The position numbers and the translations under genes are program-made. A DNA stretch of 64,000 nt, taken from NCBI GenBank assembly GCA_002951815.1, contig CP019454.1, positions 2,790,001 to 2,854,000 on the forward strand. Reading direction: 5' to 3'. The notes under the pieces are model-generated. The model was given only the letters and a program-made list of their open reading frames with translations, had not been told where the DNA came from and did not search any database. This DNA is from Sulfobacillus thermotolerans. Lineage in GTDB: Bacteria; Bacillota; Sulfobacillia; Sulfobacillales; Sulfobacillaceae. This document shows, piece by piece, positions 1-64,000 of the stretch; within the stretch, counting starts at the first letter, position 1, and each line of letters opens with the position of its first letter.

Positions 1-172
1 CGCACTTTTCGCAAAAGTGGCAGCGGAGCACCAAGCAGAATTAATTCTCGTCGGCCAGCATCATGGGTCGACGCGCATCGAGGGGCTGTTTGGTAGCTTT
101 CCGCGCTGGCTTGTTGCCCATAGCCATTTACCTGTTCTCATCGTCCCAATTCCTTCGCACGCCTCCCAATAA
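1..172 (+). CDS. Universal stress protein (UspA family), 3' end only
   Basis: An open frame runs in from the left edge and stops at TAA 170-172, giving the last 56 residues. They contain GQHHGSTRIEGLFGS followed by SHLPVLIVP. This is the UspA C-terminal nucleotide-binding signature (G-x2-G-x9-G-[S/T]) plus the final hydrophobic strand. UspA proteins are small cytoplasmic stress proteins, some of which bind ATP. The start and N-terminal half lie outside the window. The gene converges on the hydrogenase locus, with a hairpin between them. The family call is firm; the specific role is unknown. Confidence 0.8.
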   Translation, partial: ALFAKVAAEHQAELILVGQHHGSTRIEGLFGSFPRWLVAHSHLPVLIVPIPSHASQ

Positions 173-176
173 GAAG

Positions 177-215
177 CCACGCCAGAGCTTGGCGATAAGC
201 CGGGCTCTGGCGTGG
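177..215. terminator. Hairpin between convergent genes
   Basis: A perfect 12-bp inverted repeat (CCACGCCAGAGC at 177-188 with its complement at 204-215) and a 15-nt loop lie between the usp stop and the end of the His-rich gene. No strong T-run follows on either strand, so it may be a weak bidirectional terminator or an mRNA-end stabiliser. Confidence 0.5.
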
Positions 216-232
216 ATGGTAAAGCATATATT

Positions 233-574
233 TTAAGCATGCACATGACTGTGGGGATGAGGGTGCTGTTCTGAATCATCATCAGGCGCATGTGTGTGCC
301 CAGACGAGGACTCTTCGTGAACATTAAATGCCTCCACGTGAACATGTTCATGAAGCTGCTCGTCATAAAACATCTTAGCCGCTTTGGCCATTTCACTCTG
401 AGCCATCTCCAGCGCCATCACGGCCCGCTCGAAGGCTTTTGTGCCCCCCGACGTATCCGTCGCTCCCATGTGTTTGACCCAGACGCTTAAGTGATCCGAA
501 CACCACTGCATTTGTGTAGAGAATTGTTCGGCTACGAGTTGCCATTCGGCGTAATTGTTTGCTCCCATGCACAT
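233..574 (-). CDS. His-rich C-terminal protein, last gene of the hydrogenase locus
   Basis: A 113-residue protein with no family I recognise. The N-terminal two thirds looks helical. The last 43 residues hold 11 histidines among acidic residues, ending in an HPHPHSHVHA-type tail that should bind divalent metal. The ATG at 572-574 is chosen because AAGGAGG lies 8 nt upstream; a TTG two codons earlier is in frame but too close to that site. It directly follows hypB, whose own product lacks the N-terminal His-rich stretch seen in many HypB proteins. I infer nickel storage or delivery for hydrogenase and urease assembly. The gene is supported by its ribosome binding site and position, not by homology. 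Confidence 0.72.
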   Translation of the reverse strand: MCMGANNYAEWQLVAEQFSTQMQWCSDHLSVWVKHMGATDTSGGTKAFERAVMALEMAQSEMAKAAKMFYDEQLHEHVHVEAFNVHEESSSGHTHAPDDDSEQHPHPHSHVHA

Positions 575-619
575 TGACAAATCCTCCTTTAATGTATCCG
601 TGTTCTATCGAAATAAACC

Positions 620-1264
620 CTAACCATTACGCAGCAATGCCTCAAACCATACAGCAAGGGCATCAATACCCTTGCCTTTAGACAAGGTGAAAATCGGACG
701 ATTCGCGCCCAACTCCTGAAAATCGTGGGATACTTGCCCCATGTCAAACTCCGTATACGGCAAGAGGTCCGTCTTCGTGACAGCCAATGCATCCACTCGA
801 CGAAACAACGTGGGGTACTTGACAACTTTGTCCGCGCCTTCAACTGTACTCAGAACCGCCAAGCGCCGATGTTCACCAAGGAAAAAATCCGCCGGACACA
901 CTAAATTGCCCACATTTTCGATAAAGAGCAAATTCAGCTGAAGCGACTCTAGCGCCTCCAATCCCGACCGCACCATTCTTCCATCCAAGTGGCACACGCC
1001 TTGAGTCTCCAATTGGATCACAGCCACCCCCAGTGCCGCAATCCTTTGAGCATCGCGAGACGTCGCCACATCCCCCTCAATAACCCCGATGCGGAAGTCC
1101 TTTTGCAATACGGGGAGAAGGTATTCAAGCAAAGTCGTCTTTCCAGCTCCAGGTGACCCCATGATATTGACCGCACGAATGCCATGTTTGTCGAGCCACT
1201 GGCGATTGCTATCGCCCTCACTATTGTTCAATGCCCAAACATCGTGATGCAGATCTACGTGCAT
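620..1264 (-). CDS. hypB: Hydrogenase nickel-incorporation GTPase HypB
   Basis: A 214-residue cytoplasmic P-loop GTPase that, with HypA, inserts nickel into the [NiFe] active site. The Walker A motif GSPGAGKTT is near residue 37, EGDVATSRDA follows, and the guanine-specificity motif is TKTD near residue 160. The N-terminus is short and has neither a CxxCGC nickel site nor a His-rich stretch. The adjacent His-rich protein downstream may supply that function (inference). ATG at 1264 has GAGGAAG about 10 nt upstream. It is co-transcribed with hypA (21-bp gap). Confidence 0.97.
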   Translation of the reverse strand: MHVDLHHDVWALNNSEGDSNRQWLDKHGIRAVNIMGSPGAGKTTLLEYLLPVLQKDFRIGVIEGDVATSRDAQRIAALGVAVIQLETQGVCHLDGRMVRSGLEALESLQLNLLFIENVGNLVCPADFFLGEHRRLAVLSTVEGADKVVKYPTLFRRVDALAVTKTDLLPYTEFDMGQVSHDFQELGANRPIFTLSKGKGIDALAVWFEALLRNG

Positions 1265-1285
1265 TCTCTTCTCACTTCCTCGCCA

Positions 1286-1642
1286 TTACAGGATTTCTTC
1301 ATCCTCTCCGTCGTACCCCACGACCGCAAATTCCTCGCCATGCACCAACCTTGTCAAAACTGAATGGCAGTCAGGGCACATCAGATCGCGAGCTGGCCCT
1401 TCAAAATGGCATTCCAAACACTGCAGGTGAACGGGTACCATCTCGATCCGTAAAACAGCCGCATCATCCAGCCACGCATAGCTCGATCGCATGGCATCGA
1501 ACGCAAAGGTTAGGGCATCAGGCAACGCTCCATTCATGACCCCGACCTGCAACTCCACCGTCTTTACCCATTTGAGATGATTGTCCTGCCGAGATTCATC
1601 AACAATTTGCAGCACACTGGCGATTAGCCCTGCTTCATGCAC
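1286..1642 (-). CDS. hypA: Hydrogenase nickel chaperone HypA
   Basis: A 118-residue HypA. It starts with the nickel-binding MHE tripeptide (here a GTG start, then His2-Glu3) and has the structural zinc site CLEC...CPDC near residues 73-92. HypA delivers Ni(II) to the large-subunit precursor together with HypB. Its length is normal for the family. AGGAGGG lies 5 nt before the GTG at 1642. It sits between the uncharacterised 252-residue gene and hypB in the minus-strand operon. Confidence 0.95.
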   Translation of the reverse strand: MHEAGLIASVLQIVDESRQDNHLKWVKTVELQVGVMNGALPDALTFAFDAMRSSYAWLDDAAVLRIEMVPVHLQCLECHFEGPARDLMCPDCHSVLTRLVHGEEFAVVGYDGEDEEIL

Positions 1643-1652
1643 GTTGTCCCTC

Positions 1653-2411
1653 CTAACGCACCCATCCGAGTGAATCTAAGAAAATTGTGCCGGTCACATC
1701 TATCCATGCTAAAGCTTTTAATACCGTCTCCTCCGGTTTGTCAGGCCATTGCGCTTCGCCAATCCAGTCGGTTAATGTGGCAGATAATCGGCCTTGTTCT
1801 CGCTCTAGCGTCATTCGCATGGGCAACAGATCACGAATAGAGGGCGAAACCCGGCTTAGTTGCTCAACAAATTGCAGCGGTGTCAATTCCAGCAAAGCGT
1901 GGTCACTGTCTAGGAGAAGTCCTGTGACCTCATAGTCATTGGAACGAGCGATCTCGGCAAGATGGTCCAAAAATTTTTGCATTGGAAGCCGTGACCGCAA
2001 CACGGCAAGTCGCTGTCCTCGTCGTCCTCGCACCGTCGCCCACCACTTGGTCATGGAGTCAGATGGTATTTCAACCTTTTCCTGAGCATCGCCAATTGGT
2101 ACCGCATCTTGCCAAAATCTATTTTCTAACGCCATAAGGGTCTGGCGCATCCCGTCGTAATCGTTCCACAGCCAATCTTCAGTCTGTACCACCTGCTCTT
2201 CTAGGAGCCGTAACGGGTAATCGTATCGGTACAAAAACTCGATGGCCTCTTGTATTTCAGATTCCCACTGCAGACGGTCCTGGTACCATTGTTTAATGTT
2301 CGCAGCACTCCACCCAAAATCCAGAATACGCCATTGCAGTGTCTGTTCTACAAAAGCTCTGCGCTCCGCCAATTCCTGTTCGGTTTGATCCCGAAAGACC
2401 TGCCACTCCAC
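1653..2411 (-). CDS. Uncharacterised hydrogenase-locus protein
   Basis: A 252-residue protein with no signal peptide, no membrane span and no family I recognise. The sequence is rich in Trp (14 or so), Gln, Glu and Leu, and looks mainly helical. No Cys or His pairs suggest a metal site. GTG at 2409-2411 is preferred because AGAGGA lies 6 nt upstream. It is locked into the operon between the NapF-like ferredoxin gene (19-bp gap) and hypA (10-bp gap). That implies a role in assembly, electron transfer or regulation of this hydrogenase, but nothing in the sequence says which. Confidence 0.8.
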   Translation of the reverse strand: MEWQVFRDQTEQELAERRAFVEQTLQWRILDFGWSAANIKQWYQDRLQWESEIQEAIEFLYRYDYPLRLLEEQVVQTEDWLWNDYDGMRQTLMALENRFWQDAVPIGDAQEKVEIPSDSMTKWWATVRGRRGQRLAVLRSRLPMQKFLDHLAEIARSNDYEVTGLLLDSDHALLELTPLQFVEQLSRVSPSIRDLLPMRMTLEREQGRLSATLTDWIGEAQWPDKPEETVLKALAWIDVTGTIFLDSLGWVR

Positions 2412-2430
2412 TTGTTATCCTCTTCTTTCT

Positions 2431-3015
2431 TTATCTAGGTACGACTTGAATAGCACCAGGAGGACACGCCGGGACACAACGTCCACATCCTATACACACC
2501 AGACGTGATATCTCAGGAGCTTGCCCTGGGCGTCGCTGCAAAGCACTGTTCGGAAAAGGACAGGCGGTAACACAGCCCTCCCCACAATCTGGATGACTCG
2601 TTGTCATCCAACAGCGACGGATATCAATCACGGCCGTTCCCATCTGTATTTGCCATGATGCCTCTAAGGGGTGCAACGCTCCTGTTTCACAAGCTCCGAT
2701 ACACGGCATATCCTGACAAGCCCAGCATGGACGCTGATTCACCATGATGGCGGCCAGCCCTTCGTCATCCGGACTAATCGCTTGTGCCGGACAAACCTGA
2801 GCACATCGGCCGCATCCCGTACAAAGCTCGCAGAACTCGTCTTCAGAATGAGCTCCTGGCGGACGAAACACTCGTTTAGTCCTCACAGAGCCCGTATGGT
2901 CTTCTCGCAAAGCATTAGAAAAAGGACGAGGGGCTATCGGCCATAGTGATTGAAACAACGCCCGCCGCGATATATGTCCGGTTTGTTTGACAAATTTAAC
3001 ACCCCGTGGCCACAT
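2431..3015 (-). CDS. NapF-like multi-cluster ferredoxin
   Basis: A 194-residue iron-sulfur protein with four Cys groups: CELCTGCGRCAQVCP, CWACQDMPCIGAC, a CW...DCGEGCVTACP group and CIGCGRCVPACPPG. The N-terminus (SRRALF followed by a basic stretch and VFRPPG) resembles NapF/NapG-type ferredoxins of periplasmic nitrate reductase loci. No nap genes are present, and it is embedded between hypC and the 252-residue gene. It may accept or donate electrons near the hydrogenase, or help assembly (inference). The ATG at 3015 has only a weak GGGGAG about 11 nt upstream, so the exact start is less certain than the family. Confidence 0.83.
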   Translation of the reverse strand: MWPRGVKFVKQTGHISRRALFQSLWPIAPRPFSNALREDHTGSVRTKRVFRPPGAHSEDEFCELCTGCGRCAQVCPAQAISPDDEGLAAIMVNQRPCWACQDMPCIGACETGALHPLEASWQIQMGTAVIDIRRCWMTTSHPDCGEGCVTACPFPNSALQRRPGQAPEISRLVCIGCGRCVPACPPGAIQVVPR

Positions 3016-3017
3016 CG

Positions 3018-3260
3018 CTAAGGATGCTCCCCCTCGTCTTCGTTGCCAAATACATAGCGTAGCGCTTCTCTCATTGCTTGTTGCCCTTCTTCTTCCGTAA
3101 GCTTTTCTAACACCAAATTCGCCTCGATCAAAACCCAGTCACCTTCACGAAGATCATCAATGCCCTCGTAAAAGGCATGTCGCGTGCGTCCTCCTCCTTC
3201 CACGAGACAACGCGATTCATCGAGCACTTTGACTACTTTTAGAGGCAGAGCCAAACACAT
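3018..3260 (-). CDS. hypC: Hydrogenase assembly chaperone HypC/HybG family (copy near structural genes)
   Basis: An 80-residue protein starting MCLALPLKV, the N-terminus that carries the catalytic Cys2 of HypC, followed by the typical beta-barrel with ..GDWVLIEANLVLEKLTEEE. HypC passes the Fe(CN)2CO unit from HypD to the large subunit. The frame is open upstream, but ATG 3258-3260 has AAAGGAG 7 nt before it and gives the exact family N-terminus. It overlaps the 3' end of hyaD by 44 bp. Two further HypC-family genes lie near hypD, so this one, beside hyaBCD, is probably the large-subunit-specific chaperone. Confidence 0.92.
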   Translation of the reverse strand: MCLALPLKVVKVLDESRCLVEGGGRTRHAFYEGIDDLREGDWVLIEANLVLEKLTEEEGQQAMREALRYVFGNEDEGEHP

Positions 3261-3813
3261 CGCGTTTCTCCTTTCCTTGCCGAAGGTCGTCATCCAACAA
3301 ATCACGGTCCGGTCGGTCAAAATCTACGTCATTCTGAATTTCCAGATGCACGCCCCACTGCCGCAATTGCTCGGTAATTACCTGCTCCATTGCTTCAACA
3401 CGGTCCCTAACGACGGACGATAGGCCAATATGGGTGCTGACAATGTCATACGGCTCCATCGCGATAAACTGCACATCCGGCAATTCTCCCATCAATTTCA
3501 AGGAGACCAGCACTCCGATAACTTCTGTTTCATGAGCACCTGCCGTAACATGCCATCCCCATTCCACCGCGTCTTCATAACGAAATCGGTACACTTTTCC
3601 AGGAATCTGTGCCATAAGGGCCGCATCAACAATCAACACACGCTGATAGGAGGCAATCCGGTCAATCAATTGGTAGGCCATTGTTCCACCGTCAACCACA
3701 TCGACGGTGGGTTGAAAGCGATACTTATCACGAAGGTAATGCACCATATGCACCCCTAAACCTTCATCGGCGAACAAAATATTCCCGACCCCTAAGACCA
3801 AAATATCTGCCAT
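3217..3813 (-). CDS. hyaD: Hydrogenase maturation endopeptidase (HyaD/HupD)
   Basis: A 198-residue cytoplasmic protease that removes the C-terminal peptide of HyaB after nickel insertion. The GVGNILFADEGLGVH motif holds the nickel-sensing acidic residue at E17. VDGGTMAYQL near residue 40 and AGAHETEVIGVL near residue 92 supply the second acid and the His. The C-terminal 35 residues are charged, longer than usual, and overlap hypC. It starts 1 bp after the hyaC stop. Confidence 0.93.
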   Translation of the reverse strand: MADILVLGVGNILFADEGLGVHMVHYLRDKYRFQPTVDVVDGGTMAYQLIDRIASYQRVLIVDAALMAQIPGKVYRFRYEDAVEWGWHVTAGAHETEVIGVLVSLKLMGELPDVQFIAMEPYDIVSTHIGLSSVVRDRVEAMEQVITEQLRQWGVHLEIQNDVDFDRPDRDLLDDDLRQGKEKRDVFGSASKSSQSAR

Positions 3814-3814
3814 G

Positions 3815-4507
3815 TTATTCGTTCTCCGAGGCTTGGTCTACGCGCATATGAGTCCCGGTTAGCATCGTATCAATCGTTCCATCGCGATTTTCTACGGTAT
3901 TCCACACCACCATGTAGACATGGCCCACAACGAAGACAATAATGCTCCACGCCAACCAAATGTGCCACGTGCGGACCCCAACCAACCCGCCAAACCAAGG
4001 ATAAAGAAAGCCGAGTTGATGATAGATAAAGGAGCCAAAACCAGGTCCATTATAATTGGCCCCAAACAGCAAGAACCCGGTTATGGAAATCAAGATTAAC
4101 GCCACATAAAAGGCCGCATAAAAGGCAAATTGCAAAGGCCCGTAACGCACTCCGGGATGACGATATTTGCGCCCAAATAGTCCGTAATAGGCCAATTGCT
4201 TTTTCCAAGCCGCTTTAGAAAACAACACCCGACCATCTTTATACTCATGTGTCCGCAAGAAATCATAGATGCGAACCAATTCGGTCGCAATTAACGTAAA
4301 CCCCGCCATTTCATGCGTTCCGCGGACCCAATTCATAAGAAAGTCCTTCCACGTCGGGACGAGGGGATTATAAAGCACAAAAGGCTGACCGATTTCAAAG
4401 CCCGTTAGCACTAAATACACGATAAGCGCAACACGCAACCAATGCATCCAGCGTGTAGCCGGGGAAAACAACACATGCGTGCGCTTCTCCGGCACATTTT
4501 CCGTCAT
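3815..4507 (-). CDS. hyaC: [NiFe] hydrogenase b-type cytochrome subunit (HyaC)
   Basis: A 230-residue integral membrane diheme cytochrome b that anchors the hydrogenase and passes electrons to the quinone pool. It has four hydrophobic spans (around residues 25-45, 120-150, 155-175 and 185-210). His residues in RWMHWLRV, THEMAGF and the C-terminal span (HIWLAWSIIVFVVGHVYMVVWN) match heme-ligand positions of the HyaC/HupC family. ATG at 4507 has GGAGGA 10 nt upstream. It follows hyaB directly, which shows that this is a membrane-bound respiratory uptake enzyme. Confidence 0.93.
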   Translation of the reverse strand: MTENVPEKRTHVLFSPATRWMHWLRVALIVYLVLTGFEIGQPFVLYNPLVPTWKDFLMNWVRGTHEMAGFTLIATELVRIYDFLRTHEYKDGRVLFSKAAWKKQLAYYGLFGRKYRHPGVRYGPLQFAFYAAFYVALILISITGFLLFGANYNGPGFGSFIYHQLGFLYPWFGGLVGVRTWHIWLAWSIIVFVVGHVYMVVWNTVENRDGTIDTMLTGTHMRVDQASENE

Positions 4508-4553
4508 GTTCCATCAATCCTCCTCACCGTATACTGTTCACGATTGAATGGGC

Positions 4554-6248
4554 TTAGACATCCACCTGAAAATGCGCAACCTCTGCGCCCTTGCTGTCAA
4601 TTATGTGAACAGCGCAGGCAATGCATGGGTCAAAGGAATGGACTGTGCGTAATACCTCTAGAGGCTGATTCGCAATCGCCAAGCGCGTATTCACCAAAGC
4701 AGCTTCGTACGGACCTTTTTGGCCTTTATGGTCGCGCGGGCTGGCATTCCATGTACTTGGCACCACCGCTTGGTAATGTGTCACGCGGCTATTGTCGATC
4801 CGAATCCAATGTCCTAAAGCCCCACGCGGAGCATCTAACAGGCGAAATCCTTCGCCCGACGTGTTCACCGGTTCGGCATAGGTTTGAGTTTCACCTTGGC
4901 CTACATATTGCGCTAATTCGTCAACCCACCCCGCAACTTGAGAACCGATGATATCGGCTTCAAGAGCGCGTGCTGCTGTGCGGCCAACGGTGGAGTACCA
5001 CGAATCTGGGGAAAAACCCCCAGGCACTGAGTGTTCAAAATCCTCCATGATATTGACCATTAAAGGATCATGGAGCGCACGCCCAATCAACAATCTCGCT
5101 AAGGGACCCGTCTCAGTCGACATCCCATCATACCGCGGCGCTTTGATCCAGCTGTATTTCCCACTACGATTTAGCGCTCCATCGGCTTCATAGCCGGTAT
5201 AATCGGGAATGGTCGCCTCAGTGCCAGGGTAGACCCCGTGTTCCGGGCCTTGATACCATGCTCGCGTAACATCCTCCTTGATTTGTTCGGCATCAAGCGA
5301 CGTCACACGTCCCGTTGCCCGGTTGAACACTCCCATGGGGAACAGCATCGCCCCTTTAGGCCACGGAATATTGTCTAAGGGGAATGCTCCATAGGAGATA
5401 AAATTCGGTACGCCATAGCCTTCTCCAGCGCGTGCCTCTTGGGCATAAGCCTCAGCAACCATACGCATGTCGGGCACATATCCGGTTTGTACAAAGCGAA
5501 CGCCGCTTTCCATCTTGCCGAGAAATTCAGCGACCCGAGACGGGTCTACAATGTCCATCACCGAGGTCACCCCGCCTACCACCAGGGATTGCGGATGAGG
5601 ATTCTTTCCGCCAAAGACGGCCATCGCCTGTGCCAATGTGCGCTGTACGGATAGGGCATCGAGATAGTGGGACAGCATAATCAAATCCTGTTCAGGGGTT
5701 AGCTTGTAAGACGGGTTACCCCAGTAACCATTCGCGAACGGCCCCAGTTCCCCTGAGGACACCAGCGCCGCAACACGCTGCTGCACGGCCCGGTAGGTCC
5801 CTGCTCCTGCATTGTAGGGCGTCGAGGAATATTTGAGAGCTTCAGCAGCCGCCTTGACAGGGTCAGCACGCAAGGCCGCGACCACGTCAAACCAATCCAT
5901 ACCGTGTAATTGATAAAAATGCACCACATGGTCGTGTAGAAATAACGATGCATGTAGTAAATTGCGGACAATACGTGCCACCGTAGGAATTTGCACTTGT
6001 AAAGCGGCCTCGACCGCCTCAGTGCCGACCCGGTAGTGAGTAAACGTACACACCCCGCAAATTCGTTGGGCAAATAGCCCGACATCATGAAAATCTCGGT
6101 CCTGCATGATGAGCTCAATACCCCGAAACATGCCAGAAGAACTATAGGCATCTTTCACCACGTTATGAGGATCCAAATCCACTTCAATCCGCAGATGACC
6201 TTCAATACGGGTAATCGGGTCTATCGTGAACCGTTTTAACTGCGACAC
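4554..6248 (-). CDS. hyaB: [NiFe] hydrogenase large subunit (HyaB)
   Basis: A 564-residue catalytic subunit holding the NiFe(CN)2CO centre. The L1 motif is RICGVC (C64, C67) and the L2 motif is DPCIACAVH (C542, C545, H548), so all four nickel-ligating Cys are present. Sixteen residues after H548 form the C-terminal peptide removed by HyaD. The subunit has no signal and would be exported by hitch-hiking on the Tat signal of HyaA. It starts at a GTG (6246-6248) with GGAGGA just upstream, 38 bp after hyaA. The motifs place it in group 1 (uptake, membrane-bound); I cannot fix the subgroup. Confidence 0.97.
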   Translation of the reverse strand: MSQLKRFTIDPITRIEGHLRIEVDLDPHNVVKDAYSSSGMFRGIELIMQDRDFHDVGLFAQRICGVCTFTHYRVGTEAVEAALQVQIPTVARIVRNLLHASLFLHDHVVHFYQLHGMDWFDVVAALRADPVKAAAEALKYSSTPYNAGAGTYRAVQQRVAALVSSGELGPFANGYWGNPSYKLTPEQDLIMLSHYLDALSVQRTLAQAMAVFGGKNPHPQSLVVGGVTSVMDIVDPSRVAEFLGKMESGVRFVQTGYVPDMRMVAEAYAQEARAGEGYGVPNFISYGAFPLDNIPWPKGAMLFPMGVFNRATGRVTSLDAEQIKEDVTRAWYQGPEHGVYPGTEATIPDYTGYEADGALNRSGKYSWIKAPRYDGMSTETGPLARLLIGRALHDPLMVNIMEDFEHSVPGGFSPDSWYSTVGRTAARALEADIIGSQVAGWVDELAQYVGQGETQTYAEPVNTSGEGFRLLDAPRGALGHWIRIDNSRVTHYQAVVPSTWNASPRDHKGQKGPYEAALVNTRLAIANQPLEVLRTVHSFDPCIACAVHIIDSKGAEVAHFQVDV

Positions 6249-6286
6249 CAGACTTCCTCCTATTCGTGACTCTTAGTGGGTACGGC

Positions 6287-7564
6287 TTAAGAATTGACAG
6301 GGGGCTTGGGGGGAGTGTCCTGAGGCGGCGGATTCTTCCATTGTGGGGCAGTTTTGTCACGAATTACGGTAGCCGTTGCATGAATCGCAATCCCCACTGC
6401 TGCAGCGCCTACGACCACTTCTCCTACCGTATTGGCTGCAGCGTCAATGCCAATACCCAACGCTGAACCATATACCTTAGCCCCCAACGGCTGTTCAAAA
6501 GGCGTCATCGTATCCCAGAAATTCGGTTGCGCGCACCCAATGCAGCCATGGCCGGCCCGAATAGGCCATGAGACCTGTTGGTTCCAGCGCACCTGAGGAC
6601 AATTGTTGTAGGTATAGGGACCTTTGCAGCCCATCTTGAACAAACACCATTCGTTTTGTGCGGCGGTATCTCCCCAATTAAGCACGTATTCTCCGGCATC
6701 AAAATGGCCGCGTCGCTCACAATTATCATGAATGCGGTGCGCATACGCCCATAAAGGACGGCCATAACGGTCCAAGGCCGGATTGTCATTAAACATCACA
6801 ACCTCTAAGATTGTCCCGACCAAATTCACGGCATTGGCCGGACAACCCGAGATATTGACGACGGGAATATTCAAGGCGTCTCCCACTCCCTTAGCCCCTG
6901 TTGGGTTGGGTTGCGCGGCAGGGATTCCCCCAAAAGCTGAGCACGTACCCGCGGCCATGACCATTTTGGCTCCCGAAGCTACGCGCGTGGCCAAGGAGAT
7001 GCCGGTTTCAGCGTTAGCCCCCGTCGTAAAGAAAGTTCCGTTATTACCCAAGGGCACAGACCCTTCAAATATGGCAACGTATTGCCCATGGTGTTTGGCA
7101 ATCACTTCGTTCATGCGGTCCATCGCCTGATATCCAGCCGCTGCCATTACGGTTTCGTTATAATCAAGAGAAATCGTATCTAAAATCAACGACGCAAAGC
7201 CCGGATCCGATGTTCTTAACAAGGACTCCGTATTACCGTCGCAATCTTGGAGGTTAATCCACACGACCGGTAATTTTGACGATACGGCTGCTGCCCGAGC
7301 AACTCGGCTTTCAAAAATCGGCGGCAACATCAATGCGGCCGTCATCATCGAACTCCACTTGATAAAATCCCGGCGCGTTAACCCAAGTGCCATAAACCGT
7401 TCAACAAAAGCTCCCGATACGGTCCCGTCGGGATCGATTGCATGCAAACGCCGGTCGACATCCTCTACGGCTCGCGTAATATCTTCATTTGAATGGTCCG
7501 TAATGCCTTCAAGCGGTCTTCCGGTTACTTTCGGCAACTTATCCCAGTTCACTGGAGAATCCAT
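6287..7564 (-). CDS. hyaA: [NiFe] hydrogenase small subunit with Tat signal (HyaA), unusual proximal-cluster ligand
   Basis: A 425-residue electron-transfer subunit. The Tat motif LTRRDFIKW (63-70) and a hydrophobic core are preceded by an unusually long 60-residue n-region. A C-terminal span (about 365-390) anchors it outside the membrane beside HyaC. Distal-cluster ligands are seen at HDNC, C and C (WCLFKMGCKG), medial ligands at YNNC and GHGCIGC, and proximal ligands at GTCSAFGG and SGCP. At the first proximal motif the usual CxGC reads C108-D-G-N111: the second Cys is Asn. Oxygen-tolerant actinobacterial-type enzymes use Asp as fourth proximal ligand; here the codon is AAT, one base from GAT. 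The Cys-poor motif separates it from standard group 1d (six-Cys) enzymes. The AGGGGGAG ribosome site supports the ATG at 7564. Confidence 0.96.
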   Translation of the reverse strand: MDSPVNWDKLPKVTGRPLEGITDHSNEDITRAVEDVDRRLHAIDPDGTVSGAFVERFMALGLTRRDFIKWSSMMTAALMLPPIFESRVARAAAVSSKLPVVWINLQDCDGNTESLLRTSDPGFASLILDTISLDYNETVMAAAGYQAMDRMNEVIAKHHGQYVAIFEGSVPLGNNGTFFTTGANAETGISLATRVASGAKMVMAAGTCSAFGGIPAAQPNPTGAKGVGDALNIPVVNISGCPANAVNLVGTILEVVMFNDNPALDRYGRPLWAYAHRIHDNCERRGHFDAGEYVLNWGDTAAQNEWCLFKMGCKGPYTYNNCPQVRWNQQVSWPIRAGHGCIGCAQPNFWDTMTPFEQPLGAKVYGSALGIGIDAAANTVGEVVVGAAAVGIAIHATATVIRDKTAPQWKNPPPQDTPPKPPVNS

Positions 7565-7665
7565 TCGTCTCCCCCTTTTTCAGTTCGTGCGCCGTACGGA
7601 TCCTCTTATGGGCCGCAAGACGCTTGGCACTTCCGCATCCACTCCATTGTCGGCCTCCTTGTCTT

Positions 7666-8436
7666 TTATTCCACAGCAAAACGTTGATTGGCCAACGCAA
7701 TAAACTGCTGGGTATCTCGCATCAATCGCATGACTTGTCGAGCGTCTAAACGTTCTGAAGCCCATCCCCAATGCATGGATACCATCTCACCCGGCTTGAC
7801 CGGCGTTATGCGTCCATCTTCCTCTAGTTTCCAGTCGACACGAACCGCCACGGGCTTTCCCAGCATCCAATGGTCCTCGTGAATCACAACTGGGGGTCGC
7901 TCCACCACTAATTGATTACCCATGACCGCCATCACACGTCCCCAACTGATGCGACAACCATCAACGGCTCCCACCACGCGCTCCTTTCGTTGCAACGAAA
8001 TGCCAAAGCCCTTTTGTAAAAAGAGAAAGATCCCAAAGACATGGAAATTATGATGCGGCTTGGCGCCCGCGCTCAGCGCCTCTTTCACGATGGCGAAACG
8101 TTCTGGGGTCATAATTTTCTTATAGTAGCGCTCGAGAAATCGATAGAAGGCAATAGGCGTGACTTGATCGAGCCATTCATTGCCAAGCCAATACGCTTCC
8201 ACAACCCGAGCATCCAGAGGATCAGAAATATTTGTGGCTTGAGAAATCAATTGGAGATAGGGATAAGCTCCCTCAAAATTCTTAGCCAGATCACGCAAAC
8301 CCCCATCCGCTCGTTTTTCCGCCATATATTGGTAGAGTCCAGCATGATCGTCGCCCCCACAATAACCCAATCGATTAGGCGGAAAGGCATAACGGCTAAA
8401 TCGCAGTAATCCTGACACACTCATGTCGATGGTCAT
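7666..8436 (-). CDS. Uncharacterised hydrogenase-associated protein (possibly DUF6390-like)
   Basis: A 256-residue soluble protein with conserved-looking motifs RFSRYAFPPNRLGYCGG at the N-terminus and FHVFGIFLFLQKG in the middle. I recall similar proteins (annotated DUF6390) in actinobacterial hydrogenase loci, but cannot confirm this without a search. No cofactor motif is evident; C-G-G-D-D-H near residue 30 could bind metal. ATG 8434-8436 is chosen: AAGGAG lies 10 nt upstream and the start clears the tatA stop by 7 bp; GTG codons immediately before it are alternatives. Its place between tatA/hypE and hyaA argues for a role in maturation or export of this enzyme. Confidence 0.8.
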   Translation of the reverse strand: MTIDMSVSGLLRFSRYAFPPNRLGYCGGDDHAGLYQYMAEKRADGGLRDLAKNFEGAYPYLQLISQATNISDPLDARVVEAYWLGNEWLDQVTPIAFYRFLERYYKKIMTPERFAIVKEALSAGAKPHHNFHVFGIFLFLQKGFGISLQRKERVVGAVDGCRISWGRVMAVMGNQLVVERPPVVIHEDHWMLGKPVAVRVDWKLEEDGRITPVKPGEMVSMHWGWASERLDARQVMRLMRDTQQFIALANQRFAVE

Positions 8437-8443
8437 CACCACA

Positions 8444-8635
8444 TTACTCCTTAGACCGTCGAGCACTGGCGTCTTCTACTTCTGTTGATCCCCACCCCTT
8501 TTGGGCTTCTTTAAACATCTTCAAGGTTTTTCCTATACTCGATCCCAATTCTGGAAGACGGCGTGGACCAAAAATTAACAAGGTCACGACAAGCAAAATA
8601 ATGACATGGAGCGGATCGAAAAGACCGGTCAACAT
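8444..8635 (-). CDS. tatA: Twin-arginine translocase subunit TatA/E
   Basis: A 63-residue TatA. One N-terminal membrane span (LHVIILLVVTLLIFG) is followed by the hinge FGPRRLPELGSSIGKTLKMFK amphipathic helix and a charged tail. TatA polymers form the pore that exports folded Tat substrates. AGGAGG precedes ATG 8633-8635. No tatC is in the window. Its position in the hydrogenase operon, upstream of a Tat-signal HyaA, suggests that it is dedicated to exporting the folded HyaAB dimer. Confidence 0.92.
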   Translation of the reverse strand: MLTGLFDPLHVIILLVVTLLIFGPRRLPELGSSIGKTLKMFKEAQKGWGSTEVEDASARRSKE

Positions 8636-8670
8636 CCCTTAAGCCTCCTATCGTGTTTTCCTTCGCCGCC

Positions 8671-9786
8671 CTAGCAAATCCGCGGTAAGGGATCCCCCAC
8701 CAACATATCGAGTACCCGTGTCCCGCCTAGCAGGGTCTCTAAAAACACCATGCCCCCGGGGTTGTCTTGAACTTCGCCAATTACGCAAGCCTGTGTCCCA
8801 TCGGGATGTTGACGCATAGCCGATAAAGCTTCCCCCACACGGTCCGAAGATACGACTGCCAGCAGTTTTCCTTCATTGGCAATCGTTAGGGGATCAAGCC
8901 CTAGAATTTCACACGCACCGCGTACGGCTGCGTCTACCGGAAGTGCCTCTTCAAAGACCTTAATGGCCACATTGGACCCTACCGCCATTTCATTCAAGGT
9001 AGTCGCCACTCCCCCACGCGTAGGGTCTTTTAATGCGTGCACACCGCTTCCTACCGCTTGCAACAACACATGCACAAGACTATAAAGGGGACGAGTGTCA
9101 CTGATGATAGGGGACTGCATCTCGATCCCCTCCCGCGTCAACATGACGGCAATCCCATGATTTCCGATGCTACCGCTTACCAAGACCTTATCCCCCGGCT
9201 TAATGTGACCTTGACCCATAGGCCACTGGCGTTCGATCACACCGACTCCCGCCGTATTGATGTAAATGCCGTCGCCCTTACCACGTGGCACCACTTTAGT
9301 GTCGCCCGTCACCACCGCGATACCAACACGCCGCGCTGCATCCGCCATAGTCGTCAGGACTTCCCGTAGTAACGCGGTCGATACTCCCTCTTCCAGTATC
9401 AATCCCGCTGACAAAGCCATAGGTCTGGCGCCTGCCATAGCCAAATCGTTAACCGTACCGTTGATGGCCAAATCTCCAATGTTTCCGCCGGGAAATATGA
9501 CGGGACTTACGGTATAACTATCTGTGGTGAAAGCTAAAGCACCTTCGCCGCACGATGGAAGAAACGTAGCCAAGGGAAGAACCGCCGCATCGTCAAGACT
9601 ATCGAGCGCTGGATTGGATAATAGAGGACGAATTAATCCTTCAATCAAATCATGGCTAGATTTTCCCCCCGCTCCGTGACTCATAGTAATCCGGTCTTCC
9701 TTCAACATCCGGTGCCGACGTCTTGCCTGCTGGGCTTTAGTAATAGCATCCAAGACTTCTTCGGGAGATTTCTTCGGTGGTGTCAT
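8671..9786 (-). CDS. hypE: Hydrogenase maturation protein HypE (carbamoyl dehydratase)
   Basis: A 371-residue PurM-like ATP-binding protein that turns the carbamoyl group on its C-terminal Cys into thiocyanate, the source of the CN ligands. The essential C-terminal PRIC is intact. The N-terminal MSHGAGGKSSHDLI and the DPTRGGVATTLNE motif are typical. About 30 extra residues precede the usual N-terminus. The ATG at 9784-9786 has AAAGGAG 7 nt upstream and overlaps the hypD stop as TGATG; a GTG one codon earlier is also in frame. Confidence 0.97.
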   Translation of the reverse strand: MTPPKKSPEEVLDAITKAQQARRRHRMLKEDRITMSHGAGGKSSHDLIEGLIRPLLSNPALDSLDDAAVLPLATFLPSCGEGALAFTTDSYTVSPVIFPGGNIGDLAINGTVNDLAMAGARPMALSAGLILEEGVSTALLREVLTTMADAARRVGIAVVTGDTKVVPRGKGDGIYINTAGVGVIERQWPMGQGHIKPGDKVLVSGSIGNHGIAVMLTREGIEMQSPIISDTRPLYSLVHVLLQAVGSGVHALKDPTRGGVATTLNEMAVGSNVAIKVFEEALPVDAAVRGACEILGLDPLTIANEGKLLAVVSSDRVGEALSAMRQHPDGTQACVIGEVQDNPGGMVFLETLLGGTRVLDMLVGDPLPRIC

Positions 9787-10931
9787 CACTCGTCTCCTTT
9801 TACCAGGGGATGCACAAGTTGTTCTCGCTCACGAGCCATAGAATAGCGCCCGTAATTGTAATAAGCTGCGCATGCGCCTTCCGCGGACACCATACACGTT
9901 CCAATCGGCTTTTCTGGCGTGCAGGCCGTGCCGAAAACTCCACACTCCCACGGTTTTATGCGGCCCCGCAAAACGGACCCGCACTGGCAAGCTGGATGGT
10001 CAGGCACATGTCGGCCGGGAATAGCAAAATGGGCTTCGGCATCAAAGGCGGCATATTCTGGGCGTAATCGCAACGCGCTGTGAGGAATTGTTCCGAGACC
10101 ACGCCATTCAAACTCCTCGCGCGGCTCCATGGTTTTGGCAATCATCTGCTGCGCCAACATATTACCTTCTGGCGAGACAACGCGACTGTATTGATTTTCA
10201 ACTTGGCGAATATCTTGACTCAGTTGACGCACGACCATTAGTACCGACTGCAAGACATCGAGCGGCTCAAAACCGGCTACTACTACCGGCTTTTCATAGG
10301 TCTGGGCGATAAAGCGGTAGGGATTCATGCCAATAACCATACTGACATGCCCTGGCGCTAAGAATCCAGAAATATCGAGCTCGGGAGAATCTAATAACGC
10401 TTGTAAGGCTGGAATCAGCATAACGTGATTGGTAAAGACCTTGAAATTGTGCACCCCGAGCGCTTGAGCCCGCGCAATTGTCACAGCCGTCGACGGAGTC
10501 GTGGTATCAAATCCAATGGCAAAAAATATCACCTGTCGCTCAGAATTCTGCTGTGCAATCTTCAACGCATCAAGCGGCGAATAGACAAAGCGCACATCGG
10601 CCCCTTGGGCTTTAATATCTATTAGACTCTGCTGCGATCCCGGTACTCGCATCATGTCAGCAAAAGTCGTAAAAATTACGCCGGGTGTTTGCGCCAAAGC
10701 CATAGCATCGTCTATACGGCCCATGGGTAAAACACACACCGGGCAGCCAGGCCCGTGTACCATTTCAATATTAGGCGGAAGCACATCCTCCAAACCATAC
10801 TTAAAAATGACATGCGTATGGCCCCCACAGACTTCCATGATTTTGACCGGTTGGCCTTTTGAAACCCGGTCAATTTCGTCACACACTCGCGCCACCAAAT
10901 CGCGGTCACGATATTCATCCATGTACTTCAT
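9786..10931 (-). CDS. hypD: Hydrogenase maturation protein HypD
   Basis: A 381-residue scaffold iron-sulfur protein on which Fe(CN)2CO is built together with HypC and HypE. Signature motifs are KIMEVCGGHTH (catalytic Cys near 40), VHGPGCPVCVLP (near 83-94), and the GFDTTTPSTA and C-terminal PxxCxCGSVLRG cluster region (HPACQCGSVLRGRIKPWEC). Length and motifs are complete. It overlaps hypE by one base and the HypC-like gene by 4 bp, so translation is probably coupled. Confidence 0.97.
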   Translation of the reverse strand: MKYMDEYRDRDLVARVCDEIDRVSKGQPVKIMEVCGGHTHVIFKYGLEDVLPPNIEMVHGPGCPVCVLPMGRIDDAMALAQTPGVIFTTFADMMRVPGSQQSLIDIKAQGADVRFVYSPLDALKIAQQNSERQVIFFAIGFDTTTPSTAVTIARAQALGVHNFKVFTNHVMLIPALQALLDSPELDISGFLAPGHVSMVIGMNPYRFIAQTYEKPVVVAGFEPLDVLQSVLMVVRQLSQDIRQVENQYSRVVSPEGNMLAQQMIAKTMEPREEFEWRGLGTIPHSALRLRPEYAAFDAEAHFAIPGRHVPDHPACQCGSVLRGRIKPWECGVFGTACTPEKPIGTCMVSAEGACAAYYNYGRYSMAREREQLVHPLVKGDE

Positions 10932-11209
10932 CGCTGTTCCTCCATCATGAAACGCGTGGGATCTTTCGGAGATAGAAGCCCCAATGCAACGCCTCCATGC
11001 ACAAGGACCTGCTGACCCACTACCACATCAGCGACTAGCGATATGTCAATTTGCCGTACACCGAAACCACTCCGCGCATAGGCCTCACCCTCGACACCCA
11101 TGGCTTCAATCGTCATGATCTCAGCGACATCTGCGCATGTTACACAGATGGGATCATCGCCTCTTTGTTGACCCATCGAAACGATGGGCACATACCACGG
11201 CGACATCAT
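10928..11209 (-). CDS. Divergent HypC/HupF-like protein
   Basis: A 93-residue protein with a CVTCADVAEIM motif followed by a small beta-barrel core ending DVVVGQQVLVHGGVALGLL, which parallels the HypC core GDWVVIHVGFA. It lacks the MCLAIP N-terminus, so the Cys2 that defines HypC is replaced in position by an internal CxxC. Genes of this type sit beside true hypC in several actinobacterial hydrogenase loci (from memory). It lies between hypC and hypD with overlaps at both ends (4 bp each). It may modulate the HypCD complex or carry the CO/CN precursor. The HypC-superfamily link is likely; the function is inferred. Confidence 0.8.
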   Translation of the reverse strand: MMSPWYVPIVSMGQQRGDDPICVTCADVAEIMTIEAMGVEGEAYARSGFGVRQIDISLVADVVVGQQVLVHGGVALGLLSPKDPTRFMMEEQR

Positions 11210-11502
11210 GATTCCTTACGCCCCTCGAAGTTCGGCGAAGGCACATCCCACAGCGCTAATTCGTCGTCTAAAGAAGTGCTTCCAAGGCTTTTCAATTCGT
11301 GCAGCATATTCTGCGCCTCTTGATCGTTAATTTTGTTCATGGCAAAGCCCACATGAATCACAACCCAATCTCCAGGCACCACTTGAATGCCTTGCTGGCT
11401 CAACAAGGAGACATCCACCATACGTCTTACGCCTGTCACATCCAATTTCGCCGAATTTTCGGATTCCAACTCCACAATTTGTCCTGGAATCGCCAAGCAC
11501 AT
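11206..11502 (-). CDS. hypC: Hydrogenase assembly chaperone HypC (copy near hypD)
   Basis: A 98-residue HypC starting MCLAIPGQIVE with the catalytic Cys2, and the conserved core VPGDWVVIHVGFAMNKIN. It partners HypD during Fe(CN)2CO assembly. The C-terminal 30 residues after ELKSLGS extend beyond the usual 75-80 residue length. AGGAGG lies 8 nt before the ATG. It is the second gene of the operon, 20 bp after hypF, and overlaps the divergent HypC-like gene. Confidence 0.95.
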   Translation of the reverse strand: MCLAIPGQIVELESENSAKLDVTGVRRMVDVSLLSQQGIQVVPGDWVVIHVGFAMNKINDQEAQNMLHELKSLGSTSLDDELALWDVPSPNFEGRKES

Positions 11503-11522
11503 ATGGATTTCCTCCTAATATC

Positions 11523-13853
11523 TCAATGATGAATTACGGGGTCACAATCACGGCTATCGGTTTGAAGCCCGCTTGACGTCATGGAGGCTTGAGCGACAAC
11601 CACTTGCCCGAAACTTAATCCGCCATCATTGGGCGGTATCTCTTGATTGATGAGCAATCGGCAGTTTTTGTCTTGAAGAAACGACGCCAATGATTGAGCA
11701 AACAGGCGGTTTTGCATTACACCTCCCGATGCTGCAATCTCGGAGATCTGGTACGCCTTCGCCACTGCACAGGCAGCACGACCAAACATTTGCGCGAGCG
11801 TGCGATGAAACCGCCCGGCGATGATATGCCGATCTTCGCCGCGGAGCAAATCCCGCACAACCGCCTCGACAAGGGGAAATGGATCAATGACACCTTGCAC
11901 GTCATTAAACAAATCTGGCAGCGCATAGGCACTCACAGTGGGGTCAGCCATGTCTTCCAATTCCAGAGCTCCTTGAGCCTCAAAATCTGCCACTAGACGA
12001 CCTGCCACTAAAGCGGCTACCGCGTCAAAGAGACGTCCCGTACTAGATGTCGGCCGGGCATGCTCCGGTGTCGCCAAAAACTGCCGAAGCACACGCCACT
12101 CCTGTCGAGGCACAGAGTGAACAAATTCCAACGGCCAAGAGGTCCAATCATCCCCAAAGATTAATTGCAGGTACGTCGCAGCCATCCGCCAGGGCTCACG
12201 TACGATCCGCTCACCTCCAACCCATGGCACATAACGTAAATGCGCTGCCCGCGTGAAATGTGACCGGGTCGCGACCAGCACTTCCCCGCCCCATATGGCC
12301 CCGTCAGAGCCTAGTCCATTGCCGTCAAGTGCCAGTCCTACGACCTTCTCGACGTTGTGCTCCGCCATCACGGACGCTACATGGGCATGATGATGTTGGA
12401 CCCGTACCACGCTAGCCGCTGGCCACGCATCCACCACATCACTGGCTCCGTAGCCATGGTGGAAATCCATGGCTATAACATCCGGTTCAAATCCTTGAAG
12501 GCTCATCATATGCGCGAGAACTTCATGGAATCGGCGCTGACCTTGATCAAACTCCAAATCGCCAATATGAGGACTAAGGATAGCTTCACGACCTTGTGCC
12601 AAACAAAATGTATTTTTCATATGGCTGCCCAAGGCCAATATCGCAAAGGCAGACGACGCCGGTAAAGGAATAGCCTCGGGAACAAATCCCCTAGCTCGAC
12701 GGAGGACTTGCCGTCCGCTGACGTTGATCTGCACAACCGAATCATCCGCTGGGACCGCAATGACGCGGTTATGTGACACAACGGCATCCACCCGCGATTG
12801 CAATTCCCTAAGGTGTTCGTCACGATAGATCATGGGAGAGCCATGAAGATTGGCACTCGTCATGACCAATACGGCTGGCAATCCTAAATCTTTAAGCCTG
12901 TGCAAAAGCAGTTCGTGTATGGGAGCGTATGGCAACATAACGCCTAACCGGTTGAGTCCTGGTGCTACCTCGGGCGCAATGGATATCACGCCTTGTCGCT
13001 TGCGGAGAAGAACAATGGGCCGAACGACAGACGCCAAAATCTGTTCTTCGCGTCTTGAAACCTCACAGAATTGGCGCGCCGTCGACGTATCCAAGCTCAT
13101 TAGTGCAAAGGGCTTAGAAGGTCTCCGTTTGAGGGTTCTTAGACGCTGAATGCTAGCACTCTCCCACGCGGCGCAGGCTAAATGATATCCCCCTATACCT
13201 TTAATGGCTAATAGCTTGCCCTGAGCTAATAAGTGGACGGTCTGGTCCAACCAGTGCTCTTGGGGCGTCACACCTAATAGCTCAACGTGCGGGCCGCATT
13301 GAGGACACCCTGTCGCCTCAGCATGAAATCGGCGGTCGTCAGGATTGTGATATTCCGTAGCACAGGGTGAACACAAAGGAAATTCTGACATCGTGGTTTG
13401 ATTTCTGTCATAAGGCAACGCCTTAACCACTGTAAAACGGGGACCACACTGGGTACAGGCAATAAACGGATACTGGTAGCGTGTATTGGTAGGGTCAAAG
13501 AGTTCGCGGCGGCAGTCGTCACACAAGCCGACATCGGCCGGAATACTGAGATGGCTGGGTCCTGTCATGTGCGTTTCCACAATCTCAAACGCGACCGAAT
13601 ACTCTAGGTCTCGCGGTTCCTCTTTGATAGACTCAATACGGGCTAAGGGAGGAGGAGTCGTAGTCAAGGTTCGCTGAAAATCGGCCACTGCCTCATAAGG
13701 CCCTTCGACTTCAATAATCACACCTTGACTATTGTTGCGCACCCAGCCCGTAAGACCCCGTGCGCATGCTTCCCGATAGACAAAGGGCCGAAACCCCACG
13801 CCTTGAACCCGTCCCTCGATAAGAAACCGCATCCTGTGTGACATGGCGTTCAT
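11523..13853 (-). CDS. hypF: Carbamoyltransferase HypF
   Basis: A 776-residue maturase that makes the carbamoyl group for HypE from carbamoyl phosphate. Domains in order are acylphosphatase (RVQGVGFRPFVYREA, residues 12-26), paired zinc fingers (CDDCRRE, CTQCGPR, CSPCATEYH, CPQCGPH; about 105-185), a YrdC-like domain (about 200-380) and a Kae1-like domain with HHHAHVASVMAEH near 475 and a C-terminal SGGVMQNRLF. It is complete. GGGAGG lies 6 nt before the ATG. It is the first gene of the minus-strand hydrogenase locus, so the main promoter should lie in 13854-14000. Confidence 0.97.
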   Translation of the reverse strand: MNAMSHRMRFLIEGRVQGVGFRPFVYREACARGLTGWVRNNSQGVIIEVEGPYEAVADFQRTLTTTPPPLARIESIKEEPRDLEYSVAFEIVETHMTGPSHLSIPADVGLCDDCRRELFDPTNTRYQYPFIACTQCGPRFTVVKALPYDRNQTTMSEFPLCSPCATEYHNPDDRRFHAEATGCPQCGPHVELLGVTPQEHWLDQTVHLLAQGKLLAIKGIGGYHLACAAWESASIQRLRTLKRRPSKPFALMSLDTSTARQFCEVSRREEQILASVVRPIVLLRKRQGVISIAPEVAPGLNRLGVMLPYAPIHELLLHRLKDLGLPAVLVMTSANLHGSPMIYRDEHLRELQSRVDAVVSHNRVIAVPADDSVVQINVSGRQVLRRARGFVPEAIPLPASSAFAILALGSHMKNTFCLAQGREAILSPHIGDLEFDQGQRRFHEVLAHMMSLQGFEPDVIAMDFHHGYGASDVVDAWPAASVVRVQHHHAHVASVMAEHNVEKVVGLALDGNGLGSDGAIWGGEVLVATRSHFTRAAHLRYVPWVGGERIVREPWRMAATYLQLIFGDDWTSWPLEFVHSVPRQEWRVLRQFLATPEHARPTSSTGRLFDAVAALVAGRLVADFEAQGALELEDMADPTVSAYALPDLFNDVQGVIDPFPLVEAVVRDLLRGEDRHIIAGRFHRTLAQMFGRAACAVAKAYQISEIAASGGVMQNRLFAQSLASFLQDKNCRLLINQEIPPNDGGLSFGQVVVAQASMTSSGLQTDSRDCDPVIHH

Positions 13854-14433
13854 CCGGAGCCTCCCACCTATTGCGCCTCCGTGATGGACTATAGATTAGA
13901 TGCAGTTCTTACCATATGTCCGAACGGCCATACCTTAATAGTCACAAATAACTACCCACGGTCCTAAAAAGTCTCGTCGTACACAGTCGTTTTTCCCCCC
14001 ATAAGCCCGCAAACCGTTGTTAGTCGTTATTTTTTACTCCAGTAAAACATCATTGAGAGCACTGTTCTGGAAGTCAAAGAATCCCATGTTATTTATCAAG
14101 TTTGTGATCTTACACAAACTTTCTAAGCTGCCAAATGGCCATGGAAAAGAGGAACCCAGCAATAGGAGACGGGTCTGGTGGACACGAACTTCGGGACCGT
14201 TAGCACCACGAACCAAGGACCTGACGGCCCATGAAGCCCTTGCGGCGTTGTTGCACAATGACAGTGCAAGCAAGGAACGACATGAGGTCATGGCCGAGCG
14301 TGAATCAAAGGGTTTGCAAAAGCCATTCTTCAAATCAAACTATCTCGTCCCTCACGCAGGCCTTGCTCAGAATGGTCAACATAGCGCGATCCTCTGGAAA
14401 AACCCAAAAGTGATAGAAGAAGGAGTGAGTCAG
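13854..14433. other. Divergent intergenic region between hypF and the DUF981 gene
   Basis: About 580 bp without a gene I can support. A frame in phase with the downstream gene is open from 14017, but this part has no ribosome site and no recognisable protein features. A 9-bp perfect inverted repeat (AAGTTTGTG, 14098-14106, with its complement at 14113-14121) could be an operator or mRNA hairpin. The region must hold promoters for both flanking units. I see no riboswitch consensus. Confidence 0.5.
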
Positions 14434-15018
14434 ATGTTTGTCGATTACTTAGCCGTAATGCTTTTGAACTTAGGCGCAGGCCTTGCCCTATTAGCCCATT
14501 ATCTCTACGTGAATCCGGGCAAAGAATATCGACGCAGTTGGGCCGCAGGATTTTTTGCCGTAGGTTTTCTTGGTCTCGTCACCTCATTGCCCATGCTGAT
14601 TATGTGGCCGTTGCCCGGAGGCTTTAATGTCGCCTACGCAGGCCCTATGCTGTTTCTCAGTATGGTCTTTTTAGCTGCGGGTCTGACCTTAATGCTAGAA
14701 TGGGAGCCCTTGATTCCCGCCATTTATGGCTTGTTTGGCGGCATTTATGCCATCATCATTGGATTTCGGCTCTTAGACCTAAAAATGGGAGCAGCTCCCG
14801 GTGTGGCCTTTGCTGGCTTCGTGCTAACGGGACTCGGTGGCATCTTAGTGCTTCCCGCTATCTATTGGCACAAGAACCGGACGCTGACTATCATCACCGC
14901 GTTAGTGCTGGGAGTTGCCGCCGTGATTTGGCTCTTCACGGGCTATGAAGCCGTATGGGCTCACATTCTCGATTTTGCTCATTATCTCCCGCCCACTATG
15001 TTACACAGCGCGAAATAA
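14434..15018 (+). CDS. DUF981-like multi-span membrane protein
   Basis: A 194-residue protein with about six membrane spans, beginning MFVDYLAVMLLNLGAGLAL. It resembles the DUF981 membrane proteins that I associate with thermoacidophiles, function unknown. It contains GPMLFLSMVFLAAGLTL and IYGLFGGIYAIIIGFRLL but no obvious catalytic motif. ATG at 14434 has AAGGAG 8 nt upstream; the much longer frame upstream is rejected as a start. It is monocistronic, ending at a strong hairpin. Confidence 0.83.
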   Translation: MFVDYLAVMLLNLGAGLALLAHYLYVNPGKEYRRSWAAGFFAVGFLGLVTSLPMLIMWPLPGGFNVAYAGPMLFLSMVFLAAGLTLMLEWEPLIPAIYGLFGGIYAIIIGFRLLDLKMGAAPGVAFAGFVLTGLGGILVLPAIYWHKNRTLTIITALVLGVAAVIWLFTGYEAVWAHILDFAHYLPPTMLHSAK

Positions 15019-15035
15019 TTCGTACGCCTATCAAA

Positions 15036-15070
15036 AAAGAGCGCTCTCTTCCTGGAAGAGAGCGCTCTTT
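15036..15070. terminator. Bidirectional intrinsic terminator
   Basis: A perfect 15-bp stem (AAAGAGCGCTCTCTT at 15036-15050, complement at 15056-15070) with a 5-nt loop. Runs of A on the left and T on the right give U-tracts on both transcripts. It separates the convergent DUF981 and EAL genes. The EAL stop codon (15069-15071) lies at its edge. Confidence 0.88.
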
Positions 15071-17039
15071 ATGCCCTAAGACTCTGATAGATCGCCTGTT
15101 TCCACCGTTTTTCTGCGACGGCACTTCCGCCCGATTCATGCCAGGCTTGATGCACTTCGAGAATTTCGTCAGGCACGGAACCATCGGCTTTCCACAAACA
15201 CAAGGACGCGTCCGCTAACGTTCGTTCCGAAACCCAGTGCCAACTGACCAATCCCCACAATCCTCCAGGCGCCGGGGATGCTGGAGAAACGCTGTGCGAA
15301 GCCCAGAATTCCACGGACTCTGGACGTCCCCATAAAAACCCTTGGCCCGCCTCCATCCCCAAAGCCTGGGCCACCGCTAAATGCTCCGACCGCTCAATGC
15401 CTTCGCCTATCATGGGGATGCCCAAGGTCTTCACAAAATTAACCATCTCTCCAAGCGTAGGAATCCATCGCCCCGGATCCTCGGCAATCCGGCGCCAAAA
15501 ACTCCGGTCAAACTTTACCCAAGCCCACGGCTCTTCCATGAGCCGATCGAAATTGGCATAGCCCGCCCCAAAATCATCGAGCGCAAGCTGCGCTCCTGCT
15601 TTCACAAGCGCACGCACGAACTGCCACCCTTTATCATCAATGCGTCCCGATTCCAAGAGTTCCAGAACCACGGTACCGCGGGCAAATCGTGTCATGGCCC
15701 GTTCCAGAATGACTTGACCGGCCGGATCCGACAACAACTCGGGTACGACATTGATCGACACCTTGGCCTGGGGCAACCGCGAGGCGTCGTGCTGCAATGC
15801 GAGAATGCCTTGGGCTAATAATTCTCGGTGGTCGGCTAGTCCCATGAGAGGGAGAAACTCCGAAGGTGCCAGCAAAGTGCCGGCTTCGGTTCGCCATCGT
15901 GCTAATTGTTCCCACTTAATCGGACGATCGCTTGCGATATCAACAATCGGTTGGTACCGCCATTCCCAATGCCCACGTGCTAAATCGCGCCGGTTCGTCC
16001 CCAAAACTTGGGCCTCTAGCCCCGGCACCAAGCTCGGCCAACTCTGACGCGTCACGAGGGCGAGCAACTCCAGCCCGTTTTTCACATCGGGATTCTGCCA
16101 CTGATGGGGATATTGACCATATAGGACAAGAACGCCTGCAGGACTGTTGGCCATATCAAGCAACGGCACATAACATACCGAACGAATCGGGTTGGGCTCA
16201 GCCTCCACATGCCGGTCGAGTGCGACCATCGTTTGATCCCACCACGCCGCCCACGCGCCGTCTTTGCTGTCTATGTCCCACAGCGCCCGAAAGTCTTGCA
16301 CAGACGCAGGCAATGAACCAGACGCAGCCAAACAGTCCCAACGGCCTTCACACCCCTGCGGCTGCCATATCTGCACCCCGATGACACCCGGTGCTTGTTG
16401 CAAAGACCTGGCGACCACGGACCACAAGGTGGCCAAATCCAGCGGCTCATGAGCGACGACGTGAAAGGTCTGCCGCAATGCATCCCACCACTGGCGCCGG
16501 GTGTCATCGAATCCCTGCAATTCGGCACGCAATTCCCGAACAATGCGCTGATCAAGAAAACTTTGTACCGCCCAGCGTTTAGGGGCCAGCCATCGCCGCG
16601 AACTGATTAAGGCTTTGACTGCCTTTTGATAGACGGTAAACGCGGCGACAAATTGTCCCTGTTCCAAACCCACCAACGCATGGGTTTGGCCAGCCTGATA
16701 AGCCCACTGGGCGATAGCGTCGTCTGGTTGATGCGGATCCATGAGCTGAATCAGATGACGGCGCATCGTCTCTTGGAGCCGAGTCCATTCGGAAGGCGTC
16801 AAAGCATCTAATATTTCGGCATTGTGCGGATCGCGGCGAATCTCGTTGTAAAACTGGATGACAAATTGGTCTGCCCCCATACGCATAATACCCTGCACGG
16901 CAGCATCAAGAGCATCGATCGAGGCCTGGCGAATAGGCAGACGTGTATTTAATGCCTGGCGGTGAATGCGTGCCACGCGAATCGCCTTGTCCAACCGTGC
17001 GCTCTTTACCGAATGTCCCACGTTACCATAACTCCTCAT
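15069..17039 (-). CDS. Globin-coupled GAF-EAL protein (probable c-di-GMP phosphodiesterase)
   Basis: A 656-residue cytoplasmic signalling protein. Residues about 40-190 look like a globin-coupled-sensor (protoglobin) domain, with the proximal-His region AGQTHALVGLEQGQFVAAF. Residues about 210-345 form a GAF-like domain. Residues about 365-610 form an EAL domain with EQLARW in place of EALLRW, SINVVP, LELLES, DDFGAGYANFDRL, KFDRSF, GEGIE and QGFLWGRP. The metal- and substrate-binding residues appear retained, so hydrolysis of c-di-GMP is plausible. It lies 18 bp after the globin-coupled chemoreceptor. ATG 17039 is the longest start; a GTG six codons later has GAGGAG 10 nt upstream and may be the real one. 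Confidence 0.85.
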   Translation of the reverse strand: MRSYGNVGHSVKSARLDKAIRVARIHRQALNTRLPIRQASIDALDAAVQGIMRMGADQFVIQFYNEIRRDPHNAEILDALTPSEWTRLQETMRRHLIQLMDPHQPDDAIAQWAYQAGQTHALVGLEQGQFVAAFTVYQKAVKALISSRRWLAPKRWAVQSFLDQRIVRELRAELQGFDDTRRQWWDALRQTFHVVAHEPLDLATLWSVVARSLQQAPGVIGVQIWQPQGCEGRWDCLAASGSLPASVQDFRALWDIDSKDGAWAAWWDQTMVALDRHVEAEPNPIRSVCYVPLLDMANSPAGVLVLYGQYPHQWQNPDVKNGLELLALVTRQSWPSLVPGLEAQVLGTNRRDLARGHWEWRYQPIVDIASDRPIKWEQLARWRTEAGTLLAPSEFLPLMGLADHRELLAQGILALQHDASRLPQAKVSINVVPELLSDPAGQVILERAMTRFARGTVVLELLESGRIDDKGWQFVRALVKAGAQLALDDFGAGYANFDRLMEEPWAWVKFDRSFWRRIAEDPGRWIPTLGEMVNFVKTLGIPMIGEGIERSEHLAVAQALGMEAGQGFLWGRPESVEFWASHSVSPASPAPGGLWGLVSWHWVSERTLADASLCLWKADGSVPDEILEVHQAWHESGGSAVAEKRWKQAIYQSLRA

Positions 17040-17057
17040 TCCGTCTCATGATAAGAT

Positions 17058-18317
17058 TCAGGGCATGACCGGCTGCAGCTGCTTTTTGGTGATGACGGCC
17101 GTTAACTGCTGGGCAATGCGCGCTAAATCACGCGCTTGTTGTGTTTGATCAGAAGCCGTTGCGCGTACTTGGTGAACCGCGTCAGCCGCCTGCTCCACCT
17201 GCTGTTGGAGCGCATGGAAGACCTGCTGTGTCGCCTCGACCGCTTCTTGAATGGCCGTGAACGATGCTACCACTGCGCGGTTTGCCTCCGTTTCATGATC
17301 GAGCGTTTTTTGCGCTTCTTGTACCGCCCCGTCCAGCACCGATAAATGGCGCGTAATGCCCCCAACGGTGTCGTCAATGGTCCGTGTTGCAGTTTGTGAT
17401 GCCTCCGACAGTTTCTTCACCTCATCCGCCACGACCGCAAAGCCTCGTCCGGCATCCCCTGCGCGTGCCGCTTCAATGGACGCATTGAGTGCTAGAAGGT
17501 TGGTCTGCCTGGCAATATCTTGAATGAGACGAGTCGCTTGACCAATCGCTTGCGCTTGCTGCTCCAAAGCCTCTTCCGCCGTTAAGACAGCAGACAAGGT
17601 AGTCGCTAAAAGCGCAGCCCCCTCTTGCAAATCGCGTACAGCCGCCGTGCCGTGTTTGACAGCCTGTGCCGTCGTTTCGGATTGTCCGATCGTATCTTGC
17701 ATCGCCGTACGCATGCTGTCATGCGCTTCCGCCACTTGCGCCACTGTGCCTTGTGCCTGCTCGGCGCTAGCCGCCAAGCGTGTCGCCTGATCGGACAGCG
17801 TCGCCTCTACGGCAGCAATATCCTGGACAGTGGTGTCAAGCGCCTGGCGTTCTTTATCCATTCCTTCTTGGTAGAGACTAATCGTCAAGACCATATCAGC
17901 CATCAAACGCTTGCTAATCGCTTGGCGAACCTGTTCGCGCTCGTGAGGATCATCAGGCCACTGAACATCCACCTGATGCATGGCTTGCGCCCAAATGAGA
18001 CGGTACGCCCCCAAATACCAATCAGGAGTCAGATGGATCCGCACATGGGCTGCGGCAATCGCATGAATGCGGCGGCGATACGCATCCCCCGTCGGAGCTT
18101 GGCCTAAACCCGCCAAATATTGCCGCATGGATCCCCCTAATTGTTCATAGCTCGAATGCTGATGCACAAGGGCATTCAATTGCGAAACCGCACGCACTTT
18201 CTCATAAAAATGCGGGGTCACCGCTTCGGCCACCACGTTCCAATCAAGCCGACCCAAAGCCATTTCATCATGGGTGTCCCATTCCAAAAATTTTACAAAT
18301 TCTGTCCAGTTATCCAT
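17058..18317 (-). CDS. Globin-coupled chemoreceptor (HemAT-like methyl-accepting protein)
   Basis: A soluble 419-residue chemoreceptor. Residues about 10-165 form a protoglobin sensor with the proximal-His segment [17 protein letters not shown]. Then comes a long coiled coil and the signalling hairpin, [20 protein letters not shown] with [16 protein letters not shown]. No membrane span is present. HemAT proteins bind oxygen through heme and steer aerotaxis via CheA/CheW. The start is placed at ATG 18317 because AAGGTGAAGGA precedes it; an in-frame GTG six codons earlier is an alternative. It is probably co-transcribed with the GAF-EAL gene. Confidence 0.93.
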
Positions 18318-18673
18318 TAGAACCACGTCCTTCACCTTAGTATAATGAAAATTATAGTGTGGTGAATAATAAACACATAATTCTAACGCACATTTATTGT
18401 ACTTATAGGTTAGCTAGTATTTTCCCTAGTGAACCATCTATTCAAAAATTCCTCAACCTCTACGCACCTTTGTCTAATGGATACCATTCTGTATTCCTAA
18501 ACGTTCCCAACGCCGCAGTGGGTAGCAAAATCACCCCCTCCTATAGTGCGCGAAATGGCAAAAGGCCACCATACCCCCTCTATTGGGAGAAATCCTGCAA
18601 CACCTATACCAAAAGGTGTGATACCAAGCGCGAAATCTAGACGCGTGATATCTGGTAGCGATACAATGCCTCT
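18318..18673. promoter_or_regulatory. Divergent intergenic region with a promoter for dCMP deaminase
   Basis: About 350 bp without a gene. On the plus strand TAGACG (18638-18643) and TACAAT (18662-18667) are spaced 18 bp. The ATG of the deaminase lies only 6 nt after the -10 box and has no Shine-Dalgarno sequence, which suggests a leaderless transcript. On the minus strand TATAAT (complement of 18351-18356) lies upstream of the chemoreceptor, with no convincing -35. The rest shows nothing recognisable. Confidence 0.5.
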
Positions 18674-19126
18674 ATGACAGAGAAAAAGCCTTTAAGGGCA
18701 GGCGGAAACGAACGCGTCTCGTGGACGGAATATTTTGGGACGCTGAGCGAATTTGTGGCCACGCGCTCGACGTGTCCTCGTCGTGCTGTGGGCGCTGTGT
18801 TAGTGCGGGATCACCGCGTTATTGCCACCGGTTACAATGGGGCCCCCTCGGGAGAGCCCCACTGTCTCGACGTCGGCTGTCTTATCGAAAACAATCACTG
18901 TGTACGTACAATTCATGCGGAATTGAATGCGCTGTTACAATGCGCTCGCTACGGCATTGCCACCGAAGGTGCCGATTTATACTGCACCGATCTCCCGTGC
19001 CGCTATTGTGCCCGCTCCCTTGTGCAAGCGGGCATTCGCCGCATTTTCTTTCGCCGCCTGTACGACAGTCCCGAAACATGGACACTGGCCCAATCGGCCG
19101 GCATCGAGCTAATCCCTCTGGACTAG
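18674..19126 (+). CDS. dCMP/cytidine deaminase family protein (ComEB-like)
   Basis: A 150-residue zinc-dependent deaminase. The zinc and catalytic motifs are HAELNAL (His and catalytic Glu near 80) and PCRYC (near 107-111). The N-terminal TRSTCPRRAVGAVLVRD and NGAPSGEPHC match the dCMP deaminase/ComEB group. It would convert dCMP to dUMP for thymidylate synthesis. No ribosome site precedes the ATG, so a leaderless mRNA is likely. Its 3' end overlaps the convergent downstream gene by 4 bp. Confidence 0.92.
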   Translation: MTEKKPLRAGGNERVSWTEYFGTLSEFVATRSTCPRRAVGAVLVRDHRVIATGYNGAPSGEPHCLDVGCLIENNHCVRTIHAELNALLQCARYGIATEGADLYCTDLPCRYCARSLVQAGIRRIFFRRLYDSPETWTLAQSAGIELIPLD

Positions 19127-19482
19127 GCACCGGACTTTGTCTCATGTTCGGCATTTCCCCGGCATTTTGACCGCACTGATGAGTAAATGCGGCACACCTC
19201 CGCAAGGTGCGCGATTTCAATGTCGCGGGCCTCGATTTGGCTTTCTAGCCGCTTTTGGTACGCTAAACACTGCTCGAGTTGGGCTTTATATTGGCGCACG
19301 GTCTGTTCATAACTGTCATAAAGAGCGGTTTGCGACTGTCGGCACGGCAACTGGCGCGCTATATTTTGCACGAAGGACACCGGTACGTTATACGTTCTAG
19401 CCACCGCCGCTGCGGAGGGCAGACGACACAAATCCCGCCGAATACGGGCCTTCAGTTCTTCTGAATAATGCTTGGACACCAT
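19123..19482 (-). CDS. Transposase-OrfA-like HTH protein with coiled coil
   Basis: A 119-residue protein. Residues 5-45 (YSEELKARIRRDLCRLPSAA then AVARTYNVPVSFVQNIAR) resemble the helix-turn-helix of IS3-type OrfA proteins. Residues about 50-100 form a coiled coil rich in Gln and Glu. No OrfB or inverted repeats are visible next to it, so it is either an orphan or a domesticated DNA-binding protein. AAGGGGTGA lies 4 nt before the ATG, so it looks expressed. The function is unknown. Confidence 0.7.
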   Translation of the reverse strand: MVSKHYSEELKARIRRDLCRLPSAAAVARTYNVPVSFVQNIARQLPCRQSQTALYDSYEQTVRQYKAQLEQCLAYQKRLESQIEARDIEIAHLAEVCRIYSSVRSKCRGNAEHETKSGA

Positions 19483-19642
19483 GGGCTCACCCCTTACCGC
19501 TCATGCTCCGATCCCGTGAAGCGCTTAATGATAACGATAAGGCTGCAAGGAGAGAACGGGGAGTGTCATACGGCCCTATTTGACGTGACCCAAGTGGCGT
19601 GTTTTTTTACAGTCCGATTAGAATGACATTACAGCATGTGCG

Positions 19643-19655
19643 GTCAAGTCTTGAC
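19643..19655. promoter_or_regulatory. Short palindrome in the 19.5-19.7 kb gap
   Basis: GTCAAG-T-CTTGAC, a perfect 6-1-6 inverted repeat, lies about 160 nt upstream of the OrfA-like gene. It could be an operator. The surrounding 245 bp holds no gene I can support. Confidence 0.3.
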
Positions 19656-19727
19656 TGCTCCATTGTAGCCATAAGCCCACAACACAAGGCTTGCGCAAAC
19701 AACAGCAACAGCGCAGCAACTCCTCCC

Positions 19728-20213
19728 CTACCAGGATTTTTCCAATTCCCACTCATCGTGAATGGGAATCCCGTATTGGCCTATAAGCGGAATACTTGGT
19801 TTGATGCGCCGCGCTTGATCAATGGCTCCCGTATGGATCCCCGTTAAGCGGTACCCACGGCGCTGATAAAAACGTAGCGCATCCACATTGTCATTCGATG
19901 TGATGAGCCATACTTTGCGGACTGCTCGCCGGCGCAAGGATGATTCCAGCGTTTGCAGGAGTGCACTGCCGATACCACGGAGCCTGGTTGTGGCATTAAG
20001 ACTCAAGATTTCCGCCCGGTCTTCTTCAACATGATATGCGGCTAGACCCACGCGCTCGCTCCCATCCCACGCTATCAGCTGCTCAAGGTCCGTTAAGCGA
20101 TACGAGCGGCCTTGTGACACCATGACCGTCCCGCCCCATTCCTTGCTCCACAAATCCATTGCCCATGCCATATCCTGAGATATGCTAGGCGTTTTCACGA
20201 CAATGTCCGCCAC
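19728..20213 (-). CDS. GNAT-family N-acetyltransferase
   Basis: A 161-residue acetyl-CoA-dependent acyltransferase. The acetyl-CoA loop reads LRGIGSALLQTLE near residues 77-90, the equivalent of R/QxxGxG/A, followed by NDNVDALRFYQRRGYRLTGI, the classic motif B. The substrate is unknown. It starts at a GTG with GGAG about 12 nt upstream and lies 35 bp downstream of the rhomboid-like gene, probably in one transcript. Confidence 0.9.
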   Translation of the reverse strand: MADIVVKTPSISQDMAWAMDLWSKEWGGTVMVSQGRSYRLTDLEQLIAWDGSERVGLAAYHVEEDRAEILSLNATTRLRGIGSALLQTLESSLRRRAVRKVWLITSNDNVDALRFYQRRGYRLTGIHTGAIDQARRIKPSIPLIGQYGIPIHDEWELEKSW

Positions 20214-20248
20214 CCTACCGTTTGCTCCTTTTTGGGGTGAGAATACCG

Positions 20249-20827
20249 TTAGCCGGCGCCCATACTCCAGGCGATGCCAAGCCCCACGCCAAAGGTACTG
20301 ACCATGCCTACCAGTACACTCGGATGAAAGCCTGATAGCACCACGTTAATTAATAGCAACAAAAGCGCCCAGCGGACGGCCCCTTGATAATTGTACCGGG
20401 CCATGACATAAACATAAGCGCCTGCCAACCCAAACACGGACAATGCCGCAGCCCCTGCCCCCATGACCGTCATTACGGTAGCACCGATAATTCCGGACCC
20501 AAAAAACACCGCCACATATTGCCACGGCTTTAACACCTGCTCGAGCTCCGACCCAATAAGCCATACAAACAGCCCATCAAGAAGCAGTCCTAACAAACTG
20601 CCAGGCAAAATGGTCGAAAGCACAATAAAACCTATGCGCCCCCCGTAGACAGACACATCAAAAATCCAACCCGGAAAGAAATTTTGAATTCCCCAGCCCA
20701 CAACCAGCAACCCGATAATCACGAAGGTGACGGGGGTCCCTTGTCCTCGGCGCGTACTGCGATCACGCCGCAGCATTTCCCGGCGACGGTCGCGCCAGAA
20801 TTTCTGGGCCTCTCGGTCCATTCCCAT
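20249..20827 (-). CDS. Rhomboid-fold membrane protein lacking the catalytic dyad
   Basis: A 192-residue protein. A basic N-terminal helix (FWRDRRREMLRRDRSTRR) precedes about six membrane spans with the rhomboid outline: GSELEQVLKPWQYV, then a glycine-rich turn and FGLAGAYVYV. The catalytic GxSG turn is replaced by MGAGAAALS, and the helix that should carry the His reads MVSTFGVGLG. Both active residues are therefore missing, so this is a pseudoprotease or a different membrane role. ATG 20825-20827 has GGGAGGG 9 nt upstream; the 108-residue in-frame extension upstream is not coding-like. Confidence 0.75.
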   Translation of the reverse strand: MGMDREAQKFWRDRRREMLRRDRSTRRGQGTPVTFVIIGLLVVGWGIQNFFPGWIFDVSVYGGRIGFIVLSTILPGSLLGLLLDGLFVWLIGSELEQVLKPWQYVAVFFGSGIIGATVMTVMGAGAAALSVFGLAGAYVYVMARYNYQGAVRWALLLLLINVVLSGFHPSVLVGMVSTFGVGLGIAWSMGAG

Positions 20828-21140
20828 CAGCCTAGACCCTCCCTCATCGCGAACGATTCCTACTCTTTTCCTAACGGTAGCAGATTTTGGCCGTTCCTGC
20901 AGGAACGTTTGCTGGCATAGCTTAAAGTCAATCGCTGGGATACGCCCTCCAAACCAAAAAACCTCTTTCATCACAACATAGGCTACTCGGTGTCCATCAG
21001 AATCCCTCCCAACGAACCGATTCGTTCGAGTGATAACACTCCACCGGAGTCGAGAAAAAAATAGGCCGTATTGTCGTCTTTTATTTAAGGTTATTTTAGA
21101 ATAACTTGTTATTAAAAGATATCTGAGGAGTGATTCGCCT
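20828..21140. promoter_or_regulatory. Divergent intergenic region with two inverted repeats
   Basis: About 310 bp between divergent genes. It contains AACGAA-CCGA-TTCGTT (21011-21026) and GTTATT-TTAG-AATAAC (21090-21105). Both are perfect 6-4-6 inverted repeats typical of operators, and the second is close to the start of the plus-strand gene. No other feature is recognised. Confidence 0.45.
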
Positions 21141-21755
21141 ATGCAACCCATTTATTACGGCTGGGACGCCGCCAAAGAACACGATCAAGAGGTCGGACAC
21201 CAACTATTTGACCGTCACGCCACAACGAAACGAACTGTGGAGAAGCTTGCAGATGGTATTCGTACCCTGACGACCTCCACCGATCCGGTCACCGTAGCCT
21301 TATTGCATGACCATGTGCTGGCAATGGAAGAACGCATGCGCAAAGGACTCGTCATGCGCCGTTGGGATCCGTTTTTTCCCGAACTTTTCCGGTACGCAGA
21401 CGAAATCCATCAACGCGTAGAACCTCGCCCTGACGGTATTCTCGTCGAAGCTCATTCGGGCAATCCTTATGTTGTCCAACTTTTGTACCGACACGCCGAG
21501 GCCGTCACGGATTTTGCCAAGCGGGGCTGGGAAGCAGCAAGAGAGCCTCATCAACTTCCGCCAAAGCCCACATCGTCCCTGTCCACTCCCCTATCACAAG
21601 ACGCCCCCATGCCCACCAACCGTCGTTCAGCAGACGATTCCCGGCCATTGCTGAACGACCAAAGCCAAAGCCCCTCGGCTGTATATCCACAACAATGCCG
21701 GGGCCAAGGAGGCCATAGACGCGGACGCCATGGCCCCAGCAACGTCTGGCGCTAG
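21141..21755 (+). CDS. Conserved hypothetical protein with two internal repeats
   Basis: A 204-residue soluble protein. Two repeat units are visible: IRTLTTSTDPVTVALLHDHV (about 40-59) and ILVEAHSGNPYVVQLLYRHA (about 100-119), each with a conserved His after the DP/NP-xVxxLL core. An N-terminal HDQEVGHQLFDRH cluster adds more His. This pattern recalls uncharacterised proteins often found with copper or heme proteins, which would suggest metal or heme binding (inference). The last 60 residues are Pro/Ser/Gln-rich and disordered. GAGGAG precedes the ATG by 10 nt. Confidence 0.75.
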   Translation: MQPIYYGWDAAKEHDQEVGHQLFDRHATTKRTVEKLADGIRTLTTSTDPVTVALLHDHVLAMEERMRKGLVMRRWDPFFPELFRYADEIHQRVEPRPDGILVEAHSGNPYVVQLLYRHAEAVTDFAKRGWEAAREPHQLPPKPTSSLSTPLSQDAPMPTNRRSADDSRPLLNDQSQSPSAVYPQQCRGQGGHRRGRHGPSNVWR

Positions 21756-22020
21756 AGAGAATCCACGGCAGCAGCCTGTCATCCCCAAGTTCACGTCGTT
21801 TCATTTCCTCATCAAAAGGACATCATAAGGCTATCCTTGTACACTACGCCTTTCGGACTGCCTTGTCACACACCTTTCTTGTATGAGGTCAATACAAATC
21901 GTACGGATAGGTGATATGCGATGGGGCGCTTTAGCAGGTAAGGTAAGGACAAGTAAAGAGATTTTCTTGCACTAGCTTCACTTTAGCTTCTGCTTGACTA
22001 TTGCAAAGGAGTGAGACAAC

Positions 22021-22251
22021 ATGAAACTATTAGATCTGAAGGGCTTACCGGCTAGTGAGCGGCGCCCACGGATTGCGGAAGCGGTCAAGGATCTAGAACC
22101 CGGCGAATTGGCCATGATTGTCATTGCGCACGAGGATTTTTGGGGAGCCATTCCCAAAACGATTGAAGGATTTTCGGATCAAGTGAAGTTCGAATCGATT
22201 ACATTCGAAAACGATTACAACACGTTTAACGTCCTCGTGTTCAAGAAATAG
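22021..22251 (+). CDS. Small DUF2249/TusA-like protein
   Basis: A 76-residue protein: LLDLKGLPASERRPRIAEAV near the N-terminus, ELAMIVIAHED in the middle. This is the pattern of DUF2249 domains, related to the TusA sulfur-carrier fold. The Cys used by TusA is absent, so it is unlikely to carry sulfane sulfur. AAAGGAG lies 9 nt before the ATG. It forms a single-gene unit closed by a strong terminator. Confidence 0.75.
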   Translation: MKLLDLKGLPASERRPRIAEAVKDLEPGELAMIVIAHEDFWGAIPKTIEGFSDQVKFESITFENDYNTFNVLVFKK

Positions 22252-22261
22252 CAAGCCAAAC

Positions 22262-22302
22262 ACACGACGCCAAACGCTTAGCCTAGGCGTTTGGCGTCGT
22301 GT
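22262..22302 (+). terminator. Intrinsic-type hairpin after the DUF2249 gene
   Basis: A perfect 16-bp stem (ACACGACGCCAAACGC at 22262-22277, complement 22287-22302) with a 9-nt loop, starting 10 bp after the stop codon. The following tract is only mildly T-rich. Confidence 0.8.
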
Positions 22303-22374
22303 CACCTTATAGGTTCACCCAAGACATGGTCATATCAAGAACGAACAGCGTAGAGCCACGTTTGACACCCGCTC

Positions 22375-22767
22375 TTATACCGTAGGTGATTTGTCGCGCC
22401 CTTCTTGGCTCTCTGCTTTCGTACGGGCTGCCACGATAGCCCACGCCATCCACACGATCACAAACAGCGTGGTGAGGGCTCCACTCGCCCAGAGGCTAGA
22501 AATACTCGGATGGTCTGTGACCGTTAACAGCACCAGCAAGTGGCGGGCAGAGGCTAACGATAGCAAAATGATAATCAATTCGGGACGAAGATGGTGTGTT
22601 GATTGCATGACGCGAGCGGTGTGAGCCAGCTCGGCGAAGAGGAACGCTAGCATTAACGGATCAACACTGGTATGCAAAGCGCCTAATAAGTGGGGATACG
22701 AGGTCACCCACTGCCAAATCGCCGTTCCAATTGCTAAGGCTGTCGCCAAGGTAAACGCTAAAGTCAT
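22375..22767 (-). CDS. PsiE-like membrane protein
   Basis: A 130-residue protein with four membrane spans. LHTSVDPLMLAFLFAELAHT, then a HHLRPELIIILLSLASARHLL span, resembles the phosphate-starvation-inducible PsiE family (unknown function). The ATG at 22767 has only GGGGA close by. A much stronger AAAGGAGGGG lies 45 nt upstream, and the frame between is open (first codon after it ATA), so the true start may be upstream at a rare codon. This suits a phosphate theme with the PiT permease at 51 kb, but the two are far apart. Confidence 0.75.
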   Translation of the reverse strand: MTLAFTLATALAIGTAIWQWVTSYPHLLGALHTSVDPLMLAFLFAELAHTARVMQSTHHLRPELIIILLSLASARHLLVLLTVTDHPSISSLWASGALTTLFVIVWMAWAIVAARTKAESQEGRDKSPTV

Positions 22768-22972
22768 TGTTCCCCATAACCACGATTCAAATTGACAGCG
22801 TATGAGCGCCCCTCCTTTAAAATCATAACGTTCTTTGATGATACAATAGATACTTCCGGCGACACAACGTGCCGAACCGCGGTCGTTTTATCCCACACAA
22901 GAGACCCAGCTCGTATGTCGTTCGCGCTAAGCGTTTACGCGGGGCCTCTTTTAAAGGCAATAGAGGCGAATC

Positions 22973-24256
22973 TCAGGCACTTTCTGCCACCAGGGTTTGC
23001 CTACGGTACGCCAACAAGAAACCCAACGCTGCGATTAACAACACGACAGGCAGTCCGCCAAGCAAAATCCGAAATCCCCAAATTGCCCGCGCACTTTGGA
23101 TAGTACGCCGGGAATCAAATCCACTGACGGCGAAGAACAGCGCCATGATGGCATATTGCACGGATAATCCAATCCGTACAATGAAGCCATTCATCCCTAA
23201 ATACATACCCTCTCGGCGCTGGCCGGTTTGTTTCGCATCATAGTCGATAACGTCGGCTAACAGCACATTTAGCAAGACAAGAAATCCTGAGATCGACAGC
23301 CCCAAAATCCCTCCCGTACCAATGACGGCGCTCGGAGAGTGGTCAAACAAAAATGAGAGCAATGTGAGTGCACACAATGCCGTACTGAGAAGGGTCGCAG
23401 TCGCATTGGAGAAGCGATTAGCGATTTTAGCCCACAAAAACGACACAGGAATCGCCACGACAAAAATTGCGCCCATAAAAAGGCTATACTGCAAGGGAGA
23501 CAAGGGCACCACATACTTCGTGTAAAAGGCTGCAATCGTCGTCAGCATGGTGGTGACCAGTTGAATCAAAAAGCTAGCCACCACATAAAAGACAAATTGA
23601 CGATTTGAGAAGGTGGCCCGTATCGCATCCTTAAAAGCCAACGCGGGCACGGCCCGATATGCAGGATCTTCAAAACTGCCGAAAAGGGCGAGATATACGG
23701 AAGAACTGCCCAGCAATCCAAACGCCAACGCCATAGCTCCCCACCCAATGAGTTGGCCTAAAGACTTGGACAACGCAACCCCTAAAATAAGACCCACAAT
23801 TCCAAAGACCTGCGACAAAGCCGAAACAAAATTACGTTGGTGCGACTCTTGATACATTTCGGGAAACAAGGCCATGATGTTGAGTGTTGTGACGGTAAAA
23901 AAGAAATCAAAGAGAAAGGTCAATGTCAAAAAATAATAAATCAGTGTCGTAACCCCCAGCCGAGGCGGGCTAAACAGAAAATAAAAGGCGAGTCCAAAGG
24001 GCAATGCGGACACCAGCACGTAAGGAATACGGCGCCCCCACCGCGTCGTCGTGCGGTCACTCAGGTAGCCGGCAAACAAATTGAAAAATGCGTTAATAAT
24101 TCCAAAAGCAATTAAGCCGAGCGATAAAGCGGCGCCCGGCACGTTCAACACGGTGACATAATAAAATACAGCCACCGTATTGAACGCTTGCCACAATAAA
24201 TTTACGCCAAGTTGGTTGCTGCTGTAAAAAATCATTTTCCACATTGGCACCCGCAC
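22973..24256 (-). CDS. MFS transporter, GPH (glycoside-pentoside-hexuronide) type
   Basis: A 427-residue, 12-span carrier. It opens MWKMIFYSSNQLGVNLLWQA and contains AGYLSDRTTTRWGRRIPY between spans 2 and 3, the conserved loop of the MelB/GPH family, and the second-half motif NVLLADVIDYDAKQTGQRREG. These symport sugars with cations. The substrate cannot be read from sequence. It starts at GTG 24256 with AAGGTGG 8 nt upstream. There are no sugar-metabolism neighbours. Confidence 0.9.
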   Translation of the reverse strand: MRVPMWKMIFYSSNQLGVNLLWQAFNTVAVFYYVTVLNVPGAALSLGLIAFGIINAFFNLFAGYLSDRTTTRWGRRIPYVLVSALPFGLAFYFLFSPPRLGVTTLIYYFLTLTFLFDFFFTVTTLNIMALFPEMYQESHQRNFVSALSQVFGIVGLILGVALSKSLGQLIGWGAMALAFGLLGSSSVYLALFGSFEDPAYRAVPALAFKDAIRATFSNRQFVFYVVASFLIQLVTTMLTTIAAFYTKYVVPLSPLQYSLFMGAIFVVAIPVSFLWAKIANRFSNATATLLSTALCALTLLSFLFDHSPSAVIGTGGILGLSISGFLVLLNVLLADVIDYDAKQTGQRREGMYLGMNGFIVRIGLSVQYAIMALFFAVSGFDSRRTIQSARAIWGFRILLGGLPVVLLIAALGFLLAYRRQTLVAESA

Positions 24257-24383
24257 GACCTACGCCACCTTATTCCCGCACTGAACAGCTCTTGGATATC
24301 AGCATAGCGAACTTGCTAGCGTTTGTCTTTGAAAAAAACGGGGTGGTACACGAAAGGTCACCCTACGTGACCCCTGTGCGGAC

Positions 24384-25325
24384 TTAATCCATTGCAGGCG
24401 CTTGACGCCCTGCGAGACGCTGAAGCTTCACAAGATATTGATCGAGTGTCCGCCTTGCTTCACGAGTTCCTGCCGACACATCATAATGGAGCACTCCCCA
24501 AAATTCGAGAACCACTTTCAGGACATTTTGGTAATAAGCGTGGATGCCGTAATTCGCGTACTTTGCAATGACGTGCAGGCGCTGGCGAAAATTGGGCATA
24601 CCAAATCCGGGCATGACAAACTGCGGAATGATACGACACACGGTGGCAATCCGAGACGGGTCATCATCAATATAAGCCTTTGCCGCATCCCGGTAAAACG
24701 CATAATGGAGCGTCTCGTCTTTCGCAATCACCCGGAGGATCTTTGATAACACTGGATCTTGACTCTCAGCAGCCCGGGCTAAGTTGAGATAAAAAACACG
24801 GGTGGCTAATTCCTGCAAGCTAGTATAGACCATTACCGCAAATGGATCCCCTTCGTCGTTTTGCCACCCGTTACTAATCACATTTTTGCGGACTTGGTCC
24901 CGCGCTTCAGGCTCCCCATTACGACTCAGCAAGAGATAGACATCTAATATCCGTCCATGCTGGTCCTCTTCGCGCGTCCATGTATGAACGAATGCCTTTA
25001 ACGCGGACGGAGCTTGAGCAAACACCGCCTTAAGGCCCGCCGTAAACCATGGCAAATTAATCTCCGTCAACATGGCGGTTTCAACAGCAACCGTCAATTC
25101 AGGACTAATCGTTCCTTGATTCGGGCTCCACGGATGCTCATTAAAATTTTTCCCACGTTCCCACGGCAAAAGGTTGTGATATCCCCAGTCCACCTTGTTG
25201 CTAAGTTCTAGATGACGTTGATACAAGGTGTCTAGAGTACTCTCAAGATGACTCACGATCTTTCGCCCCTTTGGAATTTTTCCTACTTTACCACATCGGG
25301 CGTTAGAAGTCATTACCGTGTTCAT
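24384..25325 (-). CDS. Acyl-ACP desaturase (DesA-type, soluble diiron)
   Basis: A protein of up to 313 residues with the paired diiron motifs of soluble fatty-acyl desaturases: TREEDQHG (near 116-123) and AKDETLHYAFYRD (near 204-216), plus a third Glu in VETAMLTEINLPWF. It would introduce a double bond into ACP-bound fatty acids. The ATG at 25325 has only GGAG at 3 nt. GTG 25254-25256 (residue 24) has AAAGGGG 8 nt upstream and gives the expected N-terminus, and may be the actual start. A 14-bp palindrome lies about 100 bp upstream. Confidence 0.88.
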   Translation of the reverse strand: MNTVMTSNARCGKVGKIPKGRKIVSHLESTLDTLYQRHLELSNKVDWGYHNLLPWERGKNFNEHPWSPNQGTISPELTVAVETAMLTEINLPWFTAGLKAVFAQAPSALKAFVHTWTREEDQHGRILDVYLLLSRNGEPEARDQVRKNVISNGWQNDEGDPFAVMVYTSLQELATRVFYLNLARAAESQDPVLSKILRVIAKDETLHYAFYRDAAKAYIDDDPSRIATVCRIIPQFVMPGFGMPNFRQRLHVIAKYANYGIHAYYQNVLKVVLEFWGVLHYDVSAGTREARRTLDQYLVKLQRLAGRQAPAMD

Positions 25326-25425
25326 GAGCTCCGTTTACCCCAGGGCTTTCAGCTCAAAGGGCAGACGATCAGGGTACTGTGCGCCCAAAAGCCCTGGCCC
25401 CCACCGAAAAAGCACTGGGACGAAT

Positions 25426-25439
25426 CGTTCTACAGAACG
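25426..25439. promoter_or_regulatory. Palindromic operator candidate upstream of the desaturase
   Basis: CGTTCT-AC-AGAACG, a perfect 6-2-6 palindrome; further CGTTC half-sites flank it at 25437-25442 and 25447-25451. This is the shape of TetR-family operators, several of which control fatty-acid genes. The link to the desaturase is by position only. Confidence 0.45.
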
Positions 25440-25498
25440 TTCTGATCGTTCAAACGTCTATTCTTGGAAGGAATTAAGGTCCAACCTCTCGTTTTTAC

Positions 25499-26341
25499 TC
25501 ACTGCCATTGTCCACCTTGTCCCAGCAGCATAAAAGGTTCTCCCATTTCAGGCCACGCCACCCTTTTCATAACCGCTATTAAATGTCTCTCCACCGTCGC
25601 CCCGTCGTCCGCCAACATGCGCCACAGCATGCCTCCCGCAATGGGAGAGGCACCCCAATAAATCTCCTGATTTTCTTGACGCTTGGCTAACGGATTATCT
25701 CCGTATGGTCCAGGCAAGATATCGGCCTGCGGTAACGCCGTCATAACGCCGTTTGCCTTCCATCCCACCGCTAAGAGCTCGCCCCAAGCCTGAAAGGATC
25801 CCCAGTAGCCCTGCTGTTGAAGACGGCCCTTGGCCGGTTCAAAAACTTGACGCGAATGATAGCTCGGCCATAGAGCCCCGTCTTGATGCACGGTCACGGT
25901 GCTGCTAAACGACTGGAATCCAAAGGCCTCACCCGAAGCAATCCGCCCTGCGACGATCTGTTCTCCCGTCATCAACCGACTCCGCTCTCCCACCGTACAT
26001 ACCATTGTCTGGCTATAATTAGCGTCTTTAAACGGAATAAAAAGCCCAGGGACCATCACGAGAGTTGCGTGGTCTTTGACATGAATTCGTCGGTCATGAC
26101 GTCCTGATCCATCAGGCATACTGAAAATCTTAGTCGCAGCTTGCTGGACCACAACAAGTTGGGCGCCCGGTTCCACCGTGATTTCTGTTTCCCAATGGTC
26201 ATCCTCCAAGATGCCCCCCAGTTCTGCCGCCACGACATAGGCCGGATCACGCTGTCGCAAAACAAATAGATGAAGCGGAGGCTCCGCGTACACCTCCACT
26301 CGGTCGGGGAAGGCGTGAATCCATTGCCGATTAGTCCCCAC
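25499..26341 (-). CDS. ureD: Urease accessory protein UreD
   Basis: A 280-residue urease assembly scaffold that binds the apo-urease and tunnels nickel from UreG. Seen are [21 protein letters not shown] near 28-48, the core [20 protein letters not shown] typical of UreD/UreH, and the [17 protein letters not shown] stretch. It overlaps ureG by 11 bp and is the last gene of the ureABCEFGD operon. Confidence 0.93.
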
Positions 26342-26957
26342 CTACAGCGCCATCCAATCCGGTAAAGAGTGCATCGCGTTTGACAATTCTCAAGAGTTCC
26401 CAAAACCCGTCCCCGGTTTTAAGGTTGGTCAAGACGTAAGGCTTGTGACGCATGCGCTCGGTGTCTGCACGCATCACCTCAAGCCGTGCTCCCACGAACG
26501 GGGCCAAATCTGTCTTGTTAATGACTAAGAGATCCGATTTTTGAATACCCGGTCCTCCCTTACGCGGCAATTTCTCTCCAGCCGCCACATCTATGACATA
26601 AATGACAAAATCGGCCAATTCGGGACTAAAGGTCGCGGCCAAGTTATCGCCGCCACTCTCAATGAGGAGAATGTCGAGATCTGGAAACAGGGCACACAAA
26701 TCATCCATCGCATCTAAATTCACCGATGCATCTTCGCGAATCGCCGTATGGGGGCATCCCCCCGTTTCCACACCCCTTATCCTGTCTGCAGGCAATACTC
26801 CACTTTCCACTAAAATCCGTTCGTCCTCGCGGGTATAAATATCATTCGTGATAACAGCCACGCTATACTCCTCTTTCAACGCCCGCGCCAACCATTCTAC
26901 GACCGTTGTTTTCCCCGACCCTACTGGTCCCGCCACGCCAATTCGCACAGGCTTCAT
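26331..26957 (-). CDS. ureG: Urease nickel-insertion GTPase UreG
   Basis: A 208-residue SIMIBI GTPase. It has Walker [10 protein letters not shown] near residue 10, the nickel-binding CPH motif in [33 protein letters not shown] and the guanine-specificity motif NKTDLAP. It transfers nickel to urease via UreD/UreF. ATG 26955-26957 is chosen because AAAGGAGG lies 7 nt upstream; an ATG eight codons earlier has no ribosome site. Confidence 0.97.
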
Positions 26958-27028
26958 GCCACCGCCTCCTTTGATTAACAACTCCGCCTGGCAGGGCGGA
27001 TATTTTCACACAAACGGACTTAACGGCC

Positions 27029-27721
27029 TTAGGAGCGAAATAGACGGGAATACAACCCCTGATGACGCATGCCGGCAATTTCCCACATCGGCATATGATT
27101 ACAAAGGTCATCCAGTGTAGTGTTTTGAACCGCCTGCAGGGCTGTGAATGCCACAGGCCGCAAGTGATGCAACATCCGTTGGCCCGCCGACTGACCCAAG
27201 GGGATTAGACGCACCAGTGCCTGCACCATGCCTGACAGAGAGAAATAGGCGTATCCTGTTAATGTCGCACGTTCCCCCCACCCTCTCACTCGGCCTAGAA
27301 GTGCAATTATGACTGCAGCGTTACCCAGCTCTTTGTAAACCCGCGTTAGATTTCGGTAGGCTTGCAGTTCCCTACTGTCTAACAACGCAGCCGCTTCTTG
27401 CAAAATCCGGCGCCCCGTTAATAAAGACCCTTCCCGGGATTCTTGACTAGCCCGGCTTGCACTCAACACCCCATCGATGAACGCTACCTCCTCCACAAGC
27501 GCATTATCATGCCCCCGCCATACCTGGGTTGCCGCGAGAGCATCTGTCCAAGCCCAGCTATCCTCAAGAACTTCTCTCAGATACTCCATCCAGCAATCCT
27601 CCCCGGAAACCCACCCTTCTTGCACAATCGTCTCCAACCCAAAAGAGTGGGCAAATGTCCCCGAGGGGAACAAGCCATCGAGAAATTGCAACATTTCCCA
27701 GAGGTGATGTTCAGAGGGCAT
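27029..27721 (-). CDS. ureF: Urease accessory protein UreF
   Basis: A 230-residue helical UreF that activates UreG GTPase in the pre-activation complex. Family motifs are LQFLDGLFPSGTFAHSFGLE at the N-terminus and LVRLIPLGQSAGQRMLHHL near the C-terminus. ATG 27719-27721 overlaps ureE by 11 bp; a TTG ten codons upstream is also in frame. Neither has a strong ribosome site, consistent with translational coupling to ureE. Confidence 0.94.
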   Translation of the reverse strand: MPSEHHLWEMLQFLDGLFPSGTFAHSFGLETIVQEGWVSGEDCWMEYLREVLEDSWAWTDALAATQVWRGHDNALVEEVAFIDGVLSASRASQESREGSLLTGRRILQEAAALLDSRELQAYRNLTRVYKELGNAAVIIALLGRVRGWGERATLTGYAYFSLSGMVQALVRLIPLGQSAGQRMLHHLRPVAFTALQAVQNTTLDDLCNHMPMWEIAGMRHQGLYSRLFRS

Positions 27722-28175
27722 GGCGATGCCCGCTTCGACTTCTGGTCGCAAAGCCCCGCGGCAAAATCCGTTCTTCTTGACGACACGAAACCTTCAGCGC
27801 GTGCGCTAATGCCCGCAAGCTTTCTTCCGGTGGCGCTAGCACCGTGTGCCCATCCACCAAACACGGCTGGTGCAAATTGCCGATGTGATAACACAAAGTT
27901 CCCATTTCCTCAAACGTCTTGGGTTCCATAACCCACACCGCAACTGGCTGCATCCGCGCCACAATTTGATAGTGCCCATCATCATAAAGAACATCGTGAT
28001 GGCCAATGGTCGTAAACCGAGGTAAATCGACAAGCAGTAGGCGTCCCTGTTCTGTCTCTTTCTTCCAACGCAATTTGTCGCATAGCTCTACATCAATGTC
28101 CACCCAATCAATGGTTTTCTCCGTCTGATTTTCCTCATATATTCCAATCACGGCCGTCACCGATACGGGCTCCAT
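27711..28175 (-). CDS. ureE: Urease nickel metallochaperone UreE
   Basis: A 154-residue UreE. The N-terminal peptide-binding domain contains LLVDLPRFTTIGHHDVLYDD, and the metal-binding domain holds CYHIGNLHQPCLV, including the conserved central His. The C-terminal tail is short (SGHRHAL) and not His-rich, so metal storage is limited. ATG 28173-28175 has GAGGAG 8 nt upstream. It sits 23 bp after ureC. Confidence 0.93.
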   Translation of the reverse strand: MEPVSVTAVIGIYEENQTEKTIDWVDIDVELCDKLRWKKETEQGRLLLVDLPRFTTIGHHDVLYDDGHYQIVARMQPVAVWVMEPKTFEEMGTLCYHIGNLHQPCLVDGHTVLAPPEESLRALAHALKVSCRQEERILPRGFATRSRSGHRHAL

Positions 28176-28198
28176 AGACCTGTCTCCTCTCCCCAAGC

Positions 28199-29914
28199 TC
28201 AGAATAAGAAATACCGCTGCGCTAAAGGTAAAGCGGCGGCCGGTTTGGACGTCACACGCTCGCCATCCACATAGACGCGGTACGTTTCGGGATCTACGCG
28301 AATATCTGGAGTTTCGTGATTAAGAACCATGTCCCGCTTCGAAATCGCACGACAATGTTGGACAGGATACAAGGGGCGCTGTAAGTCATAGGATTGGACT
28401 TGGCCGCTATCAAACGCCGTGCGAGATACAAACGTCCATGCCAAGTGAGACGGCGCCGACCCTTGGGCCGCAAACATTTCCCGCATCAATACCGGCTCAA
28501 CCGTGGGCACTGAGGCATTCGCATCCCCCATCATGGCCGCCACAATGAGTCCTCCTTTGATAACCAAAGACGGTTTTACGCCAAAAAACGCCGGATGCCA
28601 TAACACTAAATCGGCCCATTTGCCAACCTCGACCGAACCGACGAGTTCCGCAATCCCATGGGTTATCGCGGGATTTATCGTATATTTCGCCAGGTAGCGG
28701 CGAATTCTCCAATTATCGCTCTCGCCATCATCTTCTCTTAAAGAACCCCGTTCCTCTTTCATCTTGTGCGCGGTTTGCCATGTTCGCAAAATGACTTCCC
28801 CGATCCGGCCCATGGCCATGGAATCAGACGAAATCATGGACAAGACCCCCAAGTCATGCAACACATCTTCCGCCGCAATGGTTTCGCCGCGAATCCGGGA
28901 ATCTGCAAACGCCACATCTTCACGTAACCGCGGGTCCAAATGGTGGCACACCATCAACATATCCAGATGCTCTGCAAGGGTATTCACGGTATAAGGACGT
29001 GTAGGGTTTGTTGATGACGGCAACACATTGGCAAATGCGGCGACGCGCAATATATCCGGTGCATGGCCACCTCCTGCGCCTTCGGTGTGATACGTATGAA
29101 TCGTACGGCCGCCTATAGCGTCCAGTGTCCGCTCGACAAACCCCGCTTCATTGAGCGTATCCGTATGAATTGTGACTTGGACATCATATGCATCGGCAAC
29201 CATTAGACACGTGTCAATAGCTCGGGGCGTAGTGCCCCAATCTTCATGAAGTTTTAAGCCAATCGCCCCGGCTTGCACCTGCTCCACTAAGGGGTCTGGA
29301 AACGCAGCATTGCCCTTTCCCGTCAACCCGACGTTAACCGGGACATTACGCAAAGCTTGAAGCATCCGCTCGATATTCCATGGGCCTGGCGTGGCCGTCG
29401 TCGCATTCGTGCCTGTAGCTGGTCCCGTGCCGCCACCAATAAGCGTTGTCAGACCGGACATGAGGGCTTGACGAGCCAGTGTGGGAGTAATCCAATGGAC
29501 ATGGCTATCAATACCGCCCGCGGTAAGAATCAGCCCTTCCGCTGAAATTACTTCCGTGCCTGGGCCTATCACGAGAGCGGGATGGACGCCGCCCATGATG
29601 TCCGGATTTCCAGACTTCCCTAAGGCAACAATTCGTCCGTTTTTGATGCCCACATCGGCTTTGACAATGCCCCAAGTATCCATAACAACAACATTGGTGA
29701 TAACCAGATCGGGCGCACCCTCCGCCGATGTTTTCCATCCGGATTGGCCCATGCCATCGCGCACCACCTTGCCTCCACCAAATTTGGCTTCATCACCTGG
29801 CACAGTCCAATCCGCCTCAACTTTGGCCCACAAATTCGTATCCGCCAACCGGATGCGGTCCCCGGTTGACGGACCATAGGCATGGGCATAGTGCTGGCGG
29901 CTCATGCGGCTCAT
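28199..29914 (-). CDS. ureC: Urease alpha subunit UreC
   Basis: The 571-residue catalytic subunit that hydrolyses urea to ammonia and carbamate. Nickel ligands and the active site are intact: [12 protein letters not shown], the carbamylated Lys in [35 protein letters not shown], and the flap His in [17 protein letters not shown]. Length is normal. The first ATG has GGGAGG 7 nt upstream. It overlaps ureB by 4 bp. In an acidophile, cytoplasmic urease supplies nitrogen and ammonia that buffers protons (inference for this strain). Confidence 0.98.
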
Positions 29915-30285
29915 CGCCGTTCCTCCCTAAAACCCTGTTTGCGCGCAGCCTCCAATGCCGCCTTACGCACAAGAGGATCGTCCAACGACCCTTCCGTCAA
30001 CCCATTGAGCCCAAAAACCCGACGATCGCCTCCGATAGGGATCAGTGATACCTCTTGACTCGTTCCCGGCTCAAAGCGCACCGCAGTTCCCGCCGGTATG
30101 TCTAAGCGCATTCCAAAAGCTGTTGGCCGATCAAAGGCTAAAGCGGCATTGACCTCAAAAAAGTGAAAATGCGAGCCCACCTGCACAGGACGATCACCTT
30201 GGTTGCTTACCGACAATACGACGGGATCGTTGTCCCCATTGATGACCCGCTGACCCTCGCCATAGCAAATCTCGCCAGGAATCAT
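29911..30285 (-). CDS. ureB: Urease beta subunit UreB
   Basis: A 124-residue structural subunit beginning MIPGEI. It contains [19 protein letters not shown] and [15 protein letters not shown], the hallmark UreB stretches. It is needed for the (UreABC)3 assembly and carries no catalytic residues. It overlaps ureA and ureC by 4 bp each. Confidence 0.97.
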
Positions 30286-30605
30286 TTTGCCTCCTCCTTG
30301 GTCGCTCGAATGGGCTGGTGCACGGTCACCAGTTTAGAGCCATCGGGAAATGTCGCTTCAATTTGCACACTGTCCACCATTTCAGGCACCCCTTCCATGA
30401 CCTGGCCCCTGTTTAGTAAGGTAGCGCCATAAGACATCAACTCTGGAACGCTCATACCGTCGCGCGCTCCTTCCATCAATGCCGCAGCAATATACGCAAC
30501 GGCTTCGGGATAATTGAGGCGAAGACCTCGTTCTAGTCGCCGAGCCGCCAAGTCACCGGCCACGACAATCATTAACTTTTCTTGCTCGCTAGGACTTAGC
30601 AGCAT
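30282..30605 (-). CDS. ureA: Urease gamma subunit UreA
   Basis: A 107-residue gamma subunit: [20 protein letters not shown], then [20 protein letters not shown] and [17 protein letters not shown]. The frame stays open 72 codons upstream, but ATG 30603-30605 has AGGAGGGG 5 nt before it and gives the standard N-terminus. It is the first gene of the urease operon. A TATAAT (complement of 30628-30633) just upstream could be its -10 box, although no good -35 is seen. Confidence 0.97.
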
Positions 30606-30753
30606 GCCTTCCCCTCCTAATGCGCGGATTATATCAATCAATTCTAACAAATCTCTTGTTCCGCCGGCCAAAAATTTAGTGAACCACAGCCGTTTTTTAT
30701 TAAATTGATGCCCGCAGTATAATAAAATGGTCAAACGACAGGAGCGATAACAT

Positions 30754-32271
30754 TTGGTCAAACGAAGCGTCGGCATTATTGGCGGAGGGCTCGCAGGCCT
30801 GACAGCTGCCGCTTTTCTCACGCAAGAAGGTTGGTCCGTGGACGTCTTCGAACGCGCCGACGCCCCCGGAGGATGCGCCAGCGATTATCTTTTAGGGGGA
30901 TGCCGGTTTCCAACCGGGGCGACTATTGCCTTTGGGCTTGAGGAGCATGGAGCGTTACAAAAACTGCTGACCGCTTTGGACATTAACGTGACGGCGCATG
31001 TCTTGCACCACCCCTTAGATATTGTGTTAGCTGATCGTGCCGTCGGCATTTATACTGAGACCTCTGTGCAAACGCAAGAATGGCAACAAAAATTCCCGTC
31101 CATTGCCCCACAAATATCTCGTCTCTTTCATCAAAGCCAGCTCATCGCCGATAGCCTATACGCATTAGCCAAGGTGCAATGGTCTTGGCCACTGAGCTCT
31201 TGGCATGACGTGTGGATAGCCGCAAGCACCCTATGGCAATATCCGCGGTCTTGGTGGGGCCTGGCTCGTTATTTCACCCAGCCTTGGCGTAGCCTGTTGT
31301 CGACTTATCACCTGTATCCTCCCAAGACGCCCGACCAACAAGCCTTTATGCAAATGCTGGACGCCTTATTAATCGATAGTATCCAAACCACCAGCGAAAA
31401 CGCATCGGCACTCATGGCATCCCTCGCTTTGGATATGTATCGCCGGGGAAGTTACACGATAACTGGCGGCCTTCGCACGCTTGCGGACGCCTTAGTACAA
31501 CGCATTGAGAGATCGGGCGGGCGTTTGCATTACCGCAGCATCGTCAAAATGTGTCGCTGGAACGAATCGTTAAAGCAGTGGTCTATCAGTACTGGTCCTC
31601 ACGAGCCCAACGAGTGTTCCGACGTGATTAATGCCACCGGGCGTCCGTTACCCGGGCCGTCCGCTCACGTTACGCACACCCCTTGGTCGCCCATGACCCC
31701 ATCTACCGGGGCCTTTCGCGTTGATGGGGTCATAGCGCGTCGCCACTTGCCTATGCCGTTGGCCTCCCATTTGCCCCGTTCATTTCAAATCGTATTGCCT
31801 GATATAACAGGCCGCCCCTCTTATTTGCATGGGGCCGTCTACCTGACGTTCCATCACAACTTGTGCTCTAATGCTCAAGACATTTTGTGGACAGCCACAG
31901 CCCATACAGCCGTACAGTATTGGCACCCTCGGTTGCCAAGGTCCGTTTACCACGCCCGCAAAGAGCAAGCGGCAGCGCAGGTCATGGCCGCATGCGACCG
32001 GGTCCTGCCTCATCTCGCAGCGCTTTCCAGCGCGGTCTATGTCGCCACCCCTGTTACCTATTACCGCTTTCTCCATAAGCACAGCGTCGGTGGCATCCCG
32101 CTGACGGCCCAACAATTGCTTCATATCGCAGGGTCACGTACCGCCCACCCCCATCTCTATCAAGCCGGGGATACGGTATTTCCGGGTCCCGGCACCCTCT
32201 CTGCCGTGTTAAGCGGATTCTTAGCCGCCCAGAACGTCGTAGGCCACCGAATCCGCTTGCGTTCCTCCTAA
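30754..32271 (+). CDS. CrtI-like FAD-dependent oxidoreductase
   Basis: A 505-residue flavoprotein. It has the N-terminal dinucleotide-binding fold [16 protein letters not shown] and [13 protein letters not shown], and the C-terminal FAD motif [23 protein letters not shown]. This is the phytoene desaturase/carotenoid isomerase superfamily; which lipid it oxidises or isomerises is not readable. TTG 30754 follows AGGAG at 9 nt. It is transcribed divergently from urease; TATAAT at 30718-30723 is a possible -10. There are no carotenoid genes nearby. Confidence 0.85.
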
Positions 32272-32292
32272 GATACTTACAGGCACTAAAAA

Positions 32293-32310
32293 AGCCGCCC
32301 CAAGGCGGCT
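32293..32310 (-). terminator. Intrinsic terminator of surE
   Basis: A 7-bp GC-rich stem (AGCCGCC/GGCGGCT) with a 4-nt loop, followed on the minus strand by six T residues. It lies between the convergent CrtI-like and surE genes. Confidence 0.82.
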
Positions 32311-32337
32311 GAGGTGGATCCTCACCGTGATAAAATC

Positions 32338-33093
32338 TTATCCGTTAGATACATCCCAGTTATCGTCGGAGAATGGGGCAGCATCATCTTGAGTTGCGTG
32401 AAGAGCAGTGACGGATATCAAGCCCTCGGCGACCGCCTCACGGTCACCTAAAATCCCAGGCACACGAAGCGGGCCTTCATCCACCCACTCATACTCAATA
32501 CGGTCCCCTAACAGACTCGGCTGAATATTCATTACCCGCATCGTGACCGGCCGTGCATCTAAGGCCGTCCACCGCCACTGTTTGGTCGCAGCTTCGGGAA
32601 GATTAATGTTGAGGTAGGTTCCTGGGCGACTTGCCGCATACGCAATCCAGTCGTCCAAATGCCGCGCAATCATGGGAGCCACATGATCCCAACTACAATG
32701 CTGCGAAGCCGAAAATGCTATAGCAGGAACACCATGCGCCGCAGCCTCACGTGCCGCCGCCACAGTCGCTGATGTCATCACATGCCTTCCCAAGTTCCAC
32801 CCGAGATTTATCCCTGACAGGACACATAATGGACTTCTGTCGAAATACGACGACAGCCCCAACCGTACACAATCCACGGGCGTCCCTTTCACCGTAAACC
32901 AGCGCTGATCGCCTCGGCTAGCTATCCGGCGGACATGAAGATCCCCAAAACTAATTGAATGCGCTCGGCCGCTATGATTTTCTTCCGGTGCAATCACATA
33001 CGTTTGAAATCGCGCCCCGGTTGCAATCTCTGCGAGCAGCTCAATGCCCATGGACTGATATCCGTCATCATTCGTGACAATAATGCGCTCCAC
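32338..33093 (-). CDS. surE: 5'-nucleotidase SurE
   Basis: A 251-residue metal-dependent nucleoside monophosphatase. VTNDDGYQSMGIELLAE at the N-terminus carries the catalytic DD pair. VIAPEENHSGRAHSIS and the KGTPVDCVRLGL and SGINLGWNLG motifs are all family signatures. GTG 33091-33093 is selected because AAAGGGGG lies 7 nt upstream; the frame is open for 27 more codons without support. Its role is nucleotide salvage or stationary-phase survival. Confidence 0.94.
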   Translation of the reverse strand: MERIIVTNDDGYQSMGIELLAEIATGARFQTYVIAPEENHSGRAHSISFGDLHVRRIASRGDQRWFTVKGTPVDCVRLGLSSYFDRSPLCVLSGINLGWNLGRHVMTSATVAAAREAAAHGVPAIAFSASQHCSWDHVAPMIARHLDDWIAYAASRPGTYLNINLPEAATKQWRWTALDARPVTMRVMNIQPSLLGDRIEYEWVDEGPLRVPGILGDREAVAEGLISVTALHATQDDAAPFSDDNWDVSNG

Positions 33094-33186
33094 GTTAGGG
33101 CCCCCTTTGGTATGCGAAAACGTTAAGACCTTTTGCGGTTCGAGTACGGTGTGGCAAGACCACATTAAAGGCACGCGTCCATCGGA

Positions 33187-33885
33187 TTAATCTCTCGTGA
33201 TGATTGCGTTAAAAGACGATGCTTCATGCATTTCACATGGCACAAATAGATACCCATGACGCCTAATGGTCTCGACGTGTTCTTCCCCTAAGGCCCGCCG
33301 AATTTGATACACTGCGGCCTTCGTGGTGGCTTCCGTCCATAATGGCCAGCCAATTTCCAAAGACATCTGGTTGATATTGTCTAACGTCGCTGGAATACCA
33401 AGCCGCTGGCCAAGAAGCGCGAGCAGTTCTGCAGCTCGCCATGGTAGCGCAAGTTCCATACCATGATGCCAAACTTTACGGTGTTTGGCATCGAGCACAA
33501 TGCACCCCACAGACTCTGGCGTACAGAAAAGACTCGGCGAGGACGGGTTGCCCAAGGGCACCCAGCGACGCTGTTCATATTCCACGAGCAGAAAAAGATT
33601 GATAGACGTCGTCCAGCTATGGGCTAAAATTGCGGACAACCACGCGACATCATCAAACCACGTCAGCTCCAAGGCCAATGCGTCCACTACGCCGTCACGC
33701 AAAGCATCAAAAATTTGGTTGACGGAAACCAACTCTCTCCACCGCACCGGACACGAAACATCACACTTCCATTGCGCTGGGTTTTGGGCCACAATGCCTA
33801 CGATCTGCAGTCGAGCATCCCTCCTTCGTCCCACCGCCTTGTGGAAATGACAGCTTTGGGCAAGATACTGACCGAATAACGACAT
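33187..33885 (-). CDS. Winged-helix (OmpR/AfsR-type) transcription regulator
   Basis: A protein of up to 232 residues. The C-terminal 100 residues hold an OmpR-type winged helix (LPWRAAELLALLGQ ... AAVYQIRRALGEEHVETIRR, then HGYLF). The N-terminal part has a receiver-like spacing but no clear phosphorylatable Asp pocket, so activation by a kinase is doubtful. ATG 33885 has no ribosome site; AGGAGG at about 33818 suggests that translation may start near 33807. No sensor kinase is nearby. Confidence 0.8.
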   Translation of the reverse strand: MSLFGQYLAQSCHFHKAVGRRRDARLQIVGIVAQNPAQWKCDVSCPVRWRELVSVNQIFDALRDGVVDALALELTWFDDVAWLSAILAHSWTTSINLFLLVEYEQRRWVPLGNPSSPSLFCTPESVGCIVLDAKHRKVWHHGMELALPWRAAELLALLGQRLGIPATLDNINQMSLEIGWPLWTEATTKAAVYQIRRALGEEHVETIRRHGYLFVPCEMHEASSFNAIITRD

Positions 33886-34023
33886 CTCAAATTATTGCGC
33901 CACGAAGTTAAGGTCGAGTGTTGGGCACATGAAGAATCGGTTAACATCTGGTTACTTCTTGGTGAACCATGTTGTCCGTGGATACGGTAAGCACGAGAGA
34001 AAAAGACGCGCAAAAACCAAAAA

Positions 34024-34047
34024 GCGCCGCTCGTCATTGTGCGGCGT
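34024..34047 (-). terminator. Intrinsic terminator downstream of the 114-residue gene
   Basis: A CGCCGC/GCGGCG stem with a 10-nt loop, followed on the minus strand by TTTTTGGTTTTT. Confidence 0.65.
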
Positions 34048-34141
34048 TCTAAAATGAGTGAACCGTAGAGCTTTATCCCCGAGGCTCTTTCTAGGCCACG
34101 TCACGGCAAGACTATGGTGACTATCCCCCTAGGATGTTGGC

Positions 34142-34486
34142 TTAAGAAATTGGAGGTAACAATGCAATGGTCAATTCACCGTGTGCCCTAAACCCCTGCA
34201 CGACGCCTAATTCGGCTCCTTGAGGCGGTCGGCGCCGCAGAAACTGCAAATGTTTCCACGCAATGCCACGGACTACCATCCCCTCTTGGGACAAAACGGC
34301 CCGCACCGATTCCGCACTATCACGGTCCTCAAAAAGGGGGATCACCGTATGCCCTGCTTGATACACGGTCCAAAATTGGCCCGTCAGCTGCCCGTCATGT
34401 GTGGCCATGATGGCCCAATAGGGTTCTCCTAACGTGGTGTCATCGGGAAGAACCATCGAAAGTAATCGCGACATATCGGGTTGCAC
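34142..34486 (-). CDS. Hypothetical protein
   Basis: A 114-residue soluble protein that I do not recognise. It is mixed alpha/beta with WAIMATHDGQLTGQFWTVYQ near the N-terminus and a basic LRRRPPQGAELG. No signal, membrane span or Cys. GTG at 34486 has AGGAGG 7 nt upstream and a terminator follows, so it looks like a real single-gene unit. Confidence 0.65.
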   Translation of the reverse strand: MQPDMSRLLSMVLPDDTTLGEPYWAIMATHDGQLTGQFWTVYQAGHTVIPLFEDRDSAESVRAVLSQEGMVVRGIAWKHLQFLRRRPPQGAELGVVQGFRAHGELTIALLPPIS

Positions 34487-35098
34487 AAGACAGCCTCCTC
34501 TTCGTCCATTTCGCCCTATCTTACCACACCTTGTAAAATTCTCTCGGAAGTTCAGAGTCTCGTATAACTCCTTTCGACTAATCGCTTTTGAAGTTTTAAC
34601 TTTACGTTCTTATTTGAACAAGTCCTTAAGTCTTTATTACATAACGCTCAATAACGCTGAACTTTCTCGTTTTTGCACACTCCTACCGACCGGTTTATCC
34701 ATCGCGTTATCCCTTGCTGTGCCTTATAACTATACTATTTAACTCGGTTTAAACTCACTCGATTATCACGCGCTAAAAAGTCACTCTACACTTGATTATC
34801 AAGACCTCAGAACCCTTATGTTCCGCCTTCTGTGTACACATAAAAAATTATAATGAGGCCGCGCTATTTGAACTTATTGATCTTGCGATTTAACTAGATT
34901 ATACTCAAAGCGAGATTTACGCCGTTGGCGATTAATCCCTATTGCATAAGCGTTTTGAGCTCGTTGTTTCTAGCACCAACCAAAGTTCATTTAAAGCATC
35001 ACCGTTAACGATTCGCATTTAATCTTAGTAGACTAAATTTTCTCTATTTTCAAGGCTTAACCACTTGTACAACACCACCTGATGAAGGAGTGTTCGAG
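34487..35098. promoter_or_regulatory. 600-bp AT-rich leader before the quinol oxidase operon
   Basis: There is no gene here. The stretch is far more AT-rich than its neighbours and carries short repeats: TAACGCT twice at 34643-34660, CTCGATTATCA (34758-34768) against CTTGATTATCA (34791-34801), and several GAACTT and GTTAAC-like words. It should contain the oxidase promoter and could include several regulator sites or bent DNA. No known riboswitch is recognised. Confidence 0.55.
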
Positions 35099-35983
35099 AT
35101 GTCCCTTAAGCGCTCGAAACGAGCGATCCGCTTTACCGTCCTTGCGCTTGCCATAGGCTTATCGGTGTCGGGGTGTGGAAATGATTTTGTCATTCTCCAT
35201 CCTGCCGGACCGGTGGCTGCCAGTGAATTAAACTTGATTGAAATTACCGCGGCGACAATGATAGTGATTATCCTTCTGGTTTGGGTTCTCTTTGGCATTG
35301 CTTTGGTCCGATTTCGTGAAAAGCCCGGTAATCAAGCTCCTTACCGTCCCCTATGGGATCACAACCGTGCTCTGGAACTGGGAGTGATTGCCGTGTCGGT
35401 TGTGGCCGCCACCATCATCGCCATTCCAACATGGAATAAGACCTTTGCCTTAGACCGCATCCCCGCAGGAAAAACCCCTATCGTCATCGACGTGACCTCG
35501 TTGGATTGGAAATGGCTGTTCGAATATCCCGGCCAACATATCGCCACTGTCAACTATATTGACGTTCCCACCAACCGCCCCGTTCTCTTCGAATTAACCG
35601 CGAACTCTCCGATGAATACCTTTTGGGTGCCCCAACTGGGCGGCATGGAATATACCATGCCCAGTGAAGTCTTGCCCTTATGGCTAGAGGCCAGCAAACC
35701 GGGACTTTATTGGGGCCGCAGCGGCAACTTTTCGGGTTCCGGTTTTGTGCATATGACGTTCGACGTGCATGCCGTATCTCAAGCCGCCTTCGATACCTGG
35801 GTCCACACCGTGCGCACCACGAAACCCCCCATGACGATGGCCGACTACAGACAGCTCTTAAAGTTTAACTGGATAGCCCCGCGCTATTACTCAGCCTACC
35901 CCGCTGCCACATTCCCAGCGGAAACCCATGGCTTTACGTTAGAAGGCGGAATGTACATGGAAATGCAGCCCACTCCGAAGTAG
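35099..35983 (+). CDS. qoxA: Quinol oxidase subunit II (lipoprotein, no CuA)
   Basis: A 294-residue subunit. A lipoprotein signal ends in the lipobox SVSGC near residue 26, followed by two membrane hairpins (about 45-70 and 90-115) and an external cupredoxin domain (NSPMNTFWVPQLGGMEYTMP). The CuA ligands are missing: the CxxxC loop reads NFSGSGF. This means electrons come from quinol rather than cytochrome c. ATG 35099 has AAGGAG 8 nt upstream. It is the first gene of the four-subunit operon. Confidence 0.93.
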   Translation: MSLKRSKRAIRFTVLALAIGLSVSGCGNDFVILHPAGPVAASELNLIEITAATMIVIILLVWVLFGIALVRFREKPGNQAPYRPLWDHNRALELGVIAVSVVAATIIAIPTWNKTFALDRIPAGKTPIVIDVTSLDWKWLFEYPGQHIATVNYIDVPTNRPVLFELTANSPMNTFWVPQLGGMEYTMPSEVLPLWLEASKPGLYWGRSGNFSGSGFVHMTFDVHAVSQAAFDTWVHTVRTTKPPMTMADYRQLLKFNWIAPRYYSAYPAATFPAETHGFTLEGGMYMEMQPTPK

Positions 35984-36018
35984 CTGTGGAGCATCTTTAA
36001 TGAAAGGTGGACACTCTC

Positions 36019-37986
36019 ATGTCTTCTCTCCTTGCCCAGCTGTTTCCGCCCAGCACTACGCGCAACATGGAGCTGAGCGCCGATGTGCTTATCATCCTCA
36101 CCTCGGCCGCCATCATTTATTACCTCACCCGATGGCACCGGTGGAAGTATCTCTGGCGTGAATGGCTCACGACGGTGGATCATAAAAAAATCGGGATTAT
36201 GTATCTGATCGCAGCGGTCACCATGCTGTTTCGCGGTGGCGTTGATGCATTGCTGCTACGAGCCCAGTTAGCTGTGCCCAACAATCACTTTTTGGGGCCC
36301 TTGCACTATGACGAGATTTTTACGACACATGGTACGATCATGATTTTCTTCATGGCAATGCCCTTGATTTTTGCCATGTTCAATATCGCCATTCCCCTCA
36401 TGATTGGAGCGCGCGATGTCGCCTTTCCGCGCCTTAATGCTATCAGCTTTTGGCTTTTTGCCTTTGCAGGATTCTTGTTTAATATCTCCTTTGTTATCGG
36501 TGGCTCACCCAACGCTGGCTGGACGTCTTATCCTCCTTTAACCGAACTTGCGTTTAACCCAGGCGTCGGTCAAAATTACTACCTCATGGCGCTGATTGTC
36601 ACCGGTATTGGAACCACCGCCACTGGTATAAATTTTCTGGTCACGATCTTGCGTATGCGCGCCCCAGGCATGACATTGATGCGCATGCCCATGTTCGCTT
36701 GGACGACACTGGTAACCTCTGTCTTGATTCTTTTCGCCTTTCCGCCCTTGACGGTCGCTATGGTGCTCACCTTGTTTGACCGCTTGTTTGGCACCGCTTT
36801 CTTCACGATAGGCCGAGGCGGCATGCCCATGATGTATGTCAATTTGTTTTGGCTATTCGGTCACCCAGAAGTGTATATCCTGGTTTTACCTTCATTTGGC
36901 ATATTTTCAGAAGTTGTCGCCACGTTTTCTCGAAAAAAACTCTTCGGGTATTCCACCATGGTTTATTCCGTGTTGGCTATTACGTTTTTGAGTTACGGCA
37001 CATGGGTGCATCACTTCTTTACGATGGGTGCGGGAGCCGCGGTTAACGTGTTTTTCGGCCTCTCAACCATTCTCATTGCGATTCCCACAGGCATTAAGAT
37101 TTTTAACTGGATCTTCACTATGTGGAACGGTCGGATCAAAATGACCGTGGCTATGATGTGGGCATTGGCCTTTATTCCCACATTTGTCGTGGGAGGTGCG
37201 ACCGGGGTCATGTTAGGGGCAGTTCCTGCTGACTACCAGTTCCACAACAGTTATTTCCTCATTGCCCACTTCCACAATGTCATTATCGGGGGAACCGTCT
37301 TTGGCCTACTATCTGGCGTGTATTATTGGTGGCCAAAAATGACCGGACGCCTTCTCAATGAACGTCAGGGTAAATGGGCATTTTGGCTGTTCTTCTTAGG
37401 ATTTTGGGTCACGTTCATGCCCCAGTACGCGCTGGGATTTATGGGGATGACGCGGCGGATGTATACCTATTCCCATGGATTTGGATGGAGCAGTCTCAAT
37501 TTGATGTCGACGATCGGGGCCTTCGTGATGGGCGCAGGCTTCGTGGTGATGGTTTATAACTTTGTATGGAGTCAAATCCACGGGGAAATTGACGTGACTG
37601 GAGATCCGTGGGATGGACGTACGCTGGAGTGGTCAACTCCCTCACCGGCTCCCGAATACAACTTCGCACGTATCCCAGTTGTCACGGACCGCGATGCGTG
37701 GTGGGCGATTAAGCAAGACCACAAGAGCAACGTCATCCAAATTAAGCCACAAGAAATCCAGGATATTGAATTGCCAAAATCCTCAGCGATTCCTTTCTTA
37801 ATGGGCCTCAGCTTCTTCGTGTTCTCGGTAGGAATGGTTTTCTCGTGGTGGTGGATAGCGGTCGTTGGGTTCTTGGGATTTGTGGTGTGTATGTTGGTAG
37901 GAACCTTTGACTACGACGATCACAAGGAAGTCCCGCGCCAAGTCATTCAAAACACAGAATCTGCACTGGGGAGGTTGCAAGGATGA
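36019..37986 (+). CDS. qoxB: Heme-copper quinol oxidase subunit I
   Basis: A 655-residue catalytic subunit with about 14-15 spans, closest to CyoB/QoxB. Heme and CuB ligands are seen in THGTIMIFFMA, GHPEVYILVLP (His-Tyr crosslink pair), WVHHFFTMG (two CuB His) and IAHFHNVIIGG. The PEVY glutamate of the A-family D-channel is present, so proton pumping is expected. ATG 36019 has GAAAGGTGG 8 nt upstream; a GTG at 36007 is in frame. It overlaps subunit III by 4 bp. Confidence 0.96.
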   Translation: MSSLLAQLFPPSTTRNMELSADVLIILTSAAIIYYLTRWHRWKYLWREWLTTVDHKKIGIMYLIAAVTMLFRGGVDALLLRAQLAVPNNHFLGPLHYDEIFTTHGTIMIFFMAMPLIFAMFNIAIPLMIGARDVAFPRLNAISFWLFAFAGFLFNISFVIGGSPNAGWTSYPPLTELAFNPGVGQNYYLMALIVTGIGTTATGINFLVTILRMRAPGMTLMRMPMFAWTTLVTSVLILFAFPPLTVAMVLTLFDRLFGTAFFTIGRGGMPMMYVNLFWLFGHPEVYILVLPSFGIFSEVVATFSRKKLFGYSTMVYSVLAITFLSYGTWVHHFFTMGAGAAVNVFFGLSTILIAIPTGIKIFNWIFTMWNGRIKMTVAMMWALAFIPTFVVGGATGVMLGAVPADYQFHNSYFLIAHFHNVIIGGTVFGLLSGVYYWWPKMTGRLLNERQGKWAFWLFFLGFWVTFMPQYALGFMGMTRRMYTYSHGFGWSSLNLMSTIGAFVMGAGFVVMVYNFVWSQIHGEIDVTGDPWDGRTLEWSTPSPAPEYNFARIPVVTDRDAWWAIKQDHKSNVIQIKPQEIQDIELPKSSAIPFLMGLSFFVFSVGMVFSWWWIAVVGFLGFVVCMLVGTFDYDDHKEVPRQVIQNTESALGRLQG

Positions 37987-38603
37987 ATTTACCCGTTGAG
38001 CCCAACGCCACTCAGACCAAACTACCCTTGGAGTTTACCGACAACCATGAAAGTCTCAAAATTCTAGGATTCTGGTCCTTTTTGGCCACCGACCTCTTGC
38101 TCTTCGCCAGCTTATTTGCGGTCTATGCCGTCTACCAAAGCCGCATTGGCATGGCGGGGCCCTCACCTGATCAATTATTTAAACTGGGCCCCGCGGTCGT
38201 GGAAACCTTATTACTGCTGACAAGCAGCTTTACGTGTGGACTCGCCGTCTATGAAATGCGGCACGGTCACAAAACAGGCACCATTGCTTGGCTCATTGTC
38301 ACGATTTTGCTGGGCATCGGATTTGTGACCACCGAAATTCGCGAGTTCGTGTCCTATATTGCCCTCGGTGATTCGTGGCATCACAGCGCGTTTTTATCGG
38401 CTTTCTTCACCTTAGTCGGCACCCACGGCGCCCACGTGTCCTTTGGCATCTTGTGGGCCATTACCCTTATTATCCAACTGGCAGGACGTGGTCTGACCAC
38501 GATTACAACACGCAAAATGTATATGTTCGCACTCTACTGGCACTTTCTTGACATCATCTGGGTCTTCATTTTCACCGTTGTGTATTTAAACGGCAAAATT
38601 TAG
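37983..38603 (+). CDS. qoxC: Quinol oxidase subunit III
   Basis: A 206-residue protein with five membrane spans. Conserved stretches are LGFWSFLATDLLLFASLFAVY, SSFTCGLAVYEMR, AFFTLVGTHGAHVSFGILW and MFALYWHFLDIIWVFIFTVVYL, which match CyoC/QoxC. It stabilises subunit I. The start codon overlaps the qoxB stop (ATGA). Confidence 0.95.
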   Translation: MNLPVEPNATQTKLPLEFTDNHESLKILGFWSFLATDLLLFASLFAVYAVYQSRIGMAGPSPDQLFKLGPAVVETLLLLTSSFTCGLAVYEMRHGHKTGTIAWLIVTILLGIGFVTTEIREFVSYIALGDSWHHSAFLSAFFTLVGTHGAHVSFGILWAITLIIQLAGRGLTTITTRKMYMFALYWHFLDIIWVFIFTVVYLNGKI

Positions 38604-38629
38604 TCGAGCGGAAAGGAGGATTTTCCACC

Positions 38630-39031
38630 ATGTTCAATCGTGGATCACAACGTGGACGCCGCGTCATTGCGATCTCGCCCAATGGCCCTACCGGAAATGG
38701 CGATGAAGTCGAAGCGCGTTTTCTAGCCCCGCATTTTGAATCGGAAGGGTTTCCTTGGCTGCAGATCTTCGGCTATATAGGCTCTCTTCTTCTGACTATC
38801 GCTGCGCTCTTGGCCGTTGTTCAACACATTTTGTCGCCCATTGGCCTACTTACGGTGATTCTCATCTTAGCCGTAGCACAGGCGGCGTTGCAGTTGGGAA
38901 TCTTTATGCACTTACGCGAAAGCCGCGGGTCAACGTGGCACATTATCACCCTAGGGCTTGGCATCGTGATTGCCCTTGGATTAGTTGGCATGTCGATGTG
39001 GATTATGACGTTTAAATCAGGGGTTTCGTAA
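38630..39031 (+). CDS. qoxD: Quinol oxidase subunit IV
   Basis: A 133-residue protein: a 40-residue hydrophilic N-terminus followed by three membrane spans (IFGYIGSLLLTIAALLAVV, IGLLTVILILAVAQAALQLG and TLGLGIVIALGLVGMSMWIM). The LQLGIFMHL signature is typical of CyoD/QoxD. GGAAAGGAGG precedes the ATG. It is the last core subunit of the operon. Confidence 0.92.
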   Translation: MFNRGSQRGRRVIAISPNGPTGNGDEVEARFLAPHFESEGFPWLQIFGYIGSLLLTIAALLAVVQHILSPIGLLTVILILAVAQAALQLGIFMHLRESRGSTWHIITLGLGIVIALGLVGMSMWIMTFKSGVS

Positions 39032-39078
39032 GAGCCTAAGCACCCAGAAATATATCGCGCTGAAAGGACACAGACGCC

Positions 39079-39492
39079 ATGTCGATCTCTTGTGGATTGG
39101 AACAACTTGCCGCCCACCAAGCCATTCACACCTCTGTGACTGCCGACCTTGATGCGGCCATGCGTCTATTGCATGTATCGATGCGCTCAGGTTCCCACAA
39201 CGAAGCCTACGAACTCGCTGGGGTGATTGTGACCATCTGGACAGAGCGAGAATTATGGCACGTTCACACCGAAGAGGCGGCACTATACCGCCATATTCCG
39301 GCGATGGCTCCTCTCCAGCGCGATCACGATTTAATGGAGCAGTGGGTCTGTGAAGCGCGTAGTGCACTCGAACGCGAAGGACAGGTCTCAGCCTTTGTGC
39401 TTAGCCGATTAGAGGCCTTAGCAGCTTTGCTCCATACCCATAACCAAGAGGAACTGCGCCAACTTCGCCTCTCATTGCACGATCCGCTTTAA
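39079..39492 (+). CDS. Hemerythrin-like (HHE) protein
   Basis: A 137-residue helical protein with hemerythrin-type spacing of metal ligands: HVHTEEAALY (HxxxE), QRDHDLMEQW and HTHNQEEL (HxxxE). It could bind a non-heme diiron centre and oxygen or NO. It follows the oxidase operon by 47 bp and shares its terminator, so it is probably co-expressed and might protect or supply oxygen to the oxidase (inference). The match is by motif spacing only. Confidence 0.68.
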   Translation: MSISCGLEQLAAHQAIHTSVTADLDAAMRLLHVSMRSGSHNEAYELAGVIVTIWTERELWHVHTEEAALYRHIPAMAPLQRDHDLMEQWVCEARSALEREGQVSAFVLSRLEALAALLHTHNQEELRQLRLSLHDPL

Positions 39493-39511
39493 ACTGGTTT
39501 GGGACAGATAT

Positions 39512-39552
39512 CAGGGCTCCCAGAGACCCGAATCGGGTCTCTGGGAGCCCTG
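39512..39552 (+). terminator. Terminator of the quinol oxidase operon
   Basis: A perfect 18-bp stem (39512-39529 with 39535-39552) and a 5-nt loop, 20 bp after the hemerythrin-like stop. Confidence 0.85.
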
Positions 39553-39660
39553 TTGCTAACAAAGCGACAGGTCAAGAGGATCTAACCGCAGACTTCGCCA
39601 AAACAACGCCTTTTCTTAGGATTACAATAGAAGAAAAAACGACAGGAGGCGCTTGCGACG

Positions 39661-40377
39661 TTGCGTGAAGACTCCCCAAAGACAGCCCAACCTCTGGTTT
39701 GTCCACAGTGCCAGCATGCCATACGTAAGGATGACCGTTTTTGTCAGCACTGTGGAACCGCCCTTTTCCCCCAAGGGCCAACCAGGACTCAGCCGCGCTC
39801 CCTCAAGGTGGTTTTATGGGTCGCTTCAGCCCTCACCGCCGGGCTCTTAATCCTTGGCGTCGTCATCGTTCATAGCCTTCTCACGACGCGACTAGCCACC
39901 AGTCCGCTCCCCTTCCCTAAGCCCCATCCGCAGATCGCTGTGAAGAACAAACCGACGACGATTCCTGCAGCCCACTTACAAACGACGTCGGCTCCGACAC
40001 CTCAAGCCAAGGCGCCGAGCTCAGTGTCAACGACATGGAAATCCGTCTTTGTGAATTTTAACGGGGCCACCATTTCGCTCACCCTGCCGTCGCAAGTGAA
40101 GCCAATAGCTCCCCAAGCTTCAGGCCAGTGGGCATGGACCACGTCTCCCGCCACGACCCAAATTGTGCTTGACATTACCGCGGCGAAGTCCCCTCAAGCT
40201 ACGCAACCTTTAGGCCCCGAAGCCTTTGGTTCCCCCATTACCCGCACTACTCAGAGCGCCTCTCAAATTTTAGATGTAGCGTGGGCGGGGCACGGATATG
40301 TTGCCTTATCCATGACGGTGCCCCTTGACGATACAGCCTGGCTGGGCACGATTGCCCAAAGCCTTCGTATTACTTAA
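39661..40377 (+). CDS. Zinc-ribbon membrane-anchored protein
   Basis: A 238-residue protein. An N-terminal zinc ribbon (VCPQCQHAIRKDDRFCQHCG) is followed by one membrane span (about 46-70), a Pro/Thr/Ala-rich linker and an external domain of about 110 residues with TISLTLPSQVKPI. The layout (cytoplasmic ribbon, span, external domain) is common in Gram-positive envelope proteins of unknown role. It starts at TTG 39661 with AGGAGG 11 nt upstream. It ends 4 bp into the convergent aminopeptidase gene. Confidence 0.75.
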   Translation: MREDSPKTAQPLVCPQCQHAIRKDDRFCQHCGTALFPQGPTRTQPRSLKVVLWVASALTAGLLILGVVIVHSLLTTRLATSPLPFPKPHPQIAVKNKPTTIPAAHLQTTSAPTPQAKAPSSVSTTWKSVFVNFNGATISLTLPSQVKPIAPQASGQWAWTTSPATTQIVLDITAAKSPQATQPLGPEAFGSPITRTTQSASQILDVAWAGHGYVALSMTVPLDDTAWLGTIAQSLRIT

Positions 40378-42923
40378 CCCCGGACCCACTCGCTGAGGTG
40401 GCCGTGAATGCGTCGGGCCAGCGCCTGATGAATGCCTTGGAATTCCAAGGTTTGCGTGATTTGGCGGGCCGCCTCGGGAATCGGATGACTTTGCAGCCAG
40501 GCTGCCGTACGCGACGCCAGGCGCTCTTCAACAATCGCGGCCACTGGCGTCACCAGCGGCTGCAGCATAAACGGGGGATATTTGGCCAATAAAGCATCCC
40601 AATGCTCCTCAACGAGATCCCAGACCAACGCCCGCACATGTCGATTGCGCAGAGCCCGGCCTATCGCATAAGACCCATCTTGCACGCGTACTTCGGAGGA
40701 AAGGCATAAGTCAAAGGTCCGCTGTGCCAGGAGAGGATCCGGAAAATCTGCTAAGGCATACAAATAGCGGACGGCATCTTGTGGCGTTGCCGCGTCTTTG
40801 AATTGCTGATACATGACCTCCCATTGCTCCTCATCTCCCGTATCGGCCACGACCATAACCACCGCGTTGAGCAAATCAGGCGCAATGCTCATACTCTTCT
40901 CGAGGTATGAGATAAAGCGTTGACGGGCTTTTGCACGAACCGCTTCATCAGCCCCCAGCGTTCCCAAAAGACGGATAACGACCGCCCGCAGTCGGGATTG
41001 GCTGACGTCTTCATCGGGCGCTCCCTCCCACTTCACCTCCGCCAGCACGGGATGCGCTATGTGCCTTACGAACTCTTGTAACGCCTGTTGTCCGGACTCA
41101 TCCGCCATGCTAAACAGTAGGCCAATATGGTCCGCGACGAGATTCCACACATTCGGATCCCGCTCGTCTTTCATCGTACGCCACAACTGAATGGCTTGTG
41201 TCACAGGGATTTCATCAGCCAGCACGCCGGCCCACACATCGTCTACAATGCTCAGGCGCTCGAGTGGTGTCAAGCTCCCAAAGGCTTGGGTGAGACGTTG
41301 CCACAGCGCGGCATCGTAAGCCACCCGGTAGAATCCCCATCCCCCTTGATTCACCAATACCCACGCAGTGTTATCAGGTAGCGTCATGGTCAAGGGATCA
41401 GGGCCCAACAACACATTGCGCGTATCATGCGTCCCGTCTTGTTGGTGGATGCCTAGGACGACGGGTACTTGCCAGGTACCACTGCCTGCCCCTTGATAAC
41501 GAAATGGCTTTTGAGATAAGGTCAATACCCTGTCCTGTGAGAACACGGCTTGCACTAACGGATAGCCAGGTTGGAAGACCCACGAGTCCATGACATCACG
41601 AATAGGTTGTCCCGAAACCTCCCCCAAAGCTTGCCACAAGTCTCCCGTCTCCGTATTACCAAAACGGTGTTGGTTCAAATAGGTAGTGACACCCTGACGG
41701 AACATCTCAGGCCCTAAATATTGCTCCATCATGCGTAAAACGGATCCACCCTTTTCATAAGTCAACACATCAAACATCGCCCAGGCCTCGCTAGGGGGAC
41801 CCACAGGATATTCAATGGGCCGCGTAGAGGCCAGGCCATCCACCGCAAACGCATGTGCGCGTCCCAGTCCAAAATGCGTCCAAATATTCCACTCTGGGTG
41901 CAAAGCATCGGTCGCCAACATTTGCATAAATGTCGCAAAGGCCTCGTTCAGCCATAGCCCATTCCACCAGCGCATGGTCACCATATCCCCAAACCACATA
42001 TGCGCCGTTTCATGAGCAATCGTACTGACGACTTGCATCTTTTCCATGGCCGATGCCTGATTTTCATCCAGCAGCAACGCCTCTTCCCGATACGTCACGC
42101 ACCCTAAGTTTTCCATCGCGCCGGCCGCAAAATCCGGAATGGCGACGTGGTCCAGTTTATCTGCCGGATAGGGGATATTAAAGTAGCTTTCAAAAAATGC
42201 CAAGGCATCCACGGCTGCTTGATGAGCATAACGTGTGAGATGCATAAATTCTGGGCGTGCGGCAATCCGCACCGGCACATCACGCACGGTGCGAGGAACG
42301 GTGAGCTCTAAAGGCCCCACGACAAGCGCCACAAGGTACGTGGACATGGGCATGGTTTCCGCAAAGCTCACGCGCTTCATTCCTGGTGCATCAGGCACGC
42401 TCGACGTCTCATGCGCGTTGGACAAAACCGTTAGAGGCTCAGGCACTACCATTGTAATGGCGAATGTGGCCTTAAAATCGGGTTCATCCCAGCAGGGGAA
42501 AATGCGGCGGGCATCGGTTGACTCACATTGGGTCGAGGCAATAATCTCGTCACCATTTGTACCCTTAACGGTCGTGCGATAAAAGCCGCGCAAATCATTA
42601 CCGAGTACTCCGCGAAACTCAAGCGATAACGTCCAAGTCCCAGACGCCAATGGCGCGCTTACGCGCAAAACCGCCTGCTCTTCTTCTTTTTTGTACGCCA
42701 CAGAAGCGGGCCATGATTTTCCTGGTTCTTCAGCATGCACCACAACATTCTCAAGTGTTAAGTTCACAGCATTTAATACAATATCTTGCGTGGGCGTTAA
42801 GACCTCAATAGCAATTTCGGCCCTTCCCCAAAACACGCCTTGTGATAAATTGGGGTGAAATTCTAATTGATATCGGTGTGGCACCACAGTGCGCGGTAGT
42901 CGGTAGGGAAGTTGTTCGGCCAC
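40374..42923 (-). CDS. M1-family aminopeptidase (PepN/tricorn-factor type)
   Basis: An 849-residue zinc aminopeptidase that removes N-terminal residues from peptides. The exopeptidase motif GAMEN is at 268-272, the zinc site HETAH at 304-308 and the third ligand Glu at 327 (LNEAF). The N-terminal beta domain and the helical ERAP1-like C-terminal domain complete the usual M1 layout. No signal peptide, so it acts in the cytoplasm. Length matches tricorn-interacting factors F2/F3. Confidence 0.95.
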   Translation of the reverse strand: MAEQLPYRLPRTVVPHRYQLEFHPNLSQGVFWGRAEIAIEVLTPTQDIVLNAVNLTLENVVVHAEEPGKSWPASVAYKKEEEQAVLRVSAPLASGTWTLSLEFRGVLGNDLRGFYRTTVKGTNGDEIIASTQCESTDARRIFPCWDEPDFKATFAITMVVPEPLTVLSNAHETSSVPDAPGMKRVSFAETMPMSTYLVALVVGPLELTVPRTVRDVPVRIAARPEFMHLTRYAHQAAVDALAFFESYFNIPYPADKLDHVAIPDFAAGAMENLGCVTYREEALLLDENQASAMEKMQVVSTIAHETAHMWFGDMVTMRWWNGLWLNEAFATFMQMLATDALHPEWNIWTHFGLGRAHAFAVDGLASTRPIEYPVGPPSEAWAMFDVLTYEKGGSVLRMMEQYLGPEMFRQGVTTYLNQHRFGNTETGDLWQALGEVSGQPIRDVMDSWVFQPGYPLVQAVFSQDRVLTLSQKPFRYQGAGSGTWQVPVVLGIHQQDGTHDTRNVLLGPDPLTMTLPDNTAWVLVNQGGWGFYRVAYDAALWQRLTQAFGSLTPLERLSIVDDVWAGVLADEIPVTQAIQLWRTMKDERDPNVWNLVADHIGLLFSMADESGQQALQEFVRHIAHPVLAEVKWEGAPDEDVSQSRLRAVVIRLLGTLGADEAVRAKARQRFISYLEKSMSIAPDLLNAVVMVVADTGDEEQWEVMYQQFKDAATPQDAVRYLYALADFPDPLLAQRTFDLCLSSEVRVQDGSYAIGRALRNRHVRALVWDLVEEHWDALLAKYPPFMLQPLVTPVAAIVEERLASRTAAWLQSHPIPEAARQITQTLEFQGIHQALARRIHGHLSEWVRG

Positions 42924-43074
42924 GCGTCATACCTCCTCACAAATAGGTGTTGCTCGTAGAACCACAACACCGCCTTCTTACTATGGATATTGTGTCCTAT
43001 GCCTATTCGTGGTTGCGCTACCAAATTCCTGCCATTTCAAAAAAGTTGTCCTGGGGAAGTGTTTAATGGAAAAA

Positions 43075-43095
43075 ACCGCCGTAATCGCCGGCGGT
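43075..43095 (-). terminator. Intrinsic terminator after the efflux gene
   Basis: A 7-bp stem ACCGCCG/CGGCGGT with a 7-nt loop, followed on the minus strand by a T-run (complement of 43070-43075). Confidence 0.75.
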
Positions 43096-43123
43096 GTCCT
43101 ATGCATTTCACCTTATTTATTGA

Positions 43124-44623
43124 TTACCATTCTAAAGGCATGCTTTCTTGCGACTGTCCCGAGGCTGGTCGACTGTTCCCTGCCACTCGAAAAATGGATA
43201 GCACCGCGGCTAAGGCAGACAGCCCCACTAAAACCAACAGCGCCACGCGGGTTGAAGGAATCCATGGCGCTTTGGGACCTCCTGGCTGCTCAATGCCCCC
43301 ATGCGCCGTTAACAAGATGGCCAGCACCGTACCGGAAACAGCCGTCCCCAAGGCCATCCCAAGTGAGCGGGCCATATTGAGAATGCCTCCCCCAACGCCT
43401 AACCGAGAACTCGGCAAGCTCCCCATGACCGATGAATTATTAGGAGGTGTAAACATCCCCAATCCCACCCCCACCATGACCAACTCCATAACAATGAGGA
43501 TAACCTGAGCATGAAGACTAATGGTCCACGCGAGCATCAACGTCGCCAAACCGGTTAAGGCCATCCCTCCCGTAGTTAACAACCGCGGGCCATAGCGGTC
43601 GGCTAACGCGCCCGACTTAGGCGCAGCTACGGTCATCCCCAAAGGCACTGCAGTAAGAATCAACCCCGTAACGGCCGAATGATAGTTCAAGACGCGTTCA
43701 AAATAAAATGGCATGAGAAACAACACCCCAAACATCGCCAAATACGACAACAATCCCGTGAAGTTGCCCAAACTAAAAATGGCAATTTTGAACAACCGCA
43801 TATCCACAAGCGGCGCGCGAAACGACAGCTCTCGTACAATAAACCCTGTAAGGAACAGTGCTGCTGCGACAAACATGCCAATAACGGCAGGTGATGTCCA
43901 GCCCCAGCTCTGTCCTTCGGTCAGGGCCATCATGAGTAACACCAGAAACGGTGTCATGAGCAAGGTCCCCCACCAATCAAATGTCGCGTGGTGTCCTTGT
44001 AGCTTGTCTTTTGGCAAGATCATAGCCGCCATAAGCGTCCCAATCAGCCCCACCGGTACATTGACATAGAAAATGGCTCGCCATCCAAAGAGGCCAATCA
44101 ATGCTCCTCCAATCGCCGGACCAAGAGACAGCCCAATGGCTTGGGCCGATCCTTGAAACCCAATAGCCCGGCCGCGAACGGATGCTGGCACCGCGGCGGT
44201 GATAATAGCCACGGAATTGGCTTGCAACATGGCGGCACCCGCTGCTTGAAAAATTCTCGAAATAATTAACATCGGCAAATTGACAGCCGCCCCGCACGCC
44301 GCCGATCCCACAATAAAGACCAAAAATCCAAAAGTATAAAGGGGTCTTCTGCCCAAAATGTCGGCTAACCGGCCAAATAGCGTGAGCAACGTGGCCAAGG
44401 TTAAGAGGTAGGCTATCAATACCCAACTCACCAACGACGCACTCGAATGGAAATAGGTGCTTAAATCCGGTAATGCCACATTGACAATGCTGGCATCTAG
44501 CGCTGCCATAAAGGCCCCAATGCACACGGTGGCCACAACGAGCCAGATATAGTTCTCTCGTGTACTAAATCGCTCAAGCGGCAACGAGTGCCATAACTGT
44601 CGAAGTCCCGCGGCTCTTGCCAC
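43124..44623 (-). CDS. DHA2-type MFS multidrug efflux transporter
   Basis: A 499-residue, 14-span proton-driven exporter. FMAALDASIVNVALPDL (motif D1), LFGRLADILGRRPLY (motif A) and QGSAQAIGLSLGPAIGG (motif C) are the marks of the EmrB/QacA group. GTG 44621-44623 is chosen because GGAGGAG lies 8 nt upstream; an in-frame GTG nine codons earlier has none. It follows soeC in the same direction with a 44-bp gap, so it might share its transcript. It differs sharply in base composition from soeABC. Confidence 0.9.
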   Translation of the reverse strand: MARAAGLRQLWHSLPLERFSTRENYIWLVVATVCIGAFMAALDASIVNVALPDLSTYFHSSASLVSWVLIAYLLTLATLLTLFGRLADILGRRPLYTFGFLVFIVGSAACGAAVNLPMLIISRIFQAAGAAMLQANSVAIITAAVPASVRGRAIGFQGSAQAIGLSLGPAIGGALIGLFGWRAIFYVNVPVGLIGTLMAAMILPKDKLQGHHATFDWWGTLLMTPFLVLLMMALTEGQSWGWTSPAVIGMFVAAALFLTGFIVRELSFRAPLVDMRLFKIAIFSLGNFTGLLSYLAMFGVLFLMPFYFERVLNYHSAVTGLILTAVPLGMTVAAPKSGALADRYGPRLLTTGGMALTGLATLMLAWTISLHAQVILIVMELVMVGVGLGMFTPPNNSSVMGSLPSSRLGVGGGILNMARSLGMALGTAVSGTVLAILLTAHGGIEQPGGPKAPWIPSTRVALLVLVGLSALAAVLSIFRVAGNSRPASGQSQESMPLEW

Positions 44624-44667
44624 AGCCTCATCTCCTCCAGATAGTTTCACAGGCCAGGCCGTCCTCT

Positions 44668-45654
44668 TTATACACTGTCTTCCCGGCGTCGTCCGTAAGG
44701 CCGCCCCGGCTCACGGCGGACGGGCGACGGCGTTTTGGGTTGATCGGCAAACCACACCCGCGAGCTATGTGTCGCATCCGCAAAGAACATCCAGCGGCTG
44801 AGCGCTACCCCCAGCCACGCGCTCCCTGCGCCCCACACCAGGCCTGTGGTTCCCTGCGCTGCCGCCAGACACGGCCCCACCACGGCCAAGACCAAGACAG
44901 CGGCATAGCCACTGGTGCGAACCGCGGCCGGCAGAACCGGCCAGATTTGTGTCTGCGTGCGGTACGGCGGCCGACTTCCGCCCGCGTCTTGCAACCGGTA
45001 GGGCCGCCCCGCGAGCCCCGTCCCCGTCGCCGCCAGCACCCCGGCGGCCGCCACGCGAAACGCCCGAATTTGCAAACTCACGAGCGCGCCAAAGACCAGC
45101 GCGAACGCCGCGTCCAGCCCTGGCAAGCCTCCCAAACCCGGTCCCCCAAGAAGGGCGCCCACCGCCCCAGCTCCGGCCCCGCCACTCAGCAGCGCGGCCG
45201 CAAAGAACACCACCACCGTGAGCGGCGAATGCCAACTCCGCATCGCCGGAATCGTCGCATATAGCATGGCGGTGATATACACCGCCACCGCGCCGAGCCC
45301 CGCCGCGAGCAGCGTCGCGGCTTCCCACAGGCCGCTCGCCTGCGGCCACAGCACACGCAGGGCGACCGCGACCGACAACACGGCCATGTATCCTCCCGTG
45401 CTCAAGGCCTCGCGACTCAGCCAGGAACTGCGTAACCGGCGTAAGACATAGCGGGCCGCCGCCAACCGGTGCATGTGAAACACCGACGCGCTGCCCCCGA
45501 GGGCCCCCGTGCCCCACGCGAGCCACTCCCATGCCTGTACCGTGCCCGTCGACACCGGCCACCCGCCCACCAGCGCCGCGGCCACGACCGCCATCACGCC
45601 CCAGGAGACGCCTTGCAATAACGTTAATGCCAATAATGGCCACGTCGGACGCAT
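44668..45654 (-). CDS. soeC: DmsC/SoeC-like membrane anchor of a molybdoenzyme
   Basis: A 328-residue protein with about 8 membrane spans. ASVFHMHRLAAARYVLRRLR followed by SSWLSREAL is the signature of the DmsC anchor family, which binds quinone and links the B subunit to the membrane. The start overlaps the soeB stop (TAATG) and GGGAGG lies 7 nt upstream. Very GC-rich. With the A and B subunits both lacking export signals, the catalytic part should face the cytoplasm, as in SoeABC. Confidence 0.87.
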   Translation of the reverse strand: MRPTWPLLALTLLQGVSWGVMAVVAAALVGGWPVSTGTVQAWEWLAWGTGALGGSASVFHMHRLAAARYVLRRLRSSWLSREALSTGGYMAVLSVAVALRVLWPQASGLWEAATLLAAGLGAVAVYITAMLYATIPAMRSWHSPLTVVVFFAAALLSGGAGAGAVGALLGGPGLGGLPGLDAAFALVFGALVSLQIRAFRVAAAGVLAATGTGLAGRPYRLQDAGGSRPPYRTQTQIWPVLPAAVRTSGYAAVLVLAVVGPCLAAAQGTTGLVWGAGSAWLGVALSRWMFFADATHSSRVWFADQPKTPSPVRREPGRPYGRRREDSV

Positions 45655-46316
45655 TACGATCCCTCCCCAAGGACCCGATCAATCGTCTCGGGATCCACGA
45701 TCCCCGGGGCATGCCGCCGGGGCAGATAATGGATGGCCGGGCGCGCGCCCAACTCGGGCAACAAGACAAACCCTTGCCGCTCGGCCACCAAATGCGCGAC
45801 GGCCGAATCCGGGTCCTCCAAATCGCCAAAGGTGCGGGCGTGCGTGGGACAACTTTGCACGCACGCGGGCTGCCGGTCTTCGGGCGGCAAGCTCTCATCT
45901 TCGATCCGGTCTATACACAGCGTGCATTTCTTGACCACGCCCTCATGCTCATCAAATTCGCGCACGCCATAGGGACAGGCCCACATACACAACTGACAGC
46001 CGATACAGGCCTCGTAATCGACCAGCACCACCCCGTTATCGTCGCGCTTGTACGAGGCGCCGGTCGGACAGACCGGGACGCAGGGCGCGTCATAACAATG
46101 CATGCAGGCCTTGGGCAAGTACATGACCCCGACGTGCGGGTATTCCCCCGCCTCCATGCCGATGACCCGGTTCCACCACATGCCTTCGGCCTCCCGGTAC
46201 GGGTCGTGATCCGGCACAGGCCCAAAGTCGCCGGAGGTATTGTGCTCTTTACAGGAGACTTGGCAACTCTTGCAGCCCACACATTTGTTCAAGTCCGTGA
46301 TAATCGTCAGTTGCAT
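45654..46316 (-). CDS. soeB: Molybdoenzyme iron-sulfur subunit (SoeB/DmsB-like)
   Basis: A 220-residue protein with four [4Fe-4S] groups: CVGCKSCQVSCKEHN, CMHCYDAPCVPVCP, CIGCQLCMWACPYG and CTLCIDRI...CVQSCP. It carries electrons from the Mo centre to the membrane anchor. ATG 46314-46316 overlaps the soeA stop by one base and has GGGAGG 6 nt upstream; the 31-codon upstream frame overlaps soeA and is rejected. All 16 Cys appear present. Confidence 0.93.
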   Translation of the reverse strand: MQLTIITDLNKCVGCKSCQVSCKEHNTSGDFGPVPDHDPYREAEGMWWNRVIGMEAGEYPHVGVMYLPKACMHCYDAPCVPVCPTGASYKRDDNGVVLVDYEACIGCQLCMWACPYGVREFDEHEGVVKKCTLCIDRIEDESLPPEDRQPACVQSCPTHARTFGDLEDPDSAVAHLVAERQGFVLLPELGARPAIHYLPRRHAPGIVDPETIDRVLGEGS

Positions 46317-49186
46317 TAACGTCCTCCCCCTTTGCGGGTCGTATACCGTAAGTGCGGCAAGTTCACCATGTCCGCCCGCCTGGGCTTCTGCGGTGCCACT
46401 TTCGGCCACACCTCATGCAGCTCCGAGGGGTACACGCGGACCTTCGTGTCGTACCACCCGGCTTGCCCGGTAATCGGATCATTGTTAAACGTCACCTGGC
46501 CATCACGCGACGTCAAGGTGTCGGGCACAATATGATTGACTAAAATGGCCTGCTGGCTTTCCGGGGCGTCGGGATGCAACCCCCACGCCCCCGGCGCCTT
46601 GGCAATCGCATTCCACGTCCACACGGTCCCCGGTTCCACCGCATCCGAGAAACGCAGCTTCGCCGTCATCCGCCCCTGGCGCGACTCTATCCACACCCAT
46701 TGCCCGTCCGTCAGTCCTAACGCGTGGGCCGCTTGCGGATTGATAAAGAGCGGATTCTCCATCAAGAGTTGCCGCAGCCACGCATTTTGCGAGCCCCACG
46801 AATGATAGTGGGTCATGGGCCGCTGCGTAATCAAAAGTAACGGATACTCCGCCGCCGTCGCCTCCTGCTCTTCTAAGGGCGGATACCAAAACGGCAAGGG
46901 ATCAAAGTAGGTGGCCAAACGCGCGCGGAGAGCGGGATGGGTCGGCTGCTTCCCGGGCCACAGGCCTTGCCCGGCGAGCCGAAAGGTCTGTAAGGGCTCG
47001 GAATAAAATTGCAGCACAATCGGATCGGCTGTCGGCACAAACCGCACACTCTGGGCCCAGTCCAGATACGCTTGGTTGGCCATCCGGTAATATTTGCGCT
47101 CCGAGGGAATCTCGTCATACCAAAATGCTTGATTGTTCGCATACGCCTGCAACTGCTGGGGATTGGGTGCGCCGACATACTGGTCGGTACCCTGCGGCCC
47201 CCGAAAGCCCGCTAAGAGCCCCACGCCCGAGCCGGGGGATGTTTCCCATCCTTGCAAAAAGTCGGCGTAGGTCTGGTAGCGGCGCTGACCGTTTTCCACA
47301 AATCCCGGCAACTGCAGCCGGTTGGCTAATTCAATCAGCGTGTCGGCCGCCGGCCGCACGCCCGGCGGCGGCGCGACGACGGGCTGGCGGATCGAGTCCG
47401 CTGGTCCATCCGGTTCCGAGATGGGCCGATCCTGTAACGAGGCCGCATCCCACCGTTCGAGGTACGTCGTATCGGGAAAAACAATATCCGCAAAGGCCAC
47501 GGTTTCCGAATCATACGCGTCGAACACGACCACATGGGGAATGACATAGTTGCCGTCATCATCCTTGGCCTGCAGCATCGCCCGCGTCTCCAACGTATTC
47601 CAGCTCGAATTCCACGCCAGATTCGACATGTAGATCATCAGCGTGTCAATCCCATAGGGCCTCCGGTCATAGGCATTGCGAATCACGTTTTGAATCACTC
47701 CGTGGGCCGCCAGCGGGTATTTCCACGAATACGCCTCGTCAATCCGCAACGGCGTATCGCCGTCGACCAATAAATCGTCGGGAGTCTGGGGATACCCAAG
47801 TAACGGCCCCGGCGCCGGCTGGCCCGGCTGATAATCACGGCGGTGGGAAGGGGGAGTCCACGGAGGCGGCGCTGCTTTGGGATAGGGGCTCTTATACCGA
47901 AAGCCGCCCGGCCGATCAATCGTCCCCAACATCATCATTAAATCAAACAGCGCGCGCACGGTCTGAAAGCCGTTGGTGTGCGCCGCCAAGCCCCGCATCG
48001 CATGAAACGCCACGGGGCGGCCCACGGTCTGCGGATGCGTCACCCCATAAAAGTCGGTCCAAGGCTGCGGCACCACCACCGGATGCTGCAAGGCCGTCGT
48101 CCCCATTTCCAAGGCCAGCCGGACGATCGTCCGGCGGGGGATGCCCGTAATCGCTTCTGCCCAGGCGGGCGTACAGGTGGTCAACCGCTCTTGGAACACC
48201 GCAAAGGCCGGCCGATAGGTCCGACCGGCGTGGGTGTAGACGCCCTCTAAGCGGCCGTGGCCACCCGCTTGCCGAAAGGGGGTAAAGGTCTGCGCCCCGG
48301 TGGCCACCAGCACCTCCCCGTTGGCATCCTTCCACAGCAGACCATCCTCCGGCTGGCCCGGTGCCACGGTCACCAATCCCGCGGCATTCGTGTACCGCGC
48401 CAAGAATTCCCGGTCATAGAGCCCCTCGCGTTCTAGCACATGCATCATGGCCATGAGCAACGCCCCATCGGTCCCGGGACGAATAGGCACCCATTCGTCC
48501 GCCAACGCGCCATAGCCGCTCCGCACCGGATTCACGACCACAAACCGTCCCCCACGGTCTTTCAGCCGGCCAATCGCCAGCTTCAACGGATTGGAGGGAT
48601 GATCTTCCGCCACCCCCAGCAACATAAACCACCGGGCCGCGTCCAAATCCGGCCACCCGAACTCCCAAAAGCTGCCCCCGACCGAATACATCCCCCCGGC
48701 CGCCATGTTGACCGAGCAAAACCCGCCATGCGCTGCCCAGTTCGGGGTCCCAAACTGCCGCGCCCAATAGCCATTGAAGGCCTGCATTTGATCCCGGCCC
48801 GTAAAGTACGCCAACTGCGCCGGATCCGTGTCCCGAATCTGCTGCAACCACCCGGCGACCGTGCGGAGCGCCGTTTCCCAATCGACCGGCACCAACTCCC
48901 CCTGCCCGCGTTCGCTGCCCGGGGCCCGCATCAAAGGCGTCATCAGCCGCGCCGGCGAATATTGGGTCATGATGCCCGCGCCGCCTTTCGCGCACCACAC
49001 TCCCTTATTCACGGGCGAGTCTTTAATCCCGGCAATAAAGCGAATCTGTTCATGTTCGACGGTCACTTCAATCCCGCACCGGCAGGCGCACATATAGCAG
49101 GTGGTATGGACCTTCCGTGTTCCCTCGACCGGTTCAGACTCCGCCTGCGCTGCTTGGCGAATATCCTCTCCCTTGGTCAGCGCCAT
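46316..49186 (-). CDS. soeA: Molybdopterin oxidoreductase catalytic subunit, SoeA-like (sulfite dehydrogenase)
   Basis: A 956-residue complex-iron-sulfur molybdoenzyme. The N-terminal [4Fe-4S] site is C30-x2-C33-x3-C37 and C65 (CYMCACRCGI ... GVWCAKGG). The probable Mo ligand is Cys157 in GGFCSVNMAAGG, as in PsrA/PhsA-type enzymes. There is no Tat signal, so it is cytoplasmic, which fits SoeA (sulfite to sulfate, electrons to quinone) better than exported Psr, Phs or Ttr enzymes. ATG 49184-49186 has GGGAGGGG 5 nt upstream. The A-B-C order matches soeABC. The substrate remains an inference; a reductase is possible. GC content is much higher than in flanking genes. Confidence 0.85.
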   Translation of the reverse strand: MALTKGEDIRQAAQAESEPVEGTRKVHTTCYMCACRCGIEVTVEHEQIRFIAGIKDSPVNKGVWCAKGGAGIMTQYSPARLMTPLMRAPGSERGQGELVPVDWETALRTVAGWLQQIRDTDPAQLAYFTGRDQMQAFNGYWARQFGTPNWAAHGGFCSVNMAAGGMYSVGGSFWEFGWPDLDAARWFMLLGVAEDHPSNPLKLAIGRLKDRGGRFVVVNPVRSGYGALADEWVPIRPGTDGALLMAMMHVLEREGLYDREFLARYTNAAGLVTVAPGQPEDGLLWKDANGEVLVATGAQTFTPFRQAGGHGRLEGVYTHAGRTYRPAFAVFQERLTTCTPAWAEAITGIPRRTIVRLALEMGTTALQHPVVVPQPWTDFYGVTHPQTVGRPVAFHAMRGLAAHTNGFQTVRALFDLMMMLGTIDRPGGFRYKSPYPKAAPPPWTPPSHRRDYQPGQPAPGPLLGYPQTPDDLLVDGDTPLRIDEAYSWKYPLAAHGVIQNVIRNAYDRRPYGIDTLMIYMSNLAWNSSWNTLETRAMLQAKDDDGNYVIPHVVVFDAYDSETVAFADIVFPDTTYLERWDAASLQDRPISEPDGPADSIRQPVVAPPPGVRPAADTLIELANRLQLPGFVENGQRRYQTYADFLQGWETSPGSGVGLLAGFRGPQGTDQYVGAPNPQQLQAYANNQAFWYDEIPSERKYYRMANQAYLDWAQSVRFVPTADPIVLQFYSEPLQTFRLAGQGLWPGKQPTHPALRARLATYFDPLPFWYPPLEEQEATAAEYPLLLITQRPMTHYHSWGSQNAWLRQLLMENPLFINPQAAHALGLTDGQWVWIESRQGRMTAKLRFSDAVEPGTVWTWNAIAKAPGAWGLHPDAPESQQAILVNHIVPDTLTSRDGQVTFNNDPITGQAGWYDTKVRVYPSELHEVWPKVAPQKPRRADMVNLPHLRYTTRKGGGR

Positions 49187-49513
49187 CCTAACCCCTCCCA
49201 AAGTACGTTTTGTTCTGACTATTAGGTTCAATTTTAAATAGTCCTTTAGAATCTGGCGTACGGAAAGCTTAATAGCGGGTGTCACCATTTCTAATAGCCA
49301 ACCACCGATGATAGTCCCCTATTTTTACCAATCCACCGCATTTCATGAAAAAATACTGTTTTTCCAGGCAGATCTTTGTTAAAAAAACAGTGCTTTTGAA
49401 TGAATTAATTGCGATATTTGCCCAGTCTTGTTGAGTGTGACTTTACTCAATTTCAAAGCCCAGAATTTTAGAGCGGTACTTTCATCCCAACCGCGAATTC
49501 TTACACGCAAAAA
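49187..49513. other. AT-rich spacer upstream of soeA
   Basis: About 330 bp with no gene I can support. The composition drops abruptly from GC-rich soeA to AT-rich sequence (for example the A/T runs at 49319-49390). It should contain the soeA promoter, but no clear -35/-10 pair was recognised. Confidence 0.45.
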
Positions 49514-49824
49514 ATCGAGTAGGCGCGGGTGACTAACCCGCCCCTACTCGCCACACCGTACGTACCATTCGGTATACAGCGGTTCATGACTAGCGTAGAC
49601 ATGTTACCTCGTACAGGTTGAGGAGACGGTGCAAGCCTTGTGCATCTCAATAGCTCCGTGTCAACACGCTGTTTAAGAGCCATGCGCCATGGGCCCTTGC
49701 GTGCATCGTGAGTCCCACGAGCAGCACTTTCTAGTCATGTCCGGCCTTTTAGCCAGCGCGGTCGCGGCGGCCGAGTATGGCCTCGGCTGACTTCTCTCCC
49801 GTCACGCGCCCATGCTGGGCGCAC
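49514..49824 (-). mobile_element. ORF-less group IIC-type intron relic
   Basis: Read on the minus strand it begins GTGCGCCCAGCATGGGCGCG at 49824, a group II intron 5' end. It ends with a domain V-like hairpin (CCGCTGTATACC-GAAT-GGTACGTACGG, 49557-49580), a domain VI-like stem (GAGTAGGGGCGGGT...ACCCGCGCCTACTC) and the terminal CTACTCGAT at 49514. The total is only 311 nt, so the reverse transcriptase ORF and much of domains I-IV are gone. It sits directly after a terminator hairpin and its T-run, the preferred site of class C introns. The structural call is from pattern memory and needs a covariance search. Confidence 0.62.
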
Positions 49825-49831
49825 CCAAAAA

Positions 49832-49859
49832 GAGCGTGTTGCCTCATCGCAACACGCTC
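49832..49859 (-). terminator. Terminator of the yceI gene and intron target
   Basis: GAGCGTGTTGC/GCAACACGCTC, a perfect 11-bp stem with a 6-nt loop, followed on the minus strand by TTTTTGG and then immediately by the intron 5' end. Confidence 0.88.
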
Positions 49860-49886
49860 GGTATAAAAACTTTTTGGCTCAGCCCT

Positions 49887-50429
49887 TTAATCTTTTAGTA
49901 CAGTCTCCAACTCTACCGATAGTTTTACCTTGTCTCCAACAAGTACGCCACCCGTTTCCAGCGCTTGATTCCACTGTAACCCAAAGTCTTTGCGATTGAG
50001 TTCCGCTGTCGCCGAAAACCCTGCGCGTACGTTGCCCCACGGGTCTTTGCTTGTTCCCATATACTCGGCGCGCACCACCAATGGCTTGGTCACTCCATGA
50101 ATCGTCATGTTGCCTTCAATGTCATAGACATTTTCCGACACACGCCGAATGTTAGTGCTATCAAAGGTCATAGTAGGGTAATGTTCAACATCAAAAAAGT
50201 CTGCCGACCGTAAATGAGCATCACGATCTTTCTGACGCGTGTCGACGGTACTAACGTCAATCGACACATGCGCCTTGGCCGTGGTCAAGTCATTCACATC
50301 AGCAATAATTTCTCCGGATAACCCAGGAAAAGAGCCTCGCACCGTAGAAATCATCATATGCCGGATAGAAAATTCCGCAAGACTGTGATCCGGATCAATC
50401 ACCCATGTCTTTATTTCTGATGTAGCCAC
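49887..50429 (-). CDS. YceI-family protein
   Basis: A 180-residue beta-barrel lipocalin-like protein that binds isoprenoid-type lipids. Signature stretches are WVIDPDHSLAEFSIRHMMIS, VDTRQKDRDAHLRSADFFDV and YPTMTFDST. There is no signal peptide, so it is cytoplasmic. GTG 50427-50429 is selected because GAGGAG lies 9 nt upstream; the 32-codon upstream frame overlaps the HxlR gene. It is probably co-transcribed with HxlR, as is common for YceI-HxlR pairs. Confidence 0.92.
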   Translation of the reverse strand: MATSEIKTWVIDPDHSLAEFSIRHMMISTVRGSFPGLSGEIIADVNDLTTAKAHVSIDVSTVDTRQKDRDAHLRSADFFDVEHYPTMTFDSTNIRRVSENVYDIEGNMTIHGVTKPLVVRAEYMGTSKDPWGNVRAGFSATAELNRKDFGLQWNQALETGGVLVGDKVKLSVELETVLKD

Positions 50430-50481
50430 TATGACACACTCCTCATCATCAAATAATTTCGCATATCCTGAGGGCGGCAAG

Positions 50482-50805
50482 CTACTCATGCGTCCACTTT
50501 TCCCCAAATTGTCGCAATGCCTCAATCACCGGTAGCAAGTCCCTACCTTTAATTGTGAGACTATATTCGACTCTAGGCGGAATTTCCGGGTACACCACGC
50601 GTTCGACAATCTGTTCAGTCTCCAGCATCCGGAGTCTCGCAGTCAAAGTACGCGCAGTCACCCCCAGCGATTCTTCTAATTCTCCAAATCGCTTCGAGCC
50701 ATCAGCCAAGTCTCGGACAATCAGAAGAATATAGAGATCTCCCACCAGCGCCGCACCACGGGCAACGGGGCAAAGCGCGTTCGACCCATGCAAGCTACTG
50801 CTCAT
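50482..50805 (-). CDS. HxlR-family transcriptional regulator
   Basis: A 107-residue winged-helix protein: LVGDLYILLIVRDLADGSKR followed by FGELEESLGVTARTLTARLRMLE and a basic wing (YPEIPPRVEYSLTIKG). These are canonical HxlR features. Cys at CPVARG near residue 13 could make it a thiol or aldehyde sensor. ATG 50803-50805 has GAGGGA 7 nt upstream. It probably controls itself and yceI through the two inverted repeats upstream. Confidence 0.92.
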   Translation of the reverse strand: MSSSLHGSNALCPVARGAALVGDLYILLIVRDLADGSKRFGELEESLGVTARTLTARLRMLETEQIVERVVYPEIPPRVEYSLTIKGRDLLPVIEALRQFGEKWTHE

Positions 50806-50840
50806 GATATTGTCCCTCGCTCTCAGCAAAATCTAGTGTA

Positions 50841-50915
50841 ACGATATATAAATATCGTGTCAATACGAACTTAAATAATATTTATGGATATATCCTTACT
50901 ATACTAAAGTATACT
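50841..50915. promoter_or_regulatory. Two operator-like inverted repeats upstream of hxlR
   Basis: ACGATAT-ATAA-ATATCGT (50841-50858) is a perfect 7-4-7 repeat. ACTATAC-TAAA-GTATACT (50898-50915) is an imperfect 7-4-7 repeat with the same spacing. Both lie within 110 bp upstream of the HxlR start, as expected for its dimer sites. Confidence 0.6.
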
Positions 50916-51100
50916 AATTGGTCTATCTACAACGGCGAGAAGAACACTAAGTGCCCACCAACCGGTTCCTGAAATCGCGCAGGGCGACCTCTTCCTACCC
51001 TTTTGCGCGGGCCATCTCTTTTGGGATCATCCCCTATGTCGGCCGTTGTCATCATGCCATACCCTTGCACAGGCTATAGTTTTTCTGTTGCTTGAATAAT

Positions 51101-51249
51101 TCAGGGCGGGGCGGAGTTTAACTTGTCATAGCGCCGGTGACCATCTGACGTGATTTCGTCTGGCTGTAATTGGCCTTCCTTTTCCGGCGTGTCGGGAACG
51201 ACACACCCAACACTTTAGAGGCTTCACCTATCGTGACTAATCCTCGCAT
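51101..51249 (-). pseudogene. Fossil of an IS607-type serine resolvase (N-terminal HTH)
   Basis: From ATG 51247-51249 the minus strand reads LVTIGEASKVLGVSFPTRR; after a one-base frame change it continues EKEGQLQPDEITSDGHRRYDKL and stops at TGA 51101-51103. Together these match the MerR-like DNA-binding head of IS607-family TnpA (…RRWExEGxLxP…TxxGHRRY). The resolvase domain and TnpB are absent. It is a dead insertion-sequence remnant between the hxlR and pit units. The remaining gap 50916-51100 shows nothing recognisable. Confidence 0.7.
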
Positions 51250-51279
51250 ATAATCAGTATGGCATAATTTTAGGCCCAT

Positions 51280-52281
51280 TTAAAAGAAAGCGAGCGATCC
51301 CTGCGAAAGACGAACAAGCATCATGAGCACAGCCCCCATCGCCAAAGCAATGGGCATCGTAATGATCCACACGCCAATAATCTTACGGACAACTTTCCAG
51401 TGCACACGGTGACGGTTAATCATCGTGCCTGATCCAAAAATGCACCCATCGGTAGCCTGCGTCGTACTCACCGGAAACCCTAAAATTGCCGCTAAACTCA
51501 CGGTAATCGCCGCTGCTAATTGCGTGGTGACCGATGTTTCCGGACGCAGATGAATAATTTGTGTGCCCACCGTATTTGCAATGCGCGATCCCCCTAAAGC
51601 CAGTCCCACGGACCAGCTAGCCAACGGGAATAAGATATCAAAAGAACTCACATGATACACGGCATCGTGACCCAACAACATCATGACAATTGCTGTAAGG
51701 CCAATGACCTTCTCTTGGTCATTGGCACCGTATGCCAATCCCTGCCAAAGAATCGTCAGATATTGAAATTTGTCAACGACTTTCACCAATCGAGGGGTGC
51801 CATCAGAGGCCGTAACCCGTTTCATAACGCCCGTTAACAGCCACGCCAACATAAACCCCATCACAACGGACCCCACTAATCCCCCCGCAATCTTCTCCAC
51901 CCCAGCCCAATGAATCAACGCCGCCTGCCCGCTGGCTGCAGCCGCTCCAATTATTCCCCCGGCCAGCGCAATCGTCGTACTGGTCGGCAAACGCATCCGC
52001 CATGTGACAACCAGAGTGAGAACACCGGCCATTACAGAAATAGCCAAAAGGCGGGAACTCGTTTGCGTAAAATTGACTACTTCCAAGGCCATTGTGCGAG
52101 AGACCGCAGTTCCGAAAATGACAGGCCCTAGCGCAATGGCTGCAATGAGCAGCGGCGCTATACGGCGGGAATCGATAATGCGACTGCTTCGGTAGGTCGC
52201 AACCAAATTGCCCCCATCATTAAACCCAGAGACCATCGCAAAGGCTGATAAGCTAAGAAGGAGTAAGACGATTACCGCCAC
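51280..52281 (-). CDS. pit: PiT-family inorganic phosphate permease
   Basis: A 333-residue transporter with about 10 spans. The two PiT repeats carry GFNDGGNLVAT near residue 19 and YGANDQEKVIGL near residue 188, and LGFPVSTTQATDG follows in the second half. It imports phosphate (as metal-phosphate) with protons. It is complete, with normal length for bacterial PiT. No PhoU-like partner is adjacent. Confidence 0.93.
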   Translation of the reverse strand: MAVIVLLLLSLSAFAMVSGFNDGGNLVATYRSSRIIDSRRIAPLLIAAIALGPVIFGTAVSRTMALEVVNFTQTSSRLLAISVMAGVLTLVVTWRMRLPTSTTIALAGGIIGAAAASGQAALIHWAGVEKIAGGLVGSVVMGFMLAWLLTGVMKRVTASDGTPRLVKVVDKFQYLTILWQGLAYGANDQEKVIGLTAIVMMLLGHDAVYHVSSFDILFPLASWSVGLALGGSRIANTVGTQIIHLRPETSVTTQLAAAITVSLAAILGFPVSTTQATDGCIFGSGTMINRHRVHWKVVRKIIGVWIITMPIALAMGAVLMMLVRLSQGSLAFF

Positions 52282-52449
52282 TGCGTCTCCCTTCCTTCCC
52301 GCCTGGCATGACTCGTATATAGACCGTCATTTGCGAATCCGCATTATGAGGTGAATCGGCACTAGACGGCCTGACATTCAATAGGCCCACTGTACCCAAC
52401 ATAAAATCACGCGTCAAGCATGACAAAACGTAGCAGAAACCATAGAAAA

Positions 52450-52482
52450 AGTCTAAAGGGGGAGGGAAAACCCCTTTAGACT
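52450..52482 (-). terminator. Terminator of the persulfide dioxygenase-rhodanese gene
   Basis: AGTCTAAAGGGG (52450-52461) pairs perfectly with CCCCTTTAGACT (52471-52482); the minus strand continues with a TTTTT run. Confidence 0.88.
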
Positions 52483-52518
52483 GTCCGTTATTAGACCGAT
52501 AGAGCTTTTCTCTTTTCT

Positions 52519-53613
52519 TTATGCCGGCGCGGCACACCGGTTAGGGCCAATTTCCCACGACCGCAAGATCGCTGGATCTAGGGGACCCTTCTGAGACACA
52601 TTAAACGCCACAATCGGTTCATAATTCGGCGGCGTCATCGCTGACGCTGAAGCCTCGACGTGGTTGACAAAGGATTCAAGAGGTTCATGCAATAAAGGGT
52701 TTTGCGCCTGCAGGTCGCCTAAAGTGCCTGCCACAATTCCACGGTCATTGATTTCTGACCAATGGGCATAATGAGCAGGCAAAATCACGGTTTCAGGGGC
52801 TAATGATTGCAATTGCTGCAATGACCGGTGAAGATCTTCACCCCACTCCTTAGCGTGGCCTCCAAGATCTGGCCGACCCACACCTGAAACGAATAACGCA
52901 TCGCCTGTCAATAAATAACGGCCGTCAATAAGAAACGAAAACGAATCCGGCGTATGTCCGGGACTGGCGATCGCTTTAACCGTCACCGCACCCACTTTAA
53001 ATTCCTGGCCATCTTGCAACAAAGAAACCCCTGGGCTATTTTGACCACGCCAAAACGGAACATGGTAACGTTCACTAAGAAAGAACCCACCTGTAATATG
53101 GTCGGCATGCACGTGAGTGTCTGCCACCGCTTTTAGTCGCCATCCGTTTTGATCAAGAATCCTTTGGTACACGTCCACAAACTGAGAAGGATCAAAGAGC
53201 ATAGCTTCTCCATTTGAAGCCAATAGGTACGACAGGCAGCCTTTGCCCCGGCGCTGAATTTGGAATAACGAAAATGTGGGTTCTTCCGCCACCGCATGCA
53301 CTTCATGATACCGGTTCCAAGCTGCCATGCCTCCTTCAAGCACCGTTACATCATAGCCCTCACGGTCCATGACAGCCCCCACAGCCTTAGCCGTTTCGCC
53401 TAAAGCACACACCACGACCCACGGCGTCTCAGAGTCGAGAGCTTGTAGCGTTTTGGCATCTCGCAAAATCGAGGTTCCATCGAGGTGCTGACTTTCAATC
53501 CGTGGTCCTTCAATGTGCCATGCCTGATAGTCATCAAATGGCCTGATATCCACAACAGCTAAGGGCTTTTGGTTCATGGCCTGCCCGAACTCGTCGACAG
53601 ATATGGTGCGCAT
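52519..53613 (-). CDS. Rhodanese-metallo-beta-lactamase fusion (persulfide dioxygenase type)
   Basis: A 364-residue fusion. Residues 1-105 are a rhodanese domain, with the active-site loop VVCALGETAKAV retaining Cys and LEGGMAAW at its end. Residues about 115-330 are an ETHE1-like metallo-beta-lactamase domain with THVHADHITGG, SPGHTPDSFSFLI, LTGDALFVSGVGRPDL and LPAHY. ETHE1-type enzymes oxidise glutathione-like persulfides to sulfite; rhodanese moves sulfane sulfur. The domain order is reversed relative to many PDO-rhodanese fusions. The sulfite product would be a substrate for the SoeABC-like complex. AGGAGGGG precedes the ATG. Confidence 0.92.
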   Translation of the reverse strand: MRTISVDEFGQAMNQKPLAVVDIRPFDDYQAWHIEGPRIESQHLDGTSILRDAKTLQALDSETPWVVVCALGETAKAVGAVMDREGYDVTVLEGGMAAWNRYHEVHAVAEEPTFSLFQIQRRGKGCLSYLLASNGEAMLFDPSQFVDVYQRILDQNGWRLKAVADTHVHADHITGGFFLSERYHVPFWRGQNSPGVSLLQDGQEFKVGAVTVKAIASPGHTPDSFSFLIDGRYLLTGDALFVSGVGRPDLGGHAKEWGEDLHRSLQQLQSLAPETVILPAHYAHWSEINDRGIVAGTLGDLQAQNPLLHEPLESFVNHVEASASAMTPPNYEPIVAFNVSQKGPLDPAILRSWEIGPNRCAAPA

Positions 53614-53640
53614 GAAACCCCTCCTATTCGCTAAGATACT

Positions 53641-53665
53641 GCATATGCAATTAAATCGTATATGC
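53641..53665. promoter_or_regulatory. Operator-like inverted repeat upstream of PDO-rhodanese
   Basis: GCATAT (53641-53646) and ATATGC (53660-53665) with a 13-bp AT-rich centre, 28 bp before the start codon. This is the shape of an ArsR-family site, several of which sense sulfide or persulfide. No such regulator gene is adjacent. Confidence 0.4.
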
Positions 53666-53703
53666 GAAACGCCTTGAAAACAATGCCTCTCATATCCTAG
53701 ATG

Positions 53704-53892
53704 CTAAGAACTAGTGCTTTCGCAAAGCTTCAACATCCTCTGCTGAATTCTCACTTGCTCTATAGCCATTCCCATCAAGGATCTCGTCAATACCAATAAA
53801 AACAAAACAGCAATATAACTATGCGGATAGGAGGTGACCATAACGGCATGTCCCAAGAAATAGGCGACAATCGGCAAGATGCGTAGCCGCAA
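53704..53892 (-). CDS. Small hydrophobic ORF, doubtful
   Basis: A 62-residue frame with one to two membrane spans (ILPIVAYFLGHAVMVTSYPH, YIAVLFLLVLTRSLMGMAIE). It begins at a TTG with no ribosome site, and a stop lies only seven codons upstream. It may be a truncated gene or a shadow. No family recognised. The remaining gap to 54032 shows nothing else. Confidence 0.35.
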   Translation of the reverse strand: MRLRILPIVAYFLGHAVMVTSYPHSYIAVLFLLVLTRSLMGMAIEQVRIQQRMLKLCESTSS

Positions 53893-54032
53893 AGCGAGAA
53901 ATAAGCCGTCAATTTAACCCGAACGCAACAAGGACAATCTTTACTATGTAGTAGAAAATGGGCACGTCCTAATACCAGGTTTCAGAGGCGGGAACCATCC
54001 CTAAGATCAACCTCATATTTGATGCCCAACCC

Positions 54033-54236
54033 TTATTCGATGATTTCTTGCACACGTCCCACTTGTCCGTCAACCAAGCGCACCTTAATGCCGTGCGGAT
54101 GTGTCGGAGATTTCGTCAAAATGTCTTGAATAACCCCGCGTGTAAGCCGCCCCGTCGGCTGATCCGCCTTCAACACAATATTGACAGTGAGTCCCGGTCG
54201 CAAGTCCTTACGGATCTTCCCGCTCTTCCCAGCCAT
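54033..54236 (-). CDS. YwbE-family protein
   Basis: A 67-residue basic protein: GLTVNIVLKADQPTGRLTRG, VIQDILTKSPTHPHGIKVRL, GRVQEIIE. This is the full-length pattern of the small YwbE (DUF2196) family of unknown function. AGGGGGAA precedes the ATG. It sits 18 bp downstream of the MarR gene, probably in the same transcript. Confidence 0.9.
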   Translation of the reverse strand: MAGKSGKIRKDLRPGLTVNIVLKADQPTGRLTRGVIQDILTKSPTHPHGIKVRLVDGQVGRVQEIIE

Positions 54237-54254
54237 AGAGTTCCCCCTGTTCTT

Positions 54255-54764
54255 CTAATCATGGTCGCACGACTTTGGTGAATGGGCACCAGACGATCTT
54301 AGAGACCTTCTTAATGTCCTAGAAATTTTCTCCGTCACCTCTAAAAAACACCGACGCTCGTCGGCCGTCAAGGTCGACACGGTGACCTCTTCCAGCCGCC
54401 GAAAGATTTCTCGAACTTGCCCCTCTAAGGCACGCCCGGCCTCTGTCAACATGACAAGGGTCACGCGACCATCTTGCTCCGAACGCATGCGCTGTATGAA
54501 GCCCGCGCACTCCAGCCGACTCAACGATTTCGTTACAGTCGAGTGATCGAGCTGTAAAGCCTGGCTCAAGCACTGCTGAGATTGACCGTCTTGCTTCCCT
54601 AATTCCAGCAACAACATTTCTTGGCCAGGAAATAGCCCCAATTCCCGCAGCAACTCCGCCGCTAAGCTTCGGTGAGCACGAGCCAGTAAAATAACATTCG
54701 CACTGACGAGGCAATCAGGGGACCCAGCGGGCCCCTCGTTACCTCCTTCCTCATGATAAGGCAT
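54255..54764 (-). CDS. MarR-family transcriptional regulator
   Basis: A 169-residue winged-helix protein. GQSQQCLSQALQLDHSTVTK and SLSRLECAGFIQRMRSEQDGR with the wing VTLVMLTEAGRALEG are the MarR core. The extended Ser/Arg-rich C-terminus is atypical. ATG 54764 has GAGG 6 nt upstream and starts 8 bp after the OYE stop. Its position suggests that it controls the ene-reductase operon in response to electrophiles or phenolics (inference). Confidence 0.9.
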   Translation of the reverse strand: MPYHEEGGNEGPAGSPDCLVSANVILLARAHRSLAAELLRELGLFPGQEMLLLELGKQDGQSQQCLSQALQLDHSTVTKSLSRLECAGFIQRMRSEQDGRVTLVMLTEAGRALEGQVREIFRRLEEVTVSTLTADERRCFLEVTEKISRTLRRSLRSSGAHSPKSCDHD

Positions 54765-54772
54765 TCAGATCC

Positions 54773-55849
54773 TCAGCTTTCCTGCTGGAGTTTCGCTAAC
54801 GTTGGATAATCGATATAGCCGTGAGCATCGCCTCCAAAAAATGTGGCGGTATCGGCCGGATTAAGCGAGGCCCCCACCTTCAAACGCTCAACGAAATCAG
54901 GATTCGCAAGCGCCCATGCGCCAATTGGTGCAATGTCCGCTAAGTTTGCTTCAATGTCGCTAGCAATCTGATCCAACGGTCGGCCCGCACGATTCACTAA
55001 CAATACATGCGGCCATAAGGCACGAATTTCTTTCAGAAATGGATCATTGCCGCCATGCATGACATGGAGATAAACTAAATTCAGTTTGGCCAATTCCGAA
55101 ATTAAATACCGGTAGAGATCCGGGCCACTTGCCCCTTCATCGAGTCCTCCCAACGTCATCCCTGGCGAAATACGAAATCCAGTCCGGTCCGCTCCAATCT
55201 CGTGAGCAACCGCCGCTGCCACCTCAATGGCAAATCGCGCGCGATTTTCTATAGACCCTCCATATTGATCCTGGCGCTGATTGGCATTTTCAGCCATGAA
55301 CTGTTGAATAAGATACCCGTTAGCGCCATGAATCTCCACACCATCAGCACCCGCCCGAATAGCCGCAGCTGCTGCCTGTCGAAATTCGTCAATGGTCCTG
55401 TGAATATCGGTTATGCTCATTTCCCGCGGTACAGGAATCTCTTGCATTCCTGTCGCTGTGAACATTTCAAGCCCCGGTGCTACCGCAGACGGAGCCAAAC
55501 CCAGTCGATGATGGGGTGTGTTATTTGGATGTGACATGCGTCCAACATGCATCAGCTGAATAAAGAGGTAGCCACCCTTGTCATGCACAGCGTCGGCTAC
55601 TTTTTTCCAACCCGCCACATGATTATCCGTATAAATTCCCGGTGTGAACAAGTAACCTTGTCCATCTTCCGACGGCTGTGTGCCTTCGCTAATCAACAGT
55701 CCTAGAGATGCCCGTTGGGAATAGTATACGGGCGCTAAATCACCTGGCGTACCATCAGCCTGTGCCCGACTTCGAGTCATAGGCGCCATCGCCAAACGGT
55801 GAGATAACGTCATACGTCCGACCGTTACCGTCTCCCATAACTTGTCCAC
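54773..55849 (-). CDS. Old yellow enzyme family ene-reductase (NemA-like)
   Basis: A 358-residue FMN TIM-barrel. LSHRLAMAPMTRSRAQADG, LMHVGRMSHPNNTPHH, the catalytic-pair region VEIHGANGYLIQQFMAENANQRQDQYGGSIENRARF (here HGAN and the Tyr nearby) and the C-terminal phosphate loop are all present. It reduces activated C=C bonds with NAD(P)H. It starts at GTG 55847-55849 with AGGAGTGAG upstream. It is first in an operon with marR and ywbE. Confidence 0.95.
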   Translation of the reverse strand: MDKLWETVTVGRMTLSHRLAMAPMTRSRAQADGTPGDLAPVYYSQRASLGLLISEGTQPSEDGQGYLFTPGIYTDNHVAGWKKVADAVHDKGGYLFIQLMHVGRMSHPNNTPHHRLGLAPSAVAPGLEMFTATGMQEIPVPREMSITDIHRTIDEFRQAAAAAIRAGADGVEIHGANGYLIQQFMAENANQRQDQYGGSIENRARFAIEVAAAVAHEIGADRTGFRISPGMTLGGLDEGASGPDLYRYLISELAKLNLVYLHVMHGGNDPFLKEIRALWPHVLLVNRAGRPLDQIASDIEANLADIAPIGAWALANPDFVERLKVGASLNPADTATFFGGDAHGYIDYPTLAKLQQES

Positions 55850-56118
55850 GTTCTCACTCCTAACTCACTATGTAATATCACTGACAATAATCAGCATGAT
55901 GTTGCCTGCACTACTGTATCAGATAAATACGTGGCCAGCCACATATTTTAATCAAGGCGGTTTATAACGCGGGTAACATAGCCCCTATCCGACCAACGAT
56001 GGCTGGGTTCCAAGATATTCAAAAAATTTTTGGCATTTTTATATGAAAATCACGAATAGGCAGGATTTTAACACGCGACTGTCGAACTTTTGCACAACTG
56101 TGACCAGAGAGGGCATTA

Positions 56119-56864
56119 TTGTCAATCCGGTTCACATTGACCATAATTCGCCACAAGATTCGAGAGTTCCCCCGACCTCAGTGGTGGGTTTTGGGCATGT
56201 CGCTGCTTTGGACTATGGGATGGACCTTACTCAAAATCCGAAGGTATACGGAGGGGCACGCCACCGTGTTTGATTTAGGCAATACGGCACCGAGCCTTTA
56301 TGTTATTTCGCACGGACACTCTTTAGCATGCAATTCATTTTTAAATGAACCCATTGTACTCAATATCGACGCATATATCTTATACCTTCTAGCGTGGCCT
56401 TTTCGATTTTTGAGTGGCCCTTACTTTTTGCTTGCACTTCAATTTAAGCAACATGGAATGGTACTATGGAGCACCAACCAAGTTGTATCGGTCTGGCCGC
56501 CCTATGTGGGCTTTTTTACCACAAGGCAGTGCCGGTCTCAAAATCAATGCCTTCGTCTGGCAAGCTTTGACCCATCATTACGCCATAATGGCACAAACCC
56601 CAGTTGGCATTGTCTTGTCGGGCCACCAGACCTTTCCCGGTTACCCTGTATTGGCGAATGCAGCCCAATTAGACGACCTCTCCGTGCCGCTTTCTCGTCT
56701 GGCAGGGGACATTTGAACCTATACGTCGTCGGCACATGCTTCTATCAGGCCAACTTGACGGCAATTCCGGTAGGATTGTTTTGGATTGGCGAAATGGAAA
56801 GAATCAATGGGTCATCCCTGCAGTCGTATTGGATAGACAAGGTCGCATAAGTCTATCTGCGTGA
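56119..56864 (+). pseudogene. Decayed DUF2079-like membrane protein gene
   Basis: The first 110 codons from TTG 56119 encode an N-terminal region like DUF2079 membrane proteins (VFDLGNTAPSLYVISHGHSL ... ILYLLAWPFRFLSGPYFLLALQ). Coding sense then moves to the second frame (56455-56716; FLPQGSAGLKINAFVWQALT ... QTPVGIVLSGHQTF) and perhaps to the third (SGQLDGNSGRIVLDWRNG ... stop at 56864). At least two frameshifts and a large internal deletion are implied, since the family is normally over 450 residues. It lies upstream of a GT2 and an SMR-like gene, the usual company of lipid-linked sugar transferases. Confidence 0.6.
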
Positions 56865-56889
56865 TTATCCAAAAGAAATGAGGACAAGT

Positions 56890-57852
56890 ATGAAACTCGC
56901 AATTGTGGTACCAGTCTACAACGAACAAGATGGACTAGAATCGTTTTACATGGCCTTACGGGATGTCATGATGACCCTAAATTATTTCTGGCAAGTATTA
57001 TTTGTCGACGACGGCAGTGAGGACAACTCATGGTCCGTCATTCAGAAACTCTCAACACGGGACCCAAAAGTTGGGGGGATTCGGCTTTCACGCAATTTCG
57101 GCCATCAGACAGCCCTGGCCGCACGATTAACACATATTAGTGCTGATGCTGTAATCACCATGGATGCGGATTTACAACATCCTCCTGACCTTATTCCTCA
57201 ACTCGTGGCCCAATGGCAACAAGGATACGCTGTCGTCAACACCATTCGACTCGAAACCGACTCAGTCCATTCATTGAAACGGTATTCCTCGGCGATATTT
57301 TACCGTCTCATCAATCTAATCTCCGAGGTACCCATTACACCAGGAGGTGCCGACTTCCGATTGTTAAGCGAAACAGCATTACAGGCCTTGCAGTCCATGC
57401 CGGAACGCCAACGATTTCTCCGGGGCATGGTGAGTTGGATCGGGTTTTCTCAGACCGCTATACCCTTTGTTCCACGGCCTCGACAGTATGGTCAGTCTAA
57501 ATATACATGGCGCAAAATGATGCATCTCGGACTGAACGGATTAACGTCTTTCTCTATAGCTCCACTACGCTTGTCTCTTCTGTTCGGAGTAATGAGCATC
57601 GCTGTCGCATTGCTGTACGCAATTTATGTCCTGGGGGTCAAAGTCTTTTCCCACACCGCACAACCGGGATGGGCCTCCATCATTGGTATCGGCTTATTTT
57701 TTGGCGGCGTTCAGTTGTTTAGCCTTGGGATACTAGGAGAATATTTAGGGCACGTGTTCGCGGAAGTCAAACATCGACCGTTGTTCTTTGTTCAGGAAAC
57801 GGCGGGGATCATGACGCCGACTACGTCAAATATACCCGCGGAGTCGCAATGA
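56890..57852 (+). CDS. Family 2 glycosyltransferase with C-terminal membrane anchor (GtrB/DPM-like)
   Basis: A 320-residue enzyme. The GT-A domain begins LAIVVPVYNEQDGLESF, with VDDGSEDNSW and the metal site MDADLQHPP (near 95-103). GGADFRLLS and the acceptor-loop RGMVSWIGF follow. Two C-terminal spans (about 225-250 and 262-285) anchor it. Such enzymes charge undecaprenyl phosphate with a sugar. ATG 56890 has AGGA close upstream; an ATG four codons earlier is possible. It overlaps the next gene by 4 bp. Confidence 0.92.
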   Translation: MKLAIVVPVYNEQDGLESFYMALRDVMMTLNYFWQVLFVDDGSEDNSWSVIQKLSTRDPKVGGIRLSRNFGHQTALAARLTHISADAVITMDADLQHPPDLIPQLVAQWQQGYAVVNTIRLETDSVHSLKRYSSAIFYRLINLISEVPITPGGADFRLLSETALQALQSMPERQRFLRGMVSWIGFSQTAIPFVPRPRQYGQSKYTWRKMMHLGLNGLTSFSIAPLRLSLLFGVMSIAVALLYAIYVLGVKVFSHTAQPGWASIIGIGLFFGGVQLFSLGILGEYLGHVFAEVKHRPLFFVQETAGIMTPTTSNIPAESQ

Positions 57853-58211
57853 CGCTGACTAACTGGTTGCTTATCATCTTCTATGCTATTCTATCGTCCA
57901 GCGCTCTGATGCTCATGAAGGCGGGGCTAGCAAACCCCTCATTCCACCTACAAGTACGACCTCAATTCTCCATTATGCTCTCTTATACAGCGGTAGTTGG
58001 TATAGTTCTATATATTGCGAGTTTTATCACTTGGCTCGGTATCATCCGGAACACTACCATCGTGCTCGCCTATCCATTGAGCATCGGCCTCGTCCAATTA
58101 GTGTTGGTAGCCACATATCGTTTATTACTGCACCAACGTTTGTCAGTCCCCATTGTTCTTGGATCGGCTCTAATTCTCGCCGGTATCGTTGTGCTATCGC
58201 GGGCATCGTAA
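57849..58211 (+). CDS. Small four-span transporter-like protein (EamA/ArnE type)
   Basis: A 120-residue protein with four membrane spans resembling the half-size DMT/SMR fold (SSSALMLMKAGL in span 1, IIRNTTIVLAYPLSIGLVQL in span 3, IVLGSALILAGIVVLS in span 4). ArnE/F-like proteins flip undecaprenyl-linked sugars. Pairing with a GtrB-like glycosyltransferase by ATGA overlap supports that role here (inference). Confidence 0.82.
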   Translation: MTLTNWLLIIFYAILSSSALMLMKAGLANPSFHLQVRPQFSIMLSYTAVVGIVLYIASFITWLGIIRNTTIVLAYPLSIGLVQLVLVATYRLLLHQRLSVPIVLGSALILAGIVVLSRAS

Positions 58212-58334
58212 CGCCCATAGGCTTTGTAGCATCATCCGCGCCGGGCACCATGGAGGAAATTCTTGACAGGCCGCGCACGTCTGCCAGACAATTCCATTAG
58301 ATCGTATTCCTAGGATATTGGAGGTCTACTCCCT

Positions 58335-59249
58335 ATGAAACAGCATGTCTTGTCGATCGGTCTTGCGCTTGGATATGTCGCGGGCATAGTCTCTGGCCCT
58401 GTCCAGGCCGCGACGGTTCCCACCACACCCGGATCGCTCGTGCGGTTTATTGGGGAACCCGATGTCTATCAACTCATCAATCACCAACTTTATTGGATTC
58501 CCTCGGGCAAGCTGTTTCAAGCCGCTAGTGAGAATTGGCATTACGTGAGCGTCCTGCCCGATACCGTGCCGCGTCCCCCGATTGGCGGAACGCTACGCGT
58601 GTATACGAATGACGCGCATATTCTCGCGTCCGGGTCGCCCACTGTGCCATCGGAGGTGGAACCGGTTTGGCTCTACAATGTCCATTCCGAGACGCTCTAC
58701 CGGTGGCCGGTGAATGGCACGGCGGGCAATGATCCATGGTTTATGACGGTCCTCCGTGCCAATGGCATCGCCCCCAATCCGCCGAACGATATGATCCTGA
58801 GTCTCGGTACGGCGGGACAAACCTTTGGCACTGTCACCAATCCGTTACCCGTGCCCTTGAGTCCATGGCCAACAAATCCCGCGTCCGTCTCCTTCGTCTC
58901 CCATGAAACCAGCGCGCAGGGCGTGACCTATCGGTTAGCAGGCAGTCCTCGGGTCTACTGGGCCTCCGGGGGCACCTTGCACTGGATTCCCAATCCGGCC
59001 ATCTTTGACGCGGTGGGATTTCGCTGGACCCGCGTCGACACCGTATCCCACCTTACGGCCCCGATAGGCTATCCTGTTTTAGTTCGTGCACCGACAGCCC
59101 CTCAAGTGTACGTCGCAGGCTCCCACACACTACACTGGGTGCCTTCACCGAGCCAGCTCACTGCCGACGGCTTCCGATGGGCGGACGTACTGACCGTCTC
59201 CCATCTCCCCGAACCCGTAGGGAATCCATGGGCACCCTCCACACCGTAA
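58335..59249 (+). CDS. Secreted protein with Trp/His-rich repeat modules
   Basis: A 304-residue protein with an N-terminal signal peptide (cleavage near VQA-A, residue 25). Three or four modules of 45-50 residues share the pattern VYxxxxxxLxWIPxxxxFxAxGxxWxxVxxV: QLYWIPSGKLFQAAS near 52, TLHWIPNPAIFDAVGF near 220 and TLHWVPSPSQLTADGF near 272, with a weaker copy at ETLYRWP near 120. Repeats of this kind occur in cell-surface and pilus-associated proteins, but I do not know a function. GGAGG lies 10 nt before the ATG. Confidence 0.8.
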   Translation: MKQHVLSIGLALGYVAGIVSGPVQAATVPTTPGSLVRFIGEPDVYQLINHQLYWIPSGKLFQAASENWHYVSVLPDTVPRPPIGGTLRVYTNDAHILASGSPTVPSEVEPVWLYNVHSETLYRWPVNGTAGNDPWFMTVLRANGIAPNPPNDMILSLGTAGQTFGTVTNPLPVPLSPWPTNPASVSFVSHETSAQGVTYRLAGSPRVYWASGGTLHWIPNPAIFDAVGFRWTRVDTVSHLTAPIGYPVLVRAPTAPQVYVAGSHTLHWVPSPSQLTADGFRWADVLTVSHLPEPVGNPWAPSTP

Positions 59250-59252
59250 AAA

Positions 59253-59331
59253 ACGCGGCAAAACTGGCCCCATTACGCGCCAATGTCTCCCAGCCTGGGA
59301 GAAGATTGGTCATCGGGGCCGTTTTTCGCGT
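59253..59331. terminator. Long compound hairpin after the repeat protein gene
   Basis: An outer imperfect stem (59253-59271 with 59315-59331) encloses inner perfect stems CCAAT/ATTGG (59280-59284, 59305-59309) and TCTCCCA/TGGGAGA (59286-59292, 59296-59302). It starts 4 bp after the stop codon. On the minus strand it is followed by TTTTTT, so it could terminate from that side too. A structured RNA is another possibility. Confidence 0.55.
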
Positions 59332-59403
59332 CTTAGGTTCTTCTAACCTGCCCAGATTAATCCCTTCATCCTCCTCATCCTGATTAGTCGCCGGTACCCA
59401 ACA

Positions 59404-59522
59404 CCAGTTGAACCGCTTGTTCTTTAACCGTTCTGTCATACGGATTGGCCACCGGATTCACCTCCCGTGAAAAAGGTTGTATCATCCTGTCAATTCGGGG
59501 TGTCCACAATTAGACTGACATC
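59404..59522 (-). mobile_element. IS3-type terminal remnant, copy A
   Basis: On the minus strand: GGATGTCAGTCTAATTGTGG, then a GGGAGG ribosome site and GTG starting NPVANPYDRTVKEQAVQLVL, the usual OrfA N-terminus. The frame ends at TAA after about 25 codons. It is about 80% identical by eye to copy B at 62760-62880 in the opposite orientation. Confidence 0.65.
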
Positions 59523-59676
59523 CAAACTGATCAGAATTCCCCATTTCCACCACGCGATCCGGAATCGGCCGGTGTCATCATTCTATCTACACTACACAAA
59601 TCCTTAACTACCTAAACCAAGACAAGGACTGGAAAGCCATAAATATTTGCGTTCGCACTAGTTAATGTCCAATTGT

Positions 59677-61038
59677 GTGGTGTAAATAGGGGTTAGGTGT
59701 TTGCCGGATTTTGTCTGGACAACAGGCCATCCCATTCGGCTTCCTAGAGATTGTCAAGATCACCAAGGAGGTCCGAATGGGATGACTACCCCTACTGTGC
59801 CATTACTGGATTTGCTACGCAAGGCCGGTGTCGAAGACACCGATTTCCTGCGCGAGGCGGTGGAATGGTTTTTGCAACAATTAATGGAAGCCGAGGTCAC
59901 GCAACAGATTGGGGCGGGTCCGCATGAGCGGACCGCGGCCCGAACGAACAGCCGCAATGGCTATCGGCTGCGGGATTGGGAGACGCGTGTGGGCACCGTC
60001 CAGCTCGCGATTCCGAAACTCCGTCAGGGCACATATTATCCCGACTTTCTGGTACCCCGCCGGCGCAGTGAACAGGCCTTCGTGGCCGTGATTCAAGAAG
60101 CTTACGTGCACGGCGTGAGTACGCGCAAAGTGGACCAGTTGGTTCAGTCCCTGGGGATGAGTGGGATCAGCAAATCACAGGTATCGCAGCTGTGTCAGGG
60201 CCTCGACGAGCGGGTGCAGCGGTTCAAACAACGAGCCTTAGAGAGCACCTATCCGTACGTCTGGCTGGATGCGAAATATCTCAAAGTGCGCGACGGCGAT
60301 CGCGTGGTCAGCATGGCGTTTGTGGTGGCGACGGGGGTCGCCCAGTCGGGCGACCGGGAGATCCTGGGGTTTGACATCGGTCTCAGCGAAGAGACGGCCT
60401 TCTGGACAGCGTTTCTGCGCGACTTGGTGGCCCGAGGCCTCCGGGGCGTACAGCTGGTCATCAGCGATGCCCATACGGGACTGCAGGCCGCGATTCGGCA
60501 GGGGCTACAGGGCTCCAGTTGGCAACGCTGTCGAGTCCACTTCATGCGGAATCTGCTCGTCCACATCCCGAAGAAAGCCCAAACGATGGTGTCCGCGCGG
60601 GTGCGCACCATCTTCGCGCAACCAGATCAGGATACAGCCCGAGCGGAACGGGGACGCGTCGCGGACCACTTGGCGGAGCGATTTCCCAAGGCGTCCGCGC
60701 TGCTGAGCGACGCCGAAACGGATATCTTGGCCGACATGAGCTTCCCGTCTGAACATTGGAAGCAAATTGCCTCTACGAACCCCTTGGAACGGCTCAATCG
60801 CGAAATCGGTCGCCGGGCCGATGTGGTGGGCATCTTTCCCAATCGCGCGGCGGCGTTGCGGCTCGTGGGGGCGGTGTTGATGGAGGACCAACGATGAATG
60901 GGCGGCGCTCCCGCGGCGGTACTTTAGCCACACGTCGATGGCCAAACTGGAAACCGGCGCGAACGCGCCGGAAGAGTTGCGGGATACCCAAAGGCAACTC
61001 GCTTAGCAAGTCGGTAGGAAGCCGAGCTTTTACACCAC
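59677..61038 (+). mobile_element. IS256-family insertion sequence
   Basis: A transposase gene flanked by GTGGTGTAAA (59677-59686) and its inverted copy TTTACACCAC (61029-61038). Length 1.36 kb is right for IS256 elements. No clear 8-9 bp target duplication is seen, so the outer ends or flanks may have drifted. Copy A of the IS3 remnant lies just left of it and an integrase fossil just right. Confidence 0.75.
59782..60897 (+). CDS. IS256-family (Mutator-like) DDE transposase
   Basis: A 371-residue transposase. Signatures are RNGYRLRDWETRVGTVQLAIPKLR, YVWLDAKYLKVRD (first catalytic Asp), VISDAHTGLQAAI (second Asp), WQRCRVHFMRNLL, and the final Glu in TNPLERLNREIGRRADVVGIFPN. It looks intact and possibly active. 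ATG 59782 has AAGGAGG 10 nt upstream; the 27-codon in-frame extension to 59701 is not needed. Confidence 0.95.
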   Translation: MTTPTVPLLDLLRKAGVEDTDFLREAVEWFLQQLMEAEVTQQIGAGPHERTAARTNSRNGYRLRDWETRVGTVQLAIPKLRQGTYYPDFLVPRRRSEQAFVAVIQEAYVHGVSTRKVDQLVQSLGMSGISKSQVSQLCQGLDERVQRFKQRALESTYPYVWLDAKYLKVRDGDRVVSMAFVVATGVAQSGDREILGFDIGLSEETAFWTAFLRDLVARGLRGVQLVISDAHTGLQAAIRQGLQGSSWQRCRVHFMRNLLVHIPKKAQTMVSARVRTIFAQPDQDTARAERGRVADHLAERFPKASALLSDAETDILADMSFPSEHWKQIASTNPLERLNREIGRRADVVGIFPNRAAALRLVGAVLMEDQR

Positions 61039-61039
61039 T

Positions 61040-61290
61040 TGACAGGACGTGATCCAGTTATTTTTGATCGGGTCCTGTGTTACAAATTCAACCCCACATA
61101 CGACATCCCGGTCTTCCCGCCGCATGTCGATGTACGCCAGCGTCGTCCTGCTCATATGATTGAGGATCTGGTGAATTATCGCACCATCTAGAAATGCCCC
61201 TGCTTTCCATCCCGCAGAGCATCGTCCAAAACGAGACCTAGGACGCCGTCGTCCCACGCTGCGCGCAAAATCAGCCCCTGAAGCCAAATC
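61040..61290 (-). pseudogene. C-terminal fossil of a tyrosine recombinase (integrase)
   Basis: The minus strand encodes HQILNHMSRTTLAYIDMRRE with DRDVV after it, which parallels the C-terminus of phage/plasmid integrases (LGHSSxxTTxxYxxxxxED, including the catalytic Tyr). No N-terminal or core domain with the R-H-R set is present in any frame, and upstream sequence carries frame breaks. It abuts the IS256 right end. Confidence 0.45.
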
Positions 61291-61310
61291 TTTCGGATCT
61301 CACGACATAT

Positions 61311-61343
61311 CAGGGGCCGAGCCTTCCTCCGGCGCGGCCCCTG
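61311..61343. terminator. GC-rich hairpin upstream of the lipoprotein gene
   Basis: CAGGGGCC (61311-61318) with GGCCCCTG (61336-61343). No T-run follows, so it is a weak terminator or remnant. Confidence 0.4.
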
Positions 61344-61418
61344 TCAAACATTGCTGGTAACCGGCGTAGGCCGGGGGGCGTTATTCTAGGGTAGAGCAGA
61401 TTCAGGAGGCTTGATGAC

Positions 61419-62540
61419 ATGATCACACGAGACTATGGATTCGTCGGCGCAGCCATTGTGTTGGGCAGTATAGTCCTCACTGGCTGCGGTACGACCGCGC
61501 ATCCCGTGGCCAGTGATTCCCCTCATCAGTCACACACGGTGAATCCATCGCCTGCCGTATCCCCTGCGACATCCTCGACACCGCCGTCATCCAGTCCTGT
61601 GACCACGTCATCTTCCCCAACGTCTTCAACTTCCGCGCAGAGTTCTCCAACACCCGCGCCCCTATCATTGTCGTACGTAACCTATCACAACAGGATTTGG
61701 GGATATTCTGTAGCCGTGCCCCAATCGTTTACCGAATCGGGACCCGTAGAAGATCGAGATGGAAGGTCATGGAGTTTCGGCTCGGTAAGTATTGTCGTGT
61801 ACGGGGAATATAGTAACGCAATGGGACATATGGAAACGGTCACGTCTGCGCTGAGCACTTTGGACCATCAGAAACACCCTGCGTATCAGGCCCATGGATC
61901 TGATTGGCTCGTCGTGTCAGGAACCCATGGCTCCCAAATCTATTACACCAAAGAATTCATTGGATCCACTCATAAGGATGTGCTCTCCATCTCGTATCCT
62001 GCGATCGACAAGAACTATTGGTCGTCGATGGTTAGTGTGGTATCCCGTTCATTTACTCCCGGGGAGCTATCTAACGTGACCCCTGCACCGGGTTTATTCC
62101 AAACACAACGGGTCACGATTCCCCCCAGTATTACCGTACAATTAGAGGTGCCATCGGGTTGGACAAAACAACGCTGGAATGCGGGAGATGCTAGCGGCTT
62201 CGTATGGGTTAACCCATTGAATTCCACTGAATGGGTTCGGATGCTATTTAGTGGCAATGCTGGAGCCCTGTTAAATAACCAAGGGCACTATGACGTGACC
62301 CAGTTTATTAATAACCCCGGTGTACAATGGCGTGTTATTCAGGCGAATCAACTCTCTGGCCAATTCACCATTCCGATCGGCAGCATTTCTATTCCCATCG
62401 GGAACATCAATCTCAATAAATATGTTGTCTATGGCTATGCCGCAGTCATTACACGTCCAAGCCCTTTGGGCGTGGAAATTGATGCAGTCGCTCCGAAAAA
62501 TGTGGCGAAAGTCATTTCGACTAGTGTGGTGATTCGTTGA
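61419..62540 (+). CDS. Secreted lipoprotein with Ser/Thr/Pro linker
   Basis: A 373-residue protein. The signal peptide ends in a lipobox (VLTGC, Cys near 23). Residues 30-82 are a Ser/Thr/Pro-rich linker, followed by a folded external part with two similar halves (YSVAVPQSFTE ... VTIPPSITVQLEVPSGW). This layout recalls PsbP-like or other Gram-positive surface lipoproteins. The function is unknown. CAGGAGG lies 9 nt before the ATG. Confidence 0.78.
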   Translation: MITRDYGFVGAAIVLGSIVLTGCGTTAHPVASDSPHQSHTVNPSPAVSPATSSTPPSSSPVTTSSSPTSSTSAQSSPTPAPLSLSYVTYHNRIWGYSVAVPQSFTESGPVEDRDGRSWSFGSVSIVVYGEYSNAMGHMETVTSALSTLDHQKHPAYQAHGSDWLVVSGTHGSQIYYTKEFIGSTHKDVLSISYPAIDKNYWSSMVSVVSRSFTPGELSNVTPAPGLFQTQRVTIPPSITVQLEVPSGWTKQRWNAGDASGFVWVNPLNSTEWVRMLFSGNAGALLNNQGHYDVTQFINNPGVQWRVIQANQLSGQFTIPIGSISIPIGNINLNKYVVYGYAAVITRPSPLGVEIDAVAPKNVAKVISTSVVIR

Positions 62541-62572
62541 CAAGTGCCGCATCAATTATCCATAAGTAAAAT

Positions 62573-62597
62573 GGAGGGAGGTAGTGATCCCCCCTCC
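62573..62597 (+). terminator. Weak hairpin after the lipoprotein gene
   Basis: GGAGGG (62573-62578) can pair with CCCTCC (62592-62597) across a 13-nt loop, 33 bp after the stop codon. No T-run follows. Confidence 0.35.
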
Positions 62598-62759
62598 TCG
62601 CGAAATTTAACCGGTAGTTCCACATCCACTAGGCTTCGACGCATTGGAAATCGTTGATGTTGATACAATGCCAGAAAATAAGTATTGTACCAATTCATTA
62701 GGATGTTACCGGCGGTATTTAATTAGCCGAGTAAATGGGGAACAAAGAGACCGCCATCT

Positions 62760-62880
62760 GGATGTTAGTCTAAATTGTGGACACCTCACATTGAGACAGA
62801 GTGATACAATCATTTTCACTGGAGATGAATCCGGTGGCCAATCCGTATATCGAACGTTTAAAGAATAAGCGGTTCAACTG
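62760..62880 (+). mobile_element. IS3-type terminal remnant, copy B
   Basis: GGATGTTAGTCTAAATTGTG followed by GGAG and an OrfA-like start (NPVANPY, then a frameshift before KNKRFNC). It matches copy A (59404-59522) over about 120 bp but in inverted orientation. Scattered substitutions and indels show that both are old. A 74-residue frame through it is not a gene. Confidence 0.65.
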
Positions 62881-63263
62881 CCCCACAAAAAAGTAGGGCC
62901 CACGTGGCCCGCTCACGAGGTATTCCTCGTAAAACCTTATAGGGCTGAGGCGCCGCCTACAAAGCCGACCTGGCCGAACCCTTTGTGGGTAGCGGGCATT
63001 GGAAAGCGGAGGACCAATCTCTGCACGATTGGCCGCGGCGTATTCGGGATCTCACAAAAAGGCGCACCCGAATAAGGGAGCGCTTCGTATGAGCCAACGC
63101 CACAATTTTATCAAGATCAGGGAAAAAACATCCACGCCGCCCAGGCCTGCGCCGTGCGGAAATTGTGCGGAAGACCGCAGGAATTTCATGAGACTTGGAG
63201 AGATTTTACGACCTGCGATGGCCCGACCGAAACCCCGAAAAGTGAAGCAGGAAGGGAAAAACG
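62881..63263. other. Gene-less stretch left of the tRNA-Lys fragment
   Basis: About 380 bp with no supported gene. A small hairpin ACGAGG-TATT-CCTCGT (62916-62931) and a near-palindrome GGGCC...GGCCC at 62896-62911 are visible. Probably debris of earlier insertions. Confidence 0.4.
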
Positions 63264-63309
63264 TGGTGGGCGCGCACAGATTCGAACTGTGGACCCGCTG
63301 ATTAAGAGT
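63264..63309 (-). repeat. 3' fragment of tRNA-Lys(CTT): attachment-site scar
   Basis: On the minus strand the sequence reads ACTCTTAATCAG, then GCGGGTC, the T-arm CACAG-TTCGAAT-CTGTG, the acceptor strand GCGCGCCC and ACCA. This is a tRNA-Lys 3' half from the anticodon loop (CTT) to the CCA end. The 5' half is absent: sequence upstream does not complete the anticodon stem. Such 3' fragments mark one end of an element integrated into a tRNA gene. Given its orientation, the element should extend to the right, to an intact tRNA-Lys beyond the window. Confidence 0.82.
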
Positions 63310-63619
63310 TATAACAACACCCTGCTTTGACGAGTTGTCATGAGTTTATGAAAACTTTCTATCGCTTATGCCCCAACGCTTTCCTGTTTTGTGTGAGTTG
63401 TCACAAGATTGTGGCAAAGGTCAGTTGTTGCCTAAAAATGCGCAACGCTTGGCAACTTTTTGGCAACATCGCCACGCACTTTGCAGTGATTTGTCGCCAA
63501 TCAGCAACTTTTCAAAAATTTTTCGGATTTTCATAAGGATATGAAAATTTTTTAAAAGTTTTGTCGTATAATATTATGTTTAAAATATTATTCAATAATT
63601 ATATAAGGAGACACGTTTT
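63310..63619. promoter_or_regulatory. AT-rich leader at the element edge with promoter and operator
   Basis: No gene. Repeated words GAGTTGTCA (63332-63340, 63395-63403) and several GGCAAC/AGCAACTTTT copies (63450-63515) are iteron-like. TATAAT at 63567-63572 is a good -10 and overlaps a perfect inverted repeat ATAATATT...AATATTAT (63568-63575, 63584-63591), a likely autoregulatory site of the ribbon-helix-helix gene. Confidence 0.55.
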
Positions 63620-63799
63620 ATGAGCGCTAAAACGATCAACAAAACCAGTACCAAAGGTAAAAAATATAAAAACACACAGCATACGATGATTATGTTTGAA
63701 GTTCCTGTGATCGAAAAAATTCGACAGCACGCTCAAGAAACGAATCAAACCATTTCTAGCATCGTTAATCAATTGGTGAAACAATCGATGAAGTTTTAA
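63620..63799 (+). CDS. Small ribbon-helix-helix (CopG/Arc-like) protein
   Basis: A 59-residue basic protein: a Lys-rich N-terminus, a beta strand (HTMIMFEVPV), then two helices (VIEKIRQHAQETNQTISSIV and VNQLVKQSM). This is the ribbon-helix-helix layout typical of plasmid copy-number or mobile-element repressors. AAGGAG lies 9 nt before the ATG. Codon use is AT-rich, unlike the rest of the window. A hairpin (63812-63831) follows. Confidence 0.78.
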   Translation: MSAKTINKTSTKGKKYKNTQHTMIMFEVPVIEKIRQHAQETNQTISSIVNQLVKQSMKF

Positions 63800-63811
63800 A
63801 AATAAAACAAG

Positions 63812-63831
63812 TCCCCGTCGGGCAACGGGGA
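63812..63831 (+). terminator. Hairpin after the ribbon-helix-helix gene
   Basis: TCCCCGT/ACGGGGA, 7-bp stem with a 6-nt loop, 12 bp after the stop; it is not followed by a clear T-run. Confidence 0.5.
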
Positions 63832-63941
63832 TAGTGCAATATTAGAGGACATGTGATATTGAGAGGATTTGTGAAAATAATTTTCCACATTGTTATTATA
63901 CGACAAAAAATAAATTTACATAAATAAAAGGAGTAAATAAT

Positions 63942-64000
63942 ATGTCCATGTCAGAAGAAAAATTCCAACAAATTATCCACGAGCACCTACTAAAAATGAA
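63942..64000 (+). CDS. Start of an AT-rich element gene, cut by the window edge
   Basis: ATG 63942 has AAAAGGAG 8 nt upstream and opens MSMSEEKFQQIIHEHLLKM, still open at the edge. Too short to identify. It belongs to the AT-rich element to the right of the tRNA-Lys fragment. Confidence 0.6.
   Translation, partial: MSMSEEKFQQIIHEHLLKM

Follow-up and report, generated by a model that had tools for sequence, protein, structure and literature searches.

The small subunit HyaA of the [NiFe] hydrogenase of Sulfobacillus thermotolerans carries an asparagine at position 111, the column that in standard hydrogenases holds the second proximal cysteine, the fourth ligand of the proximal cluster. According to our sequence comparisons this asparagine is conserved and marks a sub-lineage within group 1b; it is a widespread variant that had been noticed before, rather than a novel type of enzyme. 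In analogy to the Huc enzyme of Mycobacterium smegmatis, we lean towards reading HyaAB as a group-1b-type, Tat-exported, cytochrome-b-linked, quinone-reducing uptake hydrogenase with a high-potential proximal [3Fe-4S] cluster. New here are how widely the Asn clades extend and which residues co-vary with the asparagine; furthermore, we add that no cysteine is left to substitute for the lost ligand, that the site matches that of Huc, and a case against Asn as a marker of oxygen tolerance.

The gene lies in a 64,000-nucleotide stretch of the S. thermotolerans contig CP019454.1 (positions 2,790,001 to 2,854,000, in the following termed the window). HyaA matches [NiFe] hydrogenase small subunits in the PDB with E values down to 2e-86 and contains a Tat signal (TRRDFIKW) and a C-terminal hydrophobic anchor. 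The CxGC motif reads C108-D-G-N111 in the context WINLQDC108-D-G-N111-TES, as noted in a preliminary description of this DNA, which had placed the site at 7227-7242 and was correct to within one or two codons. The same description had found the other ligands in place, and indeed the proximal C208 and C241, the distal H279/C282/C307/C313 and the medial C322/C341/C344 are all kept. HyaA has exactly nine and HyaB exactly four cysteines, every one of them a canonical ligand, so that the HyaA-HyaB dimer offers no spare thiol, and another cysteine stepping in as ligand, which had been considered beforehand, lacks a candidate. With Asn at 111 and no replacement in the dimer, the proximal site must therefore be unusual, as had been supposed. 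An AlphaFold2 model of HyaA (mean pLDDT 61) is uninformative on the cluster site, because residues 107-110, 207-226 and 268-378 score below 50.

The hydrogenase genes are part of a large operon (Table 1) with the order hypF-hypC-hypC-like-hypD-hypE-tatA-like-DUF6390-hyaA-hyaB-hyaC-hyaD-hypC-ferredoxin-252 aa protein-hypA-hypB, which is nearly identical to Sulac_3610-3626 on a plasmid of S. acidophilus. The Tat signal, hyaC and the tatA-like gene in this operon support an exported, b-type cytochrome-linked enzyme, and the tatA/E-like gene possibly encodes a dedicated Tat component exporting the HyaA/HyaB hydrogenase. The DUF6390 protein is a candidate accessory factor; Sulfobacillia operons keep its gene, and the examined Campylobacterota operons of the Asn type lack it. 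The 252-aa protein has no Pfam or NCBIfam match and lies between the ferredoxin gene or hyaD and hypA in all examined Sulfobacillia operons that reach this far (24-64% identity). Two HypC-like reading frames adjoin each other, and a third HypC-like gene follows hyaD. In the 3.317 Mb single-contig genome hyaB is the sole PF00374 match above the cut-off, with two weak sub-threshold matches elsewhere, and HyaAB is thus the only recognisable catalytic [NiFe] hydrogenase of the genome. A group 1 hydrogenase cluster in Sulfobacillus was already described in 2014, and an Asn at the proximal site goes unmentioned in the available excerpts of that paper (PMC4378227).

Table 1. Features of the hydrogenase operon and of a comparison locus; positions refer to the window except in the last line.
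Feature	Position	Strand	Basis and remarks
hypB	620-1264	-	orthologue annotated HypB in CP003180; tblastn
hypA	1286-1642	-	orthologue annotated HypA in CP003180; tblastn
Uncharacterised 252-aa protein	1653..2411	-	conserved in L146, L217, L218, L219, L226
NapF/NapG-like multi-[4Fe-4S] ferredoxin	2431..3015	-	profile matches; kept in L146, L226, L217
hypC-like chaperone	3018..3320	-	position and annotation of S. acidophilus orthologue Sulac_3622; tblastn
hyaD, maturation protease	3217..3813	-	TIGR00072 above cut-off, TIGR00140, PF01750
hyaC, b-type cytochrome	3815..4507	-	TIGR02125 E 7.9e-46, above cut-off
hyaB, large subunit, 564 aa	4554..6248	-	PF00374 E 2.7e-183; its four Cys are those of the active site (RICGVC, DPCIAC)
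hyaA, [NiFe] hydrogenase small subunit	6287..7564	-	425 aa; TIGR00391 E 1e-126, PF14720, PF01058
Asn-type co-varying residues D107, L128, P215, I238, A243 in HyaA	6290..7564	-	common to both Asn clades
CDGN motif, proximal cluster site	7232..7243	-	C108 = 7241-7243 (TGC), N111 = 7232-7234 (AAT)
DUF6390 gene, directly upstream of hyaA	7666..8466	-	PF19927 E 9e-76; same place in L146, L226
tatA/E-like 63-aa ORF	8444..8635	-	PF02416 E 1.1e-16; annotated at same place in CP003180 (Sulac_3615)
hypE	8671-9789	-	orthologue annotated in CP003180; tblastn
hypD	9786-10931	-	orthologue annotated in CP003180; tblastn
HypC-like ORF	10928-11209	-	CP003180 orthologue, tblastn; weak, just below Pfam cut-off (PF01455)
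hypC	11206-11502	-	CP003180 orthologue, tblastn, PF01455
hypF	11523-13853	-	orthologue annotated in CP003180; tblastn
Hydrogenases of G1084 on L225	4713-5606, 7488-8516, 13551-14702		

To judge whether N111 is more than an oddity of one sequence, orthologues were aligned. Nine genomes of the class Sulfobacillia have orthologues with the motif CDGN at 65-100% identity, those at the loci L002, L003, L004/L146, L005, L006, L019, L153 and L154 being 65-89% identical (genomes G003, G004, G011, which is S. acidophilus, G035, G056, G503 and G504, plus the contig L019), and the same Asn is found in the plasmid record CP003180 of S. acidophilus DSM 10332. The preliminary description had asked whether Asn is conserved in Sulfobacillus relatives or whether these all carry Asp or Cys; every class orthologue has Asn. 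The Asn-type genes encode the residue by AAC as well as by AAT, a second clade shares it, and the remaining cluster ligands as well as the complete maturation operon are intact. We therefore rejected the idea that the Asn stems from an error of sequencing or from a mutation that is private and non-functional, and regard its probability as negligible. The S. acidophilus plasmid, 85 kb in size (L146, L017; CP003180), carries the whole operon and in addition a group 2a Huc-like hydrogenase with the motif CNGN, hence two Asn-type hydrogenases together.

The second clade came from outside the class. A scan of genome contigs returned mainly Cys-type group-1b-like relatives with CTGC (Desulfurella, Hippea, Shewanella, Sulfurovum) and one Asn-type locus, L094, in a Campylobacterota bin. 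Among 200 Campylobacterota genomes about 32 places stand out with more than 580 bits versus less than 560 for the rest, and all 20 top-scoring loci that were fetched are of the Asn type with DCAGN(S/T)EA. Over 212 small subunits, a set skewed toward relatives of S. thermotolerans HyaA, 158 have Cys at column 111, 45 have Asn, eight Asp and one His. The phylogenetic analysis places HyaA inside a group-1b-type clade (support 100/99 in one tree and 98/95 in another) that joins Campylobacterota and Shewanella group 1b enzymes and consists of two Asn clades, one of Sulfobacillia and one of Campylobacterota/Desulfurellia, together with Cys-type enzymes; the naming of the Sulfurimonas enzymes as group 1b follows PMC10066037. 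The AU test does not reject a single origin of Asn in this clade (p 0.28, and 0.18 once the motif columns are removed). The Campylobacterota genome G1084 has three hydrogenases on a stretch of about 12 kb in L225, namely a group-2-like one with CNGN as well as an Asn-type and a Cys-type group-1b-like one, the Asn-type and Cys-type operons being about 6 kb apart. Two further small subunits deviate at the site: L010 (G059), from the same class, has His (CDGH) and belongs to a clade whose fourth proximal ligand is variously Asp, Asn or His, and L158 (G489) reads NDSGDNNIS, where C108 itself is seemingly missing, possibly due to an alignment shift.

With a TIGR00391 small subunit bearing a Tat signal, a PF00374 large subunit with the RxCxxC and DPCxxC motifs and a gene for a b-type cytochrome, HyaAB has the features of a group 1 Tat-exported membrane-bound uptake hydrogenase, and its position in the trees assigns it to group 1b, although N111 replaces the fourth Cys of the four-Cys proximal cluster of this group. 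The enzyme of Methylacidimicrobium with the same change is still filed as group 1b (PMC5364354, PMC6813726), and HyaA is therefore best seen as a variant of 1b and not as a standard member. The nearest Cys-type relatives (Shewanella, Sulfurovum, Desulfurella, Hippea) share 45-52% identity and the hyaABCD arrangement, but combine CTGC with E107, Q215 and P243 in place of D107, P215 and A243. The six-Cys enzymes of group 1d (E. coli Hyd-1, C. necator HoxK) resemble HyaA in being Tat-exported and HyaC-linked, but they have CTCC and an extra Cys at 213, whereas HyaA, with nine Cys in total, has G110 and G213 instead. Group 1h does not fit either, as HyaA has Asn and not Asp, bears a Tat signal and is far from HofK in the tree. 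Likewise, only the proximal-site residues are shared with the Huc-like group 2a, which is distant in the tree, and the Tat signal of HyaA sets it apart from group 2 hydrogenases, which according to PMC4378227 are without Tat export and cytochrome b.

The assumption that Asn at this position was not described for Tat-exported, HyaC-linked hydrogenases does not hold, since it was reported in 2016 in the group 1b-type HupS of Methylacidimicrobium, and the same paper gives Asn or Asp for group 1f (Roseiflexus, Geobacter, Frankia) and Asn for group 2a (PMC5364354). These Methylacidimicrobium, Roseiflexus, Geobacter and Frankia enzymes were compared by their published description and not by alignment. 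By this description, HynAB/HupSL of Methylacidimicrobium, an acidophile like S. thermotolerans but of another phylum, is like HyaAB Tat-exported and b-cytochrome-linked, with Asn for the proximal Cys and the medial and distal ligands kept.

Only a few columns of the small subunit separate the Asn type from the Cys type, among them 107 (D versus E), 111 (N versus C), 128 (L versus F), 215 (P versus Q), 238 (I versus V or L) and 243 (A versus P). When the two Asn clades are set against 17 group-1b sequences of the Cys type, D107, L128, P215, I238 and A243 differ in all or nearly all of the Cys enzymes, and residues 107, 215 and 243 adjoin or are near C108, C208 and C241 in the sequence. HucS and other group 2a sequences combine N111 with P215 and nearly always with A243, while P215 and A243 are also found with Cys in some distant hydrogenase groups. 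A phylogenetic independent-pairs test of Asn against D107, P215, A243, I238 and L128 yielded four pairs only, so that significance was unreachable and the co-variation is suggestive; it hints that the Asn site may come with an adapted pocket. The neighbouring D109, which had been proposed as a helper ligand, does not belong to the motif that the Asn types have in common: the Campylobacterota Asn clade has Ala in this column and HucS has Ser, and we discarded this role.

The cluster type, the potential and the catalytic bias of HyaAB can be approached by comparison with Huc. HucS (group 2a; 7uur/7utd) has the site GACSGNTMSF (7uur) with Asn in the same alignment column as N111, and shares P215 and A243 with HyaA. 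All three clusters of Huc including the proximal one are [3Fe-4S], as assigned from a 1.52 Å map, the fourth residues and EPR (PMC10017518). Three remaining thiolates, no spare Cys and the HucS precedent make a proximal [3Fe-4S] cluster the most likely occupant of the HyaA site as well. N111 would then face the vacant corner of the cluster without ligating iron, and P215 and A243, next to the ligands that are left, may fit the site to the missing iron, which is in line with the co-variation of Asn with D107, P215, A243 and I238 in both group-1b-type Asn clades and the presence of P215 and A243 in HucS. However, HucS is about 30% identical overall and of another group, Huc oligomerises on HucM, P215 and A243 also accompany Cys in distant groups, and the independent changes are few. 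We found no spectroscopy or structure of any group 1b Asn enzyme in the literature.

The main rival is a proximal [4Fe-4S] cluster held by three Cys and by Asn, or by an Asn-held water or hydroxide, as fourth ligand. The model for it is group 1h, where three Cys and one Asp hold a proximal [4Fe-4S] (PMC8498564), and where an oxygen-bearing residue occupies the same column in HofK (5aa5) as well as in the enzymes of this group from relatives of Sulfobacillus (CDGD; GCDGDS in HofK). Asn coordination to a 4Fe4S cluster was assumed in PMC5364354, and one clade of class relatives has Asn, Asp and His at this column. On the other hand, HofK has Asp and not Asn, is not Tat-exported and surrounds the site with H215 and I243, where the Asn types and HucS have P215/A243. 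A neutral Asn is a weak iron ligand. An Asp-like ligation is conceivable, but the nearest Asn precedent and only solved structure found with Asn here, HucS, was assigned [3Fe-4S] by density and EPR, and we consider the [4Fe-4S] alternative rather unlikely.

If the proximal cluster is [3Fe-4S], its raised potential would make the enzyme favour the oxidation of H2 at higher potential (respiration with quinone/O2 or Fe(III)) over the production of H2. The [3Fe-4S] clusters of Huc have been linked to its large overpotential (PMC10017518); in the alignment group 2a relatives also have Gln for the distal His ligand, so that this overpotential does not stem from the proximal site alone. The complete scheme, in which a relay of [NiFe], proximal [3Fe-4S], medial [3Fe-4S] and distal [4Fe-4S] in a widespread Asn lineage of Sulfobacillia and Campylobacterota uses a Huc-like residue set that tunes an exported cytochrome-b-linked enzyme to high potential without oxygen insensitivity, is one that we put forward as plausible but tentative.

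It has been suggested that the unusual ligation could provide oxygen tolerance. In both group 1h and Huc a substitution of this ligand goes together with an enzyme that is insensitive to oxygen (PMC8498564, PMC10017518), and the S. thermotolerans genome is without another [NiFe] hydrogenase above the cut-off. In contrast, the six-Cys signature is absent from HyaA, and the only physiologically studied group 1b Asn organism that we found, M. tartarophylax, whose sole uptake enzyme is of group 1b, respires H2 only below 40 uM O2, and its enzyme is classed as oxygen-sensitive (PMC6813726), with a preliminary test of 2016 putting the limit for Methylacidimicrobium lower still (PMC5364354). As this case from the literature is microoxic, oxygen tolerance is not indicated for the Asn type; Asn alone would not be expected to confer oxygen insensitivity, and an oxygen-tolerant enzyme through a new ligation chemistry seems improbable to us. 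With the Campylobacterota loci L197-L216 as context, it may be added that Sulfurimonas pluma, although an inhabitant of oxygen-saturated plumes, expresses a hydrogenase of group 1b that is termed oxygen-sensitive (PMC10066037).

The proximal cluster governs the O2 response and the working potential of [NiFe] hydrogenases. As Asn-type and Cys-type enzymes occur side by side as sisters in cultivable bacteria, they represent a natural test of the role of the fourth ligand that is independent of Huc's gas-channel and oligomer features. If the Asn enzymes indeed have a proximal [3Fe-4S] cluster and are nevertheless sensitive to O2, the rule that an odd proximal cluster means oxygen tolerance would fail in genome annotation, and the Asn lineage would separate the tuning of potential from oxygen tolerance.
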